Of a stretch of 64,000 nucleotides of DNA, positions 1 through 64,000 are shown piece after piece. The translations under genes were made by a program, and so were the position numbers. The stretch is from Desulfomonile tiedjei DSM 6799 (GTDB lineage: Bacteria > Desulfobacterota > Desulfomonilia > Desulfomonilales > Desulfomonilaceae). The notes under the pieces are model-generated. The model was not told where the DNA came from, made no database searches, and saw only the letters and a program-made list of their open reading frames with translations. The stretch spans positions 1,240,001 to 1,304,000 of the forward strand of contig NC_018025.1 in the NCBI RefSeq assembly GCF_000266945.1. The letters are read 5' to 3'. Positions within the stretch are counted from its first letter, which is position 1. The number at the start of each line of letters is the position of its first letter.

Positions 1-759
1 GAACCAGGTCAATACGGAAAAAGAAATTTCAATCCGGGATCTTATTTTTTGAAAGCGAATTCGTATTAGAAAACACGGAGAAACGTTTATAATCTTCATA
101 GTTGGGCTCATAATCGCGAACCTTGACCTTATTTTCTGTCTACGCTACCAGTAATTCAACACTAAACTGAAAAAATAACAATTTATTGGAAATATCTCAA
201 TTTAGGAAATCAGTTTGTTTTTTGTCCAGTCCAAGATGTTACCAATATGTATTATTATGGCATAGAATACGAAATGCATACATTTTTGTAAGATCAGGTT
301 TAGCAGTTTATGTACAAAAGCATAGTTCAGGTACGAATTATGGAGATCATCAGCACACGCGAAAAACAGTACAGCCCACCGATGAATGTTGACATGAGGT
401 TCGACAATGTTATTATGCATTTGGTGGGCAGCAAACAGCTCTCGAAAAAGAAGCGAATCCTGCCGAATCGTATATGGCTTTATGTTCTCCGCTCAGGGGA
501 ACGGTTGTTGATGCGAATGGACTATGTGGGGCAATATTCGGGAATTGAGTAATTTCCCGACCTGCCTTTATGAATCCGACTCTGTGAAAATGAACTACTG
601 AATACGGCACCTTAGTATCTGTGCTCGTGAGGTTCTGCTGCGTATGACCGAGGTGGGCCAAAGGTTCGCAGCCAGTATCTCCGTGTCGCTTTTCCTGGCT
701 AACCCGGATGGAGCGACAGTAAACCATGGACGTCCCCTTCTTGGCGAAAGCTGAGGTAA
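1..759. other. Long upstream region of the giant gene
   Basis: This 759-base stretch has no gene I can support. Its first half is AT-rich; the second half is more GC-balanced and carries a hairpin close to the giant gene. Small open frames exist on both strands (310-552 plus, 413-727 minus), but their translations resemble no family and lack convincing ribosome binding sites. A long leader in front of a very large surface protein gene would suit regulation, but no known riboswitch could be matched. Confidence 0.4.
684..718 (+). promoter_or_regulatory. Leader hairpin before the giant gene
   Basis: TGTCGCT (684-690) pairs exactly with AGCGACA (712-718), and an inner TCC/GGA can extend the stem. 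It lies 45 bases before the ATG, so it would be in the mRNA leader if the promoter is upstream. Its regulatory role is inference only. Confidence 0.35.
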
Positions 760-762
760 GTG

Positions 763-3700
763 ATGAAAAAATTTATCGATTCCCTGTTTGTCAAATTCAT
801 CGAGCCCCTCGAAGTGTTCGAACAGTTGGAGGAGCGCATTGTTCTGGATGCGAGTATTGGGGCCATTACCGATCAAAACGTGCCTGAAGCTTCTACCATG
901 AACGTGGATGTTCAGGCGACTGATGAGGGCGAGACGGGATTCACGTACAGCCTTGAAATTGACTCAGGCAGCGGCCCCCAATCGGTTGCGGATTTCAATG
1001 CCGGAGTCGGAGCGGATGTAAGCTTCAACCAGTCTACCGGACTCATCAGTTGGACACCGAACAACCATGATGTCGGCTCTTACACTTTCATTGTTTCTTC
1101 AAACGACGGCGGAAATGGATCGGCTCCTCATACCGATCAGCAGTCGTTTCAAGTTACCGTAGATAATATTGCACCGGTAATCACTTCCGTGGCAAACGGC
1201 ACGTTCACGGAAGACGCCGGGCCTCAAGTCATTAATATTTCCGCTGACTTCAACTTGGGAGGCGCATTCAGTCTTTCCGGTGCTCCTGGATGGCTTTCTC
1301 TTACCACTGTGAATGACGGACAGAATGCCATTTTGTCAGCCGATCCGGGAAACGCGGAAACGGGTGTTCATGTCTTCTCGGTTCTCGCTGATGACGGTCA
1401 CGGCGGTGTTACTTCGCAGATTTTCACTCTTACGGTAAATAATACGCTGGATTTTACCACCGCGGATAACGCTTCCGTTGTTGAGGACACGCAACTGCTG
1501 TTCGATGTACATACGGATTCCGAGCAATCCGGTAAACCGGTAACGTACTCTCTGACCGGCGCTCCCGGATGGGTGTCCATCGATCCGTCCACGGGAGTTA
1601 TCTCCGGCAATCCTGACAACACGCTGGTCGGAAGCTACAATTTCGTGGTAAATGCCCAGAGTGCTGAAGGCAACCAGAGCCAGCCTTTTACTCTCACTGT
1701 TCAGAACGATGCTCCAGGCTTTCTCAATTTCGAGACTACAATTCATATGACGGAGAACAGCGGGAATCAGACCTTCGATGTCCAAAATGAGGATGAAGGT
1801 ATTTCTCTGTCTGCAGTCCCGTACACAATTGTCTCGTTGGACGGAGGAACAGTTCCCTCCTGGTTATCGATTAATCAGTCAACAGGACTTATTACGGCAA
1901 ACCCGCCACTCGGAACAGTGGGGTCTCACACTCTGGTCGTTCAATTCAATGACGGCAATGCTCCAGATGGAGTTCAACAGCAGACCTTTACGTTGGATAT
2001 CGGAAATATCCCCAACGAGTTCACTTCTTCGGACGCCACAACCTGGACGGAAGACGTGCAGAATCAAAGTTTCAACGTCCAAACCGTAGAAGAAGGGCTA
2101 CCGGGTGCGGGAGTTACCTACTCATTCGATTTGAGCGATCCGAAAGTTACCGGTGGAGGTCTGATCTGGGATAATTGGCTCCAGATCGATCCCACTACGG
2201 GAGTGATTCGACCGATCGACGACCTGTCTCAGCCTGACAACTCAAGAGTAGGCGATCATCACTTCACCATCGTTTCTACTGAATATACGGGAGCCTCCCC
2301 GGTTCTCCAGGATTTCACCCTCACGGTAACGAATACACCGCCGGAGATCGGTCTGCCGAATACGGTGAATGTTCAGGAAGACTCTACCGGCACTACATTC
2401 CAGGTGCAACTTACCGATCCTGAACCTGGTGCAGTGTTTTCTCTCATTAATCCTCCTACAATCGCTGGAGTTCAGGTTTCCATAGATCCCAATACCGGAC
2501 TGATGACGATTCCAACCGGCGGCAACGTCGATGTCGGCGGAATCTACGTATTCAACGTCAGGGTGGACGATCAGCATGGCGGAGTGGCGACTCAGTTCTT
2601 TACCATTAATCTTGTGAACAAAGTTCCGGTTTTTACCGAACTTCCGTCTACAGGCGGTTCGGGATATCCCGAACTGAACGTGACCGAAGACTCTCCATTC
2701 TCCTTTGATCTGAATGTTGCCAGTCCGTTGAATGACGAAGCCGATGGGCCGACAACGTATTCGCTCCTTGGTGCACCCGGTTTCCTTTCCATAAATTCGG
2801 CCACCGGAGTGTTGAGCGGGACTCCTGACAATGGGGATGTCGGTTCATACACTTTTACCGTTCGTCTGAACGACGGTAAGGGTGGTGTTACGGACCAGGT
2901 GATGGTAATCAATGTGGCCAATGTTGCGCCGAGTTTCCCGGCCATTCCAAATGTGACCTGGATTGAAGACGGGGGTTATCAGTCATTCAGTGGTATCAAT
3001 AACACCGACGAAGGCCAGGGCCCGGCAACCTATTCTTTCAGCGATGCGCCTTCCTGGCTGAATATCGATACGAACACCGGGTACATCTGGGCAGTTCCGG
3101 AGAATGCTCAGGTAGGAGCCTACTTCATAACGGTTACAGCGAATGACGGGCATGGCGGCGTGGTGTCGCAGAGCTTCACGCTCACCGTTCAGAACGTGGC
3201 GCCGTCCTGGGATCCCCTACGAGACCCGAGCAACGGATCTCCGCACTATGATTCCGTCATTGATATCAACGGTTCGACCCAGATTATCGATCTCCATACG
3301 ACTGACGAGCGCTCGGACAATAATAACGAGTACATCCTGGATCTTCCTGCTCTCCCGAGCTGGCTGAGCATAGCCTGGGACGATAAGACCGGCCAGATCG
3401 TCGTCGATCCAACCGGTCCCGGAGTAAAACCTGCTACCTTCGATCTTGACATACCGATCCACTTCTTCGATGGTACGGTCACCATAGATCAAACCTTACA
3501 GCTCCATTTCACGGATATACCGCCCATCGACCCGATACAGTACGATCCGGGATTCTATTCACCAAATACCGTCACATGGCTGGAAGATGAACCCGATCAG
3601 GTGTTCAATGTACAGTGGCAAAATGAGAACGATGCCGGAGTGAGCTATCAGTTGCTTGCAGGCGCTCCCGATTGGATTTCCATAGACCCTATCACAGGCG

Positions 3701-6700
3701 TCATCAGTGCAAATTCAGGCTCGCCAACAAACGATCAGGTGACGTACGATCCGGTAAGTGGTTCACACACGCCGTACACCTTTACCGTAAGGGTGTTCGA
3801 TCCTTCAGCATCCGGCGGATACGTGGACACGGTTATCAGACTCTATGTAGATAATGTCGATCCGATCTGGACCACTCCGCCTATGTCAGTCGTCTTTACC
3901 GAAGACGGAACTACTCATCCGGGATACAGTCCGAATAATACGGATGAAAACCACGGAACAGAGACGGAATACACACTTGCTGCAGGAGCCGATGCTGTAC
4001 CTGACTGGCTGGCCGTCGATCGGTACACAGGGGAAATCTATGCTACCCGGACCCTCACGAACGCCGAAACCATGGGTACATGGAACATTCGAATTGTTTT
4101 TGACGACGGTCATGGAGGTGTTATAGATCAGACGCTCACGGTAACTCTGGACAATGTCCTGAATTTCACCACTCCAGGGAGTGCCTACTGGCAGGAGGAC
4201 AGCTCCACACAATTCTCATTCGACGTCAATACCGATGACGATCCTGCAGTCACATACTCGCTTGTGGCAGGAAGTATTCCTACCTGGTTACAGGGACATC
4301 TTACTATCGATCCCTCAACGGGAGTTCTCAGCACAGACGCTGGATTTTCCGCTGATAACACGCTACCTGGAACGCATACGTTTGTGATCCATGCTGAAGA
4401 CGGTCACGGCGGAGGCAATCAGACGTTTACGCTGATCGTCCCCAATAGAGATCCGGTGTTTACCCAAACGACATTCATTGGCGTTGACGGTATGCACGAA
4501 GATTCCGGCACGGATATTATAGACTTGCATACAGACGACGAAGGGCAGGGCACTACCTATTACACCTGGTCGGGAGCGCCGCAGTGGATGCAATTGGACC
4601 CGTTGACGGGCATTATAACTGCAGATCCCACGAACAGACACGTAGGCACCTACACCTTCACGGTCACTGCTCATGACCTGAATGGAAGCAGGTCCTTCGG
4701 GTATGTCGATCCGAGCGATCCGGACGGAATCACCGGAAGCACCACAGAGACGATCACCATTGAGGTAGTGAACCGCGATCCGGTGTTCTCTTCATCCGAC
4801 AACACTACTGTCCAAGAAGATACCGCTCTGAGTTTCAACGTCCAGACAGATGATGAATTCGATGACAAAAGCGCACCGGGCACAACTTACAGCCTGGTAG
4901 GTTCCGGAGTCCCCTCCTGGATTAGCATCAACTCCAAGACAGGACTCATTACCGGGAATCCCACCAATGCCGAAGTGGGCGACTATACTTTCCTGGTGAG
5001 GGTTGATGACGGGAATGGCAGCGTTGTCGATCAGAACTTTACTCTCCACGTTACGAACAAGGCAGTAAGCTTCCTTAATCCACCGGGAACCAGTTACACC
5101 TTTACTCTGACAGAGGACGCTACTCCCGTACGATTCAATCTGTTGTCTGATGACGAAGGCCAACACAATCTCAGCGCTGGAACTCAGGTCTACTATTCTC
5201 TCGATCCTGCGACTACTCCGCCTGGCGTGCGGTTCGCCGACGACGGGTTCGGCTTCAATGCGGATGCGTATGGGTTCCTGTGCAGCACGAGTGGAGTCGT
5301 CGTGGTAAGTCCCACGAATTCCGAAGTGGTGAACGACCCGAACGGGCTGATTGTTCCTATTAAAGTGTTCGATGGCAATGGTGGAGAGGATACCATCAAT
5401 TTCGTACTCAAGGTGCAGAATACCGATCCTGTGTATACGACGCCCAACGCCGTCATCTGGACTGAAGAGCAGCTTACCAATTTACCTTTTAACGTAAGCA
5501 CCACGGACGAACCATTCGAACGTTTTTTTGGCGATAAGATCGATTATACGTTGATCGGAGCGCCGTCCTGGTTACAGATCGACGCCAAAACAGGGGAACT
5601 CTCGATCGATCCGTTGAGCACTCAGAATGCCGACGGGTCACCAGACAATCATCTGGTAGGAGTGTACACCTTCACCATTGATTTCTTCGATGGAACCGTT
5701 CACGCCTACCAACCGTTCACACTTACGGTCAACAACAGTCCGACGGACATTACGACTCACGTATCGGATCAGGTCATTACCGAAGACACGCTCCTCCAGA
5801 TAACAAACGACATGGTGCATGCCATCGACGAATACTCGATGTACACCGAGGATTATTACACTCTGGAGATATCGCTCAATAACAACGGAACCTGGATCCG
5901 CATAGATGATGGAACCTATAATACGACGAACAACGCGTGGAATGGCGCTGATATCATATTCGATACCAAGACCGGAGCCATATCCTGGACTCCCAACAAT
6001 GCGGATGTGCCCAAGATTCTCGATGCAGGCGTATATCATCATGCATTCAGGATCACGCATCATGACGGCCATGGTAGCTCCGATGTGGACACTTTTTTCA
6101 TAACGATCGACAACGTCGAACCTACGCTTCCACAGGACCCGATTCCTCCGTTGATCCCGGACTGGGTGCTTACGGAAGATACTCTTTACAGCTACTTGCA
6201 AAACTACCTTCAGTCGGATGAAGAAGGTGTCGGGGTCACCTACAGACTACAGATCAGCGTAAAGGGAGATGGTTCCGACTGGACCGATTGGAATGCTTTT
6301 GTCGGAAATAAACCCAATGGGACCTACGGCGGAGCGATAAGCTTCAATACCCAAACCGGCGAGATCATCTGGACTCCAACCAATGCTGACGTCACTTTTG
6401 ATGCGGCAGGCAACCCGACAGTGCCTTACAAGTTTCGTGTTCAGGCCGACGACGGGAATCCCACGAACAATCTTTCACCCTGGCGTGAATTTAGCGTAAC
6501 GGTCCTCAATGCAGATACTCAAGTCGGTCGGAACACGTCATTTCAACCTCTCCAAGACCGAACCGTGAACGAAGATTCGCCCATGACCCTGGCAAACAAT
6601 AACGTTGTGGCTCGAGATGAGCAGATTGAGGCTCCGTCAGGTTCTATAAGATTTTCGGATACGTATTTCGAATTGTGGATAGATGTTGACAATACCGGCC

Positions 6701-9700
6701 CGCTGGCTCCGGTCCTTTACACTGACTACAATGCAAGCAATGACGCTTTGGCAGCGGACATCACCTTCAACAGAGAAAACGGCGCAATCGGGTGGACTCC
6801 CAATGACCGCAACCTTGCGCTGAACGAAAACTCTCACCAGTTTCTGTTCATTGTAAAACACTTTGACGGTCGAGGGGATGAGGCTCAGGACGACTTCGTA
6901 GTGACGGTGAATAATCAGCCCCCGAGAATTACAAATATCGGTACATGGAATCTTGTTGAAGACGATACTGCGGCCAATTCAACCTACAATATCCAATCCG
7001 ACGAAGAAAACCTCGGAATTGGCGTCACCTACAAACTGGAATTCTGGGACGGGGTGTCTTGGATTAACGTGACCTCCGGATATCAGCCTAACGGACCCAC
7101 CGGTGGAATTATCAATTTCGATCCGGTCACCGGAGTAGTCGTATGGCAGACCACCAATGCAGACGTTACAGTTAATTCCCTGGGCGGACAAGATCGTCCT
7201 GCGTATCAGTTTCGGGTCTCAGCAGATGATGCTCACCCTGCAACCAGCTATACCAATCCTCCCCTCACATTTAATGTGAACGTGTGGAATACAGCCACGG
7301 ATATTACTGATACAGGTCCCCAGGCACTCACGGAAGACTCTCCCTGGACGCTTGACGGTGCCTCGGTTTACGCTCGGGACGAGCAGATCGGTACGGGCAC
7401 CTACTATTCGCTGCAGATCGATGACGGAACCGGGCCTGTTTCTCTTGCCACGTGGAATGCAAACAACGGTACAGGCAACGACATCGTGCTGAACACTTTG
7501 ACCGGTCAAATCGACTGGACCCCGAACAACGCGGACGTGGGCAATTATACATTCACCTTGACCCATAATGACGGTCACCAGAGCACCGCATCCGACAACT
7601 TCACCGTAACGGTGACGAACGATCCGCCAACATTGACAGTCCCCGCCACCTGGGACGTGCATGAAGACACTCTTTTCACCCTGGATCAGTCGCTGGTGGA
7701 TTCCAGCGATGAAGGTATCGGACCGTCGCAGTACATTTTGTATATAGACGGTGTACTCTGGACTCCGGGGTACAGCCCGAATGCCGGTGGCGGAGCGATC
7801 GTCTTCAACACCACGACAGGACAGATTGACTGGCAAAGCACAAACGCAGATGTGACAATCGATACGGGTGGAAACGTGTTCAGAGCGCCATACGAGTTCG
7901 TTATCACCATCGACGACGGACACGGAGGAGTACTCACAGCATCTCCTATGTTGGTGACAGTCACCAACGAGCCTACTGTCGTGGGTGATATTCCGAATCA
8001 GCCGATTTTGGAAGACGATCATCTGTACATCAATACGACTGCCACCGACGAGCAGGTGGGGCTCGGCACATACTACACTCTTGAAGTGGATGACGGATCG
8101 GGCTCGGTCGATGTGGTCACGTACAATCTGAATGCCGGGCTTGGAGACGACATCGATTTCAACGTGCTTACCGGCGAAATCAACTGGGATCCTAATAACG
8201 AGGATGTGGGCACGTACACTTTCGTGGTAACGCACTACGACAACCATAACACTTCAAGTTTCGACACGTTCCAGATTACGGTGAACAATAGACCGCCGAC
8301 CATAACCAATCCCGGTCCTTGGACCTTGATTGAAGACGATACTGCGGCAAACTCAACTCTGGATATCTTCTCCGATGACGAGGCTCTCAGCGGAGGAGTG
8401 ACATACCTCCTGGAAATCAGCCTGGACAATGGCCTTACCTGGTCAACGGTGACTTCCGGGGACCGGCCGAACGGCCCCACTGGTGGGGAAATTCTCTTTG
8501 ATGAAAACACCGGCGTAATCGTCTGGCAGACGACCAATGCAGATGTCACCATAAATTCTTTGGGCTTGCAGGACAGAACTCCGTATCTGTTCCGGATATC
8601 GGGTGACGACAATCATCCCGGAGTGGATTACACGAATCCGCCGGTTCAATTTTCTGTCAATGTCCGAAACGATCCCACTAACATAACCGATATCGGGCCT
8701 CAATCCTTGACCGAACATGTGCCGTTTACACTTGATGGCGCTTCTGTGAACGCCCGTGACGAACAAATAGGGACCGGCACTTCTTACTCGCTCCTGATCG
8801 ACAATGGTTCTGGATTCGTCACTCTGGCGACATGGAATGCAAATAATGGAACCGGCAGCGACATCTCTCTGAACACTTTGACCGGTCAAATCGATTGGAC
8901 TCCCAACAATGCAGACGTGGGCAATTACACGTTTCGCATGATCCACAATGACGGCCATCAATCGACAGCTCCGGACGATTTCACCGTTTCCGTAACGAAT
9001 GTTCCCCCTACACTGGATATTCCAATAAGCTGGGAAGTGCATGAGGATACGCTGTTCACGCTGGATCAGTCGGACGTGGACTCCAGTGATGAGGGGCAGG
9101 GGCCGACTCATTACACCTTGTATGTTGATGGCGTTGCATGGTACTCCGGATTCCGTGCGAATGCGGATGGCGGCGAGATAATCTTCAACACACTAACTGG
9201 CGAGATCGACTGGCAGAGCACGAATGCTGACGTGACCGTAGACTCGGGTGGTGCACCGTTCAGAGCGCCGTACGTGTTCACCATTGAAGTGGATGACGGT
9301 CATGGCGGAGTGACCTCAAAGACCATGGACGTCACGGTGACCAACGAAGCGACCGTAATCAGCGATATCACCAATCAATCGGTAACTGAAGACAATCACC
9401 TGACAGTATCCGAGCTGATCGTAACCGCAACGGATGAACAGGTCGGCCCGGGAACCTACTACACTCTTGAAGTAGACGATGGTTCAGGTTTTGTTTCTCT
9501 TACCACATGGAATGCGAATAACGGGGTAGGTGACGACATCTCATTCAACGCGACGAACGGTCAAATTGACTGGGATCCTAATAATGAAGATGTGGGAACG
9601 TACACGTTTCGCGTAACCCATTATGACAATCACAATACATCCAGCAGTGACACGTTCCAGGTTTCGGTAAACAATAGACCTCCTGCGATCACCAATCCGG

Positions 9701-12700
9701 GCCCGTGGACATTGATCGAAGACGATACTGCGGCAAACTCCACCCTGGACATTTATTCCGATGACGAGGCGCTCAGCGGAGGGGTGACGTATCTTCTGGA
9801 AATTAGTCTGGACAATGGTCTTACCTGGACAACAGTGACTTCCGGAGACCGGCCGAACGGCCCGACTGGTGGGGAGATTCTTTTTGATGAAAACACTGGG
9901 GTAATCGTCTGGCAGACCACGAATGCAGATGTTACCATCAATTCTCTGAGTGGCCAGGATAGGATTCCTTATCTATTCCGGATATCCGGTGATGATAGCA
10001 ATCCCGGAGTCGAATATACGAATCCTCCGGTTCAGTTCTCTGTCAATGTGCTGAACGATCCCACAGATATAACCGACGTGGGGCCTCAATCTTTGACTGA
10101 AGATACGCCGTTTACTCTTAACGACTCTCTTGTGCAAGCCCGCGATGAAGAAGTAGGAACGGGAACTTCTTACTCTTTACAGATCGATAATGGATCCGGA
10201 TTCACTTCCTTGGCCGCGTGGAACGCGAGCAACGGTATGGGAGCTGACATTTCTTTCAACACTTTGACCGGCCAAATCGACTGGACTCCGAACAACGCGG
10301 ATGTGGGGAATTATACGTTTCGTATAACCCACAATGATGGGCATCAGTCAACAGCTTCGGATGACTTTAGCGTTTCCGTTGCAAATAACGATCCGACACT
10401 GGATGTCCCGATTAGCTGGGAAGTGCACGAGGATACGCTGTTCACACTAGATCAGTCGGACGTGAATTCCAGCGATGAAGGCGTAGGCCCCACCCAGTAC
10501 ACGTTATACGTTGACGGCATTGCATGGTACTCCGGATTCCGTGCGAATGCGGATGGCGGCGTAATCGTCTTCAATACCGCGACCGGCGAGATCGACTGGC
10601 AGAGCACCAATGCTGACGTGACTATAGATACGGGCGGTGGGGTGTTTAGAGCACCGTACGTGTTCACCATCGAAGTGAACGACGGTCATGGCGGTGTGGT
10701 CAGTAAGACCATGAATGTGGACGTGACCAACGAACCCACGATAATCAGCGATATTACGAATCAGACGATAACGGAAGACAGTCACCTGACGGTATCGGAT
10801 CTGATCGTAACCGCTACTGACGAACAGGTCGGTCCGGGAACCTACTACACGCTGGAAGTAGATGACGGCTCGGGCTTTGTTTCTCTTGTCACCTGGAATG
10901 CGAATAACGGGACGGGCAACGACATACTCTTCAACACGATCTCAGGTCAGATCGATTGGGACCCCAACAATGCTGATGTGGGCACGTACACGTTTCGTGT
11001 AACCCATTATGACAATCACAATGCATCCAGCAGTGACACGTTCCAGGTTGATGTTGCGAACAACGATCCGACCCTGGATATTCCGATTAGCTGGGAAGTG
11101 CACGAGGATACGCTGTTCACTTTGGACGAGTCGGACGTGAATTCCAGCGATGAAGGCGTAGGACCGACCCAGTACACGTTGTACGTTGACGGCATTGCAT
11201 GGTACTCGGGATTCCGTGCGAATGCGGATGGCGGCGTAATCGACTTCAATACTGCGACCGGTGAGATCGACTGGCAAAGCACCAATGCTGACGTGACTAT
11301 AGATACGGGCGGTGGGGTGTTTAGAGCACCGTACGTGTTCACCATCGAAGTGAACGACGGTCATGGCGGTGTGGTCAGTAAGACCATGAATGTGGACGTG
11401 ACCAACGAACCCACGGTAATCAGCGATATTACAAATCAATCGGTAACGGAAGACAGTCACCTGACGGTATCGGATCTGATCGTAACCGCTACTGACGAAC
11501 AGGTCGGTCCGGGAACCTACTACACGCTGGAAGTAGATGACGGCTCGGGCTTTGTTTCTCTTGTCACCTGGAATGCGAATAACGGGACGGGCAACGACAT
11601 ACTCTTCAACACGATCTCAGGTCAGATCGATTGGGACCCCAACAATGCTGATGTGGGCACGTACACGTTTCGTGTAACCCATTATGACAATCACAATGCA
11701 TCCAGCAGTGACACGTTCCAGGTTGATGTTGCGAACAACGATCCGACACTTGATGTCCCGATAAGCTGGGAAGTGCACGAAGATACGCTGTTCACTTTGG
11801 ACGAGTCGGACGTGAATTCCAGCGATGAAGGCGTAGGCCCGACCCAGTACACGTTGTACGTTGACGGCGTTGCGTGGTATTCGGGATTCCGTACTAATGC
11901 GGATGGCGGCGAAATCGTCTTCAATACCGCGACCGGCGAGATCGACTGGCAGAGCACCAACGCTGACGTAACCATAGATACGGGCGGTGGAGTATTCCGG
12001 GCTCCGTACGTGTTCACCATCGAAGTGAACGACGGTCATGGCGGTGTGGTCAGTAAGACCATGAATGTGGACGTGACCAACGAACCCACCATAATCAGCG
12101 ATGTTCCCAATCAGACGGTAACTGAAGACACTCATTTGACAGTATCCGATCTGGTGGTCAATGCAACGGATGAACAGGTGGGGCCGGGAACCTATTACAC
12201 GCTGGAAGTAGACGACGGCTCGGGCTTTGTATCTCTCGGCACCTGGAATGCAAATAACGGAACAGGTAACGACATACTCTTCAACACGATCACAGGTCAG
12301 ATCGATTGGTACCCCAATAATGCTGATGTGGGCACGTATACATTCCGCGTGACCCATTATGACAATCACAATGCATCCAGCAGTGACACGTTCCAGGTTG
12401 ATGTTGCGAACAACGATCCAACACTGGATATTCCGATAAGCTGGGAAGTGCACGAAGATACGCTGTTCACGCTTGACCAGTCGGACGTGAATTCCAGCGA
12501 TGAAGGCGTAGGCCCGACCCAGTACACGTTGTACGTTGACGGCATTGCGTGGTACTCCGGATTCCGTGCGAATGCGGATGGCGGCGTAATCGACTTCAAT
12601 ACTGCGACCGGTGAGATCGACTGGCAAAGCACCAATGCTGACGTAACCATAGATACGGGCGGTGGAGTATTCCGGGCTCCGTACGTGTTCACCATCGAAG

Positions 12701-15324
12701 TGAACGACGGTCATGGCGGTGTGGTCAGTAAGACCATGAATGTGGACGTGACCAACGAACCCACGATAATCAGCGATATTACGAATCAGACGATAACGGA
12801 AGACAGTCACCTGACCGTGTCCGATCTGGTGGTCAATGCAACGGACGAACAGGTCGGTCCGGGAACCTACTACACGCTGGAAGTAGATGACGGCTCCGGC
12901 TTCGTATCTCTCGACACCTGGAATGCGAATAACGGAACAGGTAACGACATACTCTTCAATACAACATCAGGGCAGATAGACTGGGACCCCAATAATGCTG
13001 ATGTGGGCACGTACACGTTCCGCGTGACCCATTACGACAATCACAATACCTCCAACAGCGATACGTTCCAGGTTGACGTTGCGAACAACGATCCAACACT
13101 GGATATTCCGATTAGTTGGGAAGTGCACGAAGATACGCTGTTCACTTTGGACGAGTCGGACGTGAATTCCAGCGATGAAGGCGTAGGCCCGACCCAGTAC
13201 ATGTTGTACGTTGACGGCGTTGCGTGGTATTCGGGATTCCGTACTAATGCGGATGGCGGCGAAATCGTCTTCAATACCGCGACCGGCGAGATCGACTGGC
13301 AGAGCACCAATGCCGACGTGACTATAGATACGGGCGGTGGGGTATTCCGGGCTCCGTACGTGTTCACCATCGAAGTGAACGACGGTCATGGCGGTGTGGT
13401 CAGTAAGACCATGAATGTGGACGTGACCAACGAACCCACCATCATCGGCGATGTTCCCAATCAGACGGTAACTGAAGACACTCATTTGACAGTATCCGAT
13501 CTGGTGGTCAATGCAACGGATGAACAGGTGGGGCCGGGAACCTATTACACGCTGGAAGTAGACGACGGCTCGGGCTTTGTATCTCTCGGCACCTGGAATG
13601 CGAATAACGGGGCAGGAGGAGACATTCTCTTCGACGGGACGTCGGGACAGATCGATTGGGATCCCAATAATGCTGATGTAGGCACGTATACATTCCGCGT
13701 GACCCATTATGACAATCACAATACATCCAGCAGTGACACGTTCCAGGTAAGGGTGAACAACGATCCGTCCTCTTTCACTGTACCGAGCCAGTGGACGCTG
13801 CACGAGGATGATGGCACAAACAATCCCGGCATTCCGTCATTATGGACTCTGGATGAGACATTGGTCAACTCCAGTGACGAAGGTGTCGGACCGACTCAAT
13901 ATACCTTGTACATAGACGGAGTGCTTTGGACGCCGGGATACAGACCCAATGGGCCCGATGGCGGAGAAGTCGTTTTCAACTCTTTGACCGGCGAAATACA
14001 GTGGCAGACCACGAATACGGATGTCACTATTGACACGGGAGGCGATCAGTTCAGGGCTCCGTATCAGTTCACCATCCACCTGGATGACGGTCATGGCGGT
14101 ACTGCAGATAGAACTATGGACGTGAATGTAACCAACGAGGTCACCGTGATCGGCGCCATTCCGGATCAGGTAATTCAGGAGGACGGCATATCTCTCGATC
14201 TGAGTGATGCTGTTGTTCATGCCAATGACGAAAGAGTGGGCCCCGGCACTTTCTACACATTGGAGATTGAGCGTGATGGTGACCCCGGATTTGTCGATGT
14301 CAGCACCTATAACGCGACGAACAATCAAGGGTCGGATATCGCTTTCGATGCGACAACAGGCTCCATGAAATGGGATACCACCAATCGGGATGTGGGGCAG
14401 TATACGTTTCGGGTAACGCATCACGACGGGCATCAGAGCACGTCAGCCGAAGAATTTAACGTGTCGGTCCTGAATACCGATCCGGTGTTCACAACTCCCC
14501 CTCCTGACGGGGAAGTGATACGCGCCACACTGTGGTTCCAATATGACCCGAATACAACCGATGAAGGACAGCATGACTGGCGCGGCGACGACAATGTGAC
14601 ATACTCGCTGTTTCAGGCACCTTCGGGAATGACAATAGATTCGCACACAGGCTTCGTGCAATGGCGAACCGATCCTGCCTTTGCCGGGGACGTGCCCGTC
14701 ACGATACTTGTTCTGGACGGAAACGGCGGTTCTGCGCTGCAGAGTTTCACGATCACCGTGGATCTGCCTGCCGGAGATATGCCGTACGAACCTCGAAACC
14801 CCGAGGTTTTCCCGATCGACAAAGGTCCTGACGAGTATCGCGAATCTCTGGAACGGTTCGATATAGGATCTCCCGATTATAAACAGTTGTTAGACAAGAT
14901 TGTGTTCCCGGAGGATTTTCTGCGTCTGCCCGGTGGCAGCGTGGTCGGGGACATTTTGCATCCGAGTGATGACAGTCTGGAAGCCGTGTTGAAGAATTTG
15001 AGCAACGGTAATCTTCAGCAGCCGATTCCTGAATATCACGGGAGCGTTCCTCCTGTGACAAAGCTGGAAGGCTACACTCGTGAGGTGTTCTTAGGAAAAC
15101 GGCTTTACTTCGATGCGGAAGAGATCGATTTGTGGGAACGAATGGAAGATTTGGCTCAGCCCAACCTTGGTGCGGCCGGGAGTACTTCACCCGAAACACC
15201 TCTGGAAGGTTACTCTGAAGCGGTTGAAGAAGGAAAAAGACTCAATTTCGGGTTCTTCCCCATTCAAGAGGCGGTATCTCTGAAACTGGAAGATCTTAAG
15301 ATTGCCGATATTCTGGGATTATAA
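763..15324 (+). CDS. Giant multi-domain Ig-like/cadherin-like surface protein (LEPR-XLL type)
   Basis: Predicted extracellular or surface-anchored adhesin of about 4853 residues. There is no classical signal peptide. Residues 1-35 end in LEERIVLDA, matching the LEPR-XLL motif near the N-terminus of many giant exported proteins. About 42 domains of 80-120 residues follow, each with an xEDxxxxF opening, a WLxIDxxTGxI core, DVGxYTFxVxxxDGHGG and a closing N-x-x-P linker, typical of putative Ig (He_PIG) and cadherin-like folds. The C-terminal 185 residues are different and carry a duplicated LEGYxxxVxxGKRLxF motif. No RTX nonapeptides were seen. Start: ATG at 763 has GAGG six bases upstream; GTG at 760 is too close to it. 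The periplasmic adaptor gene follows at 15639. Function as an adhesin is inferred from architecture. Confidence 0.85.
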   Translation: MKKFIDSLFVKFIEPLEVFEQLEERIVLDASIGAITDQNVPEASTMNVDVQATDEGETGFTYSLEIDSGSGPQSVADFNAGVGADVSFNQSTGLISWTPNNHDVGSYTFIVSSNDGGNGSAPHTDQQSFQVTVDNIAPVITSVANGTFTEDAGPQVINISADFNLGGAFSLSGAPGWLSLTTVNDGQNAILSADPGNAETGVHVFSVLADDGHGGVTSQIFTLTVNNTLDFTTADNASVVEDTQLLFDVHTDSEQSGKPVTYSLTGAPGWVSIDPSTGVISGNPDNTLVGSYNFVVNAQSAEGNQSQPFTLTVQNDAPGFLNFETTIHMTENSGNQTFDVQNEDEGISLSAVPYTIVSLDGGTVPSWLSINQSTGLITANPPLGTVGSHTLVVQFNDGNAPDGVQQQTFTLDIGNIPNEFTSSDATTWTEDVQNQSFNVQTVEEGLPGAGVTYSFDLSDPKVTGGGLIWDNWLQIDPTTGVIRPIDDLSQPDNSRVGDHHFTIVSTEYTGASPVLQDFTLTVTNTPPEIGLPNTVNVQEDSTGTTFQVQLTDPEPGAVFSLINPPTIAGVQVSIDPNTGLMTIPTGGNVDVGGIYVFNVRVDDQHGGVATQFFTINLVNKVPVFTELPSTGGSGYPELNVTEDSPFSFDLNVASPLNDEADGPTTYSLLGAPGFLSINSATGVLSGTPDNGDVGSYTFTVRLNDGKGGVTDQVMVINVANVAPSFPAIPNVTWIEDGGYQSFSGINNTDEGQGPATYSFSDAPSWLNIDTNTGYIWAVPENAQVGAYFITVTANDGHGGVVSQSFTLTVQNVAPSWDPLRDPSNGSPHYDSVIDINGSTQIIDLHTTDERSDNNNEYILDLPALPSWLSIAWDDKTGQIVVDPTGPGVKPATFDLDIPIHFFDGTVTIDQTLQLHFTDIPPIDPIQYDPGFYSPNTVTWLEDEPDQVFNVQWQNENDAGVSYQLLAGAPDWISIDPITGVISANSGSPTNDQVTYDPVSGSHTPYTFTVRVFDPSASGGYVDTVIRLYVDNVDPIWTTPPMSVVFTEDGTTHPGYSPNNTDENHGTETEYTLAAGADAVPDWLAVDRYTGEIYATRTLTNAETMGTWNIRIVFDDGHGGVIDQTLTVTLDNVLNFTTPGSAYWQEDSSTQFSFDVNTDDDPAVTYSLVAGSIPTWLQGHLTIDPSTGVLSTDAGFSADNTLPGTHTFVIHAEDGHGGGNQTFTLIVPNRDPVFTQTTFIGVDGMHEDSGTDIIDLHTDDEGQGTTYYTWSGAPQWMQLDPLTGIITADPTNRHVGTYTFTVTAHDLNGSRSFGYVDPSDPDGITGSTTETITIEVVNRDPVFSSSDNTTVQEDTALSFNVQTDDEFDDKSAPGTTYSLVGSGVPSWISINSKTGLITGNPTNAEVGDYTFLVRVDDGNGSVVDQNFTLHVTNKAVSFLNPPGTSYTFTLTEDATPVRFNLLSDDEGQHNLSAGTQVYYSLDPATTPPGVRFADDGFGFNADAYGFLCSTSGVVVVSPTNSEVVNDPNGLIVPIKVFDGNGGEDTINFVLKVQNTDPVYTTPNAVIWTEEQLTNLPFNVSTTDEPFERFFGDKIDYTLIGAPSWLQIDAKTGELSIDPLSTQNADGSPDNHLVGVYTFTIDFFDGTVHAYQPFTLTVNNSPTDITTHVSDQVITEDTLLQITNDMVHAIDEYSMYTEDYYTLEISLNNNGTWIRIDDGTYNTTNNAWNGADIIFDTKTGAISWTPNNADVPKILDAGVYHHAFRITHHDGHGSSDVDTFFITIDNVEPTLPQDPIPPLIPDWVLTEDTLYSYLQNYLQSDEEGVGVTYRLQISVKGDGSDWTDWNAFVGNKPNGTYGGAISFNTQTGEIIWTPTNADVTFDAAGNPTVPYKFRVQADDGNPTNNLSPWREFSVTVLNADTQVGRNTSFQPLQDRTVNEDSPMTLANNNVVARDEQIEAPSGSIRFSDTYFELWIDVDNTGPLAPVLYTDYNASNDALAADITFNRENGAIGWTPNDRNLALNENSHQFLFIVKHFDGRGDEAQDDFVVTVNNQPPRITNIGTWNLVEDDTAANSTYNIQSDEENLGIGVTYKLEFWDGVSWINVTSGYQPNGPTGGIINFDPVTGVVVWQTTNADVTVNSLGGQDRPAYQFRVSADDAHPATSYTNPPLTFNVNVWNTATDITDTGPQALTEDSPWTLDGASVYARDEQIGTGTYYSLQIDDGTGPVSLATWNANNGTGNDIVLNTLTGQIDWTPNNADVGNYTFTLTHNDGHQSTASDNFTVTVTNDPPTLTVPATWDVHEDTLFTLDQSLVDSSDEGIGPSQYILYIDGVLWTPGYSPNAGGGAIVFNTTTGQIDWQSTNADVTIDTGGNVFRAPYEFVITIDDGHGGVLTASPMLVTVTNEPTVVGDIPNQPILEDDHLYINTTATDEQVGLGTYYTLEVDDGSGSVDVVTYNLNAGLGDDIDFNVLTGEINWDPNNEDVGTYTFVVTHYDNHNTSSFDTFQITVNNRPPTITNPGPWTLIEDDTAANSTLDIFSDDEALSGGVTYLLEISLDNGLTWSTVTSGDRPNGPTGGEILFDENTGVIVWQTTNADVTINSLGLQDRTPYLFRISGDDNHPGVDYTNPPVQFSVNVRNDPTNITDIGPQSLTEHVPFTLDGASVNARDEQIGTGTSYSLLIDNGSGFVTLATWNANNGTGSDISLNTLTGQIDWTPNNADVGNYTFRMIHNDGHQSTAPDDFTVSVTNVPPTLDIPISWEVHEDTLFTLDQSDVDSSDEGQGPTHYTLYVDGVAWYSGFRANADGGEIIFNTLTGEIDWQSTNADVTVDSGGAPFRAPYVFTIEVDDGHGGVTSKTMDVTVTNEATVISDITNQSVTEDNHLTVSELIVTATDEQVGPGTYYTLEVDDGSGFVSLTTWNANNGVGDDISFNATNGQIDWDPNNEDVGTYTFRVTHYDNHNTSSSDTFQVSVNNRPPAITNPGPWTLIEDDTAANSTLDIYSDDEALSGGVTYLLEISLDNGLTWTTVTSGDRPNGPTGGEILFDENTGVIVWQTTNADVTINSLSGQDRIPYLFRISGDDSNPGVEYTNPPVQFSVNVLNDPTDITDVGPQSLTEDTPFTLNDSLVQARDEEVGTGTSYSLQIDNGSGFTSLAAWNASNGMGADISFNTLTGQIDWTPNNADVGNYTFRITHNDGHQSTASDDFSVSVANNDPTLDVPISWEVHEDTLFTLDQSDVNSSDEGVGPTQYTLYVDGIAWYSGFRANADGGVIVFNTATGEIDWQSTNADVTIDTGGGVFRAPYVFTIEVNDGHGGVVSKTMNVDVTNEPTIISDITNQTITEDSHLTVSDLIVTATDEQVGPGTYYTLEVDDGSGFVSLVTWNANNGTGNDILFNTISGQIDWDPNNADVGTYTFRVTHYDNHNASSSDTFQVDVANNDPTLDIPISWEVHEDTLFTLDESDVNSSDEGVGPTQYTLYVDGIAWYSGFRANADGGVIDFNTATGEIDWQSTNADVTIDTGGGVFRAPYVFTIEVNDGHGGVVSKTMNVDVTNEPTVISDITNQSVTEDSHLTVSDLIVTATDEQVGPGTYYTLEVDDGSGFVSLVTWNANNGTGNDILFNTISGQIDWDPNNADVGTYTFRVTHYDNHNASSSDTFQVDVANNDPTLDVPISWEVHEDTLFTLDESDVNSSDEGVGPTQYTLYVDGVAWYSGFRTNADGGEIVFNTATGEIDWQSTNADVTIDTGGGVFRAPYVFTIEVNDGHGGVVSKTMNVDVTNEPTIISDVPNQTVTEDTHLTVSDLVVNATDEQVGPGTYYTLEVDDGSGFVSLGTWNANNGTGNDILFNTITGQIDWYPNNADVGTYTFRVTHYDNHNASSSDTFQVDVANNDPTLDIPISWEVHEDTLFTLDQSDVNSSDEGVGPTQYTLYVDGIAWYSGFRANADGGVIDFNTATGEIDWQSTNADVTIDTGGGVFRAPYVFTIEVNDGHGGVVSKTMNVDVTNEPTIISDITNQTITEDSHLTVSDLVVNATDEQVGPGTYYTLEVDDGSGFVSLDTWNANNGTGNDILFNTTSGQIDWDPNNADVGTYTFRVTHYDNHNTSNSDTFQVDVANNDPTLDIPISWEVHEDTLFTLDESDVNSSDEGVGPTQYMLYVDGVAWYSGFRTNADGGEIVFNTATGEIDWQSTNADVTIDTGGGVFRAPYVFTIEVNDGHGGVVSKTMNVDVTNEPTIIGDVPNQTVTEDTHLTVSDLVVNATDEQVGPGTYYTLEVDDGSGFVSLGTWNANNGAGGDILFDGTSGQIDWDPNNADVGTYTFRVTHYDNHNTSSSDTFQVRVNNDPSSFTVPSQWTLHEDDGTNNPGIPSLWTLDETLVNSSDEGVGPTQYTLYIDGVLWTPGYRPNGPDGGEVVFNSLTGEIQWQTTNTDVTIDTGGDQFRAPYQFTIHLDDGHGGTADRTMDVNVTNEVTVIGAIPDQVIQEDGISLDLSDAVVHANDERVGPGTFYTLEIERDGDPGFVDVSTYNATNNQGSDIAFDATTGSMKWDTTNRDVGQYTFRVTHHDGHQSTSAEEFNVSVLNTDPVFTTPPPDGEVIRATLWFQYDPNTTDEGQHDWRGDDNVTYSLFQAPSGMTIDSHTGFVQWRTDPAFAGDVPVTILVLDGNGGSALQSFTITVDLPAGDMPYEPRNPEVFPIDKGPDEYRESLERFDIGSPDYKQLLDKIVFPEDFLRLPGGSVVGDILHPSDDSLEAVLKNLSNGNLQQPIPEYHGSVPPVTKLEGYTREVFLGKRLYFDAEEIDLWERMEDLAQPNLGAAGSTSPETPLEGYSEAVEEGKRLNFGFFPIQEAVSLKLEDLKIADILGL
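7621..10389 (+). repeat. Two tandem four-domain supermodules (ABCD, about 1.38 kb each)
   Basis: Inside the giant gene the domain types A (WxVHEDTLFTLD), B (xxTEDxHLxV, TYYTLEVDDGSG), C (NPGPWTLIEDDTAANST) and D (ITDxGPQxLTE) occur in the order ABCD twice, at 7621-9000 and 9001-10389. A preceding C-D pair lies at about 6916-7620. Coordinates come from the shared linker preceding each A domain. Confidence 0.8.
10390..13762 (+). repeat. Five tandem 675-bp A-B repeats in the giant gene
   Basis: The A linker recurs at 10390, 11065, 11740, 12415 and 13090, exactly 675 bp apart; the last unit is one codon shorter. Long stretches are identical at the DNA level, for example about 290 bp of units 1 and 2 (from roughly 10790 and 11465). 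Units 2 and 4 share GFRANADGGVIDF while 3 and 5 share GFRTNADGGEIVF and DVPNQTVTEDTHL, so a two-unit block was itself duplicated. Confidence 0.9.
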
Positions 15325-15470
15325 GCGTCGGGTCTCTGGCATTTTCATGAGATGAAGTAGGAAAACCGGATAACACACGAGATCCGGGGGACCGCAAAGA
15401 AGTTCGGTTGTCCCCAAGAATCCTCTGACATCTCAGAAATGTTTCATGGTAGAATTCCCGAACCGTATGT

Positions 15471-15556
15471 CATACCATTTCGCAGTTATGCACATAACAT
15501 AGCGAAGGATACCTCCAGCCTCTCGGATTACGGAAAGAGAAGCGAATCGGTATCAG
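15471..15556 (+). repeat. Short repeat of the ATACCATTTCGC family, copy 1
   Basis: It begins ATACCATTTCGCAGTTATGC and ends GCGAATCGGTAT, which are imperfect inverted copies of each other. It is a shortened version of copies at 32657-32795 and 46673-46803. It occupies much of the 314-bp gap between the giant gene and the adaptor gene. A small palindrome, GGGGAC/GTCCCC, lies just upstream at about 15385-15416. Confidence 0.65.
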
Positions 15557-15638
15557 ACTGATCGGATTGCGGGATTCCGAAATAGGGCGGCTGGTTCGTG
15601 CAGCGAATCTTCGGCCGATCGCATAGTTTGGAGGAATA

Positions 15639-16556
15639 ATGAGACTGTTTTTTAGACTTGCGCTTTGTGTAGGAGTGATTGCGTCGTATATGCTGGTTAA
15701 TTCGGTTGCACCGGCTGATGTTACCGAAAAGCAGGATAATACCGTTGTTGCCGCTTCTCAGACCGAGGCCAAAGATGCGCCGGATTTCGGCGGACTGGGT
15801 AAAGAAGATCTGGGAATTTCATCTCCCGAAAGGATCAGTGCTGTCATTTATCCTTACCAGTCCTGCACGGTGTCCACTGAAGTCCGGGGAATCATAGATT
15901 TCATGAAGTTCAAAGAAGGCGATACTGTGGACCAGGGTGTCGTCATCGCCGAAATCTCGCGTGCTCGGTACGAAGCTCTTGTTGGAGAGTTCCGGGGCAA
16001 CTATGAGGCTGTCGAGCGTACTCTGGAACGAGCAAAGGAAAACGTCGCTATTCAGGAAGAGCTTTACAGCAAGAGAGCTTGCACGTACGACGATGTGGTA
16101 AAAGCCCGGTCAGAGGTAAGCATTCTCTCGGCGAGAAAAGAAGAAGCCGATTTCAAGCTCAAACAAGCCAAGTTAAATCTTGAAGCCTGCATCATACGAG
16201 CACCCTTTTCGGGCAATATTTCCGTTCTGTACCACGAGCCGTACGAAGCAGTGGAAAATCTGGAAAAGCTTTTTGGAGTGATCGACACGAGCAAGGTGTA
16301 TGCTCGCGTCAATTGGCCCGAAGCGAGGCTCGGTGAACTCGAAATAGGCAAGAAAGCCGCTTTCCATTATGGCAGCCGCACATTTGAAGGAAGAGTGGAA
16401 AAAGTGTCGAGTCTGATCGATCCTGCATCCAGGAGCAAACGCGTGCACATCTTGCTGGATAACTCGGACCGCAAGCTTCAAGTGGGTATGTCAGGCGTGG
16501 TGAGCTTGCCGGATAAGGCAAAAGCTTCTCTTGAAGGAGAAACACTCAACAATTAA
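15639..16556 (+). CDS. Periplasmic adaptor (membrane fusion) protein, HlyD/RND type
   Basis: This 305-residue protein has an N-terminal hydrophobic export segment (about residues 5-25). A split biotinyl-lipoyl-like domain (STEVRGIIDFMKFKEGD, then CIIRAPFSGNI) flanks an alpha-helical hairpin at about 107-180 rich in Glu, Lys and Ala. The beta-barrel region ends KLQVGMSGVVSLP. That order is characteristic of adaptors that bridge an inner membrane pump and a TolC-type channel. GGAGG sits four bases before the ATG. It follows the giant gene by 314 bp on the same strand, and no inner membrane transporter lies beside it, so it may serve export of the giant protein. That link is inference. Confidence 0.8.
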   Translation: MRLFFRLALCVGVIASYMLVNSVAPADVTEKQDNTVVAASQTEAKDAPDFGGLGKEDLGISSPERISAVIYPYQSCTVSTEVRGIIDFMKFKEGDTVDQGVVIAEISRARYEALVGEFRGNYEAVERTLERAKENVAIQEELYSKRACTYDDVVKARSEVSILSARKEEADFKLKQAKLNLEACIIRAPFSGNISVLYHEPYEAVENLEKLFGVIDTSKVYARVNWPEARLGELEIGKKAAFHYGSRTFEGRVEKVSSLIDPASRSKRVHILLDNSDRKLQVGMSGVVSLPDKAKASLEGETLNN

Positions 16557-16739
16557 ATAGTTCCACAATAATCAACTTGGGCAGGTTTGTACATTTCCTC
16601 CACCAGGAAAATTGGGGAAGTTAAAATAGAAAATGTTCCCCATGCTCCAGTAGGGGCCGGTGAATCTGCCAGTCAAAGAACTCCCGTGCATGGTCCCCGT
16701 GTAACCGTTCAGTCACGCGGGAAGTATCCCGTGATCAAT

Positions 16740-16818
16740 GCGCTGACTTAGGCTTCATTTGGCTGTTGGTTTCGAAGGAACAGCAGACAATAGGCCGGAG
16801 ATTCATCGCCGGTAAAAA
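16740..16818 (+). repeat. Repeat ending in a CCGGNGATTCATCGCCGG palindrome, copy 1
   Basis: The segment reads GCTGACTTAGGCTTCATTTG, then GGAACAGCAGA, then GGCCGGAGATTCATCGCCGG. An inverted copy lies at 53642-53720 and a diverged one at 53457-53545. It fills part of the 362-bp gap between the adaptor and the decarboxylase genes. Confidence 0.65.
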
Positions 16819-16918
16819 TGAATAGATACCACAAATTCTCTCTGACGGTTGTCCTGCCAAATACAGCGTGTTACAAATAGTACCCTGGAAAAATGACTCG
16901 ATATGTCGGAGCAAAGCA

Positions 16919-18268
16919 ATGACTCTGGAAGTAAAGAGCCTTTCCCTTCTCGGAAAGGCACTCGAAAAACTTGAGCAGGGGTTCGACGGATTACCTCACT
17001 TTGGCCGCTCTGTTGACACAACCGCCCTTGAATCCATTCTCACCGAGGTGGCAGAGCGGATGAAGGACAACTACCCCTATGAGCACCCTCTGTACGTCGG
17101 CCAAATGCTGAAACCTCCCCATCCTATCGCTCGACTGGCCTATGCGCTTTCTCTGTGGATTAATCCCAACAATCATGCTCTTGATGGCGGTCGCTGCAGT
17201 TCTCACATGGAAAAAGAAGCAGTCGCCGAAATAGCGCGGATTTTCGGATGGGATATTCACCTCGGACATCTCTGCAGCGGCGGAACCATGGCCAACCTTG
17301 AAGCCCTATGGATTGCGGGTTCAGTAAATCCGGGCAAAAAAATCGTGGCTTCCGTGCAGGCTCATTACACTCACAGCCGGATCTGCGGAGTACTGAATAT
17401 CCCCTTCGAGGCCGTGCCGTGTGACAATCTTGCTCGCATGAAAACCGACGATCTTGAAACACTGCTGAAACGAGGCGATGTGGGAACCGTTGTGGCTACT
17501 CTGGGGACCACTGCGACAGGCTCCATAGACCCGCTTCCGGAAATTATCGAGCTTCGGAAAAAGTACGGATTCAGACTGCATGTCGATTCTGCGTACGGCG
17601 GCTATTTCATCCTGGCACAAAACCTTCGTGATTCTTCCAGAACGGCATACGATAGACTGCACGAAGTCGATTCCATTGTTGTGGATCCGCACAAGCACGG
17701 ACTTCAACCGTACGGATGCGGATGTGTATTGTTCAAAGATCCGTCCGTAGGAAGATTTTACAAACATGATTCTCCGTACACATATTTCACGTCCTCAGAG
17801 CTTCACCTGGGGGAGATAAGTCTGGAGTGTTCGAGACCGGGTGCCTCAGCAGTAGCGCTGTGGGCTACGCAGAAGATGTTTCCCCTCGTTCGTGGAGGAC
17901 AATTTGCTGACGATCTCGAAAGATGCCGGACCGCTGCTCTCAAGTTCTTTACATTCCTGACAGAAGACTCCCGTTTCATGACGGCAATGGAACCCGAACT
18001 GGATATCGTCATATGGGCAGTAGCTGCTCGATCCGCTTCAGAGGCTTCCAGATTGGCTTCGGAACTGTTTGACGGCGCAGCGGCTGAGAATCTCCACCTC
18101 GCAAAAGCGAACCTTCCTGCCTACCTGCTCGCAGACCACTGGCCTTCTCTAGAATGGGATCAGGATTATATCACCTGCTTACGGGCATGTATGATGAAAC
18201 CGGAACACCTGGACTGGATTCCCCAGATTACTTCCGCGCTGAAACGAGCGGCAGAAAAGATCCTGTAA
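16919..18268 (+). CDS. PLP-dependent group II amino acid decarboxylase-like protein
   Basis: A 449-residue enzyme of the pyridoxal-phosphate decarboxylase family (glutamate/tyrosine/aspartate decarboxylase, aromatic amino acid decarboxylase and MfnA relatives). Visible signatures are the substrate-side region GQMLKPPHP, the cofactor phosphate region CSGGTMANLEAL, HVDSAYGG with the Asp (about D223) that contacts the pyridine nitrogen, and DPHKHG with the Schiff-base Lys (about K259). The substrate cannot be told from sequence. ATG 16919 was chosen over an upstream in-frame GTG (16868) because GGAG lies seven bases before it. It appears to stand alone: a terminator-like hairpin and a repeat element follow, and the next gene is on the other strand. 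Confidence 0.8.
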   Translation: MTLEVKSLSLLGKALEKLEQGFDGLPHFGRSVDTTALESILTEVAERMKDNYPYEHPLYVGQMLKPPHPIARLAYALSLWINPNNHALDGGRCSSHMEKEAVAEIARIFGWDIHLGHLCSGGTMANLEALWIAGSVNPGKKIVASVQAHYTHSRICGVLNIPFEAVPCDNLARMKTDDLETLLKRGDVGTVVATLGTTATGSIDPLPEIIELRKKYGFRLHVDSAYGGYFILAQNLRDSSRTAYDRLHEVDSIVVDPHKHGLQPYGCGCVLFKDPSVGRFYKHDSPYTYFTSSELHLGEISLECSRPGASAVALWATQKMFPLVRGGQFADDLERCRTAALKFFTFLTEDSRFMTAMEPELDIVIWAVAARSASEASRLASELFDGAAAENLHLAKANLPAYLLADHWPSLEWDQDYITCLRACMMKPEHLDWIPQITSALKRAAEKIL

Positions 18269-18299
18269 TACCAATGTGCTTTCAAAGCAGTAAGATTCG

Positions 18300-18325
18300 G
18301 GGAACCTTTTTGTAAAAGGTTTCCC
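18300..18325 (+). terminator. Hairpin downstream of the decarboxylase gene
   Basis: GGGAACCTTTT, TGT, then AAAAGGTTTCCC forms a stem with one bulge, about 30 bases after the stop. It is followed by a C-rich tract, not a clear T-run. A similar hairpin with the same TTGTAA apex is at 27194-27223, so it may be part of a repeat family. Confidence 0.45.
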
Positions 18326-18346
18326 AAGACCCCTCCCAAAAAGCTC

Positions 18347-18538
18347 TTATAGCAGATGACATAATTTCAGACTTTTTGAACACATTGTGCTTTAGGTGAA
18401 CGGTAGGGGTCGGCGTCCCTGCCGACCCGAAACCGGTTGATTTGTATTTGAAAAATGTGCCGGCACGGAGGCACGGCACCTACCAATTGCCGAGAAGTGC
18501 TTTTCGCAATTGGACACTGTCTTGTACACTTGCTATAA
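18347..18538. repeat. MITE-like 190-bp element, copy 1
   Basis: It starts TTATAGCAG and ends TGCTATAA. The centre holds GGTAGGGGTCGGCGTCCCTG and GTGCCGGCACGGAGGCACGG, shared by the other copies (25691, 27300, 59456 and others). It fills most of the gap between the decarboxylase and the LysR gene. No transposase is encoded. Confidence 0.75.
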
Positions 18539-18548
18539 CATTTCGGAA

Positions 18549-19460
18549 TTAAACTTGATTTGCAGAGGGCTCTTTTTTGTCTCGGATAAAATTGAGGAAT
18601 TCCGAACAGACAGGGGACAGTTGTCGGTTTTTGCGATGGATCAGAAACAACGGTCTCGGGAAGCGGATTCCATCCACCGGAACCGGAGCGAGTGTGCCGT
18701 AGCGAAAATCCTCGGCAACAGCTTCACGGGAGAGTATGGATACTCCGATCCGAGCTTTGATTCCCTGCCGTACCGCTTCGGTGCTCCCCATCTCCGCCAC
18801 AATGTTCAGCCGAGAAGCATCGAAACCCGCCTGTTCGAGAATGCGAGTCATGGCCGTCCGGGTGCCGCTACCGTCTTCCCGCATAATGAACGGTTCCCCA
18901 GACAGTTCTTCCAGCTCGATACTGCCTCTTCTCGTCCAGGGATGTTCCGGGGATACTACCAGCACAAGCTCGTCCAGAAAGAATTCTTCCGATGAAAGTC
19001 TCCGATCCCCTGGTTTCGAGCCGACGAAGCCTGCCTCCAGATCGTTTTCGACCACGCTGCCTGCGATCTCTGCAGTGTCGGAAATACGAAGTGTGATCTG
19101 AATTGCAGGATGAAGAGTCTTGAACAGACCTACGAGCCTTGGAAGCACGTATGTGCCGGGGATAGTGCTTGCTCCCAGCACAAGGGTTCCCGCCAATTTT
19201 CCCTTGAAATGCTCCAAAGCCTGGATTGCATCATCACTGAGCTGAATGATATTCCGCGCGTACTGATAGAGGATTCTCCCTGCAGGAGTTGGAAGGACGC
19301 CTCTGCTAAGACGATCTATGAGCTTTTCCCCAAGCGATTCCTCGAGGCCTCGAATGTGCTCGCTTATGGTAGGTTGAGCGAGTTTAAGGCTTTCTCCAGC
19401 TTTTGTAAAACTTCTCAGTTCAACCACTTTGCAGAAAACTTTCAGCCGATGGATTTCCAT
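18549..19460 (-). CDS. LysR-family transcriptional regulator
   Basis: This 303-residue protein has the winged helix-turn-helix at residues 1-60 (FTKAGESLKLAQPTISEHIRGLEESLG) and the two-lobed LysR effector domain from about 90 onward. Its N-terminal wording (HRLKVFCKVVELRSFTKA) resembles the LysR group often found beside selenium-metabolism genes in anaerobes, but no such gene lies in the window, so that is a family resemblance only. It is separated by about 150 bp from the signalling operon upstream on the same strand, and its end faces the decarboxylase gene. Its target and inducer are unknown. The ribosome binding site before the ATG is weak. Confidence 0.85.
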   Translation of the reverse strand: MEIHRLKVFCKVVELRSFTKAGESLKLAQPTISEHIRGLEESLGEKLIDRLSRGVLPTPAGRILYQYARNIIQLSDDAIQALEHFKGKLAGTLVLGASTIPGTYVLPRLVGLFKTLHPAIQITLRISDTAEIAGSVVENDLEAGFVGSKPGDRRLSSEEFFLDELVLVVSPEHPWTRRGSIELEELSGEPFIMREDGSGTRTAMTRILEQAGFDASRLNIVAEMGSTEAVRQGIKARIGVSILSREAVAEDFRYGTLAPVPVDGIRFPRPLFLIHRKNRQLSPVCSEFLNFIRDKKEPSANQV

Positions 19461-19612
19461 GAACAGACCTTATTTTCAATATCGAAGCATATTCCTTCGC
19501 AACAGGGTTCTTGGCCAATACCAGAGGTTTCTCGGAGCGCTGACCTCACTCTCCGGTCTCTTCGTCCGGTTGGAACAGAAGGAACGACGGGTGATGCACA
19601 TGCCAAATGGCA

Positions 19613-21367
19613 TTAATCCTCATCGAAATCGAGATCCAGTGAATTCATATAATGCTTGAGTGAGTAACGGGAAATCCCGAGCAGTCGAGCAGCTCCCTGG
19701 CGACTCCCATTGGATCTGCGAAGAGCCTCGTTCACGAGAGCACTCTTCACCTCCCGAGTAATATCATTCAAAGTTCGATCGTGCGGGAAGTTGACAGACA
19801 TGGACCACTCTTTACTGATGCTTCCATCCAGCCCCAGGTGGCTGAGCGAGATATTCCTATTGTCGGAAAGCATGAGGGCCCGTTCCAGAACATTGCGCAG
19901 TTCCCGAACGTTTCCGGGCCAATGATAATTCACGAGCGCATCCATCGCGGCCGGGGAAATATGCGGCATGCCCGGAAGCTGAATTTCGCTCCGCAATTTC
20001 GCAATCATCTCTCTCACGAGAATGGGAATGTCCTCGCGTCGTTCACGCAATGGCGGAATACTGATGGAAATCACATTGAGTCTGTAATAAAGGTCCTTTC
20101 TGAAACGGCCGCTTTCAACTTCTTTTTCGAGATCCCTGTTGGTGGCGGCAATTAGTCGAGCATTAACGGAAATACTCTTTTCGCCCCCAACACGGTTAAA
20201 TTGGCGTGTATCCAGAAATGTGAGAAGCTTTGCCTGGAGCGTCAATGATAACTCGCCGATTTCATTTAGAAGAAGAGTCCCGCCTTCTGCTAACTCCAAC
20301 AGGCCTCGTTTTCTTCCGTGTGCACCCGTGAATGCTCCGCGTTCGTGCCCGAAAAGCTCCGATTCCGCCAATTCAGGCGCAACTGCCGCACAGTTTATGG
20401 CGAAAAAAGGTCCGTCGGCTCTCTTCGAATGCACGTGGATGAAACGGGCGAGATAGTCTTTTCCGCAGCCGCTTTCTCCCAGCAGAAGGATAGTCGCTTC
20501 GCGTTCGGCAGCCATGATGAGTCTGGCCATGGTTTGCTTCATTACCGGTGAGGAATACTTGTCGATTTGATTGGGAGGTACAAAATCCGTCTTCTTGCGT
20601 TCGGTAATATCCCTCGCAATTCCGCAGAGCCCGATTATCTGATTATCAGCATTGCGATTGGGAACTCGGACCTCAATAAAAGTGACCGGAACACCATGTA
20701 TTCTTCGGGTGTGCTCTTCTTCAATCATCTCGCCTTTCAGCACGCGGGCTTCAATGTCTTTCGTGTAAGCGGATACATCTTCCCCCAAGATTTCCTGTTC
20801 CGTTTTGCCGATAAAAGCATTGGCCGGTAAATCGAAAAGCCTTTCCATTGCAGGATTCACTTGAGTATATCTGAGCGAACGATCCTTGAGGTATATGCAG
20901 TCCATAGCGCCTTCGAATATGGTCCTGAAGCGCTCCTCACTTTGTCTGAGAGCGTACTCCGCTGTTCGTCTGTCATTGACAAGTCTCTGGCGTTGAATGG
21001 CATAATGAATTGCTCTGGCAAGAACGTATCCGTCCGTCTTTCCTTTGACCAGATAATCCTGTGCCCCAAGTTTCACCGCCTCAACGCCCAGTGCTTCGTC
21101 ATCGAGTCCGGACAGGACAACAATGGGGAGATCGGGTGCGAAGGTGTGCGCCTTGATAAAGGTACCTATTCCGTTGCTGTCCGGAAGGCCAAGATCCAGC
21201 AACATAACATCAAAGTTCTGCTCTTCTATCCGTTTAACTGCATCTTTGAGATACTGAACGCGATGACAGGAAAACTGACTGCGTTCCTCTCTCAAAGCTT
21301 GTTCCAGGACCAGCGCATCAATCGGATTATCTTCAACTACCAAAATGTTCAGATTTTCGTTTTGCAT
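19613..21367 (-). CDS. Sigma-54-dependent response regulator with receiver, PAS, AAA+ and Fis domains
   Basis: A 584-residue transcription activator. The receiver domain covers about 5-125 with phospho-acceptor D58. A PAS domain follows (about 145-260, ending IGLCGIARDITERK). The AAA+ domain has Walker A GESGCGKD (297-304) and the sigma-54 contact loop GAFTGA (344-349). A Fis-type helix-turn-helix ends the protein (NGSRQGAARLLGISRYSLKHYM). Known relatives use ATP hydrolysis to open sigma-54 promoters. The Walker B motif reads TLLLNEIGEL: the usual Asp is Asn368 (codon AAT at 20264-20266), which would be expected to weaken hydrolysis. It is the last gene of the four-gene operon, nine bases after the single-domain regulator. 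Confidence 0.9.
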   Translation of the reverse strand: MQNENLNILVVEDNPIDALVLEQALREERSQFSCHRVQYLKDAVKRIEEQNFDVMLLDLGLPDSNGIGTFIKAHTFAPDLPIVVLSGLDDEALGVEAVKLGAQDYLVKGKTDGYVLARAIHYAIQRQRLVNDRRTAEYALRQSEERFRTIFEGAMDCIYLKDRSLRYTQVNPAMERLFDLPANAFIGKTEQEILGEDVSAYTKDIEARVLKGEMIEEEHTRRIHGVPVTFIEVRVPNRNADNQIIGLCGIARDITERKKTDFVPPNQIDKYSSPVMKQTMARLIMAAEREATILLLGESGCGKDYLARFIHVHSKRADGPFFAINCAAVAPELAESELFGHERGAFTGAHGRKRGLLELAEGGTLLLNEIGELSLTLQAKLLTFLDTRQFNRVGGEKSISVNARLIAATNRDLEKEVESGRFRKDLYYRLNVISISIPPLRERREDIPILVREMIAKLRSEIQLPGMPHISPAAMDALVNYHWPGNVRELRNVLERALMLSDNRNISLSHLGLDGSISKEWSMSVNFPHDRTLNDITREVKSALVNEALRRSNGSRQGAARLLGISRYSLKHYMNSLDLDFDED

Positions 21368-21376
21368 GTTCGGACC

Positions 21377-21826
21377 TCAATCGTCAGGTAATTTTACCAC
21401 GGTAAACCAAAAGTCTTCGATTGATTTCACCACTTCTGTAAACCGATCGAGATCCACGGGTTTTGAGATGAAACAATTTGCATGTAACTCATAGCTTTTT
21501 ACAATATCTTCCTCTGCTTTTGAAGTCGTTAACACCACAACCGGGATGGTTTTAAGATCTCCATCACTCTTTATCTCTTGAAGCACCTCTCGGCCGCTCT
21601 TTTTGGGCAGATTAAGATCCAGGAGAATCAAATCCGGGCGCGGGGTTTTTTCGTACATGCCTGATCTCTTCAAGAACTTTATGGCTTCCACCCCGTCAGT
21701 CACCACATTCAAATTGACCTTGATCTTTCCTTCGCGAAGAGCCTGTTTGGTCATCGTCGCGTCAACAGGATTATCTTCAATGAGCAGGATTTCCACTGGC
21801 TTGAGATTCAGAGTGACTATAGGCAT
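21377..21826 (-). CDS. Single-domain response regulator (Rcp1-like)
   Basis: A 149-residue CheY-fold receiver without an output domain, with acidic pair ED (17-18), phospho-acceptor D70 in [12 protein letters not shown] and the Lys of FISKPVDL. The long helix-3/strand-4 region ([18 protein letters not shown]) is typical of Rcp1-type regulators paired with phytochrome-like kinases. The ATG at 21826 is preferred: AGGAGA lies four bases upstream and it starts one base after the kinase stop codon. The longer frame reaching 21874 would overlap the kinase gene. It probably relays phosphate from the kinase, possibly to the next regulator (inference). Confidence 0.9.
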
Positions 21827-21827
21827 A

Positions 21828-23309
21828 TCATCTCCTATCGGGTATGGTAAAGAAGAAAGTTGAACCTTTTCCATACTCGGATTCTACCCAAATTTTACCC
21901 CCGTGATGGTCCAATATCCTCTTTGTCAAGGCAAGTCCAATGCCGGTGCCGGGATACTCCGCTCGTGTGTGAAGGCGCTGGAAAATAGAAAAAATTCGTT
22001 CAAAAAACTCGGGTTCGATTCCTATGCCATTGTCTTGTACGGAAAACACCCATTCACTGTCCCGTTGTTTTGCGGAAACATGGATCTGTAGATCGTCTCT
22101 CCCTCTGAATTTAAGAGCATTGGAAAGGAGGTTTTGAAACACCTGGATGAGCAGGATATCATCTGCGAGAATGCGAGGCAAATCATCGCGTGTGATCATC
22201 GCTCCACTTTCAATGATTGCAAGCCGAAGATTTGCTGCTGCGGAATCGAATACTCGTGCAGTATCTGTCAATCGGAATTCCTTTACGCGTGCTCCCACTC
22301 TCGAATAGACCAGAAGATCGTTAATGAGGTCCTTCATCCGGTTTGCCGAATCCACCGCATAGCAAATGAGCTGTTTCCCCTCAGCTCCAAGACTGTCTCT
22401 GTACCATCGTTCGAGCATTTGCATACAGCTCGAAATATTCCGGAGAGGCTCCTGGAGATCGTGAGAAGCGGCATACGCGAATTGCTCCAGGTCGGCGTTC
22501 GAACGGGCCAATTCCGCGGCCTGTTCCTGCAACGCCACTTGAGCTTGCCTGCGTTCTTTAATTTCCTGTTCGACCTGAGAAATGGTCTTCTTGAGGTTCG
22601 CTGCCATCTGATTGAACGAAGAAGCCACTTTGCCCACTTCATCCTTGCTTTCGATATCGACCGTATGGTCCAAGTTTCCGCTGCCGATAATTTCCGCTCC
22701 ATGTGCAAGGATGCCCAAGGGATATATTATTGCTCGATGTACCTGTATCCAATTCCCGATTATGAGCAACAGCATGAGGATGAGCAGTACCAGCAATGCG
22801 TCCACTGATCTTCTTATTGTGATCAAGACCGCAGATTCTGAAGCTCTGTACGTATTTGATGCCTTACTTGCCATAGACTGGAGCTTCACATTGAGCATCT
22901 GCTTGAGATCTTGCTCGACCCGACTCATTTTGGGATTTGAGAGCTCTTCATTTTCCTGTCTTATCTGGACAATATCGCCGAAAATCGTTCTGATTCTGCT
23001 GTGGTCCTGGTGCAGCTCATCTATCGATCGACTGTCCGTTCGGCCGGACTCACTGATTCGGCGCAGAAGCTTTGCAAGGGTCGCATTCTTCGCGTTCCAT
23101 TGCAGCAGAGAGCCTTCTTGTGGATCCGATAGCCATTGATCGGCAAGAACCTGCAAATCGAAAGCACTTCTTACGATCTCCGCATCCAACCTCAGCTCGT
23201 TCAATGCCTGTTCGGTATAACGAGCGTCCAGACAAACTTTTCCCACAATGAGCAAACAAAAGACTGCGAAGAGAAGCGAACCTACTTGGAGTCGTCTCCT
23301 GATTGTCAT
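21828..23309 (-). CDS. Membrane sensor histidine kinase with HAMP domain
   Basis: 493 residues. The first membrane segment is at about 9-25, a predicted helical periplasmic sensor region spans 28-168, and the second membrane segment is at 169-188. HAMP covers about 190-243, followed by a coiled coil. The phospho-acceptor is H283 in [15 protein letters not shown], the dimerisation-domain type seen in phytochrome-like kinases. The catalytic domain has [23 protein letters not shown] and the G2 box [12 protein letters not shown]. It lies nine bases after the binding-protein gene and one base before the response regulator, so the genes are very likely cotranscribed. The signal is unknown, but the upstream binding protein is an obvious candidate partner. 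Confidence 0.9.
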
Positions 23310-23318
23310 GGCGATTCC

Positions 23319-24362
23319 CTAATGGATAATGGAGACAGTACCGGGTTTCACGTGATTCAAAGCTTCTAATTCCATGAAGTGGAGTAAATTAGGCAATTTC
23401 CCGGTAGCTGGTTGCCGTCCGGACGTGAGCCATTGATCCTGACCTTCCATTGTGAGTACCAGGGCTTGATTCACGTTCACTTCGGCAGTGGAACCGGTCG
23501 AACGCTTCTCGAGTCCGTATAAGGAGACTCTTGGGCTCAACCGCTTCGGGGCTATTTCTCGACCATCGTCCGGATTGCGCCGGACATAAGTTTTCACCTT
23601 CACCATACTTGTCAGGACATTTTTTACAGGATTCGGTTTTGTCCTCGTCAGTTTTTCGGTGCCGATCGGGACACCAAGCATCAATTCTTCACGTTCCGTA
23701 GAAACGATACGAGCACGCGAGCCGAGCTTCTCCATTATCTCATGATCGAATAGTTCAAAGATTACCGTTGCATCGACTTCGCCGTGTTCAAGGGCACTGA
23801 TTTGGTCCTTCGGGTCCGGATCCGGAGTGAGTACATCTTCAGGTTCCATATGGGCCGACGAGTGTGGGCTCAGTATCCGCTCGGCCTCTAGATCCCGCTC
23901 CAGTCCGATGCGCTTTCCCTTTAGATCGTAAACAGAATTAACTGCGCGGTCCTTCATCGATATTCTTTTCACATTTCCAAACTCGCGTAATGTCGCCAGG
24001 ATCTGAATATCGTTGCCATCTACGGCCAATCTCGAAGCGACGAAATCACCGATAACAACCTTATCGAGCTTTCCCCTCAGCATGTCCGATGCTGCATCCG
24101 TCTTGGATTTGTACGCGGTAATTGTTGCTTCAACGCGGTTACGCTTAAAAAAAGTCTTTTCTTGAGCCACCGACAAAGGCGTTGATATCTCAGATTCTAC
24201 ACTTCCCAACGATACCGGCTCTGATATTTGGAAACCGGAGAAAAAGGCCGCTGTTATTCCCATGTCGAAAAGAACGAAGAAGAACCCCCAAAGCCCCAGT
24301 AAATAATTCCGGATAGCCCCCCTTAGATTCGCGTGCCCCACTCTGTGTCTGAGGGTCAACAC
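23319..24362 (-). CDS. Membrane-anchored NMT1/SsuA-like periplasmic binding protein
   Basis: This 347-residue protein has one strong hydrophobic segment at about 20-41 (YLLGLWGFFFVLFDMGITA), which could be an uncleaved anchor. The rest resembles periplasmic solute-binding proteins of the NMT1/SsuA group, with DLKGKRIGLERDLEAERIL, ISALEHGEVDATVIFE and LGVPIGTEKL. No transport permease or ATPase lies nearby; instead it opens the operon that encodes a histidine kinase and two response regulators. A role in sensing rather than uptake is therefore likely (inference). The ligand cannot be predicted. Confidence 0.7.
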   Translation of the reverse strand: MLTLRHRVGHANLRGAIRNYLLGLWGFFFVLFDMGITAAFFSGFQISEPVSLGSVESEISTPLSVAQEKTFFKRNRVEATITAYKSKTDAASDMLRGKLDKVVIGDFVASRLAVDGNDIQILATLREFGNVKRISMKDRAVNSVYDLKGKRIGLERDLEAERILSPHSSAHMEPEDVLTPDPDPKDQISALEHGEVDATVIFELFDHEIMEKLGSRARIVSTEREELMLGVPIGTEKLTRTKPNPVKNVLTSMVKVKTYVRRNPDDGREIAPKRLSPRVSLYGLEKRSTGSTAEVNVNQALVLTMEGQDQWLTSGRQPATGKLPNLLHFMELEALNHVKPGTVSIIH

Positions 24363-24654
24363 GTGTCCGCACCCTTCAGAATGGTCCGACCTCGGCCCAT
24401 TCTGTCATAACCAACGATTTGCAACGAACGAAAATTTCAATTGATATCAGACTACGCTCTCATTTTTGTAGTGTCAAGTAAAAAACCCCCATTGAGCTGA
24501 TGGCTCCAAGATGGACTATTGAGGTGACCTTGCTGTTTTCTCAGCATTTCATGCGGGTTCAGATCGTTCACGTTTATACGGTCCTCAGTCTCACATTACA
24601 CAGTCGTTCGCTTTCTAACAGGAAAACAACAGAAGCAATAACGTGGAGAGACAC

Positions 24655-24684
24655 TTGACAGAAGATTGTCTCATCCCATATGCT
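24655..24684 (+). promoter_or_regulatory. Sigma-70-type promoter for the PfkB kinase gene
   Basis: TTGACA (24655-24660) is followed after 18 bases by TATGCT (24679-24684). It sits about 45 bases before the ATG at 24728, which has AAGGAG at 24716-24721. The rest of the gap 24363-24654 shows no further gene or repeat. Confidence 0.6.
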
Positions 24685-24727
24685 TTTTTTGGGTTAGTAT
24701 TGGATTTATCTGCAAAAGGAGCTTTAG

Positions 24728-25663
24728 ATGCGCATTCTGGTGTCGGGATCACTCGCATACGACAGAATCATGGATTTCCCCGAAAAATTCTCCAGCTATA
24801 TCCTTCCTGATAAGATTCACGTGCTGAACGTATGTTTCATGGTGAATGGGCTGAAAGAGCAGTTCGGCGGAACTGCGGGCAATATTGCCTACAACTTGGC
24901 TCTGTTGGGCGAGAATCCGCTCATTCTTGCGACCGCGGGAAAGGACTTTGACAGTTACAAAGTGTGGTTACAATCTCTCGGTTTGTCCCTGGAAGGAATA
25001 CGAGCCATTCCCGAAGAGTTCACGGCAGGTGCTTATATCACTACGGACATAGCAGATAATCAGATCACCGGATTCAATCCCGGCGCCATGAAGTATGCGT
25101 GCAATTATACAATAGACGGAACAGAACCGTCCGACACCATAGCGATAATCGCCCCCGGCAATCTGGATGACATGTATCTCTACTGCAAAGATTGCAGAGA
25201 AAAACAGATTCCTTATATTTTCGATCCGGGCCAATCGATACCCGCACTGAAACCGGACCGTATAGCTGATATGATCAATGGTTCGAAGCTGCTGATCTCC
25301 AACGATTACGAACTGGAGATGATTCTGCGAACAACAGGGTTGTCCCAGGAGGACATTCTCGAAAGAACCGAAGCCATTATCACTACCCTGGGAGAAGATG
25401 GCGCACTCATCAAGACGCGACAGGGACAGGTTCCCATTCCGGCTGCCAAGGCAGACAAGGTCTCCGATCCTACCGGAGCAGGCGATGCATTCAGAGCGGG
25501 TCTGCTGAAAGGACTCGTCACGGGAAATAGCCTCGAGGAATCAGCCAGAATGGGGGCCGTGTGCGCAAGCTTCGGAGTGGAATGCCAAGGCACCCAGTGC
25601 CACCGCTTCACTATAGACGAATACTGGCAGCGATACCGGGCAAATTTCGGCGAGCGGTCCTAG
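24728..25663 (+). CDS. PfkB-family sugar or nucleoside kinase
   Basis: A 311-residue ribokinase-fold kinase. It shows the N-terminal ILVSGSLAYDRI, the substrate-side glycine motif QFGGTAGNIAYNLALLG (PfkB signature 1) and the C-terminal DPTGAGDAFRAGLLKG (signature 2), which holds the catalytic Asp and anion hole. The long lid region after residue 20 recalls adenosine/nucleoside kinases of the family, but substrate choice (adenosine, ribose or another sugar) cannot be settled from sequence. It has its own promoter and a good ribosome binding site and stands alone between repeats. Confidence 0.85.
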   Translation: MRILVSGSLAYDRIMDFPEKFSSYILPDKIHVLNVCFMVNGLKEQFGGTAGNIAYNLALLGENPLILATAGKDFDSYKVWLQSLGLSLEGIRAIPEEFTAGAYITTDIADNQITGFNPGAMKYACNYTIDGTEPSDTIAIIAPGNLDDMYLYCKDCREKQIPYIFDPGQSIPALKPDRIADMINGSKLLISNDYELEMILRTTGLSQEDILERTEAIITTLGEDGALIKTRQGQVPIPAAKADKVSDPTGAGDAFRAGLLKGLVTGNSLEESARMGAVCASFGVECQGTQCHRFTIDEYWQRYRANFGERS

Positions 25664-25690
25664 AGGGGTGACACCAATGCTATCGCAGTC

Positions 25691-25880
25691 TTATAGTCAG
25701 TGCCAAAAATTTTGTCGTTTGTCCCGCGTGTGGAATTACAGGATATTGGTAGGGACCGGCGTCCCTGCCGGTCCATCTTATCGCTATCATTGATCATATT
25801 TAAGACGTGCCGGCACGGAGGCACGGCACCTACCAGTACCCCTGTCCTCAATCGGACATTGGTTCTGGCAATTCCTATAA
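25691..25880. repeat. MITE-like 190-bp element, copy 2
   Basis: It begins TTATAGTCAGTGCC and ends GGCAATTCCTATAA, an imperfect terminal inverted repeat. The core shares GGTAGGGACCGGCGTCCCTG and GTGCCGGCACGGAGGCACGG with the other copies. It is exactly as long as the copy at 27300-27489. Confidence 0.85.
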
Positions 25881-25943
25881 AGATTGCGGAAGACAGTACC
25901 AGCGGATAGAATAATTTATAATCTGGATAACAGTGAGGTGCGA

Positions 25944-26282
25944 GTGGACGAGCGTTCAGAAATATGTCCTGCGGGAACCTTCAACAGAATTCACGGGATG
26001 TTCCATGGCTGGGGATTGCTTGGTAAAGAGTTTCTGATTTCCCATGAAGGAGCGTCTTACAAAGTTTTCTGTGATGAAAAAAGCTTCCTCGTTTATCGCA
26101 TTAATGGTGACAGCGGCTCCAGGCACCACGTTCCCGGATGGCCCGTGTGCATGGTCAGCCAAAATACGATATTCGAGGAACATGCCCATCCGCATATCGG
26201 TGAAGACCACTGTGCTTGCGAACTAAAGCTGGAACACTGGTTGGAGATTATCCGCTCCCACTCCCTACAGGAGTTCGTTTAA
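25944..26282 (+). CDS. Small histidine-rich protein of unknown function
   Basis: 112 residues from GTG 25944, chosen because GAGG lies five bases upstream; in-frame starts at 25884 (TTG) and 25938 (GTG) also exist. The translation is soluble, with an HGWGLL segment, two tryptophans and a C-terminal cluster HAHPHIGEDHCAC that could bind a metal. I recognise no family. It converges with the PagL-like gene, leaving 61 bases between the stops. Base composition resembles its neighbours, so a real gene is likely but not certain. Confidence 0.5.
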   Translation: MDERSEICPAGTFNRIHGMFHGWGLLGKEFLISHEGASYKVFCDEKSFLVYRINGDSGSRHHVPGWPVCMVSQNTIFEEHAHPHIGEDHCACELKLEHWLEIIRSHSLQEFV

Positions 26283-26343
26283 TTTCCGATAGATGATTTG
26301 GCGATTCAGGAAGAGGAAACAATTCCACCCACATCGCATGTCA

Positions 26344-27075
26344 TTAGAATCGCTGTATAAACGTGGCCATTCCCTGAACCATGTCCGTGCCGGAATTGGA
26401 GTTGTGCAGTTCGTCTCCGGTTCCCCACATGTTCCCGTTCGAGAGATGTCTCCATTGCACGCCGAGGGAAAATACACCAGAATCACATACATTTTTCTCG
26501 AGTCCGAAGCCTCCCAATAGCGACCAGTTCCACCTGGAGCCTGAGTTCCGGTAGGTCTCTGACACGTAGCTGAGGCCTGCTCCACTCTCCAGGTACGGGT
26601 TGAGCCCGAACCATACCGGAAACGTGAAGCGCCCTTTCGGCACCCACGCAAGCTCGTATCCGTCATGGAAGTCCAACTTTTTCAACTTTTCAATATTGCC
26701 TTCATAGTAAAACACGTACGAAGCCATGAGCGCCACTTGCACCTCGCCGATAGCCGGTCCGAAGTACGTGAGTGCAGGGAAGCTGGAAACTCGTTTGCTC
26801 AGTTCAAATGTAGCGTAATCAAGCTGAGTGGAAGTGCCGAAGGTCCGGCCGTACGCGAGCTTCACCAGGTAATCGTTCAACATCTCGGGGGGAACAAAAA
26901 GAAAATCGGGGTTATTCTGAGCACATTCGCCAAAAGCGTGCGGCTGTAACGAGAGTCCCGGATTCAAATTTGCCTGCAAGCCCGTGCCCCATCCCTCTGA
27001 TTGACACCACGCTGATGTGCAGAAAAATACAGTGCAAAAAAGTACAGCAATACATAAGCGACATAGGAAACCCAC
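26344..27075 (-). CDS. PagL-like lipid A 3-O-deacylase / acyloxyacyl hydrolase family protein
   Basis: A 243-residue outer membrane beta-barrel. The signal peptide is MGFLCRLCIAVLFCTVFFCTSAWC followed by Gln, counted over two stretches. The C-terminal region WRHLSNGNMWG followed by Asn-rich residues matches the PagL active-site block, in which His and Ser are catalytic, and the chain ends in Phe as barrels do. Known PagL removes an acyl chain from lipid A in the outer membrane. The start is GTG 27075, with a perfect AGGAGG five bases upstream; an upstream ATG at 27138 has no such site and would put the signal peptide inside. Two hairpins and a repeat lie upstream. Confidence 0.7.
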   Translation of the reverse strand: MGFLCRLCIAVLFCTVFFCTSAWCQSEGWGTGLQANLNPGLSLQPHAFGECAQNNPDFLFVPPEMLNDYLVKLAYGRTFGTSTQLDYATFELSKRVSSFPALTYFGPAIGEVQVALMASYVFYYEGNIEKLKKLDFHDGYELAWVPKGRFTFPVWFGLNPYLESGAGLSYVSETYRNSGSRWNWSLLGGFGLEKNVCDSGVFSLGVQWRHLSNGNMWGTGDELHNSNSGTDMVQGMATFIQRF

Positions 27076-27193
27076 AAATCCCTCCTTGCACGAAAACACA
27101 AAACCAAACGAAACACACAATGAATCGCTCGCTAACACGCCGCGCGCCCGCTGTCAAGCAAGAAATAGGGGAGGGAAGGGGGAAGGAGAGTCA

Positions 27194-27223
27194 GGGAGGA
27201 ACTTCTTGTAAGAAGTTCCTCCC
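27194..27223 (+). repeat. Perfect GGGAGGAACTTCTT hairpin
   Basis: GGGAGGAACTTCTT (27194-27207) is the exact complement of 27210-27223. It resembles the hairpin at 18300-18325 in its TTGTAA apex and in the C-rich tail that follows (CCCCGAACCCCACCTCAAG). A degenerate relative is near 53415-53445. It lies upstream of the PagL-like gene and downstream of nothing on the plus strand, so a terminator role is not obvious. Confidence 0.6.
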
Positions 27224-27245
27224 CGAACCCCACCTCAAGAACTTT

Positions 27246-27302
27246 TAATAGCTCGTCGAATCCCGATTTCCTGACGGAAATTCGGGATTCGACGAGCTAT
27301 TA
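27246..27302. repeat. Long hairpin with TTTCC-TGAC-GGAAA apex, copy 1
   Basis: The arm 27246-27266 pairs with 27282-27302 over 21 bp. The loop is a second small stem, TTTCC, TGAC, GGAAA (27267-27280). A hairpin of the same design but different arm sequence is at 27593-27654 in inverted orientation. Confidence 0.75.
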
Positions 27303-27489
27303 TAGTCAGTGCCAAAAATTCTGTCGTTTATCCCGCGCGTGAATTACAGGATATTGGTAGGGACCGGCGTCTCTGCCGGTCCATTCTATCGATATCATTG
27401 ATCATATTGAAGATGTGCCGGCACGGAGGCACGGCACCCACCAATATTCCTAATCTTCAATCGGACACTAATTTTGGCACTTACTATAA
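27300..27489. repeat. MITE-like 190-bp element, copy 3
   Basis: This is the clearest copy. The left end TTATAGTCAGTGCCAAAAAT and the right end TTTTGGCACTTACTATAA are near-perfect inverted repeats of about 20 bp. The core contains GGTAGGGACCGGCGTCTCTG and the GTGCCGGCACGGAGGCACGG block. The left end abuts the long hairpin at 27246-27302. Confidence 0.9.
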
Positions 27490-27592
27490 AATCCTTGAAT
27501 TGAACTTTGTTTCAATAACTTATCAAAAAACATTCGAGAACGTGAAAAGCTTCTGGTAAGAAAAGGCCTTTCTCGAACTACTGGCAAAAACC

Positions 27593-27654
27593 TTCAATAC
27601 GTTTGCTGGATCTGAATTTCCGACAGGAAATGCAGATCCAGCAAACGTATTGAA
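27593..27654. repeat. Long hairpin with TTTCC-TGTC-GGAAA apex, copy 2
   Basis: The arm 27593-27614 pairs perfectly with 27633-27654 (22 bp). One A/G mismatch follows, then ATTTCC, GACA, GGAAAT. Read on the minus strand the apex is TTTCCTGTCGGAAA, and the sequence leading in is CCCAAGAACTTTCAATA, close to the CTCAAGAACTTTTAATA leading into copy 1. It lies 31 bases after the lepA stop and could also end that transcript. Confidence 0.75.
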
Positions 27655-27685
27655 AGTTCTTGGGAAGGGTTTCCCCGTTCTTCCA

Positions 27686-29485
27686 TCATTCGTCTTCGTC
27701 GGTTTTGAGGACTGCGAGGAAGGCTGATTGTGGGATGACGACGTTTCCGACTTGTTTCATACGTTTTTTGCCTTCTTTTTGTTTTTCCAGGAGTTTTTTC
27801 TTGCGGGTAATATCTCCACCGTAGCATTTGGCGGTAACGTCTTTTCGGAGAGCGGATACTGTCTCCCGTGCGATGATTTTGCCTCCGATTGCGCCTTGGA
27901 CTGCAACCTTAAACAATTGGCGAGGTATCTCGTTCTTGAGCCGTTCGCAGGCTCGGCGGGCACGTTGGTACGCTCTGTCTTTGTGTACCAGCATGGAAAG
28001 CGCATCCACTTTTTCGCCGGACACGAGAATGTCCACTTTTGCGAGTTCGGTTTCCCTGTACTCGAGGAAATCGTAGTCAAAAGATGCGTATCCTCGGGAG
28101 ACTGATTTCAAGCGATCGTAAAAGTCGAAAAGCACTTCGGAAAGCGGCAGATCGAAAGTGAGCTCAACTCTGCTGGAATCAAGATAGTGCATGTCTTTTT
28201 GAACGCCGCGACGATCGATGGAAAGGCTGATTACAGGCCCGAGGAATTGGTCCGGCAGGATGATGGATGCTCGAATGAACGGTTCTTTGGCTGATTGGAT
28301 GTACACGGGATCCGGGTACTTGGCAGGATTGTCTATGATTGTTTCCGTTCCATCTTTCAGAACGAGGACGTATTGCACGGATGGAGCGGTTAGAATGAGC
28401 GAAAGATTGAATTCCCGTTCAAGCCGTTCCTGAACGATTTCCAGATGTAACAGTCCAAGGAAGCCGCATCTGAATCCGTGGCCGAGAGCTGTCGAATGGT
28501 CTTTCTCAAAGGTGAGGGAAGCATCGTTGAGCTTCAGCTTTTCCAATGCAACGGCCAATTCCTCGTAATCGTCAGATGAGATCGGATAAAATGACGAAAA
28601 TACGACCGGTTTCACAAGCTTGAAGCCTTTGAGGGCTTCCTTGCACGGTCTGTCTTCCAGGGTAACCGTATCTCCGATTCTTGTATCGCTCACCGTTTTG
28701 ATACCGGCAATCATGTACCCTACCTGACCGGCGTTCAGCTCTTTGCGGGGTTTTCTTTCAATGAGGAAACTCCCGATTTCTTCCACTTTATACGTAGCGT
28801 TATTGGACCAGAATTTGATAACCTCACCGGGTTTGAGCTTCCCGTCAAAGAGCCGTAAATGGACGATTGTGCCCCTGTACGGGTCCCAATGGGAATCGAA
28901 AATAAGAGCTTTCAGCGGCGCATTCGGGTCCCCTTTCGGGTGAGGAATCCTGTTCACCACGGCTTCAAGCACTTCTTCTATTCCGGTTCCTTCTTTTGCC
29001 GAAATAGCCAGAGCATGATCGGAATCCAACCCGAGATCTTTTTCGATCTGGGCCTTTACTCGATCCACATCGGCGGAAGGAAGATCTATTTTGTTGATTA
29101 CCGGAATCACTTCCAGATCCAATTCCAAAGCCATATAAAAATTGGCCAGCGTCTGCGCCTGAACACCTTGGGCCGCATCGATCACGAGAAGAGCACCTTC
29201 GCACGCGACCAGAGCCCGGGATACCTCGTACGAAAAATCGGCATGCCCCGGTGTATCAATGAGATTCAGAACGTAATCTTTGCCGTCTGAAGCACGATAG
29301 GGAAGCGCCACACTCTGGCTTTTGATCGTAATCCCTCGTTCACGCTCGATATCCATGGTGTCGAGCATCTGATCCCGAAATTCGTGGTCTCCAACTACAC
29401 CCGTAATTTGGAGGAGCCGATCTGCCAGAGTAGACTTGCCGTGGTCTATATGAGCAATAATGCTGAAATTTCTAATGTTGTCCAT
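27686..29485 (-). CDS. lepA: Elongation factor 4 (back-translocating GTPase LepA)
   Basis: This 599-residue ribosomal GTPase matches the usual LepA length. G1 is [16 protein letters not shown]2 lies around [11 protein letters not shown]3 is DTPGHADF and G4 is NKIDLP. The LepA-specific C-terminal end has [11 protein letters not shown]-like wording (here [20 protein letters not shown]) followed by [22 protein letters not shown], diagnostic of the family. LepA acts on stalled or mis-translocated ribosomes in the cytoplasm. The start [18 protein letters not shown] is standard. It lies 18 bases after the CDP-alcohol phosphatidyltransferase gene on the same strand, so the two are probably cotranscribed. 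Confidence 0.98.
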
Positions 29486-29503
29486 GAACTCTTCGCCATC
29501 TCC

Positions 29504-31096
29504 TTAATGAGGAGTTCTCTTTGAATCCGATTTTTGAGTCGTCACAAGAAAAGCAGCCAGGGGCAATTTGTAAAGCTTACCTTCCGGAGAAAGCACCACG
29601 AGACTGTCGCCATAGATAGCCGGTCCGAACACATCATCCCGTGGAGCAAAAAAAGAAGTCTTGGCTGCATCCATCAGGTTCGTTCCTGCAATAACAGATT
29701 TCAGAGGAGCAGCATAGATGAGTTTTTGGAGTGGAGAGCGATTGTACTCGATGACTGTACGATCGCGGATTACCATGCCGTGTGGATATCCGGCATTGAC
29801 GTATGACGCGATAAGCCCACCCAAAAGGTAACCTTTCTTAAGCGCTTTTTCAGGATCTATCACGTAGGTCCTTCGAGTGTATAGATAATTTGCGGCGAGC
29901 CACACTTTCTTGCCTTTCCACTCTCCCGTGGTCATTGCCGTCACCCTCAGGTACTTGAACGGCAAAGTCATCACCATCACCGCCTGTCGTGCAGCGAATG
30001 AAGCGTCAAGATCGATGCCCATGAGAAGTCTTGTCGTATCGTCCGGGATCAACAGAATGTTCCGATCCACGGGAAAGGTCCCGAACATGGGAGAAACGTA
30101 TTCCGGAATAGTGAAACTTTGTCCGGCTTGTCCTGATTCGGAAAAACGAGTGACTTCGAGGTGGTCGTCGGGCTTTCGACAGAGCACCAGAAAATCTTTA
30201 TTCTGAATTCCGAATCCCAGCAATTGTTCGGTCTTCTCTTCAGGAATCAACGGAATTCCTTGAGACCACGAAACAGACTGTTTCGGTATATCGATCATTG
30301 CTCGCAGCGGAATCCAATTACCCCAGATCAGGATGATCAACAACACCAGAGCGGGAATGGCCAGGTTAAAGATATAATTCAACTTTCCCGAATACGGATC
30401 TCCAGCCGAAAAGCGTACTTCGGAGTCAAATTTCTTTCTGATCCCTCTCTTGAGTCTAAGATAGCCTATGAGCACCTGCAGAGCCATAATTGCAGAGAAA
30501 AAGGTCATCATAGGGGCGAAGAGATTCACTTCCCAAATCGCCCATGCAGCGTACGTGAGATACAGGAAATATTTGCTGGTAACCGTGATACGGGTTTTGA
30601 GACCTATGGCATTAATAATTACACCGAAAACGACCACCATCAGGTAAAGCGCCATATACACGGCTCCAATGAGCGGCGCCACCATATGGTGGAAGATGAC
30701 CATCAGCGAGACAACGACCATTCCGAACTGATCGCATACGAGATCGGTGAAAGCACCGGATTGCGATGCTTTGCCCGTGTGCCGAGCATATGCCCCGTCA
30801 ACTCCGTCAAAAAATACGTGTCCCGCCAGGAAAAGCACTGCCACAACGGGATTTCGCACAAAATAGAGGATTACTCCTGCAAGAAAGGTAATCCCTACGT
30901 ACGAGATTGTATCGGGTACGATTCCCATTCGGGAAAAGATCGGAACAATGTGTGAAATAAGTCTGGTTCGGAATTCTGCAAATCGGTCATGAACGACACG
31001 TTCTTCACCGAAGTAGTTGAAAAAATCTTTATAAGATTTCGACTTCGGAGGATTCGCTCCTGCCGTTTCGTTTTTATTATCAACTGGTTCTAACAT
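29504..31096 (-). CDS. CDP-alcohol phosphatidyltransferase with a large C-terminal domain
   Basis: 530 residues. The membrane part (about 50-290) carries the complete CDP-alcohol phosphatidyltransferase signature DGxxARx8GxxxDxxxD, read here as DGAYAR then GAFTDLVCD, so a CDP-linked lipid or alcohol transfer at the inner membrane is expected. The remaining 240 residues form a soluble beta-rich domain with repeated strand-turn patterns (VDRNILLIPDDTTRLLMGIDLD, SLVVLSPEGKLYKLPL) that looks like part of a propeller. Family members usually have about 180-250 residues, so this extension is unusual. The acceptor is unknown. The gene precedes lepA closely. Confidence 0.8.
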   Translation of the reverse strand: MLEPVDNKNETAGANPPKSKSYKDFFNYFGEERVVHDRFAEFRTRLISHIVPIFSRMGIVPDTISYVGITFLAGVILYFVRNPVVAVLFLAGHVFFDGVDGAYARHTGKASQSGAFTDLVCDQFGMVVVSLMVIFHHMVAPLIGAVYMALYLMVVVFGVIINAIGLKTRITVTSKYFLYLTYAAWAIWEVNLFAPMMTFFSAIMALQVLIGYLRLKRGIRKKFDSEVRFSAGDPYSGKLNYIFNLAIPALVLLIILIWGNWIPLRAMIDIPKQSVSWSQGIPLIPEEKTEQLLGFGIQNKDFLVLCRKPDDHLEVTRFSESGQAGQSFTIPEYVSPMFGTFPVDRNILLIPDDTTRLLMGIDLDASFAARQAVMVMTLPFKYLRVTAMTTGEWKGKKVWLAANYLYTRRTYVIDPEKALKKGYLLGGLIASYVNAGYPHGMVIRDRTVIEYNRSPLQKLIYAAPLKSVIAGTNLMDAAKTSFFAPRDDVFGPAIYGDSLVVLSPEGKLYKLPLAAFLVTTQKSDSKRTPH

Positions 31097-31599
31097 TTAG
31101 AGACGCCGAATTCTTTCTTATATGATGCACGTTACCGAATAGTTCGCAAACAAGCAAGGACTATTCGAGTCTGCATTCTCCCTCAAAAAATGAATAGTTA
31201 AGCAGAGTAGCGAGACTGTCCCGGAGGGATTCGGTGAATCGTCGCAAACAAAATGTCCTTAACTTTGTCGATAGCTAAGTATCGGTTGCGGATATCTCTG
31301 GAAGACTGGTTACGGTGCGAATTGAGATGAAAAACAATGGGCGACCACCAGCAGAGTCGAACCGGAATACACTGAAACCATCGGATCATCCATGAGAATC
31401 CCCTAACGTCCCGGGAGAGAAGCAAGTTGTCTCGCAGGAAACGGTTTAATAATAGCAAAAATTCTTGTCATCAGGAATCCCCAACATGCCGCGACGAGGA
31501 TAGTCACGCCGGGTCGACTTGATAACCCCGGTGCACCTGCCTAAAATCAAAGCAATCACCATAATGAGAAATGGTAACTGACGCAAGGAATAGGAACGA
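31097..31599. other. Divergent intergenic region, 503 bp
   Basis: It lies between the CDP-alcohol phosphatidyltransferase gene (minus) and the histidine phosphatase gene (plus), so it should hold two divergent promoters. Open frames on the minus strand (31198-31458 and 31446-31799) have no recognisable product. No repeat family member was seen. Confidence 0.4.
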
Positions 31600-32229
31600 A
31601 TGAACACAAGCAGCGAACCACGAAGAATTATTCTGATGCGACACGGAGAAACCAAAGCAAACCGCGAGGGTCGTGTCTTGGGCTCGGCAGATTCGCCATT
31701 GACTGCCGAAGGCTTGGAGGCTGCAAATAAGTTGACTGCATTCGTGTCGCGGCAAGAGGTGGGCACAGTGTTCTCAAGTCCTCTTGGAAGAGCAGTCACC
31801 AGTGCCGGGATCTACACACAGGAGAAGAAAACGATCGTCGTCCGACCGGCTCTTGCCGAATTATGCGCGGGAGAATGGGAGCTGAAATTAAGGGCCGATG
31901 TAGTCCCCGGCAAGCCTCACATTCGCCCCACATGGTGGGATAGACCTCCGGGGGGGGAGAGTTACGCGGATGCGGAAACCCGAATGAGTCAATTCCTGGA
32001 AGAATTGCGGGTTATGGTTCCGGAAGAGCCTGTTCTTCTGGTAGGCCACGCAGGAATTAACAGAGTCTTCCTCAAGCTCTGGCTCGATCTGTCTCCGGAC
32101 TATGCAGTGAGAGTCGATTGTCCGCACGATACTGCTTACGTCCTGAACGGCAGGTCAGTGTCCGGGTTTTCCGTGAGTAGAGGTCCCATTCACGAACTTC
32201 TTGTTTGGGCGAATCCGTCGAGCAGTTAG
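31600..32229 (+). CDS. Histidine phosphatase superfamily protein (phosphoglycerate mutase-like)
   Basis: 209 residues with the branch-1 histidine phosphatase motif LMRHGETKANREGRVLG at the start, SSPLGRAVTSAGI, a Glu in LAELCAGEWE and the second catalytic His in VLLVGHAGINRVFL. Cofactor-type mutases, alpha-ribazole phosphatases (CobC) and general phosphatases share this layout, and the length fits CobC-like enzymes. No cobalamin genes are nearby, so I do not assign the substrate. It appears monocistronic. Confidence 0.85.
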   Translation: MNTSSEPRRIILMRHGETKANREGRVLGSADSPLTAEGLEAANKLTAFVSRQEVGTVFSSPLGRAVTSAGIYTQEKKTIVVRPALAELCAGEWELKLRADVVPGKPHIRPTWWDRPPGGESYADAETRMSQFLEELRVMVPEEPVLLVGHAGINRVFLKLWLDLSPDYAVRVDCPHDTAYVLNGRSVSGFSVSRGPIHELLVWANPSSS

Positions 32230-32656
32230 ATCGCCTTTCTTGGCGGGATTTGACAATGTGTAAAAAAAGCTGACATCGCCATGTGAATACGCGATGTGAC
32301 AGGCTCCGGAAAACCGTTATTTCTTGGGGATCACGAGAACCCTCGTGGAAAACGATTCTCTGGTACATTATTTGCTCTTTTTGAAGATAGCTTTGTCCTC
32401 CTTCCAAACTCAGGTGCCACGCTGATCGATGCGCTATCCAAGCCGGCGCATCGTTTACTGTAGGGGTACGCCGGCCGTGCCCCTACTTTAGTATACCATG
32501 TCAGAATTTTTGTCCGATTGCGAAAGCGCTTCTCCGAAAATTGGCGGGTGTCGGCCTGCGGTGCCGTTCGGTTTGCCTCACATCTGTTTAGATCTTGTCT
32601 TTTTCTACCTGAAGAAACTCGTACGTACGCGGGCAGATTTCAGAATACTTACTCGT

Positions 32657-32795
32657 GATACCATTTCGCAGTTATGCTCATAAGATAGCGAAGGCTGGGG
32701 TGTCCCGAGCGGAGTGATTAGACGGCTTTGCGTCGTCCGGAGCGAAGGATACTCCAGCCTCCCAGATTATGAGAAGATAAGCAAATCGGTATGAG
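32657..32795 (+). repeat. ATACCATTTCGC-family repeat, copy 2 (full length)
   Basis: It begins GATACCATTTCGCAGTTATG and ends GCAAATCGGTAT. The middle (32693-32760) holds a palindromic segment, GCTGGGGTGTCCCGAGCGGA then CGGAGCGAAGGATACTCCAG, that copy 1 lacks and copy 3 has in inverted orientation. It lies in the 789-bp gap before hsp20. A second small palindrome, TAGGGGTACG/CCGTGCCCCTA, is at 32461-32485; nothing else recognisable is in the gap. Confidence 0.75.
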
Positions 32796-33018
32796 ACTCA
32801 GCGGCTCATTGTTTTCTCTTTGTGATTATTATACTCGGCAAGAAGCTTCGGTTGTTACGAATTCACTCGGGCACTAATCACAACTTGTCATGCGAGGATT
32901 CGGAGCTACATTATTATAAGAAAAGTGCTCAAACAATTAATTATGGATATTCATAGATATTTTCACGTATTAGCAATGTCAGCAAAAAAACAATTTTTCA
33001 ATAAAGGGGATTTGCATT

Positions 33019-33477
33019 ATGTTTGATCTTATATCGCGTGGAGAAAATGAACGGGAAATTCGGCCCTCCGATCGGATAAGAAAATTATATCAAGAAATGG
33101 ACGCGTTTATCAGCCGGTTCAAAGAATTCGGGATCGCATCTGCAGAAGGGTTCTTTCCGGCAGTCGACGTTTCGGAAACTGAAAAAGAGATGATCGTCAG
33201 GGCGGAATTACCGGGAATGACGTGCGAAGAATTGGACTTAAGCGTTAGCAGTAACGTACTGACCATCCGAGGAGAAAAGAAAGCAGAACATATGGAAAAC
33301 CAAGAAGATGTACGCATGAATGAGTGCTTCTTCGGCCGTTTTTCCAGATCGGTGACTCTGCCAAGTCAAATTGACCAAGACGCGGTAGAGGCTGAATACA
33401 AACAAGGGGTGCTCACGGTAAAGCTTCTGAAGTCTGGGGCCTCCGAACAGGGAGTGTCGCAGATAACAGTTCAATAA
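33019..33477 (+). CDS. Small heat shock protein, Hsp20/alpha-crystallin family
   Basis: 152 residues, the usual size. The alpha-crystallin domain spans about 48-145: FPAVDVSETEKEMIVRAELPG at the start, VLTIRGEKKAE in the middle, then FGRFSRSVTLPSQID and the hallmark YKQGVLTVKL. It is an ATP-independent holdase that binds unfolding proteins in the cytoplasm. AAAGGGGA precedes the ATG. A PhoU-like gene follows by 21 bp and a universal stress gene after that, forming a stress-related cluster. I found no CIRCE operator upstream. Confidence 0.93.
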   Translation: MFDLISRGENEREIRPSDRIRKLYQEMDAFISRFKEFGIASAEGFFPAVDVSETEKEMIVRAELPGMTCEELDLSVSSNVLTIRGEKKAEHMENQEDVRMNECFFGRFSRSVTLPSQIDQDAVEAEYKQGVLTVKLLKSGASEQGVSQITVQ

Positions 33478-33498
33478 CATGAAGAAAGGGACTTGGAT

Positions 33499-34215
33499 AT
33501 GAAAGACAAGCACATTTTTTTCAATCCGTTGAGAATGATCAGCCCAAAATTGGATCACGAAGTTGCCAGAATAGAAGAGCTTCATGAGGCACCGGTGTCT
33601 GAATCCGTGACACTGGAAGAAGGCCTGGTGATCATGTTGAGCAAGCTCATTAAGATGACCGGGCTGCTGGAGACCGGATTTGTTCGTGATTGTCCCGACG
33701 AATTCGGGACGTGCGATCAGTTGGCTTCGGAAGTGCATCAACAGGAAAAACTGCTTACCAAAAATCTTCTCTGTTCAATAGATGTCGCTCCGGAGCTGTG
33801 CAGATTGATTGTGATGTTTCCAGCTCACCTCGAGCGCGTAGGAGATTCGCTCGAGAGCATTCTCAACTGCATACGAATAAAATGCCGAGAACAAGTTCCT
33901 TTTGATGACAAAACTATAGAGGAAATCCGTGAAATGTTTGCGGAAACGAGTGGTATTTTAACCGATTTCAGGGACGCAATCATCGCACCCAACAAATTTC
34001 TTCTGGAGAGCGTGATTTCACGACAGGCATCCCTGGATCAGAAATGTCAGGATTGGGAACTGGCGCACGTGGATCGTTTGCTCAATGGAACGGCTTCACA
34101 CCTCAGTTCTTCTATATATTTGGATATGCTCGAGTCCACGCAAAACCTGAGCAGGCACGCAAAAGAAATGGCTGGGCGCATGCTTGAGCTTCTCGCTCGA
34201 CAGCAGGCGGCGTAG
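33499..34215 (+). CDS. PhoU-domain-like protein
   Basis: A 238-residue all-helical protein with two PhoU-like halves: LVIMLSKLIKMTGLL with FPAHLERVGDSLESIL, then YLDMLESTQNLSRHAKEMAGRM. The acidic ERVGD-type segment is like the metal-binding ExxxD motif of PhoU. Classical PhoU controls phosphate uptake through PhoR and PstB, but no phosphate transport genes are here, and such stand-alone proteins often accompany other membrane systems. ATG 33499 was preferred; an in-frame TTG at 33493 is possible. It is probably cotranscribed with hsp20. Confidence 0.65.
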   Translation: MKDKHIFFNPLRMISPKLDHEVARIEELHEAPVSESVTLEEGLVIMLSKLIKMTGLLETGFVRDCPDEFGTCDQLASEVHQQEKLLTKNLLCSIDVAPELCRLIVMFPAHLERVGDSLESILNCIRIKCREQVPFDDKTIEEIREMFAETSGILTDFRDAIIAPNKFLLESVISRQASLDQKCQDWELAHVDRLLNGTASHLSSSIYLDMLESTQNLSRHAKEMAGRMLELLARQQAA

Positions 34216-34235
34216 AACGATTCATTGCCTTAACT

Positions 34236-34267
34236 GCGGTGTGAGTGCTTGAAAGCATTCGCACCGC
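34236..34267 (+). terminator. Hairpin after the hsp20/PhoU-like pair
   Basis: GCGGTG (34236-34241) pairs with CACCGC (34262-34267), and GAGTGCTT pairs with AGCATTC allowing one G-T pair. It lies 21 bases after the PhoU-like stop and before the Usp gene. It lacks a strong T-run, so termination is possible but unproven. Confidence 0.4.
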
Positions 34268-34305
34268 TTATCCTGCAATGCAGATAGGTGTGAGCGGGTG
34301 CCATC

Positions 34306-34752
34306 ATGATTCCCAAGAAAATACTTGTTTGTACAGATTTTTCCGAGAACTCCGTTCCGGCGAGGGTCCTTGCCATCGAATTTGCGCGCGCTTTTCAGGC
34401 CGAGCTTTTGATCCTTCATGTCGTAAATACCCGTTTTTTCGGTTATCCTACCTTTGCAGACCGTATTCCTATGGATTTGGCTCTGATTCAACAGAATATC
34501 GAAGAAGGGGCTGCTGAAGAATTGGAGTTGCTTGCAAATGATAGCAGCCGGGAAGTAGAGCACGTTCGAGCGTTCCGCCGTTCCGGAGCCCCCGCAGAAG
34601 AGATTATCAAATTCGCGGAGGAAGAAGGCGTTGGGCTCATTGTGATGGGCACTCACGGCTGGACCGGTGTGAGACACCTTATACTCGGGAGTACCGCAGA
34701 AAATGTGGTTCGGATGGCCAATTGTCCGGTGCTTACCGTACGCGTCGAGTAG
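34306..34752 (+). CDS. Universal stress protein, UspA family
   Basis: 148 residues with a complete single Usp domain: N-terminal KKILVCTDFSENS, and the ATP-binding GxxGx9G(S/T) motif, read here as GTHGWTGVRHLILGSTAENV, ending in NCPVLTVRVE. An ATP-binding type is therefore likely. These cytoplasmic dimers accumulate under stress, with poorly defined molecular targets. It is the third member of the stress cluster, 90 bp after the PhoU-like gene; the hairpin between them may separate transcripts. Confidence 0.92.
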   Translation: MIPKKILVCTDFSENSVPARVLAIEFARAFQAELLILHVVNTRFFGYPTFADRIPMDLALIQQNIEEGAAEELELLANDSSREVEHVRAFRRSGAPAEEIIKFAEEEGVGLIVMGTHGWTGVRHLILGSTAENVVRMANCPVLTVRVE

Positions 34753-34930
34753 ACCCCGGGTGATCCTTATCATCCATTCCTTTCAGCCTGTATCGCGCAC
34801 TGCTAAGTTACGATTCAAATCCTGACAGCCACGGCAAGCGTCCCTGCCGGCCAGAACCAATTGATGTTTATAGTGTTTCTCAACAATTTTGAAGTAAACC
34901 GAAAACTGTAAAGAACTGTAAAGAAAAGTA

Positions 34931-35157
34931 TTGGTAGCGCCCGGCGTCTCTGCCGGGCAAAACTAATTGATTTGTTTAGATATTGTCCACCGGCACGGAG
35001 GCCGTTGGCTACCAATTTCGAGGAATCGCTGTTCACAATCCGCGATTACTCTCGAGAATTACTATATCCGAAAAATGTACCGGCACAGAGGCACGGCACC
35101 TACCAATTGCGAAGAAGTGCTTTCCGCAATTGGACGCTGTTTTATACACTTGCTATA
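34931..35157. repeat. Composite of two GCCGGCACGGAGGC repeats
   Basis: The first part (34931-35066) has GGTAGCGCCCGGCGTCTCTG, a central CCGGCACGGAGGCC and the tail CACAATCCGCGATTACT; a close relative is at 60930-61063. The second part (about 35067-35157) is the right half of the MITE-like element, ending ACACTTGCTATA as in 18347-18538. The rest of the gap 34753-35364 is AT-rich and holds no gene I can support. Confidence 0.65.
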
Positions 35158-35364
35158 GGAAAGACCAATAAATCGATTCAACGTCATAACCATGACCCTG
35201 CTTTGGAGAGTCTGCCTCTCTTGAACGTATTCATCTCATCAAAATTGAACCATTCGGATACTACATTAATATAAGAATACGTGAAATTCACTTCCGAAAA
35301 GCTCTCAAACCATTTCGAAATGCATTAAACTATGAGTGGAGTATACGATTGCGAGGGTAATGCG

Positions 35365-36411
35365 ATGCTGGTTATTCGTCCAGTTGAATTAAGAGATTTG
35401 GACCGGTTGTATGAGCTGGCTAATCTGGCGGGATTCGGATTGACCTCACTGCCCAAGGATAAGGAAGTACTGAGGAAAAGAATCCTTGAATCTGTGCATA
35501 CTTTCGAAAAGCCAATACATCGACCGGGAGGAGAGTTGTATATTTTTGTTTTGGAGGATCTGGAGAAAAACATTGTCGCCGGGACCAGTTGTATTGTCTC
35601 AAAAGTTGGCGGATTCGAACCCTTTTACGCATACAAATTGCAGACAATGGTGCATCGGTCGAGACCGTTGAACATTTCGAAGGAGATACCCGCTCTTGTG
35701 TTGGTTGCTGAACACAACGGGCCCACGGAAATCGGCGGACTGTTTTTGGCTCCGGATTATCGGAAACACGGGGCCGGACGCTTACTGTCTCTGTTTCGTT
35801 TTCTCTACATGACCTTGCACGCGGACTCCTTTGAAAAAAAGGTCATTGCCGAGATGCGAGGAGTTGTCGACGACAGCGGATATTCCCCATTCTGGGAAGC
35901 TCTGGGGAGACATTTTTTCGATATGGATTATGCAAAAGCCGATCTTCTCAGTGTTGCCGATAAGAGCTTTATTGCAGACCTTATGCCCATATATCCCATT
36001 TACGTATCGCTGCTGCCTCCTGAAGCTCGAGAAGTTATCGGAAAAGTTCATGAAAAAGCGCAGCCTGCATTGAGCATGCTCCAGGATGAAGGTTTCACCT
36101 TCAGCGGAATGGTAGACATCTTTGAAGCAGGTCCAATCATCGAATGCGCCCTGGATCGGGTCCGCATCATTCGGGAGAGCCGTATTACAGCGATCGACCA
36201 AATCACGATTGAAGAGGTTGATTCCCCCACGTTTGTAATTGCACGTGCTGAAGGCAGTTTCCGAGCCGGCATTGCTCCGTTGGATCAGACCCCCCGAGAG
36301 GGAATTCGCGTAAACGCCCGCATTGCAAAGGCTCTTGACCTTTCCCTGGGTGCAAAAATCATTGTCTCTCCTTTGCGGCCTTCTGATTCGCTTCAAGGCG
36401 GCCCAGGGTAA
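35365..36411 (+). CDS. astA: Arginine N-succinyltransferase (AstA)
   Basis: This 348-residue enzyme matches the AstA family throughout: MLVIRPVELRDLDRLYELA at the start, EIGGLFLAPDYRKHGAGRLL as the acyl-CoA binding region, and IAEMRGVVDDSGYSPFWEALGRHFF. AstA transfers succinyl from succinyl-CoA to arginine, the first step of the ammonia-producing arginine succinyltransferase pathway. ATG 35365 has GAGGG seven bases upstream and matches family N-termini, so it is preferred over ATG 35332. The dehydrogenase of the same pathway follows; the genes for the other three steps are not in the window. Confidence 0.9.
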   Translation: MLVIRPVELRDLDRLYELANLAGFGLTSLPKDKEVLRKRILESVHTFEKPIHRPGGELYIFVLEDLEKNIVAGTSCIVSKVGGFEPFYAYKLQTMVHRSRPLNISKEIPALVLVAEHNGPTEIGGLFLAPDYRKHGAGRLLSLFRFLYMTLHADSFEKKVIAEMRGVVDDSGYSPFWEALGRHFFDMDYAKADLLSVADKSFIADLMPIYPIYVSLLPPEAREVIGKVHEKAQPALSMLQDEGFTFSGMVDIFEAGPIIECALDRVRIIRESRITAIDQITIEEVDSPTFVIARAEGSFRAGIAPLDQTPREGIRVNARIAKALDLSLGAKIIVSPLRPSDSLQGGPG

Positions 36412-36444
36412 AAACGGTTGCTCGATTTTTTGCGAGTGAAGAAA

Positions 36445-37911
36445 ATGGAAACACATTACATAGATGACCTTTGGATCGAGGGAAGTGGCGACGAGTTTGT
36501 CTCCACCGATCCGGCCACTGAAAGGATCAACTGGAAAGGCCGGGCCGCGACAGGGAAAGAGGTTGATGCAGCATATCGTGCAGCACTCCGGGCATTCGAG
36601 AAGTGGTCGGACCTTCCTGCAGAAGAGCGTATCGGGTACTCGCAGTCCTTCAAAGAAAAGGTCATTGAACACAGAGACGAACTCGCCGAGTGTATCAGTC
36701 GAGAATCGGGAAAGCCACTGTGGGAATCGTACACTGAGGTAGACGCCATAGTCGGAAAAGTCGGCTTATCGATAGAAGCCCACAAAGAGCGGCGACACGA
36801 CGCGAAACAAGACCTCGGAGGTGCCGCATCTGCACTCCGATACAGACCCCACGGTGTTATTGCCGTTTTCGGACCGTTCAACTTACCCGGACATCTACCT
36901 CACGGACACATTATCCCAGCGCTCATTGCAGGAAATACGGTCGTATTCAAACCAAGCGAACAGGCTCCCCTGGTTGCTCAAAAGCTAATGGAATGCTGGA
37001 TTGAAGCGGATCTTCCCCCTGGCGTTCTCAATCTGGTTCAGGGTGGCCGCGAAACCGGCATGGCAGTAGCACAGAGTCCGCTGCTCGCCGGACTCTTCTT
37101 CACAGGAAGTGTTGCTGCCGGAAGAGCGCTCCACATGTCGTTCGCAGGTCAGCCAGAGAAGATTATTGCGCTGGAATTGGGCGGCAACAATCCTCTGATA
37201 GTCACTGAGATAGACGATACTGAATCCGCAGCCTACATTGCCGTTCAATCCACGTACATTACATCAGGGCAGAGATGCACTTGTGCTCGAAGACTGGTCG
37301 TCCCCGCGGGAAATGAAGGAGATCTCTTTATCGCGGCACTTATGTCTCTGATAGACAGAATACAAATCGGCCCTTATACGGATACTCCCGAACCGTTCAT
37401 GGGACCGGTGATCTCCCGAAAGGCTCGGGATGAACTGCTTGCGGCTCAGGAACGGTTGAGTAAGCAAGGTGGACGTATTCTGACGGAAATGACATCGCTC
37501 GATAGACCGGGACATTTTCTCACGCCCGGTCTCATAGACGTAACGCAGGTTCCCGATCGGCCGGATGAGGAGATCTTCGGACCGTTGCTCCAGGTCATAA
37601 GGGTTGCCAATTTCGAACAGGCTCTGCACGAGGCGAACAATACTGCATTTGGACTGTCAGCCGGTCTGATCAGTAGAAATCCGAAGCTATATGAACGATT
37701 TAGGAAGAGAATTCGTGCCGGTGTAGTAAATTGGAACCGCCAGACAACAGGTGCAAGCGGCAGATTACCGTTCGGCGGCCTTGGTAGGAGCGGAAATCAC
37801 CGTCCCAGCGGTTTTTTCGCTGCTGATTACTGCTCGGACCCTGTTGCCTACCTCGAAGTGGAGCGGCCCGCGACCATGCCGGATCGCAGCATCGGCATCA
37901 TTCCCCGTTGA
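36445..37911 (+). CDS. astD: N-succinylglutamate 5-semialdehyde dehydrogenase (AstD)
   Basis: A 488-residue NAD-dependent aldehyde dehydrogenase. Visible motifs are the Rossmann-side FGPFNLPGHLPHGHI and KPSEQAP, the glycine loop FTGSVAAGRAL, the general base Glu in ALELGGNNPLI and the nucleophile Cys in TSGQRCTCARR. FGPFNLPGHLPHGHI and GGNNPLI are typical of AstD. It oxidises succinylglutamate semialdehyde to succinylglutamate. ATG 36445 was chosen over an upstream TTG (36418). It lies 33 bp after astA, so cotranscription is likely. Confidence 0.9.
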   Translation: METHYIDDLWIEGSGDEFVSTDPATERINWKGRAATGKEVDAAYRAALRAFEKWSDLPAEERIGYSQSFKEKVIEHRDELAECISRESGKPLWESYTEVDAIVGKVGLSIEAHKERRHDAKQDLGGAASALRYRPHGVIAVFGPFNLPGHLPHGHIIPALIAGNTVVFKPSEQAPLVAQKLMECWIEADLPPGVLNLVQGGRETGMAVAQSPLLAGLFFTGSVAAGRALHMSFAGQPEKIIALELGGNNPLIVTEIDDTESAAYIAVQSTYITSGQRCTCARRLVVPAGNEGDLFIAALMSLIDRIQIGPYTDTPEPFMGPVISRKARDELLAAQERLSKQGGRILTEMTSLDRPGHFLTPGLIDVTQVPDRPDEEIFGPLLQVIRVANFEQALHEANNTAFGLSAGLISRNPKLYERFRKRIRAGVVNWNRQTTGASGRLPFGGLGRSGNHRPSGFFAADYCSDPVAYLEVERPATMPDRSIGIIPR

Positions 37912-38014
37912 TAATTCGCGTTTTTAGCCGAGTTTGAGGTCCACTTCCCTTCAAGGCGTTGCCCAAAACGTTTTATGTCCTACATTTATTTAAAAGAATT
38001 GAGGTGGATCGAGA

Positions 38015-38422
38015 ATGACACAGGTCAGAATTATGAGGATTATTCTTGAGGGAGCGGGCCCTTCCATGAAGGAAGTAGCCAATCTCTTGGAAGCGTTCGT
38101 GGCCAAATCCAAACCTTCACTTTACCTGAAAGAATATGGAGGCAATCCTTACGACCTGAATTTTGACGAAGACGATCGCAACCGTGTGTACGTTCAAATA
38201 CTGATGACTTCAGAAATTGACAAAAAAGAAATGCAGGACGCTCTTCGCACTTTCCTGATGAATGGAGGCTATCGAATCGTAGACTCAATTGATATTGAAA
38301 ATGTATCTGAAGACGAATCAGAAGTAGTCCATCTGTTTCAGCAGACTTCCGGCGGAGAAATTCAAAGACCGCTCAAACCGGAGCGGCCTGATTTCAGGGA
38401 AATCGACTATCCGAATGCATGA
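38015..38422 (+). CDS. Conserved-looking small protein of unknown function
   Basis: 135 residues with a good ribosome binding site (GAGGTGG before the ATG at 38015). The translation looks like a small alpha/beta protein (VRIMRIILEGAGPSMKEVANLLEAF, RVYVQILMTSEIDKKEMQDAL) and has an acidic, proline-rich tail. There is no signal peptide or membrane segment. I recognise no family. It lies 103 bp after astD on the same strand and could be read from the same transcript. Confidence 0.6.
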   Translation: MTQVRIMRIILEGAGPSMKEVANLLEAFVAKSKPSLYLKEYGGNPYDLNFDEDDRNRVYVQILMTSEIDKKEMQDALRTFLMNGGYRIVDSIDIENVSEDESEVVHLFQQTSGGEIQRPLKPERPDFREIDYPNA

Positions 38423-38772
38423 CTTCGTCAGGAGAGGTCAAGGCACACGACAAATAGGCTCCAAGAAAGAGTTCTCCGGAATTCCCGAACGTCAAAATTA
38501 CGAAACACGTTTCAGTGCAGGGTAGGTCGGGATGAAGATTTGGTTCTCTTGAGCCGATTGAGCCACTCTTGCATTCAAGATGCTAACTGCAGTGACCTGG
38601 CTCCGCAGGTCAGTCGCACCCCTGTAATCGGGTTCGAATGCTCAATCTTGGGTGCCACGGACCTGCCGTATAGTCCGTGCTACCGCATCAATGAGAAATA
38701 TCTTGACTGCAAGTCTGTATAAGGGGCTCTCTGCACCCAATTGGATGAGAAAAAATGTGTGTGCGGGTGCGA

Positions 38773-38810
38773 AAAGGCTCCGGGATATTTTTTATGAATC
38801 CTGGAGCTTT
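38773..38810 (+). terminator. Possible rho-independent terminator
   Basis: AAGGCTCCGGGAT and ATCCTGGAGCTTT form an imperfect hairpin with G-T pairs and a 10-base loop, followed by the T-rich CTTCTTTC. It lies 350 bases after the small unknown gene. Confidence 0.4.
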
Positions 38811-38852
38811 CTTCTTTCATAGCGATTGCTCAAAATTCTCGAAGGCAAAGAA

Positions 38853-39030
38853 ACGTGCCACGATTCGCCATCCTGTAGGGGCAGGTCTCGTGCCTGCCCT
38901 TCCCAGAATGACCGGCACTGAGGCCGGTCACTACCGGGCACCCACGAGGGGCGCCCCTACAATCAGGTCGTGAAGATGATGAGAACTTCGTGCCACGATC
39001 TGGGACAAATTTCGATTTTTGAGACAGTCT
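38853..39030 (+). repeat. CGTGCCACGATTCGCCAT element, copy 1, fused to a MITE remnant
   Basis: The element begins ACGTGCCACGATTCGCCATC, carries the palindromes TAGGGGCAGG and GGGCGCCCCTA, and ends TTCGTGCCACGATCTGGGAC plus TTTTTGAGACAGTCT. An inverted copy is at 43545-43695. It runs directly into a left-truncated MITE-like element (about 39031-39147, with GCCGACACGGAGGC and ATCGGACATTAAC). Together they fill most of the 38423-39148 gap. Confidence 0.75.
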
Positions 39031-39148
39031 CTCCCTGCCGGTACATTCTATTGATATCATGTATTATTTTGAACATGTGCCGACACGGAGGCCGGCACTC
39101 ACCAATACTCTTATCCTCAATCGGACATTAACTTCGATTGCATAAAAA

Positions 39149-42094
39149 TCATGCGGTACGTTCTTTCATCCGCAAATACAGTTTGGTGAATTCTTCCGTT
39201 ACCGCGGGGATGAGCGCCAATCCAAGGACCACAGTCCATTCATTCAGGGTCAGTGGCGTGGTGTTAAAGATAGGGTTGAGGAACGGCACAAATACCGTCA
39301 TCAAGAGGACCGCCACGGAACCCAGAACCGCTGCTATCAGATAAGGATTAGAGAATGGCCCGATCTGGAACAGTGAAAGACGTTCCGAGCGAACAGTAAA
39401 GGCACGGAATAACTCACACAAAGAGAGTGTCACGAATGCCATGGTTTCTGCCGTAATAACATCAACTCCAGTCCAGTTAAGATTGAAAACATGTGACAGG
39501 GGATTCACACCGGCGGGAACGGCATTACTCTCGCTGAGATGCCAAACAAGTCCTATCACAAAAGCTGTGAGCGTGGCACCGGTCTGGGCTATGGTTTGAA
39601 CGATAATCCCCAGACGCATGGGGCCGTGAATGATGGGTTCCGATTTGGGACGGGGCTGTTGCTCCATAATATCCGGATCGCCTTTTTCCATTGCCAGAGC
39701 GAGTGCCGGAGCTCCATCCGTAACCAGGTTCAACCACAAAAGTTGAATTGCCGTCATCGGGGAGGGCAGGGCGAACAGCGTGGGAAGGAAGATGATCATG
39801 ATCTCGGCAACATTCGATGAGAGCAGGAAGAATACGAATTTCCGGATATTCGCATAGATGATGCGGCCCTGTTCTACTGCCGAAACAATACTGACATAAT
39901 TATCGTCGGTAAGCACCATGTCCGCGGTTTCTTTGGCAACATCCGTTCCCGTGATTCCCATGGCAACACCGATGTCCGACCGCTTGAGAGCGGGAGCATC
40001 GTTGACGCCGTCTCCCGTCATGGCAACTACCTCCCCGCGCGATTTGAGCCCGTCCACAATACGCATCTTGTGTTCCGGATTCACGCGGGCAAATACGTCT
40101 GTAGTCTCCAGAGCCTTGGCCATACCGGCCTCATCCAACCGGTCCAGTGCCGCTCCGGAAAGCACTCCATGACCGGTTTCCAGTAAACCGATGGTGGAGC
40201 CGATCGCAGCGGCCGTATCCGGATAATCTCCGGTAATCATGATAGTTCTTATTCCAGCAGTTCTGGCCTTTGCTATTGCAGGAAGCACTTCCGGCCTGGC
40301 CGGGTCTATCATTCCGAAGAGTCCGAGAAAAACAAGGCTATGTTCGATTGTCGAAGCTTTTACCTCTGCCGGTGGGCTGTCGGTTATACGATAGGCTACT
40401 GCCAATACGCGCAGCGCCTCCCGTGCCATGCTTTCATTTGCCTCAAACATGCGTTGGCGCATTTTGTCCGTCAGCGGCGCCGGCTGGTTGTCGATACGCA
40501 GATAATGCGTACACAACTGCATAATAACATCAGGAGCCCCTTTGCATGCGGTAACATACAAATTCCCATTCTCACCCGGAGCAACCTGAAAGACGTTTGC
40601 ACCCAGTGCGCCCAACGGAGACGGATTGCTCATACTCATAACCGTAGACATACATTTTCGTTCGGAATCGAAAGGAACCTCACAGACTCGGGGGTAACAG
40701 ATCTCCAACTCTGTCTTGACAGCTCCTACTTTGGCCGCGGCTACTACGAGCGCACCTTCCGTGGGATCCCCGATTATGCGATAAGTCTCGCTTTCATCTG
40801 AAGATCCGGACGGTTCTATATAAGCATCTGACGCGAGCACTGAGGACCAGAGCGCAGTAAGCGCGGCCGGATACTCTTTCAGATCGACTGTCTCCCCATT
40901 CAATGAGAAATCCCCGCGAGGTTCGTATCCTTTTCCGGTAATTGCGAATGCGTGTTCGTCAACCCATAGACGGACCGTAGTCATCTGGTTCTGTGTGAGG
41001 GTGCCTGTCTTATCCGAGCAGATCACACTTGCGGAACCAAGGGTCTCCACTGCAGCCAGCCGCCGGATCAAGGCATGTCTTTTGATCATCTCACGCATAC
41101 CTAACGCCAGAGTGACGGTAACGACCGCAGGCAAGCCTTCCGGTACTGCTGCTATTGCCAGACTCACAGCCACCATGAACGTTTCGGTGAGCACTGTGGA
41201 GAACGTCCGCAGGTACTGCAGGAATCCGCCGTCAGGAGCAAAAATCATACTGAGTTTTGTCTGATTGAACACTGCGACGACGAACACGAGTCCACAAATT
41301 GCCAGGCAGGCATACCCGAGCTGTTTTCCGAGCTGATCGAGTCTTTGCTGCAATGGGGTGGGTTCGGCTTCAAGAGTCTGGAGCATCGTAGCGATAAGCC
41401 CCATTTGGGTGTGCATCCCGGTCGCGATTACAATTCCCAGGCCGCGGCCGTACGTTATAAGGGTTCCCATAAATGCGGTATTGTGACGGTCGCCTAAAGG
41501 AATGTCGGGTTCGAGACAGACTTGGGCATCTTTTTCCACAGGAACCGACTCACCTGTGAGAGCCGCCTCGTCAATCTGCAAATTTATTGCTTGTATCAGA
41601 CGTAAATCTGCCGGGACGTAATTTCCCGCTTCAAGTACAACGATGTCGCCGGGGACAAGATCACGGCTGGCAACAGTCTCGCGGGTTCCACCACGGATAA
41701 CCAGCGCATTGGGTGCGGTCATCTTCTTGAGAGCCGCAAGTGCTTCTTCGGCCTTGGATTCCTGGACCACTCCAATTATAGCGTTGAGCAACACGATAGC
41801 CATAATTGCAGCCGCTTCGACATAATCACCCAGACAGGCAGAGATAATGCTTGCGACAACAAGCATCATAACGACAAAATTCTGAAATTGTTCAAGAACG
41901 AGTCTCCAGAACGGAGGCCTGGGCATTTCCTTTAGTTCATTCGGCCCTATTTCTTTGAGTCGTTTCGCCACAACTTTACGACTGAGGCCCTGTTGCAGGT
42001 GTACGGACAATACTTTGGCGCAATCCTCTGCAGTCTGGCTGTGCCAGGCTTGAGCAGAGGGAACTTGTTCTTTGTTCGTCGTACCAGCCGTCAT
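39149..42094 (-). CDS. P-type cation-transporting ATPase, Ca2+ (P2A/PacL-like) type
   Basis: 981 residues with the P2-type ATPase layout: actuator TGES (about 180-183), membrane helix 4 with VPEGLPAVVT (318-326), phosphorylation site DKTGTLT (D361), and hinge TGDGVNDAPALKRSDIGVAMG. Helix 6 reads NLVTDGAPALALAMEKGD, close to the SERCA/PacL calcium site. The chain ends in the C-terminal membrane domain. It probably exports Ca2+, or possibly Mn2+, from the cytoplasm at the cost of ATP. GAGGAG precedes the ATG. The cytidylate-kinase-like gene upstream on the same strand is 515 bp away, so it probably has its own promoter. Confidence 0.9.
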   Translation of the reverse strand: MTAGTTNKEQVPSAQAWHSQTAEDCAKVLSVHLQQGLSRKVVAKRLKEIGPNELKEMPRPPFWRLVLEQFQNFVVMMLVVASIISACLGDYVEAAAIMAIVLLNAIIGVVQESKAEEALAALKKMTAPNALVIRGGTRETVASRDLVPGDIVVLEAGNYVPADLRLIQAINLQIDEAALTGESVPVEKDAQVCLEPDIPLGDRHNTAFMGTLITYGRGLGIVIATGMHTQMGLIATMLQTLEAEPTPLQQRLDQLGKQLGYACLAICGLVFVVAVFNQTKLSMIFAPDGGFLQYLRTFSTVLTETFMVAVSLAIAAVPEGLPAVVTVTLALGMREMIKRHALIRRLAAVETLGSASVICSDKTGTLTQNQMTTVRLWVDEHAFAITGKGYEPRGDFSLNGETVDLKEYPAALTALWSSVLASDAYIEPSGSSDESETYRIIGDPTEGALVVAAAKVGAVKTELEICYPRVCEVPFDSERKCMSTVMSMSNPSPLGALGANVFQVAPGENGNLYVTACKGAPDVIMQLCTHYLRIDNQPAPLTDKMRQRMFEANESMAREALRVLAVAYRITDSPPAEVKASTIEHSLVFLGLFGMIDPARPEVLPAIAKARTAGIRTIMITGDYPDTAAAIGSTIGLLETGHGVLSGAALDRLDEAGMAKALETTDVFARVNPEHKMRIVDGLKSRGEVVAMTGDGVNDAPALKRSDIGVAMGITGTDVAKETADMVLTDDNYVSIVSAVEQGRIIYANIRKFVFFLLSSNVAEIMIIFLPTLFALPSPMTAIQLLWLNLVTDGAPALALAMEKGDPDIMEQQPRPKSEPIIHGPMRLGIIVQTIAQTGATLTAFVIGLVWHLSESNAVPAGVNPLSHVFNLNWTGVDVITAETMAFVTLSLCELFRAFTVRSERLSLFQIGPFSNPYLIAAVLGSVAVLLMTVFVPFLNPIFNTTPLTLNEWTVVLGLALIPAVTEEFTKLYLRMKERTA

Positions 42095-42609
42095 GGAACG
42101 CTCCTCGAGAAGGATGGAGACAGGTGCACAAATGTGCAGTTACAGCTTCAACAAATTTACTGGCGTCGTTTTAAACCGAATGATACGCATTCTCCTCAAT
42201 TCACTGCCGAACCGGGAATGATGCGCTCGTCTTGGCGGCTTGAACTATTTTGCACGATTTGGGTGCGAAGGAATAGCTGCGCTGACATCTAAAGGTTGTA
42301 ATCTAATTCTACGCCCCGAATCGTAGTAATAGTGTCCAATCGCCGAGCATACCTTACCATCGGCTTATCCGTCAAGTAGGACCTTACGGACGGCTGTACA
42401 ACACCGTGAAATAGTCGATCAGGTCGGATTGTCAGGTAGAGTGGAACAAGACGGTACTGCTGCCGGTTTGCGCCCGGGATGACCGTTCAGGTATCATTTT
42501 AGTGATGGTAATCGTCCAGCACGTTATCTGATAATTGAACAGTCAACTCGGGCTCTATAACAAGACTCGTCCTTTTGAACCCTCAGGACGGGAAGGGGTG
42601 ACTGGACTT
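42095..42609. other. Intergenic region, 515 bp
   Basis: It lies between the start of the P-type ATPase gene and the end of the cytidylate-kinase-like gene, both on the minus strand. I see no gene, no member of the repeat families and no clear terminator. It should contain the ATPase promoter. Confidence 0.4.
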
Positions 42610-43413
42610 CTAAGCGCGGAAACGGAGATTGATCGTCAAGGGAACCTTCCTGGCCAATAACTGAGCAGCCTCTTCAATTAGCTTGTATTGCTTGGCATTG
42701 TGAACGATGCCATGGAGCACCAACCCTGATTCAGTGGATTCGACGTCTAATGTGGGCACATAAAGCTGGGGGTCCGTAATGAGAGCGGACTTGATTCTGG
42801 CTGCCGCTGCACGCATCCTGAGAAGCTCCTGGCCCTCGGGTGTATTCAATTTGTCTCTCGCCAGAAGGGCCTCGGTGACTTGCGTCACTATCTCATCGGC
42901 AGAGATCTTACCTGTATCGTATATCGCATCATAATTCCGGAGATCGTTCAAATCCTTTCCATACTGGGCATTGATGAATCCTGCCCGATCTCTATCCGTC
43001 TCTTTCGCAATTAAGGCTGCCGTCTTTCGGTCGACGGATTTCCATTCAGCAATTCGTTCGATTCTCTGATCCATCGGTGCGATAAACCGAATTCTGTAAG
43101 CATGGGGAATACCTTCGAGAAGAAAGTTGGAGCCTCTTCCCGCCAATATCACGTTGTCGCGAAGAGCATGGCTGAGCAATACACTTTGGAGGATGGCCGC
43201 AAAGCCTTTGAAAGACCAATCGTGCTTTTCCCAGATACTAGGTGAAGTCTGATCGAACTCTCTCGCCCATTGCTCCCACTTCCCCCCTCTGGTTCGTATT
43301 TCATTCAGAATGCTCTCTTTGTCCACATATGCGTAATTCAACGTTGTTGCGATCCGTTGACGGATCTTCCTGATACCGCTTCCGAACTGTCTTGACATGG
43401 TCAAGATTGCCAT
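42610..43413 (-). CDS. Cytidylate-kinase-like protein with a C-terminal BON-like domain
   Basis: 267 residues. Residues 1-185 match the cytidylate kinase-like family: MAILTMSRQFGSG with a modified P-loop, then VILAGRGSNFLLEG, HAYRIRFIAPMDQRIERIAEW and DRDRAGFINAQYGKDL. The P-loop lacks a classical GxxxxGK(S/T). Residues 205-267 (IKSALITDPQLYVPTLDVES, GLVLHGIVHNAKQYKLIEEA) resemble a BON domain, usually found in envelope or stress proteins. A substrate cannot be named. GGGAGG precedes the ATG. The next gene upstream is terC-like, 632 bp away. Confidence 0.75.
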   Translation of the reverse strand: MAILTMSRQFGSGIRKIRQRIATTLNYAYVDKESILNEIRTRGGKWEQWAREFDQTSPSIWEKHDWSFKGFAAILQSVLLSHALRDNVILAGRGSNFLLEGIPHAYRIRFIAPMDQRIERIAEWKSVDRKTAALIAKETDRDRAGFINAQYGKDLNDLRNYDAIYDTGKISADEIVTQVTEALLARDKLNTPEGQELLRMRAAAARIKSALITDPQLYVPTLDVESTESGLVLHGIVHNAKQYKLIEEAAQLLARKVPLTINLRFRA

Positions 43414-43544
43414 TGAAACCTCCCGACCTCGCAGTCATTCGATCAAGCTCAGCAATCTGCATCTTGATCAAAAACGCGTTGTCTGTCCTACGTAAGTCTA
43501 TTCATGCTCAGTTAACAATGAGCGGGCATGGTTGACCAGTGAGT

Positions 43545-43695
43545 GATTGTCTCAAAAATCAAAATTTGTTCCAGATCGTGGCACGAATTCTCGTCGATCC
43601 TGACAGCCTGATTGTAGGGGCGGGCCTAGTGTCCGCCCAAATAGGGGCAGGCACGAGGCCTGCCCCTACAGGAATGGCGAATCGTGGCACGATTT
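43545..43695 (-). repeat. CGTGCCACGATTCGCCAT element, copy 2 (inverted)
   Basis: Read on the minus strand it follows the 38853 copy from AAATCGTGCCACGATTCGCC to TTTTTGAGACAATCACT, with different inner palindromes (GGGGCGGGCC/TGTCCGCCC and GGGGCAGGC/GCCTGCCCC). The remainder of the gap to 44045 has only a weak 90-codon minus frame (43727-43999) that I do not call a gene. Confidence 0.75.
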
Positions 43696-44045
43696 GTGTG
43701 CATACCACGTGTCCAGTAATCTTGGATCAGTATTCTGAGACAGTTTCGTGCCCCTTGTCCACAATTTCGGCAGATCCCGAATGCCAAGATCCCAATGCAC
43801 AGAGCCGTTTCGCCAGGGGCCGGTCAACTTCATTCAAAACGGGCAAGTCATCTCCGAGTATGGCAAATGCTAAATCTCGGGAATCGATTCTTCTTACCGA
43901 GTAATCTGCACTAGAAGTTCCTCTAAGGTCAATACTTCCATGAAAGCACAGTTGTCTCTGTAGGTAGGTTCCACACTCTACCGATGCAACGGCGCTCACT
44001 GAAAGCGCTATCCCTAAGACAGAACACTCCCACGTTGAAGTGGGG

Positions 44046-44831
44046 CTAACTTTTGGGTCCCTTGTCCTTATAATTCGCCTTAACCGATGGACATGGGGTT
44101 GAAGTTGCAGTCGCTACTTTACAGGGTACAGCAGCAGACTCCGGCAGCGTGAAACGAGCCCAGAGCTTTCCTACAATAATGACCCCAACTGCTGCAATCG
44201 CCTCTACCCCATACAAGAACGCTTCGCTCTGGGGCAAAACCGTTACCAGCGTGGGATCGGTTACGATCATCTCGGCGCCGACTTTCCCGAGCAGAGCCGC
44301 ACCTACGTAAACGATTATGGGATATCTGTCCATAAGCATAGACAGAAGGTTACTTGTAAATATCATGATAGGAATGCTTGTGGCCAAACCGAATAACAGC
44401 AGGAAAAAGTTTCCTCGAGAAGCAGCTCCGACGCCCAATACGTTGTCCAAAGACATTGTTATATCGGCAATCAGGATCAATTTGACGGCCTGCCAAATGC
44501 TATTTGTGTCTTGCTCGTGATTATCTTCTGTATTCACATCAGCGAAGAGTTTGACAGCAAGCCAGACAATAATGAGTCCACCTGCCAATTTGAGATAGGG
44601 GGTCTGAAGAAATCGCGCCACAAAGAATGTAAGGATCACCCTGAGAGCCACCGCGAGGGCAGTCCCGATAATGATTCCTTTCTGGCGTTTCGCTCTGGGC
44701 AGCGCCCTCACGGCCATAGCAATGACCACTGCGTTATCGCCGGACAACACAATGTTGATAAGGATGATGCTCGCAAAGCCTGAGAAAAATTCCCAATCGA
44801 AATTAACAGTTCCAAGTATTCCTAGATCCAT
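44046..44831 (-). CDS. TerC-family integral membrane protein (YjbE-like)
   Basis: 261 residues with about seven membrane helices. The family signatures are LINIVLSGDNAVVIAMA near the N-terminus and ILIADITMSLDNVLGVGAASRG in the middle, each with the conserved acidic residue inside the membrane. YjbE/TerC proteins are linked to metal (Mn2+) export and to metalation of exported proteins. An inverted repeat (44855-44874) sits just upstream. The gene is separated by 395 bp from the secretion-like genes upstream on the same strand. Confidence 0.88.
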   Translation of the reverse strand: MDLGILGTVNFDWEFFSGFASIILINIVLSGDNAVVIAMAVRALPRAKRQKGIIIGTALAVALRVILTFFVARFLQTPYLKLAGGLIIVWLAVKLFADVNTEDNHEQDTNSIWQAVKLILIADITMSLDNVLGVGAASRGNFFLLLFGLATSIPIMIFTSNLLSMLMDRYPIIVYVGAALLGKVGAEMIVTDPTLVTVLPQSEAFLYGVEAIAAVGVIIVGKLWARFTLPESAAVPCKVATATSTPCPSVKANYKDKGPKS

Positions 44832-45226
44832 AGCACTACATTTTCCTTTCGATAGGAGCGATTACCTGCGCTCCCGTTATATAGTCGATTCGTGATTGCA
44901 CGAATGTGAAATATGTTGACACTATTCTTGCTCATTTTGCATAGCATTTCTCATGCCAAAATTGAGCGTGAAGCAGGAGGTTGGAAGACCAAAGCCCAGT
45001 GATGCTTTGAAACGCAGAGCCTCCCACTATCGCACTATTCTACGACCTGCAAAAAAAATTGCAACTGAAAACAACATCGGCATAACTATCGATTAAATGA
45101 GGAGAAATGATTAATGCAGAAATGCAAATTTAGTGACACAGTGTAGTCGTTTTTCTGAGTCCTATTATATTCGATTTTGTTTCACCGTCAAATAAACGCA
45201 CCAAATGATAGAAAAAACAACTCTTG
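44832..45226. other. Leader region of the terC-like gene with a hairpin
   Basis: GGAGCG (44855-44860) pairs with CGCTCC (44869-44874) around an 8-base loop, close to the ribosome binding site of the terC-like gene. I compared the region with the yybP-ykoY manganese riboswitch that often precedes terC genes and did not see its conserved core. The far half is AT-rich and may hold a promoter. Confidence 0.35.
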
Positions 45227-46657
45227 TTACAGGAAAAGCATAATTTCGTTCAATTTGGTTTTTATTCTCCGGGTCAGGATGAACCAGAGAGATTCGTTTT
45301 TTGTATCTATATGTGCTATGCCAAGCATACCCGGTTTGACATCCGGAGGCCGGTCCATCAGCTCTGCTCTGACTCTGAAGACCGCCCCAATTCGCTCCAC
45401 CGTTTCCGATTTAGGAGCAATGTTCTGCACTTTGATGGCATATGGCTGATCGGGTCGGTAGTTGAAATACACCGAGCCTCTTTGATTCGGCTCTATGTAC
45501 CCGATATCACTTTCTCGCACAAACACGTCAGTTGCAAGGTTCTCATGAGGTGCAATCCTGCAAAATGGTTCTCCGGCTTTAAAACGCTTTCCCACGAGCG
45601 TCTCCACTTTCTTGGTCAATACGATTCCGTCAATGGGCGACTTGATATTGAGAAATTGCCTTTGCCAATCGAGAAACTCTAACTGTTGTCGAGCTCGTAT
45701 GCTTTTGATCTGGACCAGTTTGCTTTCTGCAAGCTTCAGCGGGTTCTCGGCTCCCATTCCTCGCAAAATTTCAGCTTCAGTCTCCAGGGCCTTTATTGCA
45801 CGCTTGGCCTCTCTTATTTTGTAATCGATTTCCTGGGATTCCAATTCTGCCAAAATTTGATTCTTCTTAACGGATTCTCCCTCTTTCGTCATAATCTTGC
45901 TGATGACACCTTCGATTTCCACAAAAGAGACAAATTCGTGGTCCGGAACAACTTCTGTTTTTCCGCCGATAACCAGCGTGGTCGGGTACCATAGCACCAC
46001 GAGCAGGAGAAAGAGACCGACTCCTGCGGTTATGAGTCGTATTCGAGACTTCTTCCGGTCTCGAACAGCATTTTCAGGCGACATGGCCTCGAAAAAAGAC
46101 TTTCTCACCCGGCTGTCATGAGCAAGCAGCCATTTCTCTGCCAGTGCCGACGAAAAGAACGGGACCATATTCATGAACGTATAGGTCTCGATTTGTCCGG
46201 GAGGGACTTTTTCAAAGAATTCCAGTATGAGGTGACCGAGCACTTTATCGTAGAGAACAAAAGGAATTAGCATCAAAGACTGGCAACCGGTAGACGCGAT
46301 GTACTCTCTCAGTTCCTCAGCAGTTTCAGGTGGAATGTCATCAGCAACAGCTCCATTTGAGAACAATACCAGTCCGGTTCGAATATCCCTGAGCTTCGGA
46401 GCCAACTCATTTATCTTTTGGACCAGTCCGGCTCGGGTTTCGAGTCTGGGCTGATTGTTCGCGGCTGCCAGGACCGATTTGCCGTTCATGTGAAGAATCA
46501 GCATTGAGCGATCGAACGGGAGCAGCGCCCTCGTATCGTTCACAAGAATGAACTGGAACTCGTCGAGAGTCTGGGCCCGAGCGGCGTTCTTTGCCAGTTC
46601 CAGCCCTATGGCAAGAGCCTTTCGTAGTCCATCGTGAGGTGCTTCGGTTGTATCCAT
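45227..46657 (-). CDS. GAF-domain periplasmic adaptor (HlyD-like) protein
   Basis: 476 residues in two parts. Residues 15-175 form a GAF-like sensory fold in the cytoplasm (FILVNDTRALLPFDRSMLIL, LMLIPFVLYDKVLGHLIL). A membrane helix lies at about 207-224. Beyond it is an HlyD-type adaptor: lipoyl half VSFVEIEGVISKIMTKEGES, a helical hairpin (KIREAKRAIKALETEAEILR onward), FLNIKSPIDGIVLTKK, and a beta-barrel ending VKPGMLGIAHI. A GAF domain on a membrane fusion protein is unusual and could tie transport to an intracellular signal (inference). It follows the PqqD-S2P-HlyD gene, with a repeat element between them. Confidence 0.8.
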   Translation of the reverse strand: MDTTEAPHDGLRKALAIGLELAKNAARAQTLDEFQFILVNDTRALLPFDRSMLILHMNGKSVLAAANNQPRLETRAGLVQKINELAPKLRDIRTGLVLFSNGAVADDIPPETAEELREYIASTGCQSLMLIPFVLYDKVLGHLILEFFEKVPPGQIETYTFMNMVPFFSSALAEKWLLAHDSRVRKSFFEAMSPENAVRDRKKSRIRLITAGVGLFLLLVVLWYPTTLVIGGKTEVVPDHEFVSFVEIEGVISKIMTKEGESVKKNQILAELESQEIDYKIREAKRAIKALETEAEILRGMGAENPLKLAESKLVQIKSIRARQQLEFLDWQRQFLNIKSPIDGIVLTKKVETLVGKRFKAGEPFCRIAPHENLATDVFVRESDIGYIEPNQRGSVYFNYRPDQPYAIKVQNIAPKSETVERIGAVFRVRAELMDRPPDVKPGMLGIAHIDTKNESLWFILTRRIKTKLNEIMLFL

Positions 46658-46672
46658 CTATGAAAATCCTTT

Positions 46673-46803
46673 GATACCGATTCGCTTTTTTTTCTGGAAG
46701 GCTGGAGTATCCTTTGCTCCGGACGACGCAAAGCCGTCTAATCACTCCGCTCAGGACACTCCAGCCTTCGCTGTGTTACGTACAAAACTGCGAAATGGTA
46801 TGA
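46673..46803 (-). repeat. ATACCATTTCGC-family repeat, copy 3 (inverted, full length)
   Basis: It starts GATACCGATTCGC and ends GCGAAATGGTATGATA. The middle, GGAGTATCCTTTGCTCCGG through GGACACTCCAGCC, is the inverse of the 32693-32760 segment. It sits in the 313-bp gap between the PqqD-S2P-HlyD and GAF-HlyD genes and so interrupts the probable operon. Confidence 0.75.
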
Positions 46804-46970
46804 TACGATTTCGCCAGAATGAATAAAACCGAGTGTCCTGTCGGGAAGATCGAGCCCTGTTACAATCCAGTAGTAGTCGGTTTCCGGGCCGATCAAGTCA
46901 GATTCAAGAGCGAATTCGTATCGCATTGTCCTTGGAGTACAAAAGTCTTGCCCTCAAAACGGAATGTACC

Positions 46971-49178
46971 TCAAAAAACGACTTCCCGATGGAATGTGCC
47001 GTACGCGGCATCGACAACCCTTCTAAAAATGCTCTTGGGCGGATGCTTCACGACAAGCCTGCCAGTCATTCCGAGAGGTATGCCGGTTGGATTGGGAAAA
47101 TCCATCCTGCACAGATAGTACGGATCGAGTGGTGCATCTTTACCGATCTGATCCTTGATTTCCGTTGCTATTTCGCCTCCAAAACGGCTCGAAAAAGGAG
47201 AACCATCGAGGTTTTCCGTCTTAAACGGGTTGATCTCTCTTACAGTCAGATTGACTGACATGCCCGTGCCCACCGGCCACCAGGCAGATACGGTTCCGTT
47301 TTTCATGATTGCGGATACATCGGATTCCGGGAGGAGAGCCTGTACTTCACACGCTGTGCAGTTTGCCATTTCTCCCACGACTGAGCCCTTGCCAGGGCTT
47401 GCACCTGGTTGAAACACCGGCGACAACGTGGTTATCGCTCCATCGAACGGAGCTTTCCACTCGATGAGAGCGAGGTCTTCCTCGATTCGCTTTATGGCAT
47501 CCTCAATCTGAGAAAGCTCGATATACTTCAAATCCAATTTATAGAGGTCCTGTTGACTGTCTCGTATGATGGCAATTTCCGTTCGCACCAGTTGGTGTTC
47601 TACTTGCTTGTTTTTCAGTTCGTACTTGAGTGGCAAAGGATTTAGCCGAAAGATGACTTCTCCCGAACGGACCGAATCGCCCTGCTTTACACGTACTTCA
47701 CTGACCGGTGCTTCCGCTGGAACCACAATTTGCCTCACCAGCGCAGATTCCAAATAGCATGGGTACACGGAATGATCGGACCACGGAAATGAAATCAAGG
47801 CAATCACGCTGATCGAAACGATCAGGAACACAGCCACTCCCCCGGGCCGAAAACGCATTTCCGATTTTTTTGTGAAAAGGTTCATTGCTCCCTTGCTCAA
47901 GGGCCGTACGATAAACATGAAAAACGCCGTTGCTGCCAGAATTACTCCCAGAGTCTTGTCGAATTTCGTGTAGATTCTCTCCAGTATTCCGGCGTACAAC
48001 ACGAATCGATACAGTACGGCCGATACACCATAACTCACGAGGATACTGAATTCCCGTCCGGAGGAAGGGGGAGCTTCTACGGAATCGATACCAAGGACTC
48101 GATTCATGAAAAGATATCTTAGAACAGCGAACGATTTCGCCTGCAAATTCGGCATACGAAGCCAATCGATGAGTACGAAATAGCCGTCGAATTTCAGTAA
48201 AGGATTCCCATTAAAGAACAGGGACGATATGACAGAGATTGCCATAAGGTAAAAAGCTACCGAATTTACAATTCCCGGTTTTGTGAAATACCAAATGTAA
48301 ATGGCAAATACTGCAACAGCGAACTCGGACAAAATGCCCGCCAAACCGATCAGCATGCGCTCCCTTCGATCGGAGAGCTGCCAGGCTGCCGTCGTATTGC
48401 AATACAGACAGGGAAAAAAGATGAGAAACGCGATGCCCATCTCAGGAACCCGCAAACCCCGGCTCTTGGCCACGTAAGCATGGGCAAATTCATGGACCAG
48501 TTTCACAAGCACGAGAGCAATCCAGAGCACAATGAGATTCTGGATGTTAAAGAAGAATAAGTACTCAAAATCAAAGCGCTGAAATCCCGTTATCAGGAGG
48601 TAAAACGCTCCGGGGATCAAACAAGACAGGATCGTAAGCGTGACTCGGTTTACGAGCATCCGCCATAGGAAGAGTGTCTTTTCAAGGAAAGCATCGGGGT
48701 TCAAAAGTGGAACGTAGAGATAGTAGAGTTTGAGTATGCTCCTCTTCTGGAGTTCCGTCTCGACCCTCTCCTTCAATTCTTTCTGAACCCCGGAGGTTCC
48801 GTAGATCGTTCCCAGGAGGAGTCCGGCTTTCGAGAATTTATCGACGAGTTTGGCCGCGTGATTGAGCGTAAAATATCTGCCGCTCAACTTCAAACGTTCA
48901 ATCGCATCGCGGAGAGAGCGTGTTCCGTCCAATACTTTGAGGAGTTCGAATTCATATGAGGAGATACGGAAGAATTTATTGGATACAGGGTCTTCGAGAA
49001 TTATCGATTGACCGCCATATGCCTCATCATGCGCGTGCAGGAGAATGTCCGGTCTGAAACGTGGTCTTGTATCATTCATCGAGATGTTCTGCCAAAGCGG
49101 AATGTGCAGAGCATCACCCGGAGATTTTTCCCGAACGGATCTACCAAGGAAGCGCTCTTCGGACGAGTCCGGCTGCAC
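46971..49178 (-). CDS. PqqD-like / site-2 metalloprotease / HlyD fusion membrane protein
   Basis: 735 residues. A PqqD-like winged-helix segment (about 42-125) precedes a multi-helix membrane domain with the M50 zinc motif HEFAH (229-233) and the second motif NPLLKFDGY (325-333, zinc-binding Asp 331). The PCLYCNTTAAWQLSDRRERM block between them is typical of the YydH-type putative peptide zinc metalloproteases. From about 470 on there is an HlyD-like adaptor (IVVPAEAPVSEVRVKQGDS, helices, IEWKAPFDGAITTL, then IPLGMTGRLVVKHP). Catalytic residues look intact. It may process or translocate an envelope substrate. Start: GTG 49178, overlapping the upstream TolC-like gene by 38 bp; ATG 49079 is an alternative. 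Confidence 0.8.
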   Translation of the reverse strand: MQPDSSEERFLGRSVREKSPGDALHIPLWQNISMNDTRPRFRPDILLHAHDEAYGGQSIILEDPVSNKFFRISSYEFELLKVLDGTRSLRDAIERLKLSGRYFTLNHAAKLVDKFSKAGLLLGTIYGTSGVQKELKERVETELQKRSILKLYYLYVPLLNPDAFLEKTLFLWRMLVNRVTLTILSCLIPGAFYLLITGFQRFDFEYLFFFNIQNLIVLWIALVLVKLVHEFAHAYVAKSRGLRVPEMGIAFLIFFPCLYCNTTAAWQLSDRRERMLIGLAGILSEFAVAVFAIYIWYFTKPGIVNSVAFYLMAISVISSLFFNGNPLLKFDGYFVLIDWLRMPNLQAKSFAVLRYLFMNRVLGIDSVEAPPSSGREFSILVSYGVSAVLYRFVLYAGILERIYTKFDKTLGVILAATAFFMFIVRPLSKGAMNLFTKKSEMRFRPGGVAVFLIVSISVIALISFPWSDHSVYPCYLESALVRQIVVPAEAPVSEVRVKQGDSVRSGEVIFRLNPLPLKYELKNKQVEHQLVRTEIAIIRDSQQDLYKLDLKYIELSQIEDAIKRIEEDLALIEWKAPFDGAITTLSPVFQPGASPGKGSVVGEMANCTACEVQALLPESDVSAIMKNGTVSAWWPVGTGMSVNLTVREINPFKTENLDGSPFSSRFGGEIATEIKDQIGKDAPLDPYYLCRMDFPNPTGIPLGMTGRLVVKHPPKSIFRRVVDAAYGTFHREVVF

Positions 49179-50802
49179 TCTTCAGCGCATTCACCGGATA
49201 TCGAGAAACACGCGGTGGACTCGATTCGCTTACAGGAATGGCTGTGCTCACGGGATAATTCGTGCCCGCACAAGTGTTCAGGTCTGCTATGGCCGAATGA
49301 ACTTCACCCACTGCATAGAGCCGGTCCAGTTCCGCCTGAAGCTGGTTCGCTTTAGCTTTTTCTCGAGTTATGCGAATGAGCGATTGATCGGCTCCTCTCA
49401 TTTTGGCTGTTTCCACATCGACAGCTATCCGCAGAGCTTCACTCGCCTGTTGCGTCAATTCGGATGCTCTCTTGAAACGATCGATTGCCTTCATAGAATC
49501 AAGCGTCTTGAGTTTAACCTGAGTCAAAATGCCCATGGAAATAACAGCCCGGTCCTGATCGGTTTTAATGACCCTGTCTTTCGCTGCTCCATGCTCGAGG
49601 TAATTCGCTGTGAAATCCATGAGATCCCAGGTGATTCTCATTCCACCGTCAATCCAGTTTTTGTTGAGGAAAAATTTGTTCTCATCGCGAAAATAGCCGA
49701 TGAATCCATCAACTCGTGGGAAGAATTTCACCATCAGCCGTTTTGCGTCTGCCACGGAATTTGCGAACACTAGATCAGCCTGATAGCATTCGGGTCGATT
49801 CACAAGAGCTGCTGCCTCTAATGCACATGAATCCAGCATTGTTGGCGGAAGCGGCAGGAGACTGCCTTCAAGCTTCAAAGTGCTGCAAGGACTGACGTTC
49901 ATAGCTGCAGCCAATAGCTCCTTTTGCCTTTCAATGTCAGCGTAAACAGCCGCTAACTGGTTCTTGGCCTCAGTATGGAGGCTTTGTGCATTGAGGTATT
50001 CCTGGTTATCGATCAGAGCATTCTTCGCAAGGCTTCCGAGATCCTTCACAATGTTCTTGCGGTGATTCTCGAGAGCCTGGGCCTTGGGCAGTGCTTCATA
50101 CAATGCAAGAAGCCGGTAAAATGCAGAAGTTACTGTTCCCACCAGTTGCTGTGCGACGCGAACACGCTGATAACGCGAGTACAGCGCGTCATTGCTTTTG
50201 ATCTGCCCGAGGTACCCTGCCATGAGCGCATCCATGGGTGACCAGGCAGCCTGGACATTCCAGTAGCGCTGATTCCGTTCTCGAGCCGTGGAAAAGTTTG
50301 TCACACCCGTTGCAGGTCCAGGCCCGACCACTTCCCATGCACCTTCCTGATCGATAACATCACTGCGGCTCCATGCGGGCCGGTCGCGCTGCATGAGTCC
50401 ATAAAATACGTCCATTCGGGGCAACATTTTGACTTGGCCGGCTCGCGCTATTTTGTCTCTAACCTGCTCTTCCCATAGCACAGCCTGCAAATCGAGACTA
50501 TTCGCCAACGCTATTCGCGTGCAATCCTGGATTGTTAGAATTGTCTGTCCGCCGCTCACCGCTTCAAGAGGACGCGCACGATACATTGACATCACCGCCG
50601 AAGCATTTTCCTGACGGACAAATGACCAATTACTTGTGGTACAGGAAGTGAGACCCAGGAAAGCAACGACCAGCAACGGTAAGCAGGAAAGTAAAGAGCT
50701 ACCACAACGATGTGGAATACCGAACCACCGGCGCAACTGAAGAATAAGCCTATGACCCACTCCACAAGTCGATCTCTTGTGGAGAACAACATTCCAGCCC
50801 AT
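49141..50802 (-). CDS. TolC-family outer membrane efflux lipoprotein
   Basis: 553 residues. A lipobox (LTSC, at the end of LLVVAFLGLTSC) follows an unusually long basic N-terminus, so the mature protein is probably lipid-anchored. The body has the two-fold helical repeat of outer membrane efflux proteins: LTIQDCTRIALANSLDLQAV, later DADRAVISMG-like helices (KTDQDRAVISMGILTQVKL) and LQAELDRLYAVGEVHSAIADL near the end. TolC-type trimers form the exit duct for type I or RND pumps. ATG 50802 is preferred because GGAGG lies five to six bases upstream; the frame extends to 50853. It overlaps the next gene by 38 bp. Confidence 0.85.
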   Translation of the reverse strand: MGWNVVLHKRSTCGVGHRLILQLRRWFGIPHRCGSSLLSCLPLLVVAFLGLTSCTTSNWSFVRQENASAVMSMYRARPLEAVSGGQTILTIQDCTRIALANSLDLQAVLWEEQVRDKIARAGQVKMLPRMDVFYGLMQRDRPAWSRSDVIDQEGAWEVVGPGPATGVTNFSTARERNQRYWNVQAAWSPMDALMAGYLGQIKSNDALYSRYQRVRVAQQLVGTVTSAFYRLLALYEALPKAQALENHRKNIVKDLGSLAKNALIDNQEYLNAQSLHTEAKNQLAAVYADIERQKELLAAAMNVSPCSTLKLEGSLLPLPPTMLDSCALEAAALVNRPECYQADLVFANSVADAKRLMVKFFPRVDGFIGYFRDENKFFLNKNWIDGGMRITWDLMDFTANYLEHGAAKDRVIKTDQDRAVISMGILTQVKLKTLDSMKAIDRFKRASELTQQASEALRIAVDVETAKMRGADQSLIRITREKAKANQLQAELDRLYAVGEVHSAIADLNTCAGTNYPVSTAIPVSESSPPRVSRYPVNALKSAAGLVRRALPW

Positions 50803-51012
50803 ACGACCCTCCTGGAACGAAACTTCCAGAAATTTAAAAACATCAAAAGACAAGGTGAGATAAATCTACATATCAGAAGTCAATTGGGAAAGTCAAACTT
50901 ATTGGCTGTAAATCGGCATTTTTCGCTTTTGAAGTTGATTTTCTCCTAATGTATGACGTACGTTTACCCAAAATATCGGCATGACTTTATGGGAAAGCTG
51001 CCAGGAGCGTGT

Positions 51013-53184
51013 ATGAGTATTTCTTTGGATGCGTGGATGAAAGCCGCTTCAATTCTACCCGTAATAGATTCCCGAACAAGGACGATGATACGATGGCTGG
51101 TATTCGGCGTCGGATTGTTGCTGTTTATCTGTGTGCAGTCAGCCGTAATCTACGACCCTATCTGGAACAGGGCCATGCTTCCGGAAGTGGACGATTCCTA
51201 CACATATCTCGTGAAAACAGCCGAAATGGAGCAATGTTTCTTCCAGGACTGTCCCGCGCTTAAGGACCTTCGAAAGCAGCTTGGGATTGCCTCGGGCGAT
51301 CGACAAACTGAGATGGAGAAATACCTGGTGGAGGGCAGGATCTTTCTCGTATATCATCCGTTATTTTCATTGCTCATTATAGGATTGAAACAATTTACGG
51401 GCACATTGGGAACCGCTTACCAGATCCTGTGGACTCTGGGGCCTCTCTGGTTCGGACTTGGCTTCGGATGTCTGCTTGCGGCGATTTGGGGCCCGATTCC
51501 CGCAGGAATTGGCCTCATACTGTTATCATCCAAAGTGTTTCCGGGAAACGGTATTCATTATGTGGTGCCTTCCAACATGGCCATGGTAATTGCTCTATTC
51601 GTTTGGGCGCGAATAATTTCGCGTAAGGGAAATGCTCCTTTCACTTTGATAGTGGGCACATTGCTCATGGTAGCCATGCATCCGCTGGGACGCATTTTTT
51701 CCGCTATTGCAATTGTACTGTCTCTCTGGATGATATGGCCGACAAGACAACGCCGTGTGTTGATTGCTCTGATCGCTTCCACATGCATTGTTGCTCTGGC
51801 ATTTTTGCTTCCCCTGTTCATTGACACACCGGTTTTATCCATACCTCCGGAGCCTTTTTTGCATGGTCGCGGTTTTTTCGCAGAAATAGGAATTTCTGTT
51901 CTGACGGTGCTCGTTGAAATGGTTCGTTTCGAGCCTGCTATCTTCGGCTCTTTTGTTTTCTTCGCTGCTTCCGTGGTCTTCGGTATTCTGGTACTGAACC
52001 CCGAGCGTCGTGATCGTCTCTTCATATTTATGATTCTTTACACGCTCATGTTGGGGGCATCGCTGGTGTACGTCCTGCCGCTCCATCCGGCGGACGTGTT
52101 TTTGAGGCTGTGGATACCTTTTTTGGCTGTGCTCGTCGGTGCTGTTGCCACCGCGATCTGGTTTAGTGCTCGCCAGGCAATAACAGCTATTTCAGACGCA
52201 TGCACCAGGAATGCTCCTTTAACGCTTGAGAATGCATGGCCGTTGATTCTGTTTGCGGCTTTTACGGTATACGGCACACAAATGCTTTTTTCCGGCATTG
52301 AAGCTTTCGGTGCAACTCGGGAATACATGAAAGCCCGGCAACCACTACTGCTCGATCCCGAACAACCGAAACTGCTGTTGTCAAAAGCCGCGACAAAAGA
52401 TCTGGTGCTCTATGACAATGTAACCGTCATCATGCCGTTCTATTTTGTTCATGGAGCCATGGAACTCGGTGCGATCTATTATCCACTCGTCAAGGGTACT
52501 GCAGAGGAGCATGCGTGGGTGAATCGGCCCGAGCTGAGATTTGTCGTCACGTACAATCCCATCGTATCGTTGAAGGAATTTCAATCATCAAGGGATGAAG
52601 AGTGGTGGATCAGCAGCCCGGAATTCCGTTTCTCGCCCCTCAGCAAACCCAGGAGCACGTACCAGATCGGCAAAGAAGGCAGAATTGACGCTAATCTTTT
52701 CAGATCGCTCGAAATAAAGCCAGGGACCCAGTCGATCGAAAACACGCTTCACGTATTCGTACATAATTCGGGCAACGCGAGTCGTTTTCAGGCAATGTTG
52801 GTCGATGCTGAAGGAAGGCAGATCTCGGGAACGAGCAGGAGCATCGATATACCGGCTCAATCCAAGAAATGGGTTGATACGGGACTATTGCCAACTCCCG
52901 GAACGTCTGTTCGGATCGACTTCCCGCCGAAAACGGATTTTTCCATTGCCGGCTTGAATTTTGGCACCAGTGGCACCATGTGGCCCTGGGCTACCAAATC
53001 TTCAATGAGACTGATTTCAAAAGGATCGGGTTCACCTGTAGGGATTCGTTTCGACCCCGAAGAAATTGTGCCGGCTTCATTAGCTGGGCGAGATCCCGTT
53101 GTCCTGGATGACAGAGGCTGTTCGGTGCTTGTGGACATCAGAGCGCCGGAAAAAAGTGGACGGCTGACGTTCATTTCTGATTAG
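51013..53184 (+). CDS. Polytopic membrane protein, GT-C glycosyltransferase-like
   Basis: 723 residues with about ten to eleven membrane helices, then a beta-rich soluble C-terminal domain of about 180 residues. Just after the first helix the loop reads LPEVDDSYTYLVKT, a DD-x-Y-x-Y arrangement like the catalytic loop of GT-C glycosyltransferases that use lipid-linked sugars. The rest is not a recognisable family member, so the assignment is tentative. ATG 51013 has AGGAG five bases upstream; the frame extends to 50953. It is divergent from the TolC-like gene and faces a set of sugar genes. Confidence 0.55.
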   Translation: MSISLDAWMKAASILPVIDSRTRTMIRWLVFGVGLLLFICVQSAVIYDPIWNRAMLPEVDDSYTYLVKTAEMEQCFFQDCPALKDLRKQLGIASGDRQTEMEKYLVEGRIFLVYHPLFSLLIIGLKQFTGTLGTAYQILWTLGPLWFGLGFGCLLAAIWGPIPAGIGLILLSSKVFPGNGIHYVVPSNMAMVIALFVWARIISRKGNAPFTLIVGTLLMVAMHPLGRIFSAIAIVLSLWMIWPTRQRRVLIALIASTCIVALAFLLPLFIDTPVLSIPPEPFLHGRGFFAEIGISVLTVLVEMVRFEPAIFGSFVFFAASVVFGILVLNPERRDRLFIFMILYTLMLGASLVYVLPLHPADVFLRLWIPFLAVLVGAVATAIWFSARQAITAISDACTRNAPLTLENAWPLILFAAFTVYGTQMLFSGIEAFGATREYMKARQPLLLDPEQPKLLLSKAATKDLVLYDNVTVIMPFYFVHGAMELGAIYYPLVKGTAEEHAWVNRPELRFVVTYNPIVSLKEFQSSRDEEWWISSPEFRFSPLSKPRSTYQIGKEGRIDANLFRSLEIKPGTQSIENTLHVFVHNSGNASRFQAMLVDAEGRQISGTSRSIDIPAQSKKWVDTGLLPTPGTSVRIDFPPKTDFSIAGLNFGTSGTMWPWATKSSMRLISKGSGSPVGIRFDPEEIVPASLAGRDPVVLDDRGCSVLVDIRAPEKSGRLTFISD

Positions 53185-53187
53185 CAT

Positions 53188-53368
53188 CATAGAGCGATTG
53201 CCAAACATTCTGACGGTTATCCCACGCTCCAACACAAGGTATTACTGGGGACCGGCGTCCCTGTCGGTACAGCCTACCGATATCATTGGCCATATTGAAG
53301 ATGTGCCGGCACGGAGGCACGGCACCCACCAATACTCCTCTTCAATCGAATAATTCTGGCAATTGTGT
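53188..53368. repeat. MITE-like element, diverged copy
   Basis: It shares GGGACCGGCGTCCCTGTCGG, CGATATCATTGGCCATATTG and GTGCCGGCACGGAGGCACGG with the other copies. The ends (CATAGAGCGATTGCC and TTCTGGCAATTGTGTTA) are diverged terminal repeats. It starts right after the stop codon of the GT-C-like gene. Confidence 0.75.
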
Positions 53369-53456
53369 TAGGTGCAAAGTTTCTCGCCGGCTCGCAATCA
53401 AAGAAGGAAAATTCGGTGAAACTCTTCTTGTAATAAGTGTCTCCCCGAGCCCCGTT

Positions 53457-53545
53457 ATGCGCTAACTTTGCTGTCCAGTCTCCTTCGTCCCGACGGGACG
53501 AAAAGAAAATAGCCCGGCGATTCATCGCCGGGAAAGCCCATTAAA
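53457..53545 (+). repeat. CCGGCGATTCATCGCCGG repeat, diverged copy
   Basis: It has GCGCTAACTTT, a TCGTCCCGACGGGACGA palindrome and CCCGGCGATTCATCGCCGGG. A related TCGTCCCAGAGGGACGA palindrome follows at about 53557-53573. Confidence 0.6.
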
Positions 53546-53641
53546 CAGACTTCCTCGTCCCAGAGGGACGATTGACAGATTAGACTGTCCCATTTGCGGA
53601 TCAGCCGTTCCTCTGGAACTCAAAAATCCTTAATTTGACCC

Positions 53642-53720
53642 ATTTACCGGCGATGAATCGCCGGCCTATTATCTGCTGTTCCTCTGGAACAAACGGCCAA
53701 ATGAAGCATAAGTTAGCGCC
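53642..53720 (-). repeat. CCGGCGATTCATCGCCGG repeat, copy matching 16740
   Basis: Read on the minus strand it runs GCGCTAACTTATGCTTCATT, GGAACAGCAGATAATAGGCC, GGCGATTCATCGCCGG, clearly the same unit as 16740-16818. It ends 13 bases from the glycosyltransferase stop. Confidence 0.75.
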
Positions 53721-53732
53721 TATGCCCAAATC

Positions 53733-54707
53733 TTACTGCTTTGAAAGCGCATTGGTTTGAACCGGCTCCGATGGGGGTACAATTTCCGAGCGTATTGCAT
53801 ATGTCGGGTGTTCCATCATGCGAAAGTGCATGCGAGCCAAGTATTCTCCTATTATGCCGAGGCAAAAGAGCTGGACCCCGGAAAAGATTGCGATTACCGA
53901 CGCTAAGAAAGGAAATCCCGGCACGCTGCTCCCCTGCAGTAGATATCGGCCGATGACGTAGCAGAGGACTCCTATTCCGAAAAACATGAACCCGAATCCC
54001 ACAAAGCTGGCCAGCCGTAAAGGAAGCGTGCTGAATCCCGTGATCATGGTCAACGCGTGCATCGCCAGTTTGGCAAAGGTGTAATTGGATACCCCGGCAT
54101 GCCGAGGCTCAAAACGGACCGTCACTGATGTAAAATCCGAAGTCCCCCAGGTAAGTAACACATCGATGGAAACGAATGAGCCGCGATAATCTGCAAAGGC
54201 ATTCCTGAGCGCTGTTCTAAAAGCGCGAAACGCACTGGATTGATACGCGATTTCAGATCCCAGTGCTGCTCTGAAGCTGAGTTTTGTTATTTGAGCAGCC
54301 AGATTGCGCCACAATCCATGCTGTCGAACGGATGGGGTCCCGTACACAACATCAAAACCTTTGTCCAGAGCGTCGAGAAGCAGAGGTATTTCTTCCGGAG
54401 GATTCTGAAGATCGTCGTCCATAGTGATCGTGATATCGAATCGAGCTGCTCTCATGCCGCACAAAAGAGCATTGTGCTGGCCATAATTCCTCATGAGGTT
54501 AATGGCTCTGATCCAGCTATGGTCAGATGCAAGAGCATGCATTATATCCCAACTGCGGTCTTTGCTTCCGTCGTTGACCAGAATCAACTCGTAGTTCCTG
54601 CCAAGACAATCCAACGCGGGCTTCAATCTCGAAATGAGTGCAAAAAGGCTCTTCTCACTGTTATACACCGGAATGACTATGGAAATTCCGCTTCTCAAAT
54701 CAGTCAT
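53733..54707 (-). CDS. GT2 membrane glycosyltransferase (polyprenyl-phosphate sugar transferase-like)
   Basis: 324 residues. The GT-A domain (1-230) shows ISIVIPVYNSEKSL, LILVNDGSKDRSWDIM, INLMRNYGQHNALLCGM and the metal-binding DxD region ITMDDDLQNPPEE. Two C-terminal membrane helices (about 240-300) end with LGIIGEYLARMH. This is the layout of the ArnC/GtrB/DPM1 family, which load a sugar from a nucleotide donor onto undecaprenyl phosphate at the inner membrane. The sugar is unknown. It lies 40 bp after the WecD-like gene on the same strand. Confidence 0.9.
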   Translation of the reverse strand: MTDLRSGISIVIPVYNSEKSLFALISRLKPALDCLGRNYELILVNDGSKDRSWDIMHALASDHSWIRAINLMRNYGQHNALLCGMRAARFDITITMDDDLQNPPEEIPLLLDALDKGFDVVYGTPSVRQHGLWRNLAAQITKLSFRAALGSEIAYQSSAFRAFRTALRNAFADYRGSFVSIDVLLTWGTSDFTSVTVRFEPRHAGVSNYTFAKLAMHALTMITGFSTLPLRLASFVGFGFMFFGIGVLCYVIGRYLLQGSSVPGFPFLASVIAIFSGVQLFCLGIIGEYLARMHFRMMEHPTYAIRSEIVPPSEPVQTNALSKQ

Positions 54708-54747
54708 TGGACACCATGCAAAACCTTGCCATGAGAACTCAGATTCC

Positions 54748-55506
54748 CTAACGAACTGAGTTCAGATGAATCGTATAGTAACTGCGGGTAAGGAAAAAAC
54801 CTTCTGAAACCCAGACGCGTTGCACAGCCAAATGCTCGAGCTGAGTCGAAAGAACTGTCAGGGGACTCTTTTCATCCATGAACAGCCCTACGGTGAACCG
54901 AATCAAATCCCGGTACATTCCCTTTGCCTGGAATTTGGGAATTATTCCGCCGAGCACCCACTGGCTATCGGTTTCGTCTATTTTGATCGCTGCAAATGCG
55001 CAGGGTTCGTTGTCGAGATATGCGATAAAACAACGTTTGTTATCGGTGGTCACATGCAGGCGGACCCATTCCTGATACCCTTCAACGAGATTGAAATCCG
55101 AGAGACGCGGATTCTTATTGTAATGATTGCGATACCCGGCAAAGATCTCCGCGGTCAAGCGATCGAGGAAAGGAAAATCTGAAATTTCCGCTTTTCTCAA
55201 TTCTAACGGATTCTTCAAGGGGCGAGGTCGACCGACCTTGAGGTTGTCCCGGGAATAGACTACCAGACAATCCGCCAATACTGACGTCTGACACATAGCC
55301 CCCAATGGCTGCAGTAACTCGGACTGCGCAGTGGGAATGCGAACAATTGCAAGATCTGCTCGATCTTTCTGTATTTGCTCCAGCATGAGCGAAGGATCCG
55401 ACCCTTCCAGTATGTATCGATATACCTCGCACGCGAAACGTTTCGATTCCTCGAGAGAATAGTACGAAACAAAGTCTTGATTAACTAAATGATTTTCATC
55501 GCCCAT
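54748..55506 (-). CDS. GNAT acetyltransferase, WecD-like (aminodeoxysugar N-acetyltransferase)
   Basis: 252 residues. The C-terminal 150 residues form a GNAT acetyltransferase domain: LRKAEISDFPFLDRLTAEIF, then PCAFAAIKIDETDSQWVLGG and the acetyl-CoA loop IPKFQAKGMYRDLI. The N-terminal 100 residues are a separate domain as in WecD, which acetylates dTDP-4-amino-4,6-dideoxygalactose. The start overlaps the 3' end of the WecE-like gene by 11 bp, indicating translational coupling. Function is inferred from this pairing; sequence alone supports only GNAT. Confidence 0.7.
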   Translation of the reverse strand: MGDENHLVNQDFVSYYSLEESKRFACEVYRYILEGSDPSLMLEQIQKDRADLAIVRIPTAQSELLQPLGAMCQTSVLADCLVVYSRDNLKVGRPRPLKNPLELRKAEISDFPFLDRLTAEIFAGYRNHYNKNPRLSDFNLVEGYQEWVRLHVTTDNKRCFIAYLDNEPCAFAAIKIDETDSQWVLGGIIPKFQAKGMYRDLIRFTVGLFMDEKSPLTVLSTQLEHLAVQRVWVSEGFFLTRSYYTIHLNSVR

Positions 55507-56656
55507 TTTGTCCTGCCTGCGGTTTGTAGAAATTCCAGATCAGCTCTACAACGCGATCGACTTCTTCCGGGGTCATTGCATAGTAGAGCGGCAATCTGAC
55601 GATGCGTTCACTTAAGTCATCGGTCACTGTCATAGGACCGGCCACTTTGCCGAATTTTCTGCCAGCCTGAGAAGAATGAAGCGGAACGTAATGGAAAATG
55701 GCATGAACACCATTGGATTTGAGGCTCTCAATAAGGCCGGATCGCTCCTCGGGAGATCTCGTTATGATATAAAACAGGTGTCCGTTGGAAGAGCACTCTT
55801 CACTGATAAAAGGCAACCGTATGTGCCCGCTCCTGGCCAAGGGCTGTAGCTCGGAATAGTACCGATCGAAGATAATGCGCCGGGTTCGGTTGATATGCTC
55901 CGCGTGCTCCAATTGCGCGTACAGGAACGCTGCTATCAGTTCACTGGGCAGAAAAGAGGAGCCCAGGTCCACCCAGCTATATTTGTCGATTTCGCCTCGA
56001 AAGAACTTGGATCTGTTTGTGCCTTTTTCTCTTATGATTTCCGCACGTTCTGCAAATTCAGGCTGGTTCACCAGCAGTGCGCCGCCTTCACCGCTGATAA
56101 CATTCTTCGTTTCATGGAAACTCAAACAACCGAAATGGCCCACTGTACCTAAGTACGCATTTTTGTACGTGCTTAACAACGCCTGAGCAGCGTCCTCGAT
56201 AACAATGAGTTGCTTTGATTCGGCAATACTCATAATTGCATCCATATCGCAGGCTACACCCGCGTAATGCACCGGAACCACTGCTTTTGTTCTGTCGGTT
56301 ACCGCAGACTCGATTACGCGTTCGTCTATATTCAGATTATCCTGTCGTATATCGACGAAAACAGGCACCGCACCGCGGAGTACGAAAGCGTTTGCCGTGG
56401 AAACAAAGGTGAACGACGGCATGATCACCTCGTCGCCCGGTTGAAGATCGCACAATATTGCAGCCATTTCGAGAGCGGCGGTACAGGAGTGGGTGAGGAA
56501 AGCCTTCTGCCCGTTTAGTCTCTGTTCAAGCCATTGATGACATAATCGAGTGAATCGGCCGTCTCCGGAAATATGAGAATCGACCATGACGGCCTGAGCC
56601 ATATAGTACAGCTCTTTTCCTACGCAAAAGGGCTTGTTGAAAGGTATTTGGACCAT
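55496..56656 (-). CDS. wecE: dTDP-4-amino-4,6-dideoxygalactose transaminase (WecE/RffA-like)
   Basis: 386 residues, aminotransferase fold type I of the DegT/DnrJ/EryC1 group. It opens IPFNKPFCVGKELYYMAQA as WecE does, followed by FLTHSCTAALEMAAIL, DEVIMPSFTFVSTANAFVLRG, the cofactor Asp in VIEDAAQALLSTYK and the Schiff-base Lys in FHETKNVISGEGGAL. WecE makes dTDP-Fuc4N for surface polysaccharides. It is coupled to a WecD-like acetyltransferase and a lipid-carrier glycosyltransferase. Other sugar nucleotide genes (RmlA, RmlB) are not in the window. Confidence 0.88.
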   Translation of the reverse strand: MVQIPFNKPFCVGKELYYMAQAVMVDSHISGDGRFTRLCHQWLEQRLNGQKAFLTHSCTAALEMAAILCDLQPGDEVIMPSFTFVSTANAFVLRGAVPVFVDIRQDNLNIDERVIESAVTDRTKAVVPVHYAGVACDMDAIMSIAESKQLIVIEDAAQALLSTYKNAYLGTVGHFGCLSFHETKNVISGEGGALLVNQPEFAERAEIIREKGTNRSKFFRGEIDKYSWVDLGSSFLPSELIAAFLYAQLEHAEHINRTRRIIFDRYYSELQPLARSGHIRLPFISEECSSNGHLFYIITRSPEERSGLIESLKSNGVHAIFHYVPLHSSQAGRKFGKVAGPMTVTDDLSERIVRLPLYYAMTPEEVDRVVELIWNFYKPQAGQNGR

Positions 56657-56712
56657 ATGCCGGAATCCGTTTCATATCAATGCGCGATCGACGAAGTGAC
56701 TTCGTTGAAGCC

Positions 56713-56779
56713 GGTCCTGGCAAGTCTCCGAAGCGAAGTCAGGACCCACCGTTCGCAGCGGAGGAGACTTGCCAGGACC
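56713..56779. repeat. Long inverted repeat upstream of wecE
   Basis: GGTCCTGGCAAGTCTCC (56713-56729) and its exact complement (56763-56779) flank a 33-base loop. It lies in the 358-bp divergent gap between wecE and the MacB-type permease gene. No other feature was recognised in the gap. Confidence 0.7.
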
Positions 56780-57014
56780 AGCCAAGAATGCTCATTTCAA
56801 TATTCCCTGTGTGAAATCGCATTGGTATCAGGGCTGATCGAGAGTTCACCGGGTTTCAAAGCCAATCCATAATCTTATCAAAGGGGAAGTCTTCGGGCAA
56901 TGTTTATGGCACAATTCGAGAACTTTGACTATTTCAGGATAAGCTGATAATGGTTATCTGTTAGAATAAATCTTTTTGAGTTTGAAATTATAGGCTTATA
57001 CCGGAAGAAAACAG

Positions 57015-58202
57015 ATGCTGCTCATAGATCTTCTGGAGACATCAATCCGGCAGATATACCGAAACAAGAGGCGCTACAAAGGTGCCGTCATAGGCACCGC
57101 CCTGGGAATTGCCGGTCTTATAGTTGTGGCAACCATCGGAGAGTCTGTTGAGAGTGCAATAGGCAGAAATCTGGAAATGCTCGGTAGTGCAACCATTGTA
57201 AAAGCAGCCTGGGATCACAGATCCCAGACCTGGCACAAAGGTCAGTACTATGAAAGCGATGTGGTGCAGCTCAGGCAATTGCCGGGAATTATGCAGGTGT
57301 CTCCGACCGTCTGGAAGGCCAGAGAGCAGATCGATTTTCAGAAGAGTAATATGAAGGCGCGTATCGGCGGGGTTGAAGCAAACTTCTTCGAAACACTCCA
57401 CCTGCCCGTTGCCAAAGGAAGAAGCATACTCCCGCCTGATGCGAAGGAACGGCGCCAGATATGCATTATTGGTGAAACTATTGAAAAAGAATTCTTCCAT
57501 GATGGACATGCCGTGGGGAATGCCATTTTAGTGCAAGGGCTTTCGTTTGAAGTGATCGGGGTACTTGGAGGAACAGAAGATCCTGAATATATGGAAACGG
57601 TGCTCATTCCTCTTACCGTTGCCAAAACGAAACTCAAAAATATGACTGAAATTACTGATATATATATCAGAGCAATCGATTGGGATGCAGCCCCGCAGGT
57701 GCATCGTGCTGCGACGTATCTCCTCAGGAAGAATCACCCCGGGTACGCGGAGGCAATGCAAATCACCTATTATGCTGACCGGATCTCGGCAATAAAGACT
57801 GTCGTGCTCATATTCAAACTGTTTCTCTATGGCGCAATAGCGGTCACGCTGATTCTGGGAGGACTCGGGATTACCAATGTGATGCTCGCGATCGTGAATG
57901 AAAGGACCCGCGAGATAGGTCTGAGAGAAGCCCTCGGTGCCACGGAACCCATGATCATGAGACAGTTCTTATGCGAGTCCCTCGCAGTCAGTCTTGTGGG
58001 GGCCTCTATCGGAATAACCGTTGGAATCACGATGGTTCAGACGTTGAATTCCGTGATCGGAACGTACGCCAACAATTCCGTATTTGTCATAAGCATTTTC
58101 TTGGCGGTCGCCATCGGCATTATACTGGGTGTGGTGTCCGGGTTGATTCCTGCTCGTCGTGCCGGAAAACTCAATGCAGTGGAAGCAATGAAATTCGAAT
58201 GA
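57015..58202 (+). CDS. MacB-type ABC transporter permease (FtsX family)
   Basis: 395 residues. There is one N-terminal membrane helix (about 24-43), a large periplasmic MacB-like domain (about 45-260) and three C-terminal helices with the FtsX signature: ITNVMLAIVNERTREIGLREALGATEPMIMRQFLCESL. It ends PARRAGKLNAVEAMKFE, the normal C-terminus of MacB/LolC-like permeases. These proteins usually work with an ATPase of the LolD type, which is not next to it. Alanine dehydrogenase follows by 13 bp. The substrate is unknown. Confidence 0.88.
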   Translation: MLLIDLLETSIRQIYRNKRRYKGAVIGTALGIAGLIVVATIGESVESAIGRNLEMLGSATIVKAAWDHRSQTWHKGQYYESDVVQLRQLPGIMQVSPTVWKAREQIDFQKSNMKARIGGVEANFFETLHLPVAKGRSILPPDAKERRQICIIGETIEKEFFHDGHAVGNAILVQGLSFEVIGVLGGTEDPEYMETVLIPLTVAKTKLKNMTEITDIYIRAIDWDAAPQVHRAATYLLRKNHPGYAEAMQITYYADRISAIKTVVLIFKLFLYGAIAVTLILGGLGITNVMLAIVNERTREIGLREALGATEPMIMRQFLCESLAVSLVGASIGITVGITMVQTLNSVIGTYANNSVFVISIFLAVAIGIILGVVSGLIPARRAGKLNAVEAMKFE

Positions 58203-58215
58203 TTCGAGGGTACAC

Positions 58216-59376
58216 ATGATCGTCGGCATACCAAAAGAGATCAAAGAAGATGAATACCGTGTCTCAATGATTCCTTCAGGTGTCTCAGCGCTCGTCGGCC
58301 GAGGTCATCGTGTTCTGGTGGAAAAGGGTGCGGGACTTGGATGCCTTATTTCTGACGAGGAATATGTTGCCGCCGGAGCGGAACTTCTGGATTCTCCCGA
58401 AGCTGTCTATTCTTTGTCAGAAATGATCGTGAAAGTGAAAGAGCCGCAAGTTCAGGAATACGATCTGCTTCGAGAAGGACAGATACTGTACGCGTACCTG
58501 CATCTGGCACCCATGCCGGAACTCACCGCAGCTCTCTTGCGCAACAAGGTTACCTGTATTGCCTATGAGACTATTGCCCTGGATGACGGCACGCTACCGC
58601 TCCTGGTTCCCATGAGCCAGGTGGCGGGAAGAATGGCTGTACAGGTTGGAGCTCATTTTCTCGAGAAAACTCAAGGCGGTAGAGGCGTGTTGCTGGGCGG
58701 TGTCCCGGGGGTGAGAAGGGGCAGAGTCGCCATTATCGGAGCCGGCGCGGTAGGAAGGGCGGCACTGCAGATGGCTGTGGGAATCGGAGCAGATGTGTAC
58801 ATCCTGGACATAGACAGCAGCCGGCTGGAGCACCTCGATTCCGTGTACGGCAACCGCATAACCACGCTCATGTCAAATCAGGAGAATGTGTCCCAATCAG
58901 TGAGAAACTCTCACCTGGTGATAGGATCGGTCCTTATCACAGGAGCATTGGCTCCTCATGTTGTCACCAGAGACATGGTGAGAACCATGAAACCTCGAAC
59001 AGTCATTGTCGATGTTGCCATAGACCAGGGCGGCTGTATCGAGACTTCCAGACCCACAACTCACAAGCATCCGACGTACATGGTTGATGATGTGATTCAT
59101 TATTGCGTGCCGAACATGCCGGGTATTGTTGCTCGTACTTCCACGTTTGCGTTGACGAATAATACCTTGCCGTACGCGTTGAAACTTGCGGATCTGGGAT
59201 TCGATCGAGCCATTAGCCTTGATAAGCCTCTTTCTCGTGGAGTAAACTGCTACAAGGGCTACGTCACATATGAAAATGTGGCCCGATCGCTCAATTACGA
59301 GTATATTCCGCTGCAGGAGCTTGGAATTCCCATTTACGACTTACCCTCCGACAGACACACACAAACACGCAAGTGA
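58216..59376 (+). CDS. ald: Alanine dehydrogenase
   Basis: 386 residues. It starts MIVGIPKEIKEDEYRVSMIP and contains the pyruvate-binding region (VKVKEPQVQEYDLLREGQIL, YLHLAP), the NAD-binding GAGAVGRAALQMAVG with D in YILDIDSSRL, and VIVDVAIDQGGCIETSRPTTH, a hallmark of alanine dehydrogenases. It interconverts alanine with pyruvate and ammonia using NAD. GAGGG precedes the ATG. It is closely spaced after the MacB-type permease gene and probably shares its transcript, although a functional connection is not evident. Confidence 0.95.
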   Translation: MIVGIPKEIKEDEYRVSMIPSGVSALVGRGHRVLVEKGAGLGCLISDEEYVAAGAELLDSPEAVYSLSEMIVKVKEPQVQEYDLLREGQILYAYLHLAPMPELTAALLRNKVTCIAYETIALDDGTLPLLVPMSQVAGRMAVQVGAHFLEKTQGGRGVLLGGVPGVRRGRVAIIGAGAVGRAALQMAVGIGADVYILDIDSSRLEHLDSVYGNRITTLMSNQENVSQSVRNSHLVIGSVLITGALAPHVVTRDMVRTMKPRTVIVDVAIDQGGCIETSRPTTHKHPTYMVDDVIHYCVPNMPGIVARTSTFALTNNTLPYALKLADLGFDRAISLDKPLSRGVNCYKGYVTYENVARSLNYEYIPLQELGIPIYDLPSDRHTQTRK

Positions 59377-59455
59377 CAGCATTCCCGCTTCAGTGATGAT
59401 GTTTCGAAATTCGGGTCGATTTTACAGTGAATTATGGATTGTGAAGACTGATTCA

Positions 59456-59645
59456 TTATATGGATTGCAAAAAAATTCTAACGTTTATCCCATGCCCCAA
59501 TAGAAGCTACAGGTGGGACCGGCGTCCCTGCCGGTCCATTCTATCGATATCATTGATCATATTGAAGATGTGCCGGCACGGAGGCACGGCACCCACCAAT
59601 ATTCCTAATCTTCAATCGGACACTAATTTTGAAAATGGCTACAAG
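59456..59645. repeat. MITE-like 190-bp element, copy near htpX
   Basis: The body from CCGGTCCATTCTATCGATAT to CAATCGGACACTAATTTT is almost identical to 27300-27489. The left end is TTATATGGATTGC and the right end (AAAATGGCTACAA) is diverged. It fills a third of the 510-bp gap between ald and the HtpX-like gene; the rest shows no gene. Confidence 0.85.
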
Positions 59646-59886
59646 CCGCCGTCTCCGTGAGGGTGGACAACATGTGAATGAATTGATTGTACCAGGCGGG
59701 GACGCTGGGTGATTCCTATGGCCTTCCTCATAAATATCGGAATACTTCAAAAATTCGAGAAGCACCTATAGGATCTACTGTCCGATTTCATCTTCCACAC
59801 ATCGTTCTTTTTTTGTAAGAGAGGTTTTCATTCCGCCTCCGATGTAGAAATTTATAGGAATAAGAGCGTGTGGAGGCCGCTGAACA

Positions 59887-60840
59887 ATGCCCAAAACTGT
59901 TGCACATCATATGATTCGCAATGTTGTTCATTCAACGCTTCTCATAATCAGTATGCTTCTTCTGAGTTCCGGTTTGGGATGGCTCATGTGGGGTACTGAC
60001 GGTCTGTTTTGGTTGGGTATTCTTGGTGTAGGATTATTGATACTTGGGCCTGCCGTATCTCCTCAAATCGTGCTCAAGATGTATAAAGCGCGTCAACTTT
60101 CGGAACGCGATGCACCATATCTGTTACGAATGGTGAACTTCCTGGCCCGAAAAGCTCAATTGCCCGCGATGCCTCGCGTCTATTATATCCCAAGCAGCAT
60201 TGCGAATGCCTTCGCAGTCGGCACGCGGAAGAACGGAGCCATAGCAGTAACGGACGGGTTGTTGAGAAATTTTTCATCCAGAGAGCTTCAGGGAGTCTTG
60301 GCTCACGAGCTCGGACACCTGAATAGTAACGACGGGTGGGTGATGAGTCTGGCGGATTCGCTCAGTCAACTGGTGAGTCTCATGTCGTGGATAGGCCAGT
60401 TTCTCCTCATAATCAATTTGCCGCTGTTCCTGTGGGGAAATTACCAAATCCCCTGGCTTTTTATTCTGATTCTCGTGTTTGCACCAACCGTAAGCGCTCT
60501 TCTGCAGTTGGCGCTTTCTCGTACCCGGGAGTTCGAAGCAGACCTGCAAGCGGCAATGCTCACCGGCGATCCAAGAGGATTGGCTTCGGGTCTCGCGAGG
60601 CTGGAACGGATATCAGGTAATTGGTTTGAAAATCTTTTTTTGCCGGGAAGAAGAGTACCGGAGCCTTCGCTGCTCAGGACCCATCCGCCCACCGAGGAGC
60701 GAGTGCGTCGACTCCTGGAGCTTGAACAAGACTTGACGTCCGAGATAGACCGGAAAGAACACTCCCGAGACCGGCTCCTTTCCAGTCAGGCTCCTGTCAT
60801 GTCTCCACCGCGTTGGCACGTGAGCAGATTTTGGTATTGA
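59887..60840 (+). CDS. HtpX-like membrane zinc metalloprotease (M48)
   Basis: 317 residues. Two N-terminal membrane helices (about 14-60) come before the catalytic part with AHELGHLNSNDGW (HExxH) and, after two more helices, the third zinc ligand Glu in SRTREFEADLQAAM. NAFAVGTRKNGAIAVTDGLL is the usual M48 strand. The C-terminal tail after THPPTEERVRRLLEL is typical. HtpX degrades damaged inner membrane proteins. TGGAGG lies upstream of ATG 59887. It stands alone between two repeat-bearing gaps. Confidence 0.9.
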   Translation: MPKTVAHHMIRNVVHSTLLIISMLLLSSGLGWLMWGTDGLFWLGILGVGLLILGPAVSPQIVLKMYKARQLSERDAPYLLRMVNFLARKAQLPAMPRVYYIPSSIANAFAVGTRKNGAIAVTDGLLRNFSSRELQGVLAHELGHLNSNDGWVMSLADSLSQLVSLMSWIGQFLLIINLPLFLWGNYQIPWLFILILVFAPTVSALLQLALSRTREFEADLQAAMLTGDPRGLASGLARLERISGNWFENLFLPGRRVPEPSLLRTHPPTEERVRRLLELEQDLTSEIDRKEHSRDRLLSSQAPVMSPPRWHVSRFWY

Positions 60841-60929
60841 ACCATGAATTATCCACGATGCTGTTATTTCGCGATATAGCGGTTATCGAAAGTCTTGACG
60901 GAATCCAATGCCTGCAATGAGAAGAATCA

Positions 60930-61063
60930 GTAGCGCCGGCGTCCCTGCCGGCGAGAACTTATTGATTTGTTTGGTGAATTGTTCGCCGGCACGGAGGCCG
61001 GCGCTACCAATTGCTGGGAACTGCTCTTCACAATCCGTGATTACTTTCGAGAATCGGTATAAA
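60930..61063. repeat. GTAGCGCCGGCGTCCCTG repeat
   Basis: GTAGCGCCGGCGTCCCTGCC pairs with GCCGGCACGGAGGCCGGCGC in a large imperfect palindrome, followed by the tail CACAATCCGTGATTACTTTC. It matches the first half of the composite at 34931-35157. It occupies the gap between the HtpX-like gene and ispF. Confidence 0.7.
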
Positions 61064-61176
61064 CGCGTAAGCAGTGTAATCACGGGGCCGTTCACGAATA
61101 TTTCACATAAGGCTTTCTTGACGAAGTATACGTTATGAATTAATGTCGAGCACAGTACGTCACGGGAGAATACCCT

Positions 61177-61671
61177 TTGAAAATAGGTCAGGGTTTCGAT
61201 AGTCACAGATTGGTTCCAGGGAGGCGACTTGTCCTGGGAGGGCAACACATCGAATATCCCCTCGGATTGGAAGGACATTCCGATGCAGATGTGGTGATTC
61301 ATGCCGTGATTGATGCGCTTCTGGGCGCTGCAGGACTGGGTGACATCGGAATGCATTTTCCCGATTCCGATCCCGCTTACAAAGATGCATCAAGTGTTGC
61401 TATGCTGGAGACTGTGGCCCAGGCGATCGATTCCCTGAACTTCGTTATTGTTAATATCGATGTCACTATATGCGCTCAGGCCCCCAAAATAGGTCCGGTG
61501 CGACATTTGATGATTGGAAATCTCTCCGCTGCCCTGAAGATAGACCCTGATCGAATAAACATTAAAGCAACGACAACCGAGGGGTTGGGGTTTGTCGGAA
61601 GAGGTGAAGGAATAGCCGCCTTTGCAGTAGCGCTGCTGGAAAATAACTCGCCGGAAAAGGTTGATCGCTGA
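61177..61671 (+). CDS. ispF: 2-C-methyl-D-erythritol 2,4-cyclodiphosphate synthase
   Basis: 164 residues, the normal IspF length. The zinc ligands are in GFDSHRL near the start and in SDADVVIHAVIDAL (His), followed by GLGDIGMHFPDSDPAYKDAS and near the end KATTTEGLGFVGRGEGIAA, all family hallmarks. IspF closes the cyclic diphosphate in the non-mevalonate isoprenoid pathway. The start is TTG at 61177, supported by GGGAG eight bases upstream and by matching the family N-terminus; no ATG fits. cysS follows by 105 bp. IspD, its usual partner, is not in the window. Confidence 0.95.
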   Translation: MKIGQGFDSHRLVPGRRLVLGGQHIEYPLGLEGHSDADVVIHAVIDALLGAAGLGDIGMHFPDSDPAYKDASSVAMLETVAQAIDSLNFVIVNIDVTICAQAPKIGPVRHLMIGNLSAALKIDPDRINIKATTTEGLGFVGRGEGIAAFAVALLENNSPEKVDR

Positions 61672-61776
61672 AGCCATCCGACAACGGCGATCAAAGAACT
61701 GATATAACGCCCGCTTACGGATCCGAACGGAACTCACCTCGTAAGAGCAGAAAGCGAGTACAAGGGATATACCATT

Positions 61777-63219
61777 ATGGGGCTCAAGATATTTAACACA
61801 ATGACCAGAAAGAAGGAGGATTTCAAGCCGAGAAATCCGAATCGAACCGGTATGTACGTATGCGGCGTGACAGTGTACGACTATTGTCATATCGGCCATG
61901 CACGGTCTCAGGTGCTGTTCGACATTATCTTTCGCTACCTGATGTTCAAAGGTTACGAGGTCACGTACGTGCGGAATTTTACGGACATCGATGACAAGAT
62001 CATTAACAGGGCAAATGAACTGAAAATCGATTGGAAAGAGCTTGCGGAAAAATTTGTCCGGGAATTCTACGTCGATATGGATGCCTTGGGAGTGCTGAGA
62101 CCCACCAGAGAACCCAAGGCCACGGAATTTATTGCTCAAATCCAGGCCTTGATAGCGAAACTTGTTGAAGGAAAATACGCTTACACCGTTGATGGCGATG
62201 TGATGTTTTCCGTCGCGAGCTTTCCCGAATACGGAAAGTTGTCTGGGAAAAAAGTGGATGAGCTCATGTCGGGTGCACGGGTGGATGTAAATGAAAAGAA
62301 GAAAAATCCCCTTGATTTTGCACTCTGGAAGGCTGCCAAACCCGGCGAGCCCTCATGGGAAAGTCCGTGGGGACCGGGACGACCCGGCTGGCACATTGAG
62401 TGCTCGGCAATGAGTATGTTCTACTTGGGGCAACACTTCGACATCCATGGTGGCGGGGCAGACCTGACCTTTCCGCATCACGAAAATGAAATCGCCCAAT
62501 CAGAGGCGGCAACGGGTGAAACTTTCGTAAATTATTGGGTCCATAACGGTTTTGTGAATATACGGGCTGAAAAAATGTCCAAATCGCTGGGAAATGTCCT
62601 GAATATTCGAGACATTCTGAAAACCGTACATCCCGAAGCTTTACGTCATTTCCTGCTCACGAGTCATTACAGGAGCCCATTAGATTACAGCGACGCCTTT
62701 GTCAAAGAATCTTCGACTGCACTGGAACGGCTGTACGCTGCAATGGCCGCACTGGACGAACTTATTGAAGCCCGCGGCACATCGGACGATCTTCCCCAGG
62801 AATTGACGGGAATCGAAGAACGTTTTTCCGAAGCAATGGATGATGACTTTAACACCCCCAGAGCACTTGCGATATTGTTCGAGGCCGCACGGACGATCAA
62901 CCGAATTTCGGGAACGAATTCGGTTCCCAAGCCTGAATTACTCAGAGAAGTCAAGGATCGCATACTGCATGTAGCACGCGAAGTGCTGGGAATCTTACGT
63001 GAGGATCAGACCGAATTTCTCGAACGCGCTCGAAAAGCCGGGGCCCCGGAACTTGGGATCTCGGAGGAGCTGATTCAACAGTACATCGTTGAGAGAGCTG
63101 AAGCGAGGAAAAGTAAGAATTTTGCCCGAGCGGATGAGATTCGAAACGAACTCGCTTCCAAGGGAATCGTCCTTGAAGATACCCCTAAGGGCACCATCTG
63201 GAAAGTGAAAGAATCCTAA
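61777..63219 (+). CDS. cysS: Cysteinyl-tRNA synthetase
   Basis: 480 residues, full length. The class I signatures are present as CHIGHARSQ (HIGH) and EKMSKSLGN (KMSKS). The zinc site is formed by MYVCGVTVYDYC, IECSAMSMFYLG and HHENEIAQSEA. GWHIECSAMS and the C-terminal RKSKNFARADEIRNELASKGI confirm cysteine specificity. It charges tRNA-Cys in the cytoplasm. AAGGGA precedes the ATG. Gene order ispF-cysS is common in bacteria. The next gene begins 9 bases after its stop. Confidence 0.98.
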   Translation: MGLKIFNTMTRKKEDFKPRNPNRTGMYVCGVTVYDYCHIGHARSQVLFDIIFRYLMFKGYEVTYVRNFTDIDDKIINRANELKIDWKELAEKFVREFYVDMDALGVLRPTREPKATEFIAQIQALIAKLVEGKYAYTVDGDVMFSVASFPEYGKLSGKKVDELMSGARVDVNEKKKNPLDFALWKAAKPGEPSWESPWGPGRPGWHIECSAMSMFYLGQHFDIHGGGADLTFPHHENEIAQSEAATGETFVNYWVHNGFVNIRAEKMSKSLGNVLNIRDILKTVHPEALRHFLLTSHYRSPLDYSDAFVKESSTALERLYAAMAALDELIEARGTSDDLPQELTGIEERFSEAMDDDFNTPRALAILFEAARTINRISGTNSVPKPELLREVKDRILHVAREVLGILREDQTEFLERARKAGAPELGISEELIQQYIVERAEARKSKNFARADEIRNELASKGIVLEDTPKGTIWKVKES

Positions 63220-63227
63220 CGGAATTC

Positions 63228-64000
63228 ATGCATATCTCTTTCGATCGAGTGACTCATACCTATAATAAAGATACACAGCTCGAGCTTACGGCTCTGAGTG
63301 GTATTTCCTTCGAACTGCCCTCTCATCGTTCGCTAGGAATCCTTGGGGGCACAGGCTCCGGAAAAACGACCTTGATAAAATTGTTGAACGGACTTCTGTA
63401 TCCCACGAGCGGAAGAATATTGATTGACGGGAAAGATACGAGGGATTACGGTTCGGACCTCGCCTTGAGGGTAGGGGTGGTGTTTCAGCGTCCGGAACGC
63501 CAGTTATTCGAGGATACAGTTTTCAATGACATTTCTTTTGTACTCAGGAGGTTCTCGGGACTTCCTCACTCTGAAATCCGGGAAATTGCGTGGTCGGCCG
63601 GTCGGATGATGGGGTTGAACTTGGATCGTATCGGAGAACGGCATCCCGAATCGCTTTCGGATTCCGAAAAACGGAAAGTCGCCATTGCAGGGATACTGGT
63701 CAATCAACCACACATTCTCGTATTGGACGAGCCTGGAGTCGGCCTGGACCCCGCGGCTGTGTCAGATCTGGTACAATTGCTCGGCACTATGAAAACATCA
63801 GGAGACAGGTCGGTTATCATCGTATCGCATGACATGGGTCCCTTTCTGCCGATTCTCGATACCCTCCTGGTACTGAATCAGGGAAAGCTTTCAGCAATCG
63901 GCACACCGGAAGAGGTTTGTGGAGAGCTCGCTGAAGACCCGGAAATGAGGAACATTTTGCCTCCGATTGCTCTCCTTGTTCATGAACTCCGATTGGCGGG
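63228..64000 (+). CDS. ECF/cobalt-type ABC transporter ATPase (EcfA/CbiO-like), truncated by window end
   Basis: The open frame runs from ATG 63228 through the end of the window (257 codons visible, no stop). It has Walker A GILGGTGSGKTTLIKLL, Q-loop VVFQRPERQLFEDTVFNDI (the RPExQLF wording is typical of energy-coupling-factor ATPases), Walker B ILVLDEPGVGLDP and H-loop IIVSHD. The signature is degenerate: LSDSEKRKVAIA in place of LSGGxxQRVAIA. Such ATPases power vitamin or metal uptake with an EcfT and an S component, presumably encoded beyond the window. The start is eight bases after the cysS stop, so it probably shares that transcript. Confidence 0.88.
   Translation, partial: MHISFDRVTHTYNKDTQLELTALSGISFELPSHRSLGILGGTGSGKTTLIKLLNGLLYPTSGRILIDGKDTRDYGSDLALRVGVVFQRPERQLFEDTVFNDISFVLRRFSGLPHSEIREIAWSAGRMMGLNLDRIGERHPESLSDSEKRKVAIAGILVNQPHILVLDEPGVGLDPAAVSDLVQLLGTMKTSGDRSVIIVSHDMGPFLPILDTLLVLNQGKLSAIGTPEEVCGELAEDPEMRNILPPIALLVHELRLA

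Follow-up and report, generated by a model that had tools for sequence, protein, structure and literature searches.

The window, a stretch of 64,000 nucleotides from Desulfomonile tiedjei DSM 6799, carries three genes read from the minus strand, which encode a TolC-like lipoprotein, a fusion of an RRE-like domain, a site-2 protease (S2P) and a HlyD-type adaptor, and a second adaptor of GAF-HlyD type (Table 1). The initial annotation had described three same-strand genes with intact catalytic motifs, and both the open reading frames and the Pfam matches agree with this, HEFAH lying at residues 229-233 of the fusion and NPLLKFDG beginning at residue 325. The TolC-like protein displays a lipobox-like LTSC and could start at the ATG at 50802, as chosen in that annotation, instead of 50853. 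In the GAF-HlyD adaptor, the GAF domain is weak by sequence (Pfam E 0.015) but clear by fold (Z about 15), and the predicted structure places it at residues 2-187, followed by a MacA-like part at 202-459. Two more genes lie apart on the plus strand, a short adaptor and a giant Ig-repeat protein whose start could also be the ATG at 763. The window also contains a MacB/FtsX-type permease at 57015-58202, which the first gene list did not include.

Table 1. Genes, domains and motifs of the window, numbered from its first nucleotide.
Feature	Positions	Strand	Evidence
Set of three genes (TolC-like lipoprotein, RRE-like/S2P/HlyD fusion, GAF-HlyD adaptor)	50853-45227	minus	
TolC-type outer membrane lipoprotein (family F3), 570 aa	49141-50853	minus	Pfam OEP 2.4e-7; F3 profile 5e-142
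RRE-like/site-2 protease (M50)/HlyD fusion, 735 aa	46971-49178	minus	Pfam Peptidase_M50 1.5e-9 and HlyD_3 4e-8
Leader-binding (RRE) fold, residues 37-126 of fusion, predicted cytosolic	48801-49070	minus	structure match
HEFAH zinc site, residues 229-233 of fusion	48480-48494	minus	H229, E230 and H233 invariant among relatives
NPLLKFDGY, residues 325-333 of fusion	48180-48206	minus	D331 invariant in A1
Periplasmic adaptor (HlyD/MexA-type) part, residues 465-716 of fusion	47031-47786	minus	Pfam and fold
GAF-HlyD adaptor (family F1), 476 aa	45227-46657	minus	Pfam HlyD_D23 4e-18; F1 profile 1.8e-117
Short RND-type periplasmic adaptor (family F2), 305 aa	15639-16556	plus	F2 profile 2.6e-63
Giant Ig-repeat surface protein, putative substrate, 4854 aa	760-15324	plus	21 He_PIG stretches
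N-terminal LExR signal LEERIVLDA, residues 23-31 of giant	826-852	plus	profile E 1.3e-13, the window sequence itself being in the profile

The fusion is the predicted inner-membrane component of the set. Its sequence is that of a putative M50 site-2 protease, with HExxH, a distal NPxxxxDG-type motif and membrane segments. HExxH is invariant both in the 17 sequences obtained by a whole-protein search (A1) and in 65 aligned relatives (A2), all 65 of which match Pfam M50. D331, the probable third zinc ligand, is conserved in 17/17 A1 sequences, window included; its invariance in A2 is built in, because the pattern used to scan for these relatives contains the D331 motif. In the structure model (pLDDT 87.4), the predicted fold matches RRE, RseP-type protease and adaptor structures. 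Residues 37-126 of this model superpose on the TbiB1-leader complex 5v1v (Z 10.4, rmsd 2.7, 85 aligned) and on 6jx3 (Z 10.4, 82 aligned), and Foldseek alone returned adaptor matches only among the best 50 for each model. The domain had first been called PqqD-like: as a Pfam family this name fails, with 0/65 aligned relatives matched at E 0.01, and the RRE match was taken in its place. Some plasmid relatives are annotated as 'PqqD family'. The predicted RRE fold is followed by an M50 intramembrane protease with intact catalytic residues, an arrangement found in RRE-S2P leader peptidases, and the engine of the set is similar to the RRE-S2P module of daptide maturation.

Dozens of loci have the same parts side by side, which takes the gene set beyond chance. 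Of 80 loci, 30 were left out for lack of a 2.5 kb flank; among the 50 with enough sequence on each side, F1 is found in 47, F2 in 39 and F3 in 32, and the next neighbour is a very large ORF at 46. Large genes account for 48 of 99 adjacent genes versus 20 of 306 others (p 3e-19). Beyond the named families, no family recurs at more than 12 of 96 loci. On an E. coli plasmid, a single row comprises a signal-bearing giant, TolC, two adaptors and the fusion. A plasmid of the plant-associated Azospirillum argentinense Az39 likewise lines up DUF4347 and Ig-like genes with TolC, a pair of adaptors and the fusion. In a Desulfomonile MAG (locus L046), one row holds the end of a giant, a DUF3467 gene, F2, TolC and the fusion, and the four parts it shares with the window are 66-71% identical. 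Residues 4120-4854 of the window giant are 66% identical to the ORF heading that row, and the window F2 adaptor is 71% identical to the F2 copy in it. Because these relatives stand alongside TolC and S2P genes in a single row, the window giant and the far adaptor belong to the set; the earlier view of 15639-16556 as an adaptor of the same system is thereby supported, as it is by the F2 profile match. The MAG itself (G297) gave no match to the A4 or A5 signal profiles, in a search that 37 of the 80 loci (36 genomes) entered.

An N-terminal signal of consensus LExR-x-[VLM]-[FL]-D-[GA]-A is linked to the fusion. Large neighbours whose start is in view carry it in 27 of 30 cases, 24 by regex and three by profile alone, the profiles being partly built from those 24; of the three without it, the one at L054 looks Sec-type by eye. 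At the loci, the regex gave 25 N-terminal matches versus three elsewhere; another motif count, not relied on here, gives 28/80 loci, but at least three of these are short ORFs that probably match by chance. Locus L142, a second copy of L141, was left out as a full-length sequence, and the L067 peptide, short at its front, was left out of profile A4. The window giant had been labelled 'LEPR-XLL': the type of motif holds, and so does its place at the very start of a giant sequence, but the actual sequence is LEERIVLDA, and the score against the NCBI LEPR-XLL model NF012209 is 12.1 bits for a cut-off of 17. We therefore consider the giant a divergent LEPR-XLL member.

Across 297 genomes of the phylum, three signal profiles match 8/14 genomes with the fusion versus 3/283 without. 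With the NCBI model and the profile from outside the phylum, the counts are 7/14 versus 2/283 (p 3e-9), which, together with the neighbours at the loci, supports the genetic tie suspected in the initial annotation between this ABC- and RND-less set and giant LEPR-XLL-type proteins. A fusion genome is one with a match covering both protease and adaptor parts, the 14 standing at the top of the matches listed; the A2 profile at E 1e-10 matches at least 193 of the 297 genomes, most of the matches listed through the HlyD part alone, and G015 has the protease part alone. The signal match of G144 is a 112-aa ORF, probably a chance hit, and was kept in the counts. In six of the 14 fusion genomes no profile of the three detects a signal, and the regex finds none in the flanks retrieved; G082 and G135 have LEPR-type proteins with no fusion detected. 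In the home genome, which has two fusion copies, none of the 25 signal places listed lies within 10 kb of either. By eye, the C-termini of 22 signal-bearing proteins of this genome have no sequence common to all, several ending in an ELW repeat (L223, L230, L232, L238).

Divergence of the signal tracks that of the protease domain (r 0.80, partial 0.61, p 0.0005; Mantel-type test, 28 pairs); for the RRE beyond the rest, the same test gave a partial of 0.11 (p 0.18). The RRE as reader of the signal was thus set aside in favour of the protease domain, a result that is suggestive only, because the domains differ in length and conservation.

The initial annotation had also stated that neither an ABC ATPase nor an RND pump accompanies the set. 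Indeed, the window contains no match to PF00664 or PF00873 and no RND match, the 30 window proteins scanned with Pfam include no ABC ATPase, and an RND pump gene is not part of the set.

Taken together, these data make it probable that the set is a dedicated export and leader-processing machine, with no encoded pump, for proteins beginning with the LExR-type leader. It is present in many Gram-negative bacteria and seems to recognise a short front tag on very large surface proteins. As for leader recognition, cleavage, direction of export and the powering of translocation, we infer the following scheme. The leader would arrive at the fusion in the inner membrane, to be taken up by its RRE-like domain and its membrane protease domain and cut by the latter, and the fused adaptor, the GAF-HlyD adaptor, the short adaptor and the TolC-like lipoprotein would constitute the conduit to the surface. 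The drive could come from cleavage and outside folding acting as a ratchet, or from a housekeeping motor. A bolder proposal, which we put forward tentatively, is that of a pump-less secretion class widespread in Gram-negatives: a leader-reading intramembrane protease would serve as inner-membrane gate, cleavage of the LExR leader and outside folding would render export one-way for proteins up to some 15,000 residues, and the leader would be a new export signal borne by many proteins per genome. In the open-access literature we found no description of the system or its names. If the proposed machine is real, giant surface proteins that now have names alone (LEPR-XLL, DUF4347) would gain a route, a signal and a machine, with a site-2 protease standing where the pump should be, and the N-terminal motif would become a predictor of exported proteins. 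The system is testable, since it is found on plasmids and in culturable bacteria.

A two-step route, rather unlikely in our opinion, would let Sec carry the substrate across the inner membrane with the leader as a membrane tether. Cleavage by the site-2 protease would free the substrate to enter the adaptor/TolC conduit, and the machine would perform the outer membrane step only. This would suit a set that encodes no motor, outer parts resembling MacA/MexA and TolC, the action of RseP-type proteases, which the fusion matches by fold, on membrane segments, and the large neighbour at L054 that looks Sec-type by eye. However, by hydropathy none of the 22 signal proteins of the home genome resembles a typical Sec substrate: over their first 60 residues the median hydropathy peak is 0.95 (highest 1.82) against 2.45 in 52 F2 adaptors, a rough measure because 19% of these adaptors do not exceed 1.9 either.

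Export could also be driven by a pump, ABC or other, whose gene lies elsewhere, with the fusion in an accessory role, maturing or anchoring the substrate; we judge this unlikely. Candidates are not lacking: besides a type I ABC exporter and the permease at 57015-58202, the home genome has three other proteins with PF00664 and 22 matches to RND, and an ABC-ATPase-like family (F4) occurs within the flanks of 12/96 loci. Nevertheless, the F4 genes are separated from the fusion by 1.6-9.5 kb, 7/15 on its strand and none inside the row. A regex for ABC, applied up to 1.5 kb from the core block, flags 2/80 loci, and in one of these it picks up the F1 adaptor. A dedicated ABC exporter elsewhere had been named at the outset as what would overturn the proposal; the type I exporter at 4.098 Mb, the only ABC protein examined, was rejected for this role, as it follows an RTX protein whose N-terminus is without the signal.

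Maturation and export of a RiPP, of YydH or daptide type, had been offered as an alternative. It is in part right on ancestry: besides the RRE fold, the NCBIfam daptide HExxH model matches 65/65 aligned relatives and the YydH/LiaK model 53, and the closest NCBIfam model is one of RRE-S2P leader peptidases. As a system it is very improbable, since the window fusion reaches 153.1 bits against the equivalog cut-off of 300 of NF041824, no modifying-enzyme family recurs among ORFs of at least 80 aa at the 96 loci, and the linked signal heads reading frames of up to 15080 codons. That the fusion is a regulated protease of stress signalling, as its RseP-type fold would allow, lying by chance beside large adhesin genes, is hardly credible in view of its fused adaptor and of the further adaptors and TolC found with it in several phyla.

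The preferred reading, an export and leader-processing machine, has several relatives among known systems. Like MacAB-TolC, MexAB-OprM and EmrAB-TolC, it has adaptors of similar fold (Z 13-17) and a TolC-type channel, whereas its row contains no RND or MacB pump gene and its putative substrates are large proteins. With type I secretion systems it shares HlyD-type adaptors, a TolC-type channel and giant substrates; in one published LEPR-XLL giant there are RTX domains, a trait of type I substrates (PMC10868602), which we count against the preferred reading. Peptidase-containing ABC transporters (PCATs) use a protease domain to read an N-terminal leader (PMC8277102), but this domain is a C39 cysteine protease and not an intramembrane metalloprotease, and both PCATs and type I systems have the ABC transporter that the present set lacks. 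LEPR-XLL (NF012209) and DUF4347 proteins, names without a function, have the same N-terminal LExR motif on giants and adjoin the fusion in several genomes, the window giant being under the NF012209 cut-off. The daptide leader, which contains the motif ELExMEAP and is removed by the RRE-dependent intramembrane peptidase MpaP (PMC10036551), is likewise N-terminal with LE, and MpaP has, as the fusion does, an RRE-like fold ahead of the M50 protease. The epipeptide M50 protease EpeP is thought to cleave and export (PMC10885120). Compared with MpaP and EpeP/YydH, the fusion falls below the NCBIfam cut-off and was found with no modifying enzymes among ORFs of at least 80 aa; it carries a HlyD adaptor, its set includes TolC, and the proteins linked to it are hundreds to thousands of residues long.

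The TolC-type lipoprotein, the 735-residue fusion and the 476-residue GAF-HlyD adaptor described in the initial annotation as three same-strand genes are confirmed (see table). AlphaFold models of the fusion and of the adaptor are confident (mean pLDDT 87.4 and 90.9). In the predicted structure of the fusion, residues 37-126 resemble the RREs with which lasso peptide B1 proteins bind leaders (Z 10.4, rmsd 2.7, 85 aligned, 8% identity), residues 210-341 resemble RseP (Z 10.9, 130 aligned, 25% identity; a modest Z for helices if taken alone, with Pfam M50 in agreement) and residues about 445-718 resemble the adaptors MexA, EmrA and MacA. Hydropathy gives seven membrane segments and one possibly re-entrant, which would fit placement of the RRE in the cytosol and of the adaptor in the periplasm. 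The 476-residue protein is predicted to combine a GAF domain, one membrane helix and a MacA-like adaptor. The reported absence of an ABC or RND gene held as well: ABC_membrane and RND have zero matches within the window, and none of the 30 window proteins scanned with Pfam is an ABC ATPase. A MacB/FtsX-type permease gene is flanked by genes for a DegT aminotransferase and alanine dehydrogenase, with no ABC ATPase among its Pfam-scanned neighbours.

Coordinates of features in the window, the home genome and other loci
Feature	Location	Strand or position
TolC-type lipoprotein, 735-residue fusion, 476-residue adaptor	window 50853-45227	minus
Short adaptor beside the giant	window 15639-16556	
MacB/FtsX-type permease	window 57015-58202	
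Large RTX protein, 714-aa ABC exporter, HlyD (type I secretion set)	L241:15055-19501 and L028:3-13375	home genome 4.084-4.101 Mb
Proteins with tryptophan-rich stretch (examples)	L227:66-1118; L230:88-1740	home genome
DUF3467 proteins inside the row	L005:12061-12441 (126 aa); L046:2265-2576	
Second giant of G098	L037:11654-18001	after the S2P-HlyD gene
Full gene set, E. coli IncF plasmid (L138)	NZ_CP081687.1 44300-65000	

One scan of genome contigs gave at least 591 relatives of the fusion, of which the best 80 come from Desulfomonile and other deltaproteobacteria, alpha-, beta- and gammaproteobacteria, Nitrospira, Verrucomicrobia, Lentisphaeria and Pirellulales. At the 50 of these 80 loci with more than 2.5 kb of flank on each side of the core block, the GAF-HlyD adaptor (F1), the short adaptor (F2) and the TolC-like lipoprotein (F3) are found in 47, 39 and 32, respectively, by profiles derived from these loci. 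The suspected tie to giant proteins recurs there: the next neighbour of the row, among ORFs of at least 150 aa, is very large in 46/50 loci (at least 800 aa, or at least 300 aa and running off the edge), and large genes make up 48/99 of adjacent genes versus 20/306 of others (p 3e-19). Clustering of ORFs of at least 80 aa from 96 loci revealed no further family recurring in more than 12. Family F4, which resembles ABC ATPases and occurs in 12 loci, comprises 15 genes at distances of 1.6-9.5 kb from the fusion; 7 share its strand and none is inside the row, and we therefore read them as ordinary neighbours.

On an E. coli IncF plasmid the row consists of a giant (4459 aa), TolC, two adaptors and the fusion. 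Of 5426 complete E. coli genomes, 24 have the fusion gene, 22 of them with at least 80% of its length covered. Near this full plasmid set with its Ig-like giant are an IS1 element and a malT-annotated gene. Niveispirillum and Azospirillum plasmids keep the same gene order, with DUF4347 or Ig-like proteins. Six genomes (G001, G015, G077, G118, G253, G282) match the RRE/S2P or S2P part with the HlyD part absent, perhaps a separate branch deserving a name.

The further adaptor and the giant, placed with the system from the start, indeed belong to the same set, as indicated by the F2 profile (2.6e-63, made from other loci) and by a single row. The window TolC and GAF-HlyD proteins were assigned to F3 (5e-142) and F1 (1.8e-117) by profiles that may contain them, as they fell in those clusters. 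In L046, a locus of a Desulfomonile tiedjei MAG, the end of a giant is followed by a 103-aa DUF3467 protein, F2, TolC and the fusion, cut by the contig end; F2, TolC and fusion are 71%, 68% and 70% identical to those of the window, and the giant's end is 66% identical to residues 4120-4854 of the window giant. Compared with this single row, the set is thus present in the window as two pieces, on opposite strands and about 29 kb apart, and we infer a rearrangement within this lineage. A small DUF3467 protein lies inside the row at two Desulfomonile-type loci; no DUF3467-like ORF was found between giant and adaptor of the window.

Neighbours of the fusion share the N-terminal motif LExR-x-[VLM]-[FL]-D-[GA]-A, found as a regular expression in the first 150 residues at 25/80 loci, with 25 matches per 76,800 N-terminal residues versus 3 per 269,672 elsewhere. 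In 59 loci a large ORF is located no more than 3 kb from the core block, and its start is visible in 30. This signal is present in 27 of the 30, 24 by regular expression and three (L070, L097, L106) by profile alone, the profiles being partly built from the 24 and not including these three. It is lacking at L054, L086 and L055; at L055 the large ORF nearest the row is followed by a gene of 1737 aa that carries it. The E. coli plasmid giant begins with it (LESRQLFDGAA). In both G014 and G098 the row begins with the signal gene, the LEPR gene of G088 comes after the fusion and one more adaptor, and frames of 9795 and 15080 codons in G252 and G153 adjoin the row by coordinates. A second giant of G098 starts with MNKVYRIIWSKVKERWVVVSE, which we take to resemble the extended type of signal peptide seen in autotransporter or two-partner secretion proteins.

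Among 297 genomes of the phylum, the independent NCBI model LEPR-XLL matches 7, of which 5 are among the 14 carrying the full fusion, and A4, a signal profile built on loci of other phyla, adds two, both fusion carriers. Together they mark 7/14 fusion genomes versus 2/283 others (p 3e-9, relatedness uncorrected), bearing out the co-occurrence that the initial annotation had proposed to check. With A5, a Desulfomonile-type profile partly built from these genomes, the counts become 8/14 versus 3/283 (p 3e-10, relatedness uncorrected; G208 and G252, for example, are of one genus). Counting against the proposed link, no signal was found in 6 of the 14, and two LEPR genomes have no detected fusion (G082, G135), which may reflect either another exporter or a gap in assembly. 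Their LEPR proteins (G082:C422 and G135:C59, loci L219 and L220; FETLEPRLLLDG, FEPLEPRLLLDA) run off the fetched stretch or contig. Of the 36 genomes behind 37 named loci, 30 match A4, a partly circular count; of the other six, three match A5 (G298, 12; G299, 1; G302, 1) and three do not. One of these last three is G297, from which L046 comes and in which the giant's start lies beyond the contig.

A5 matches the home genome at 18 places with E <=0.001, including the window giant, itself in the profile, and the signal stands near the reading-frame start at 20/20 loci examined. The 22 signal proteins that we read range in length from 305 to 4854 aa, and five of them come from matches weaker than 0.001. 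Peak hydropathy of their first 60 residues (12-residue mean) has a median of 0.95 and a highest value of 1.82, and the same measure in 52 F2 adaptors has a median of 2.45, with 81% above 1.9. No C-terminal sequence common to all 22 was found; several share a terminal ELW repeat. Many home-genome proteins (L221-L238) continue directly after the signal with a tryptophan-rich stretch, GWWYEDNGSGWWWEE... WYHGxHQYWA, over which no Pfam family lies in the three searched (L221, L227, L230). A further point against the reading is that the signal genes are scattered: not one of the 25 listed places falls less than 10 kb from either fusion copy. The second copy (42%), at 4.278 Mb, is accompanied by an adaptor and a DUF3467 gene.

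At 4.098 Mb the home genome also encodes a type I ABC exporter; the RTX protein that precedes it does not begin with the signal, so that the two routes are likely separate. Against export by the fusion counts one published LEPR-XLL giant bearing RTX domains (PMC10868602). Just upstream of the type I set lies a gene for a protein that appears ankyrin-repeat-like by eye.

HExxH is invariant in 65/65 fusion relatives and, together with D331, in the 17 sequences from a whole-protein search (in the 65, D331 was fixed beforehand by the scan pattern); judged from sequence, proteolysis is thus very likely part of the fusion's job. Across 28 pairs, signal distance tracks the protease domain most closely (r 0.80; partial 0.61, p 0.0005), compared with the adaptor part (r 0.63; partial -0.12) and the RRE (r 0.48; partial 0.11, p 0.18). 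This suggests that the protease reads the signal, with the reservation that the domains are unequal in length and conservation. RRE fold, protease and leader-like motif fit with recognition and removal of a leader by the fusion. Gene set, linkage and signal are well supported; pump-less export by the set is plausible.

Searches of an open-access library turned up neither a description of this system nor an experiment on it, and work beyond that library may exist. We propose that the set could act as a leader-processing exporter, with adaptors and TolC as conduit, by analogy with PCAT exporters, in which a leader protease is coupled to export (PMC8277102). Daptide MpaP is an RRE-dependent intramembrane peptidase that takes off the leader, and daptide precursors have the conserved motif ELExMEAP (PMC10036551). 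EpeP is thought to perform both cleavage and export, though its loss did not completely abolish production (PMC10885120).
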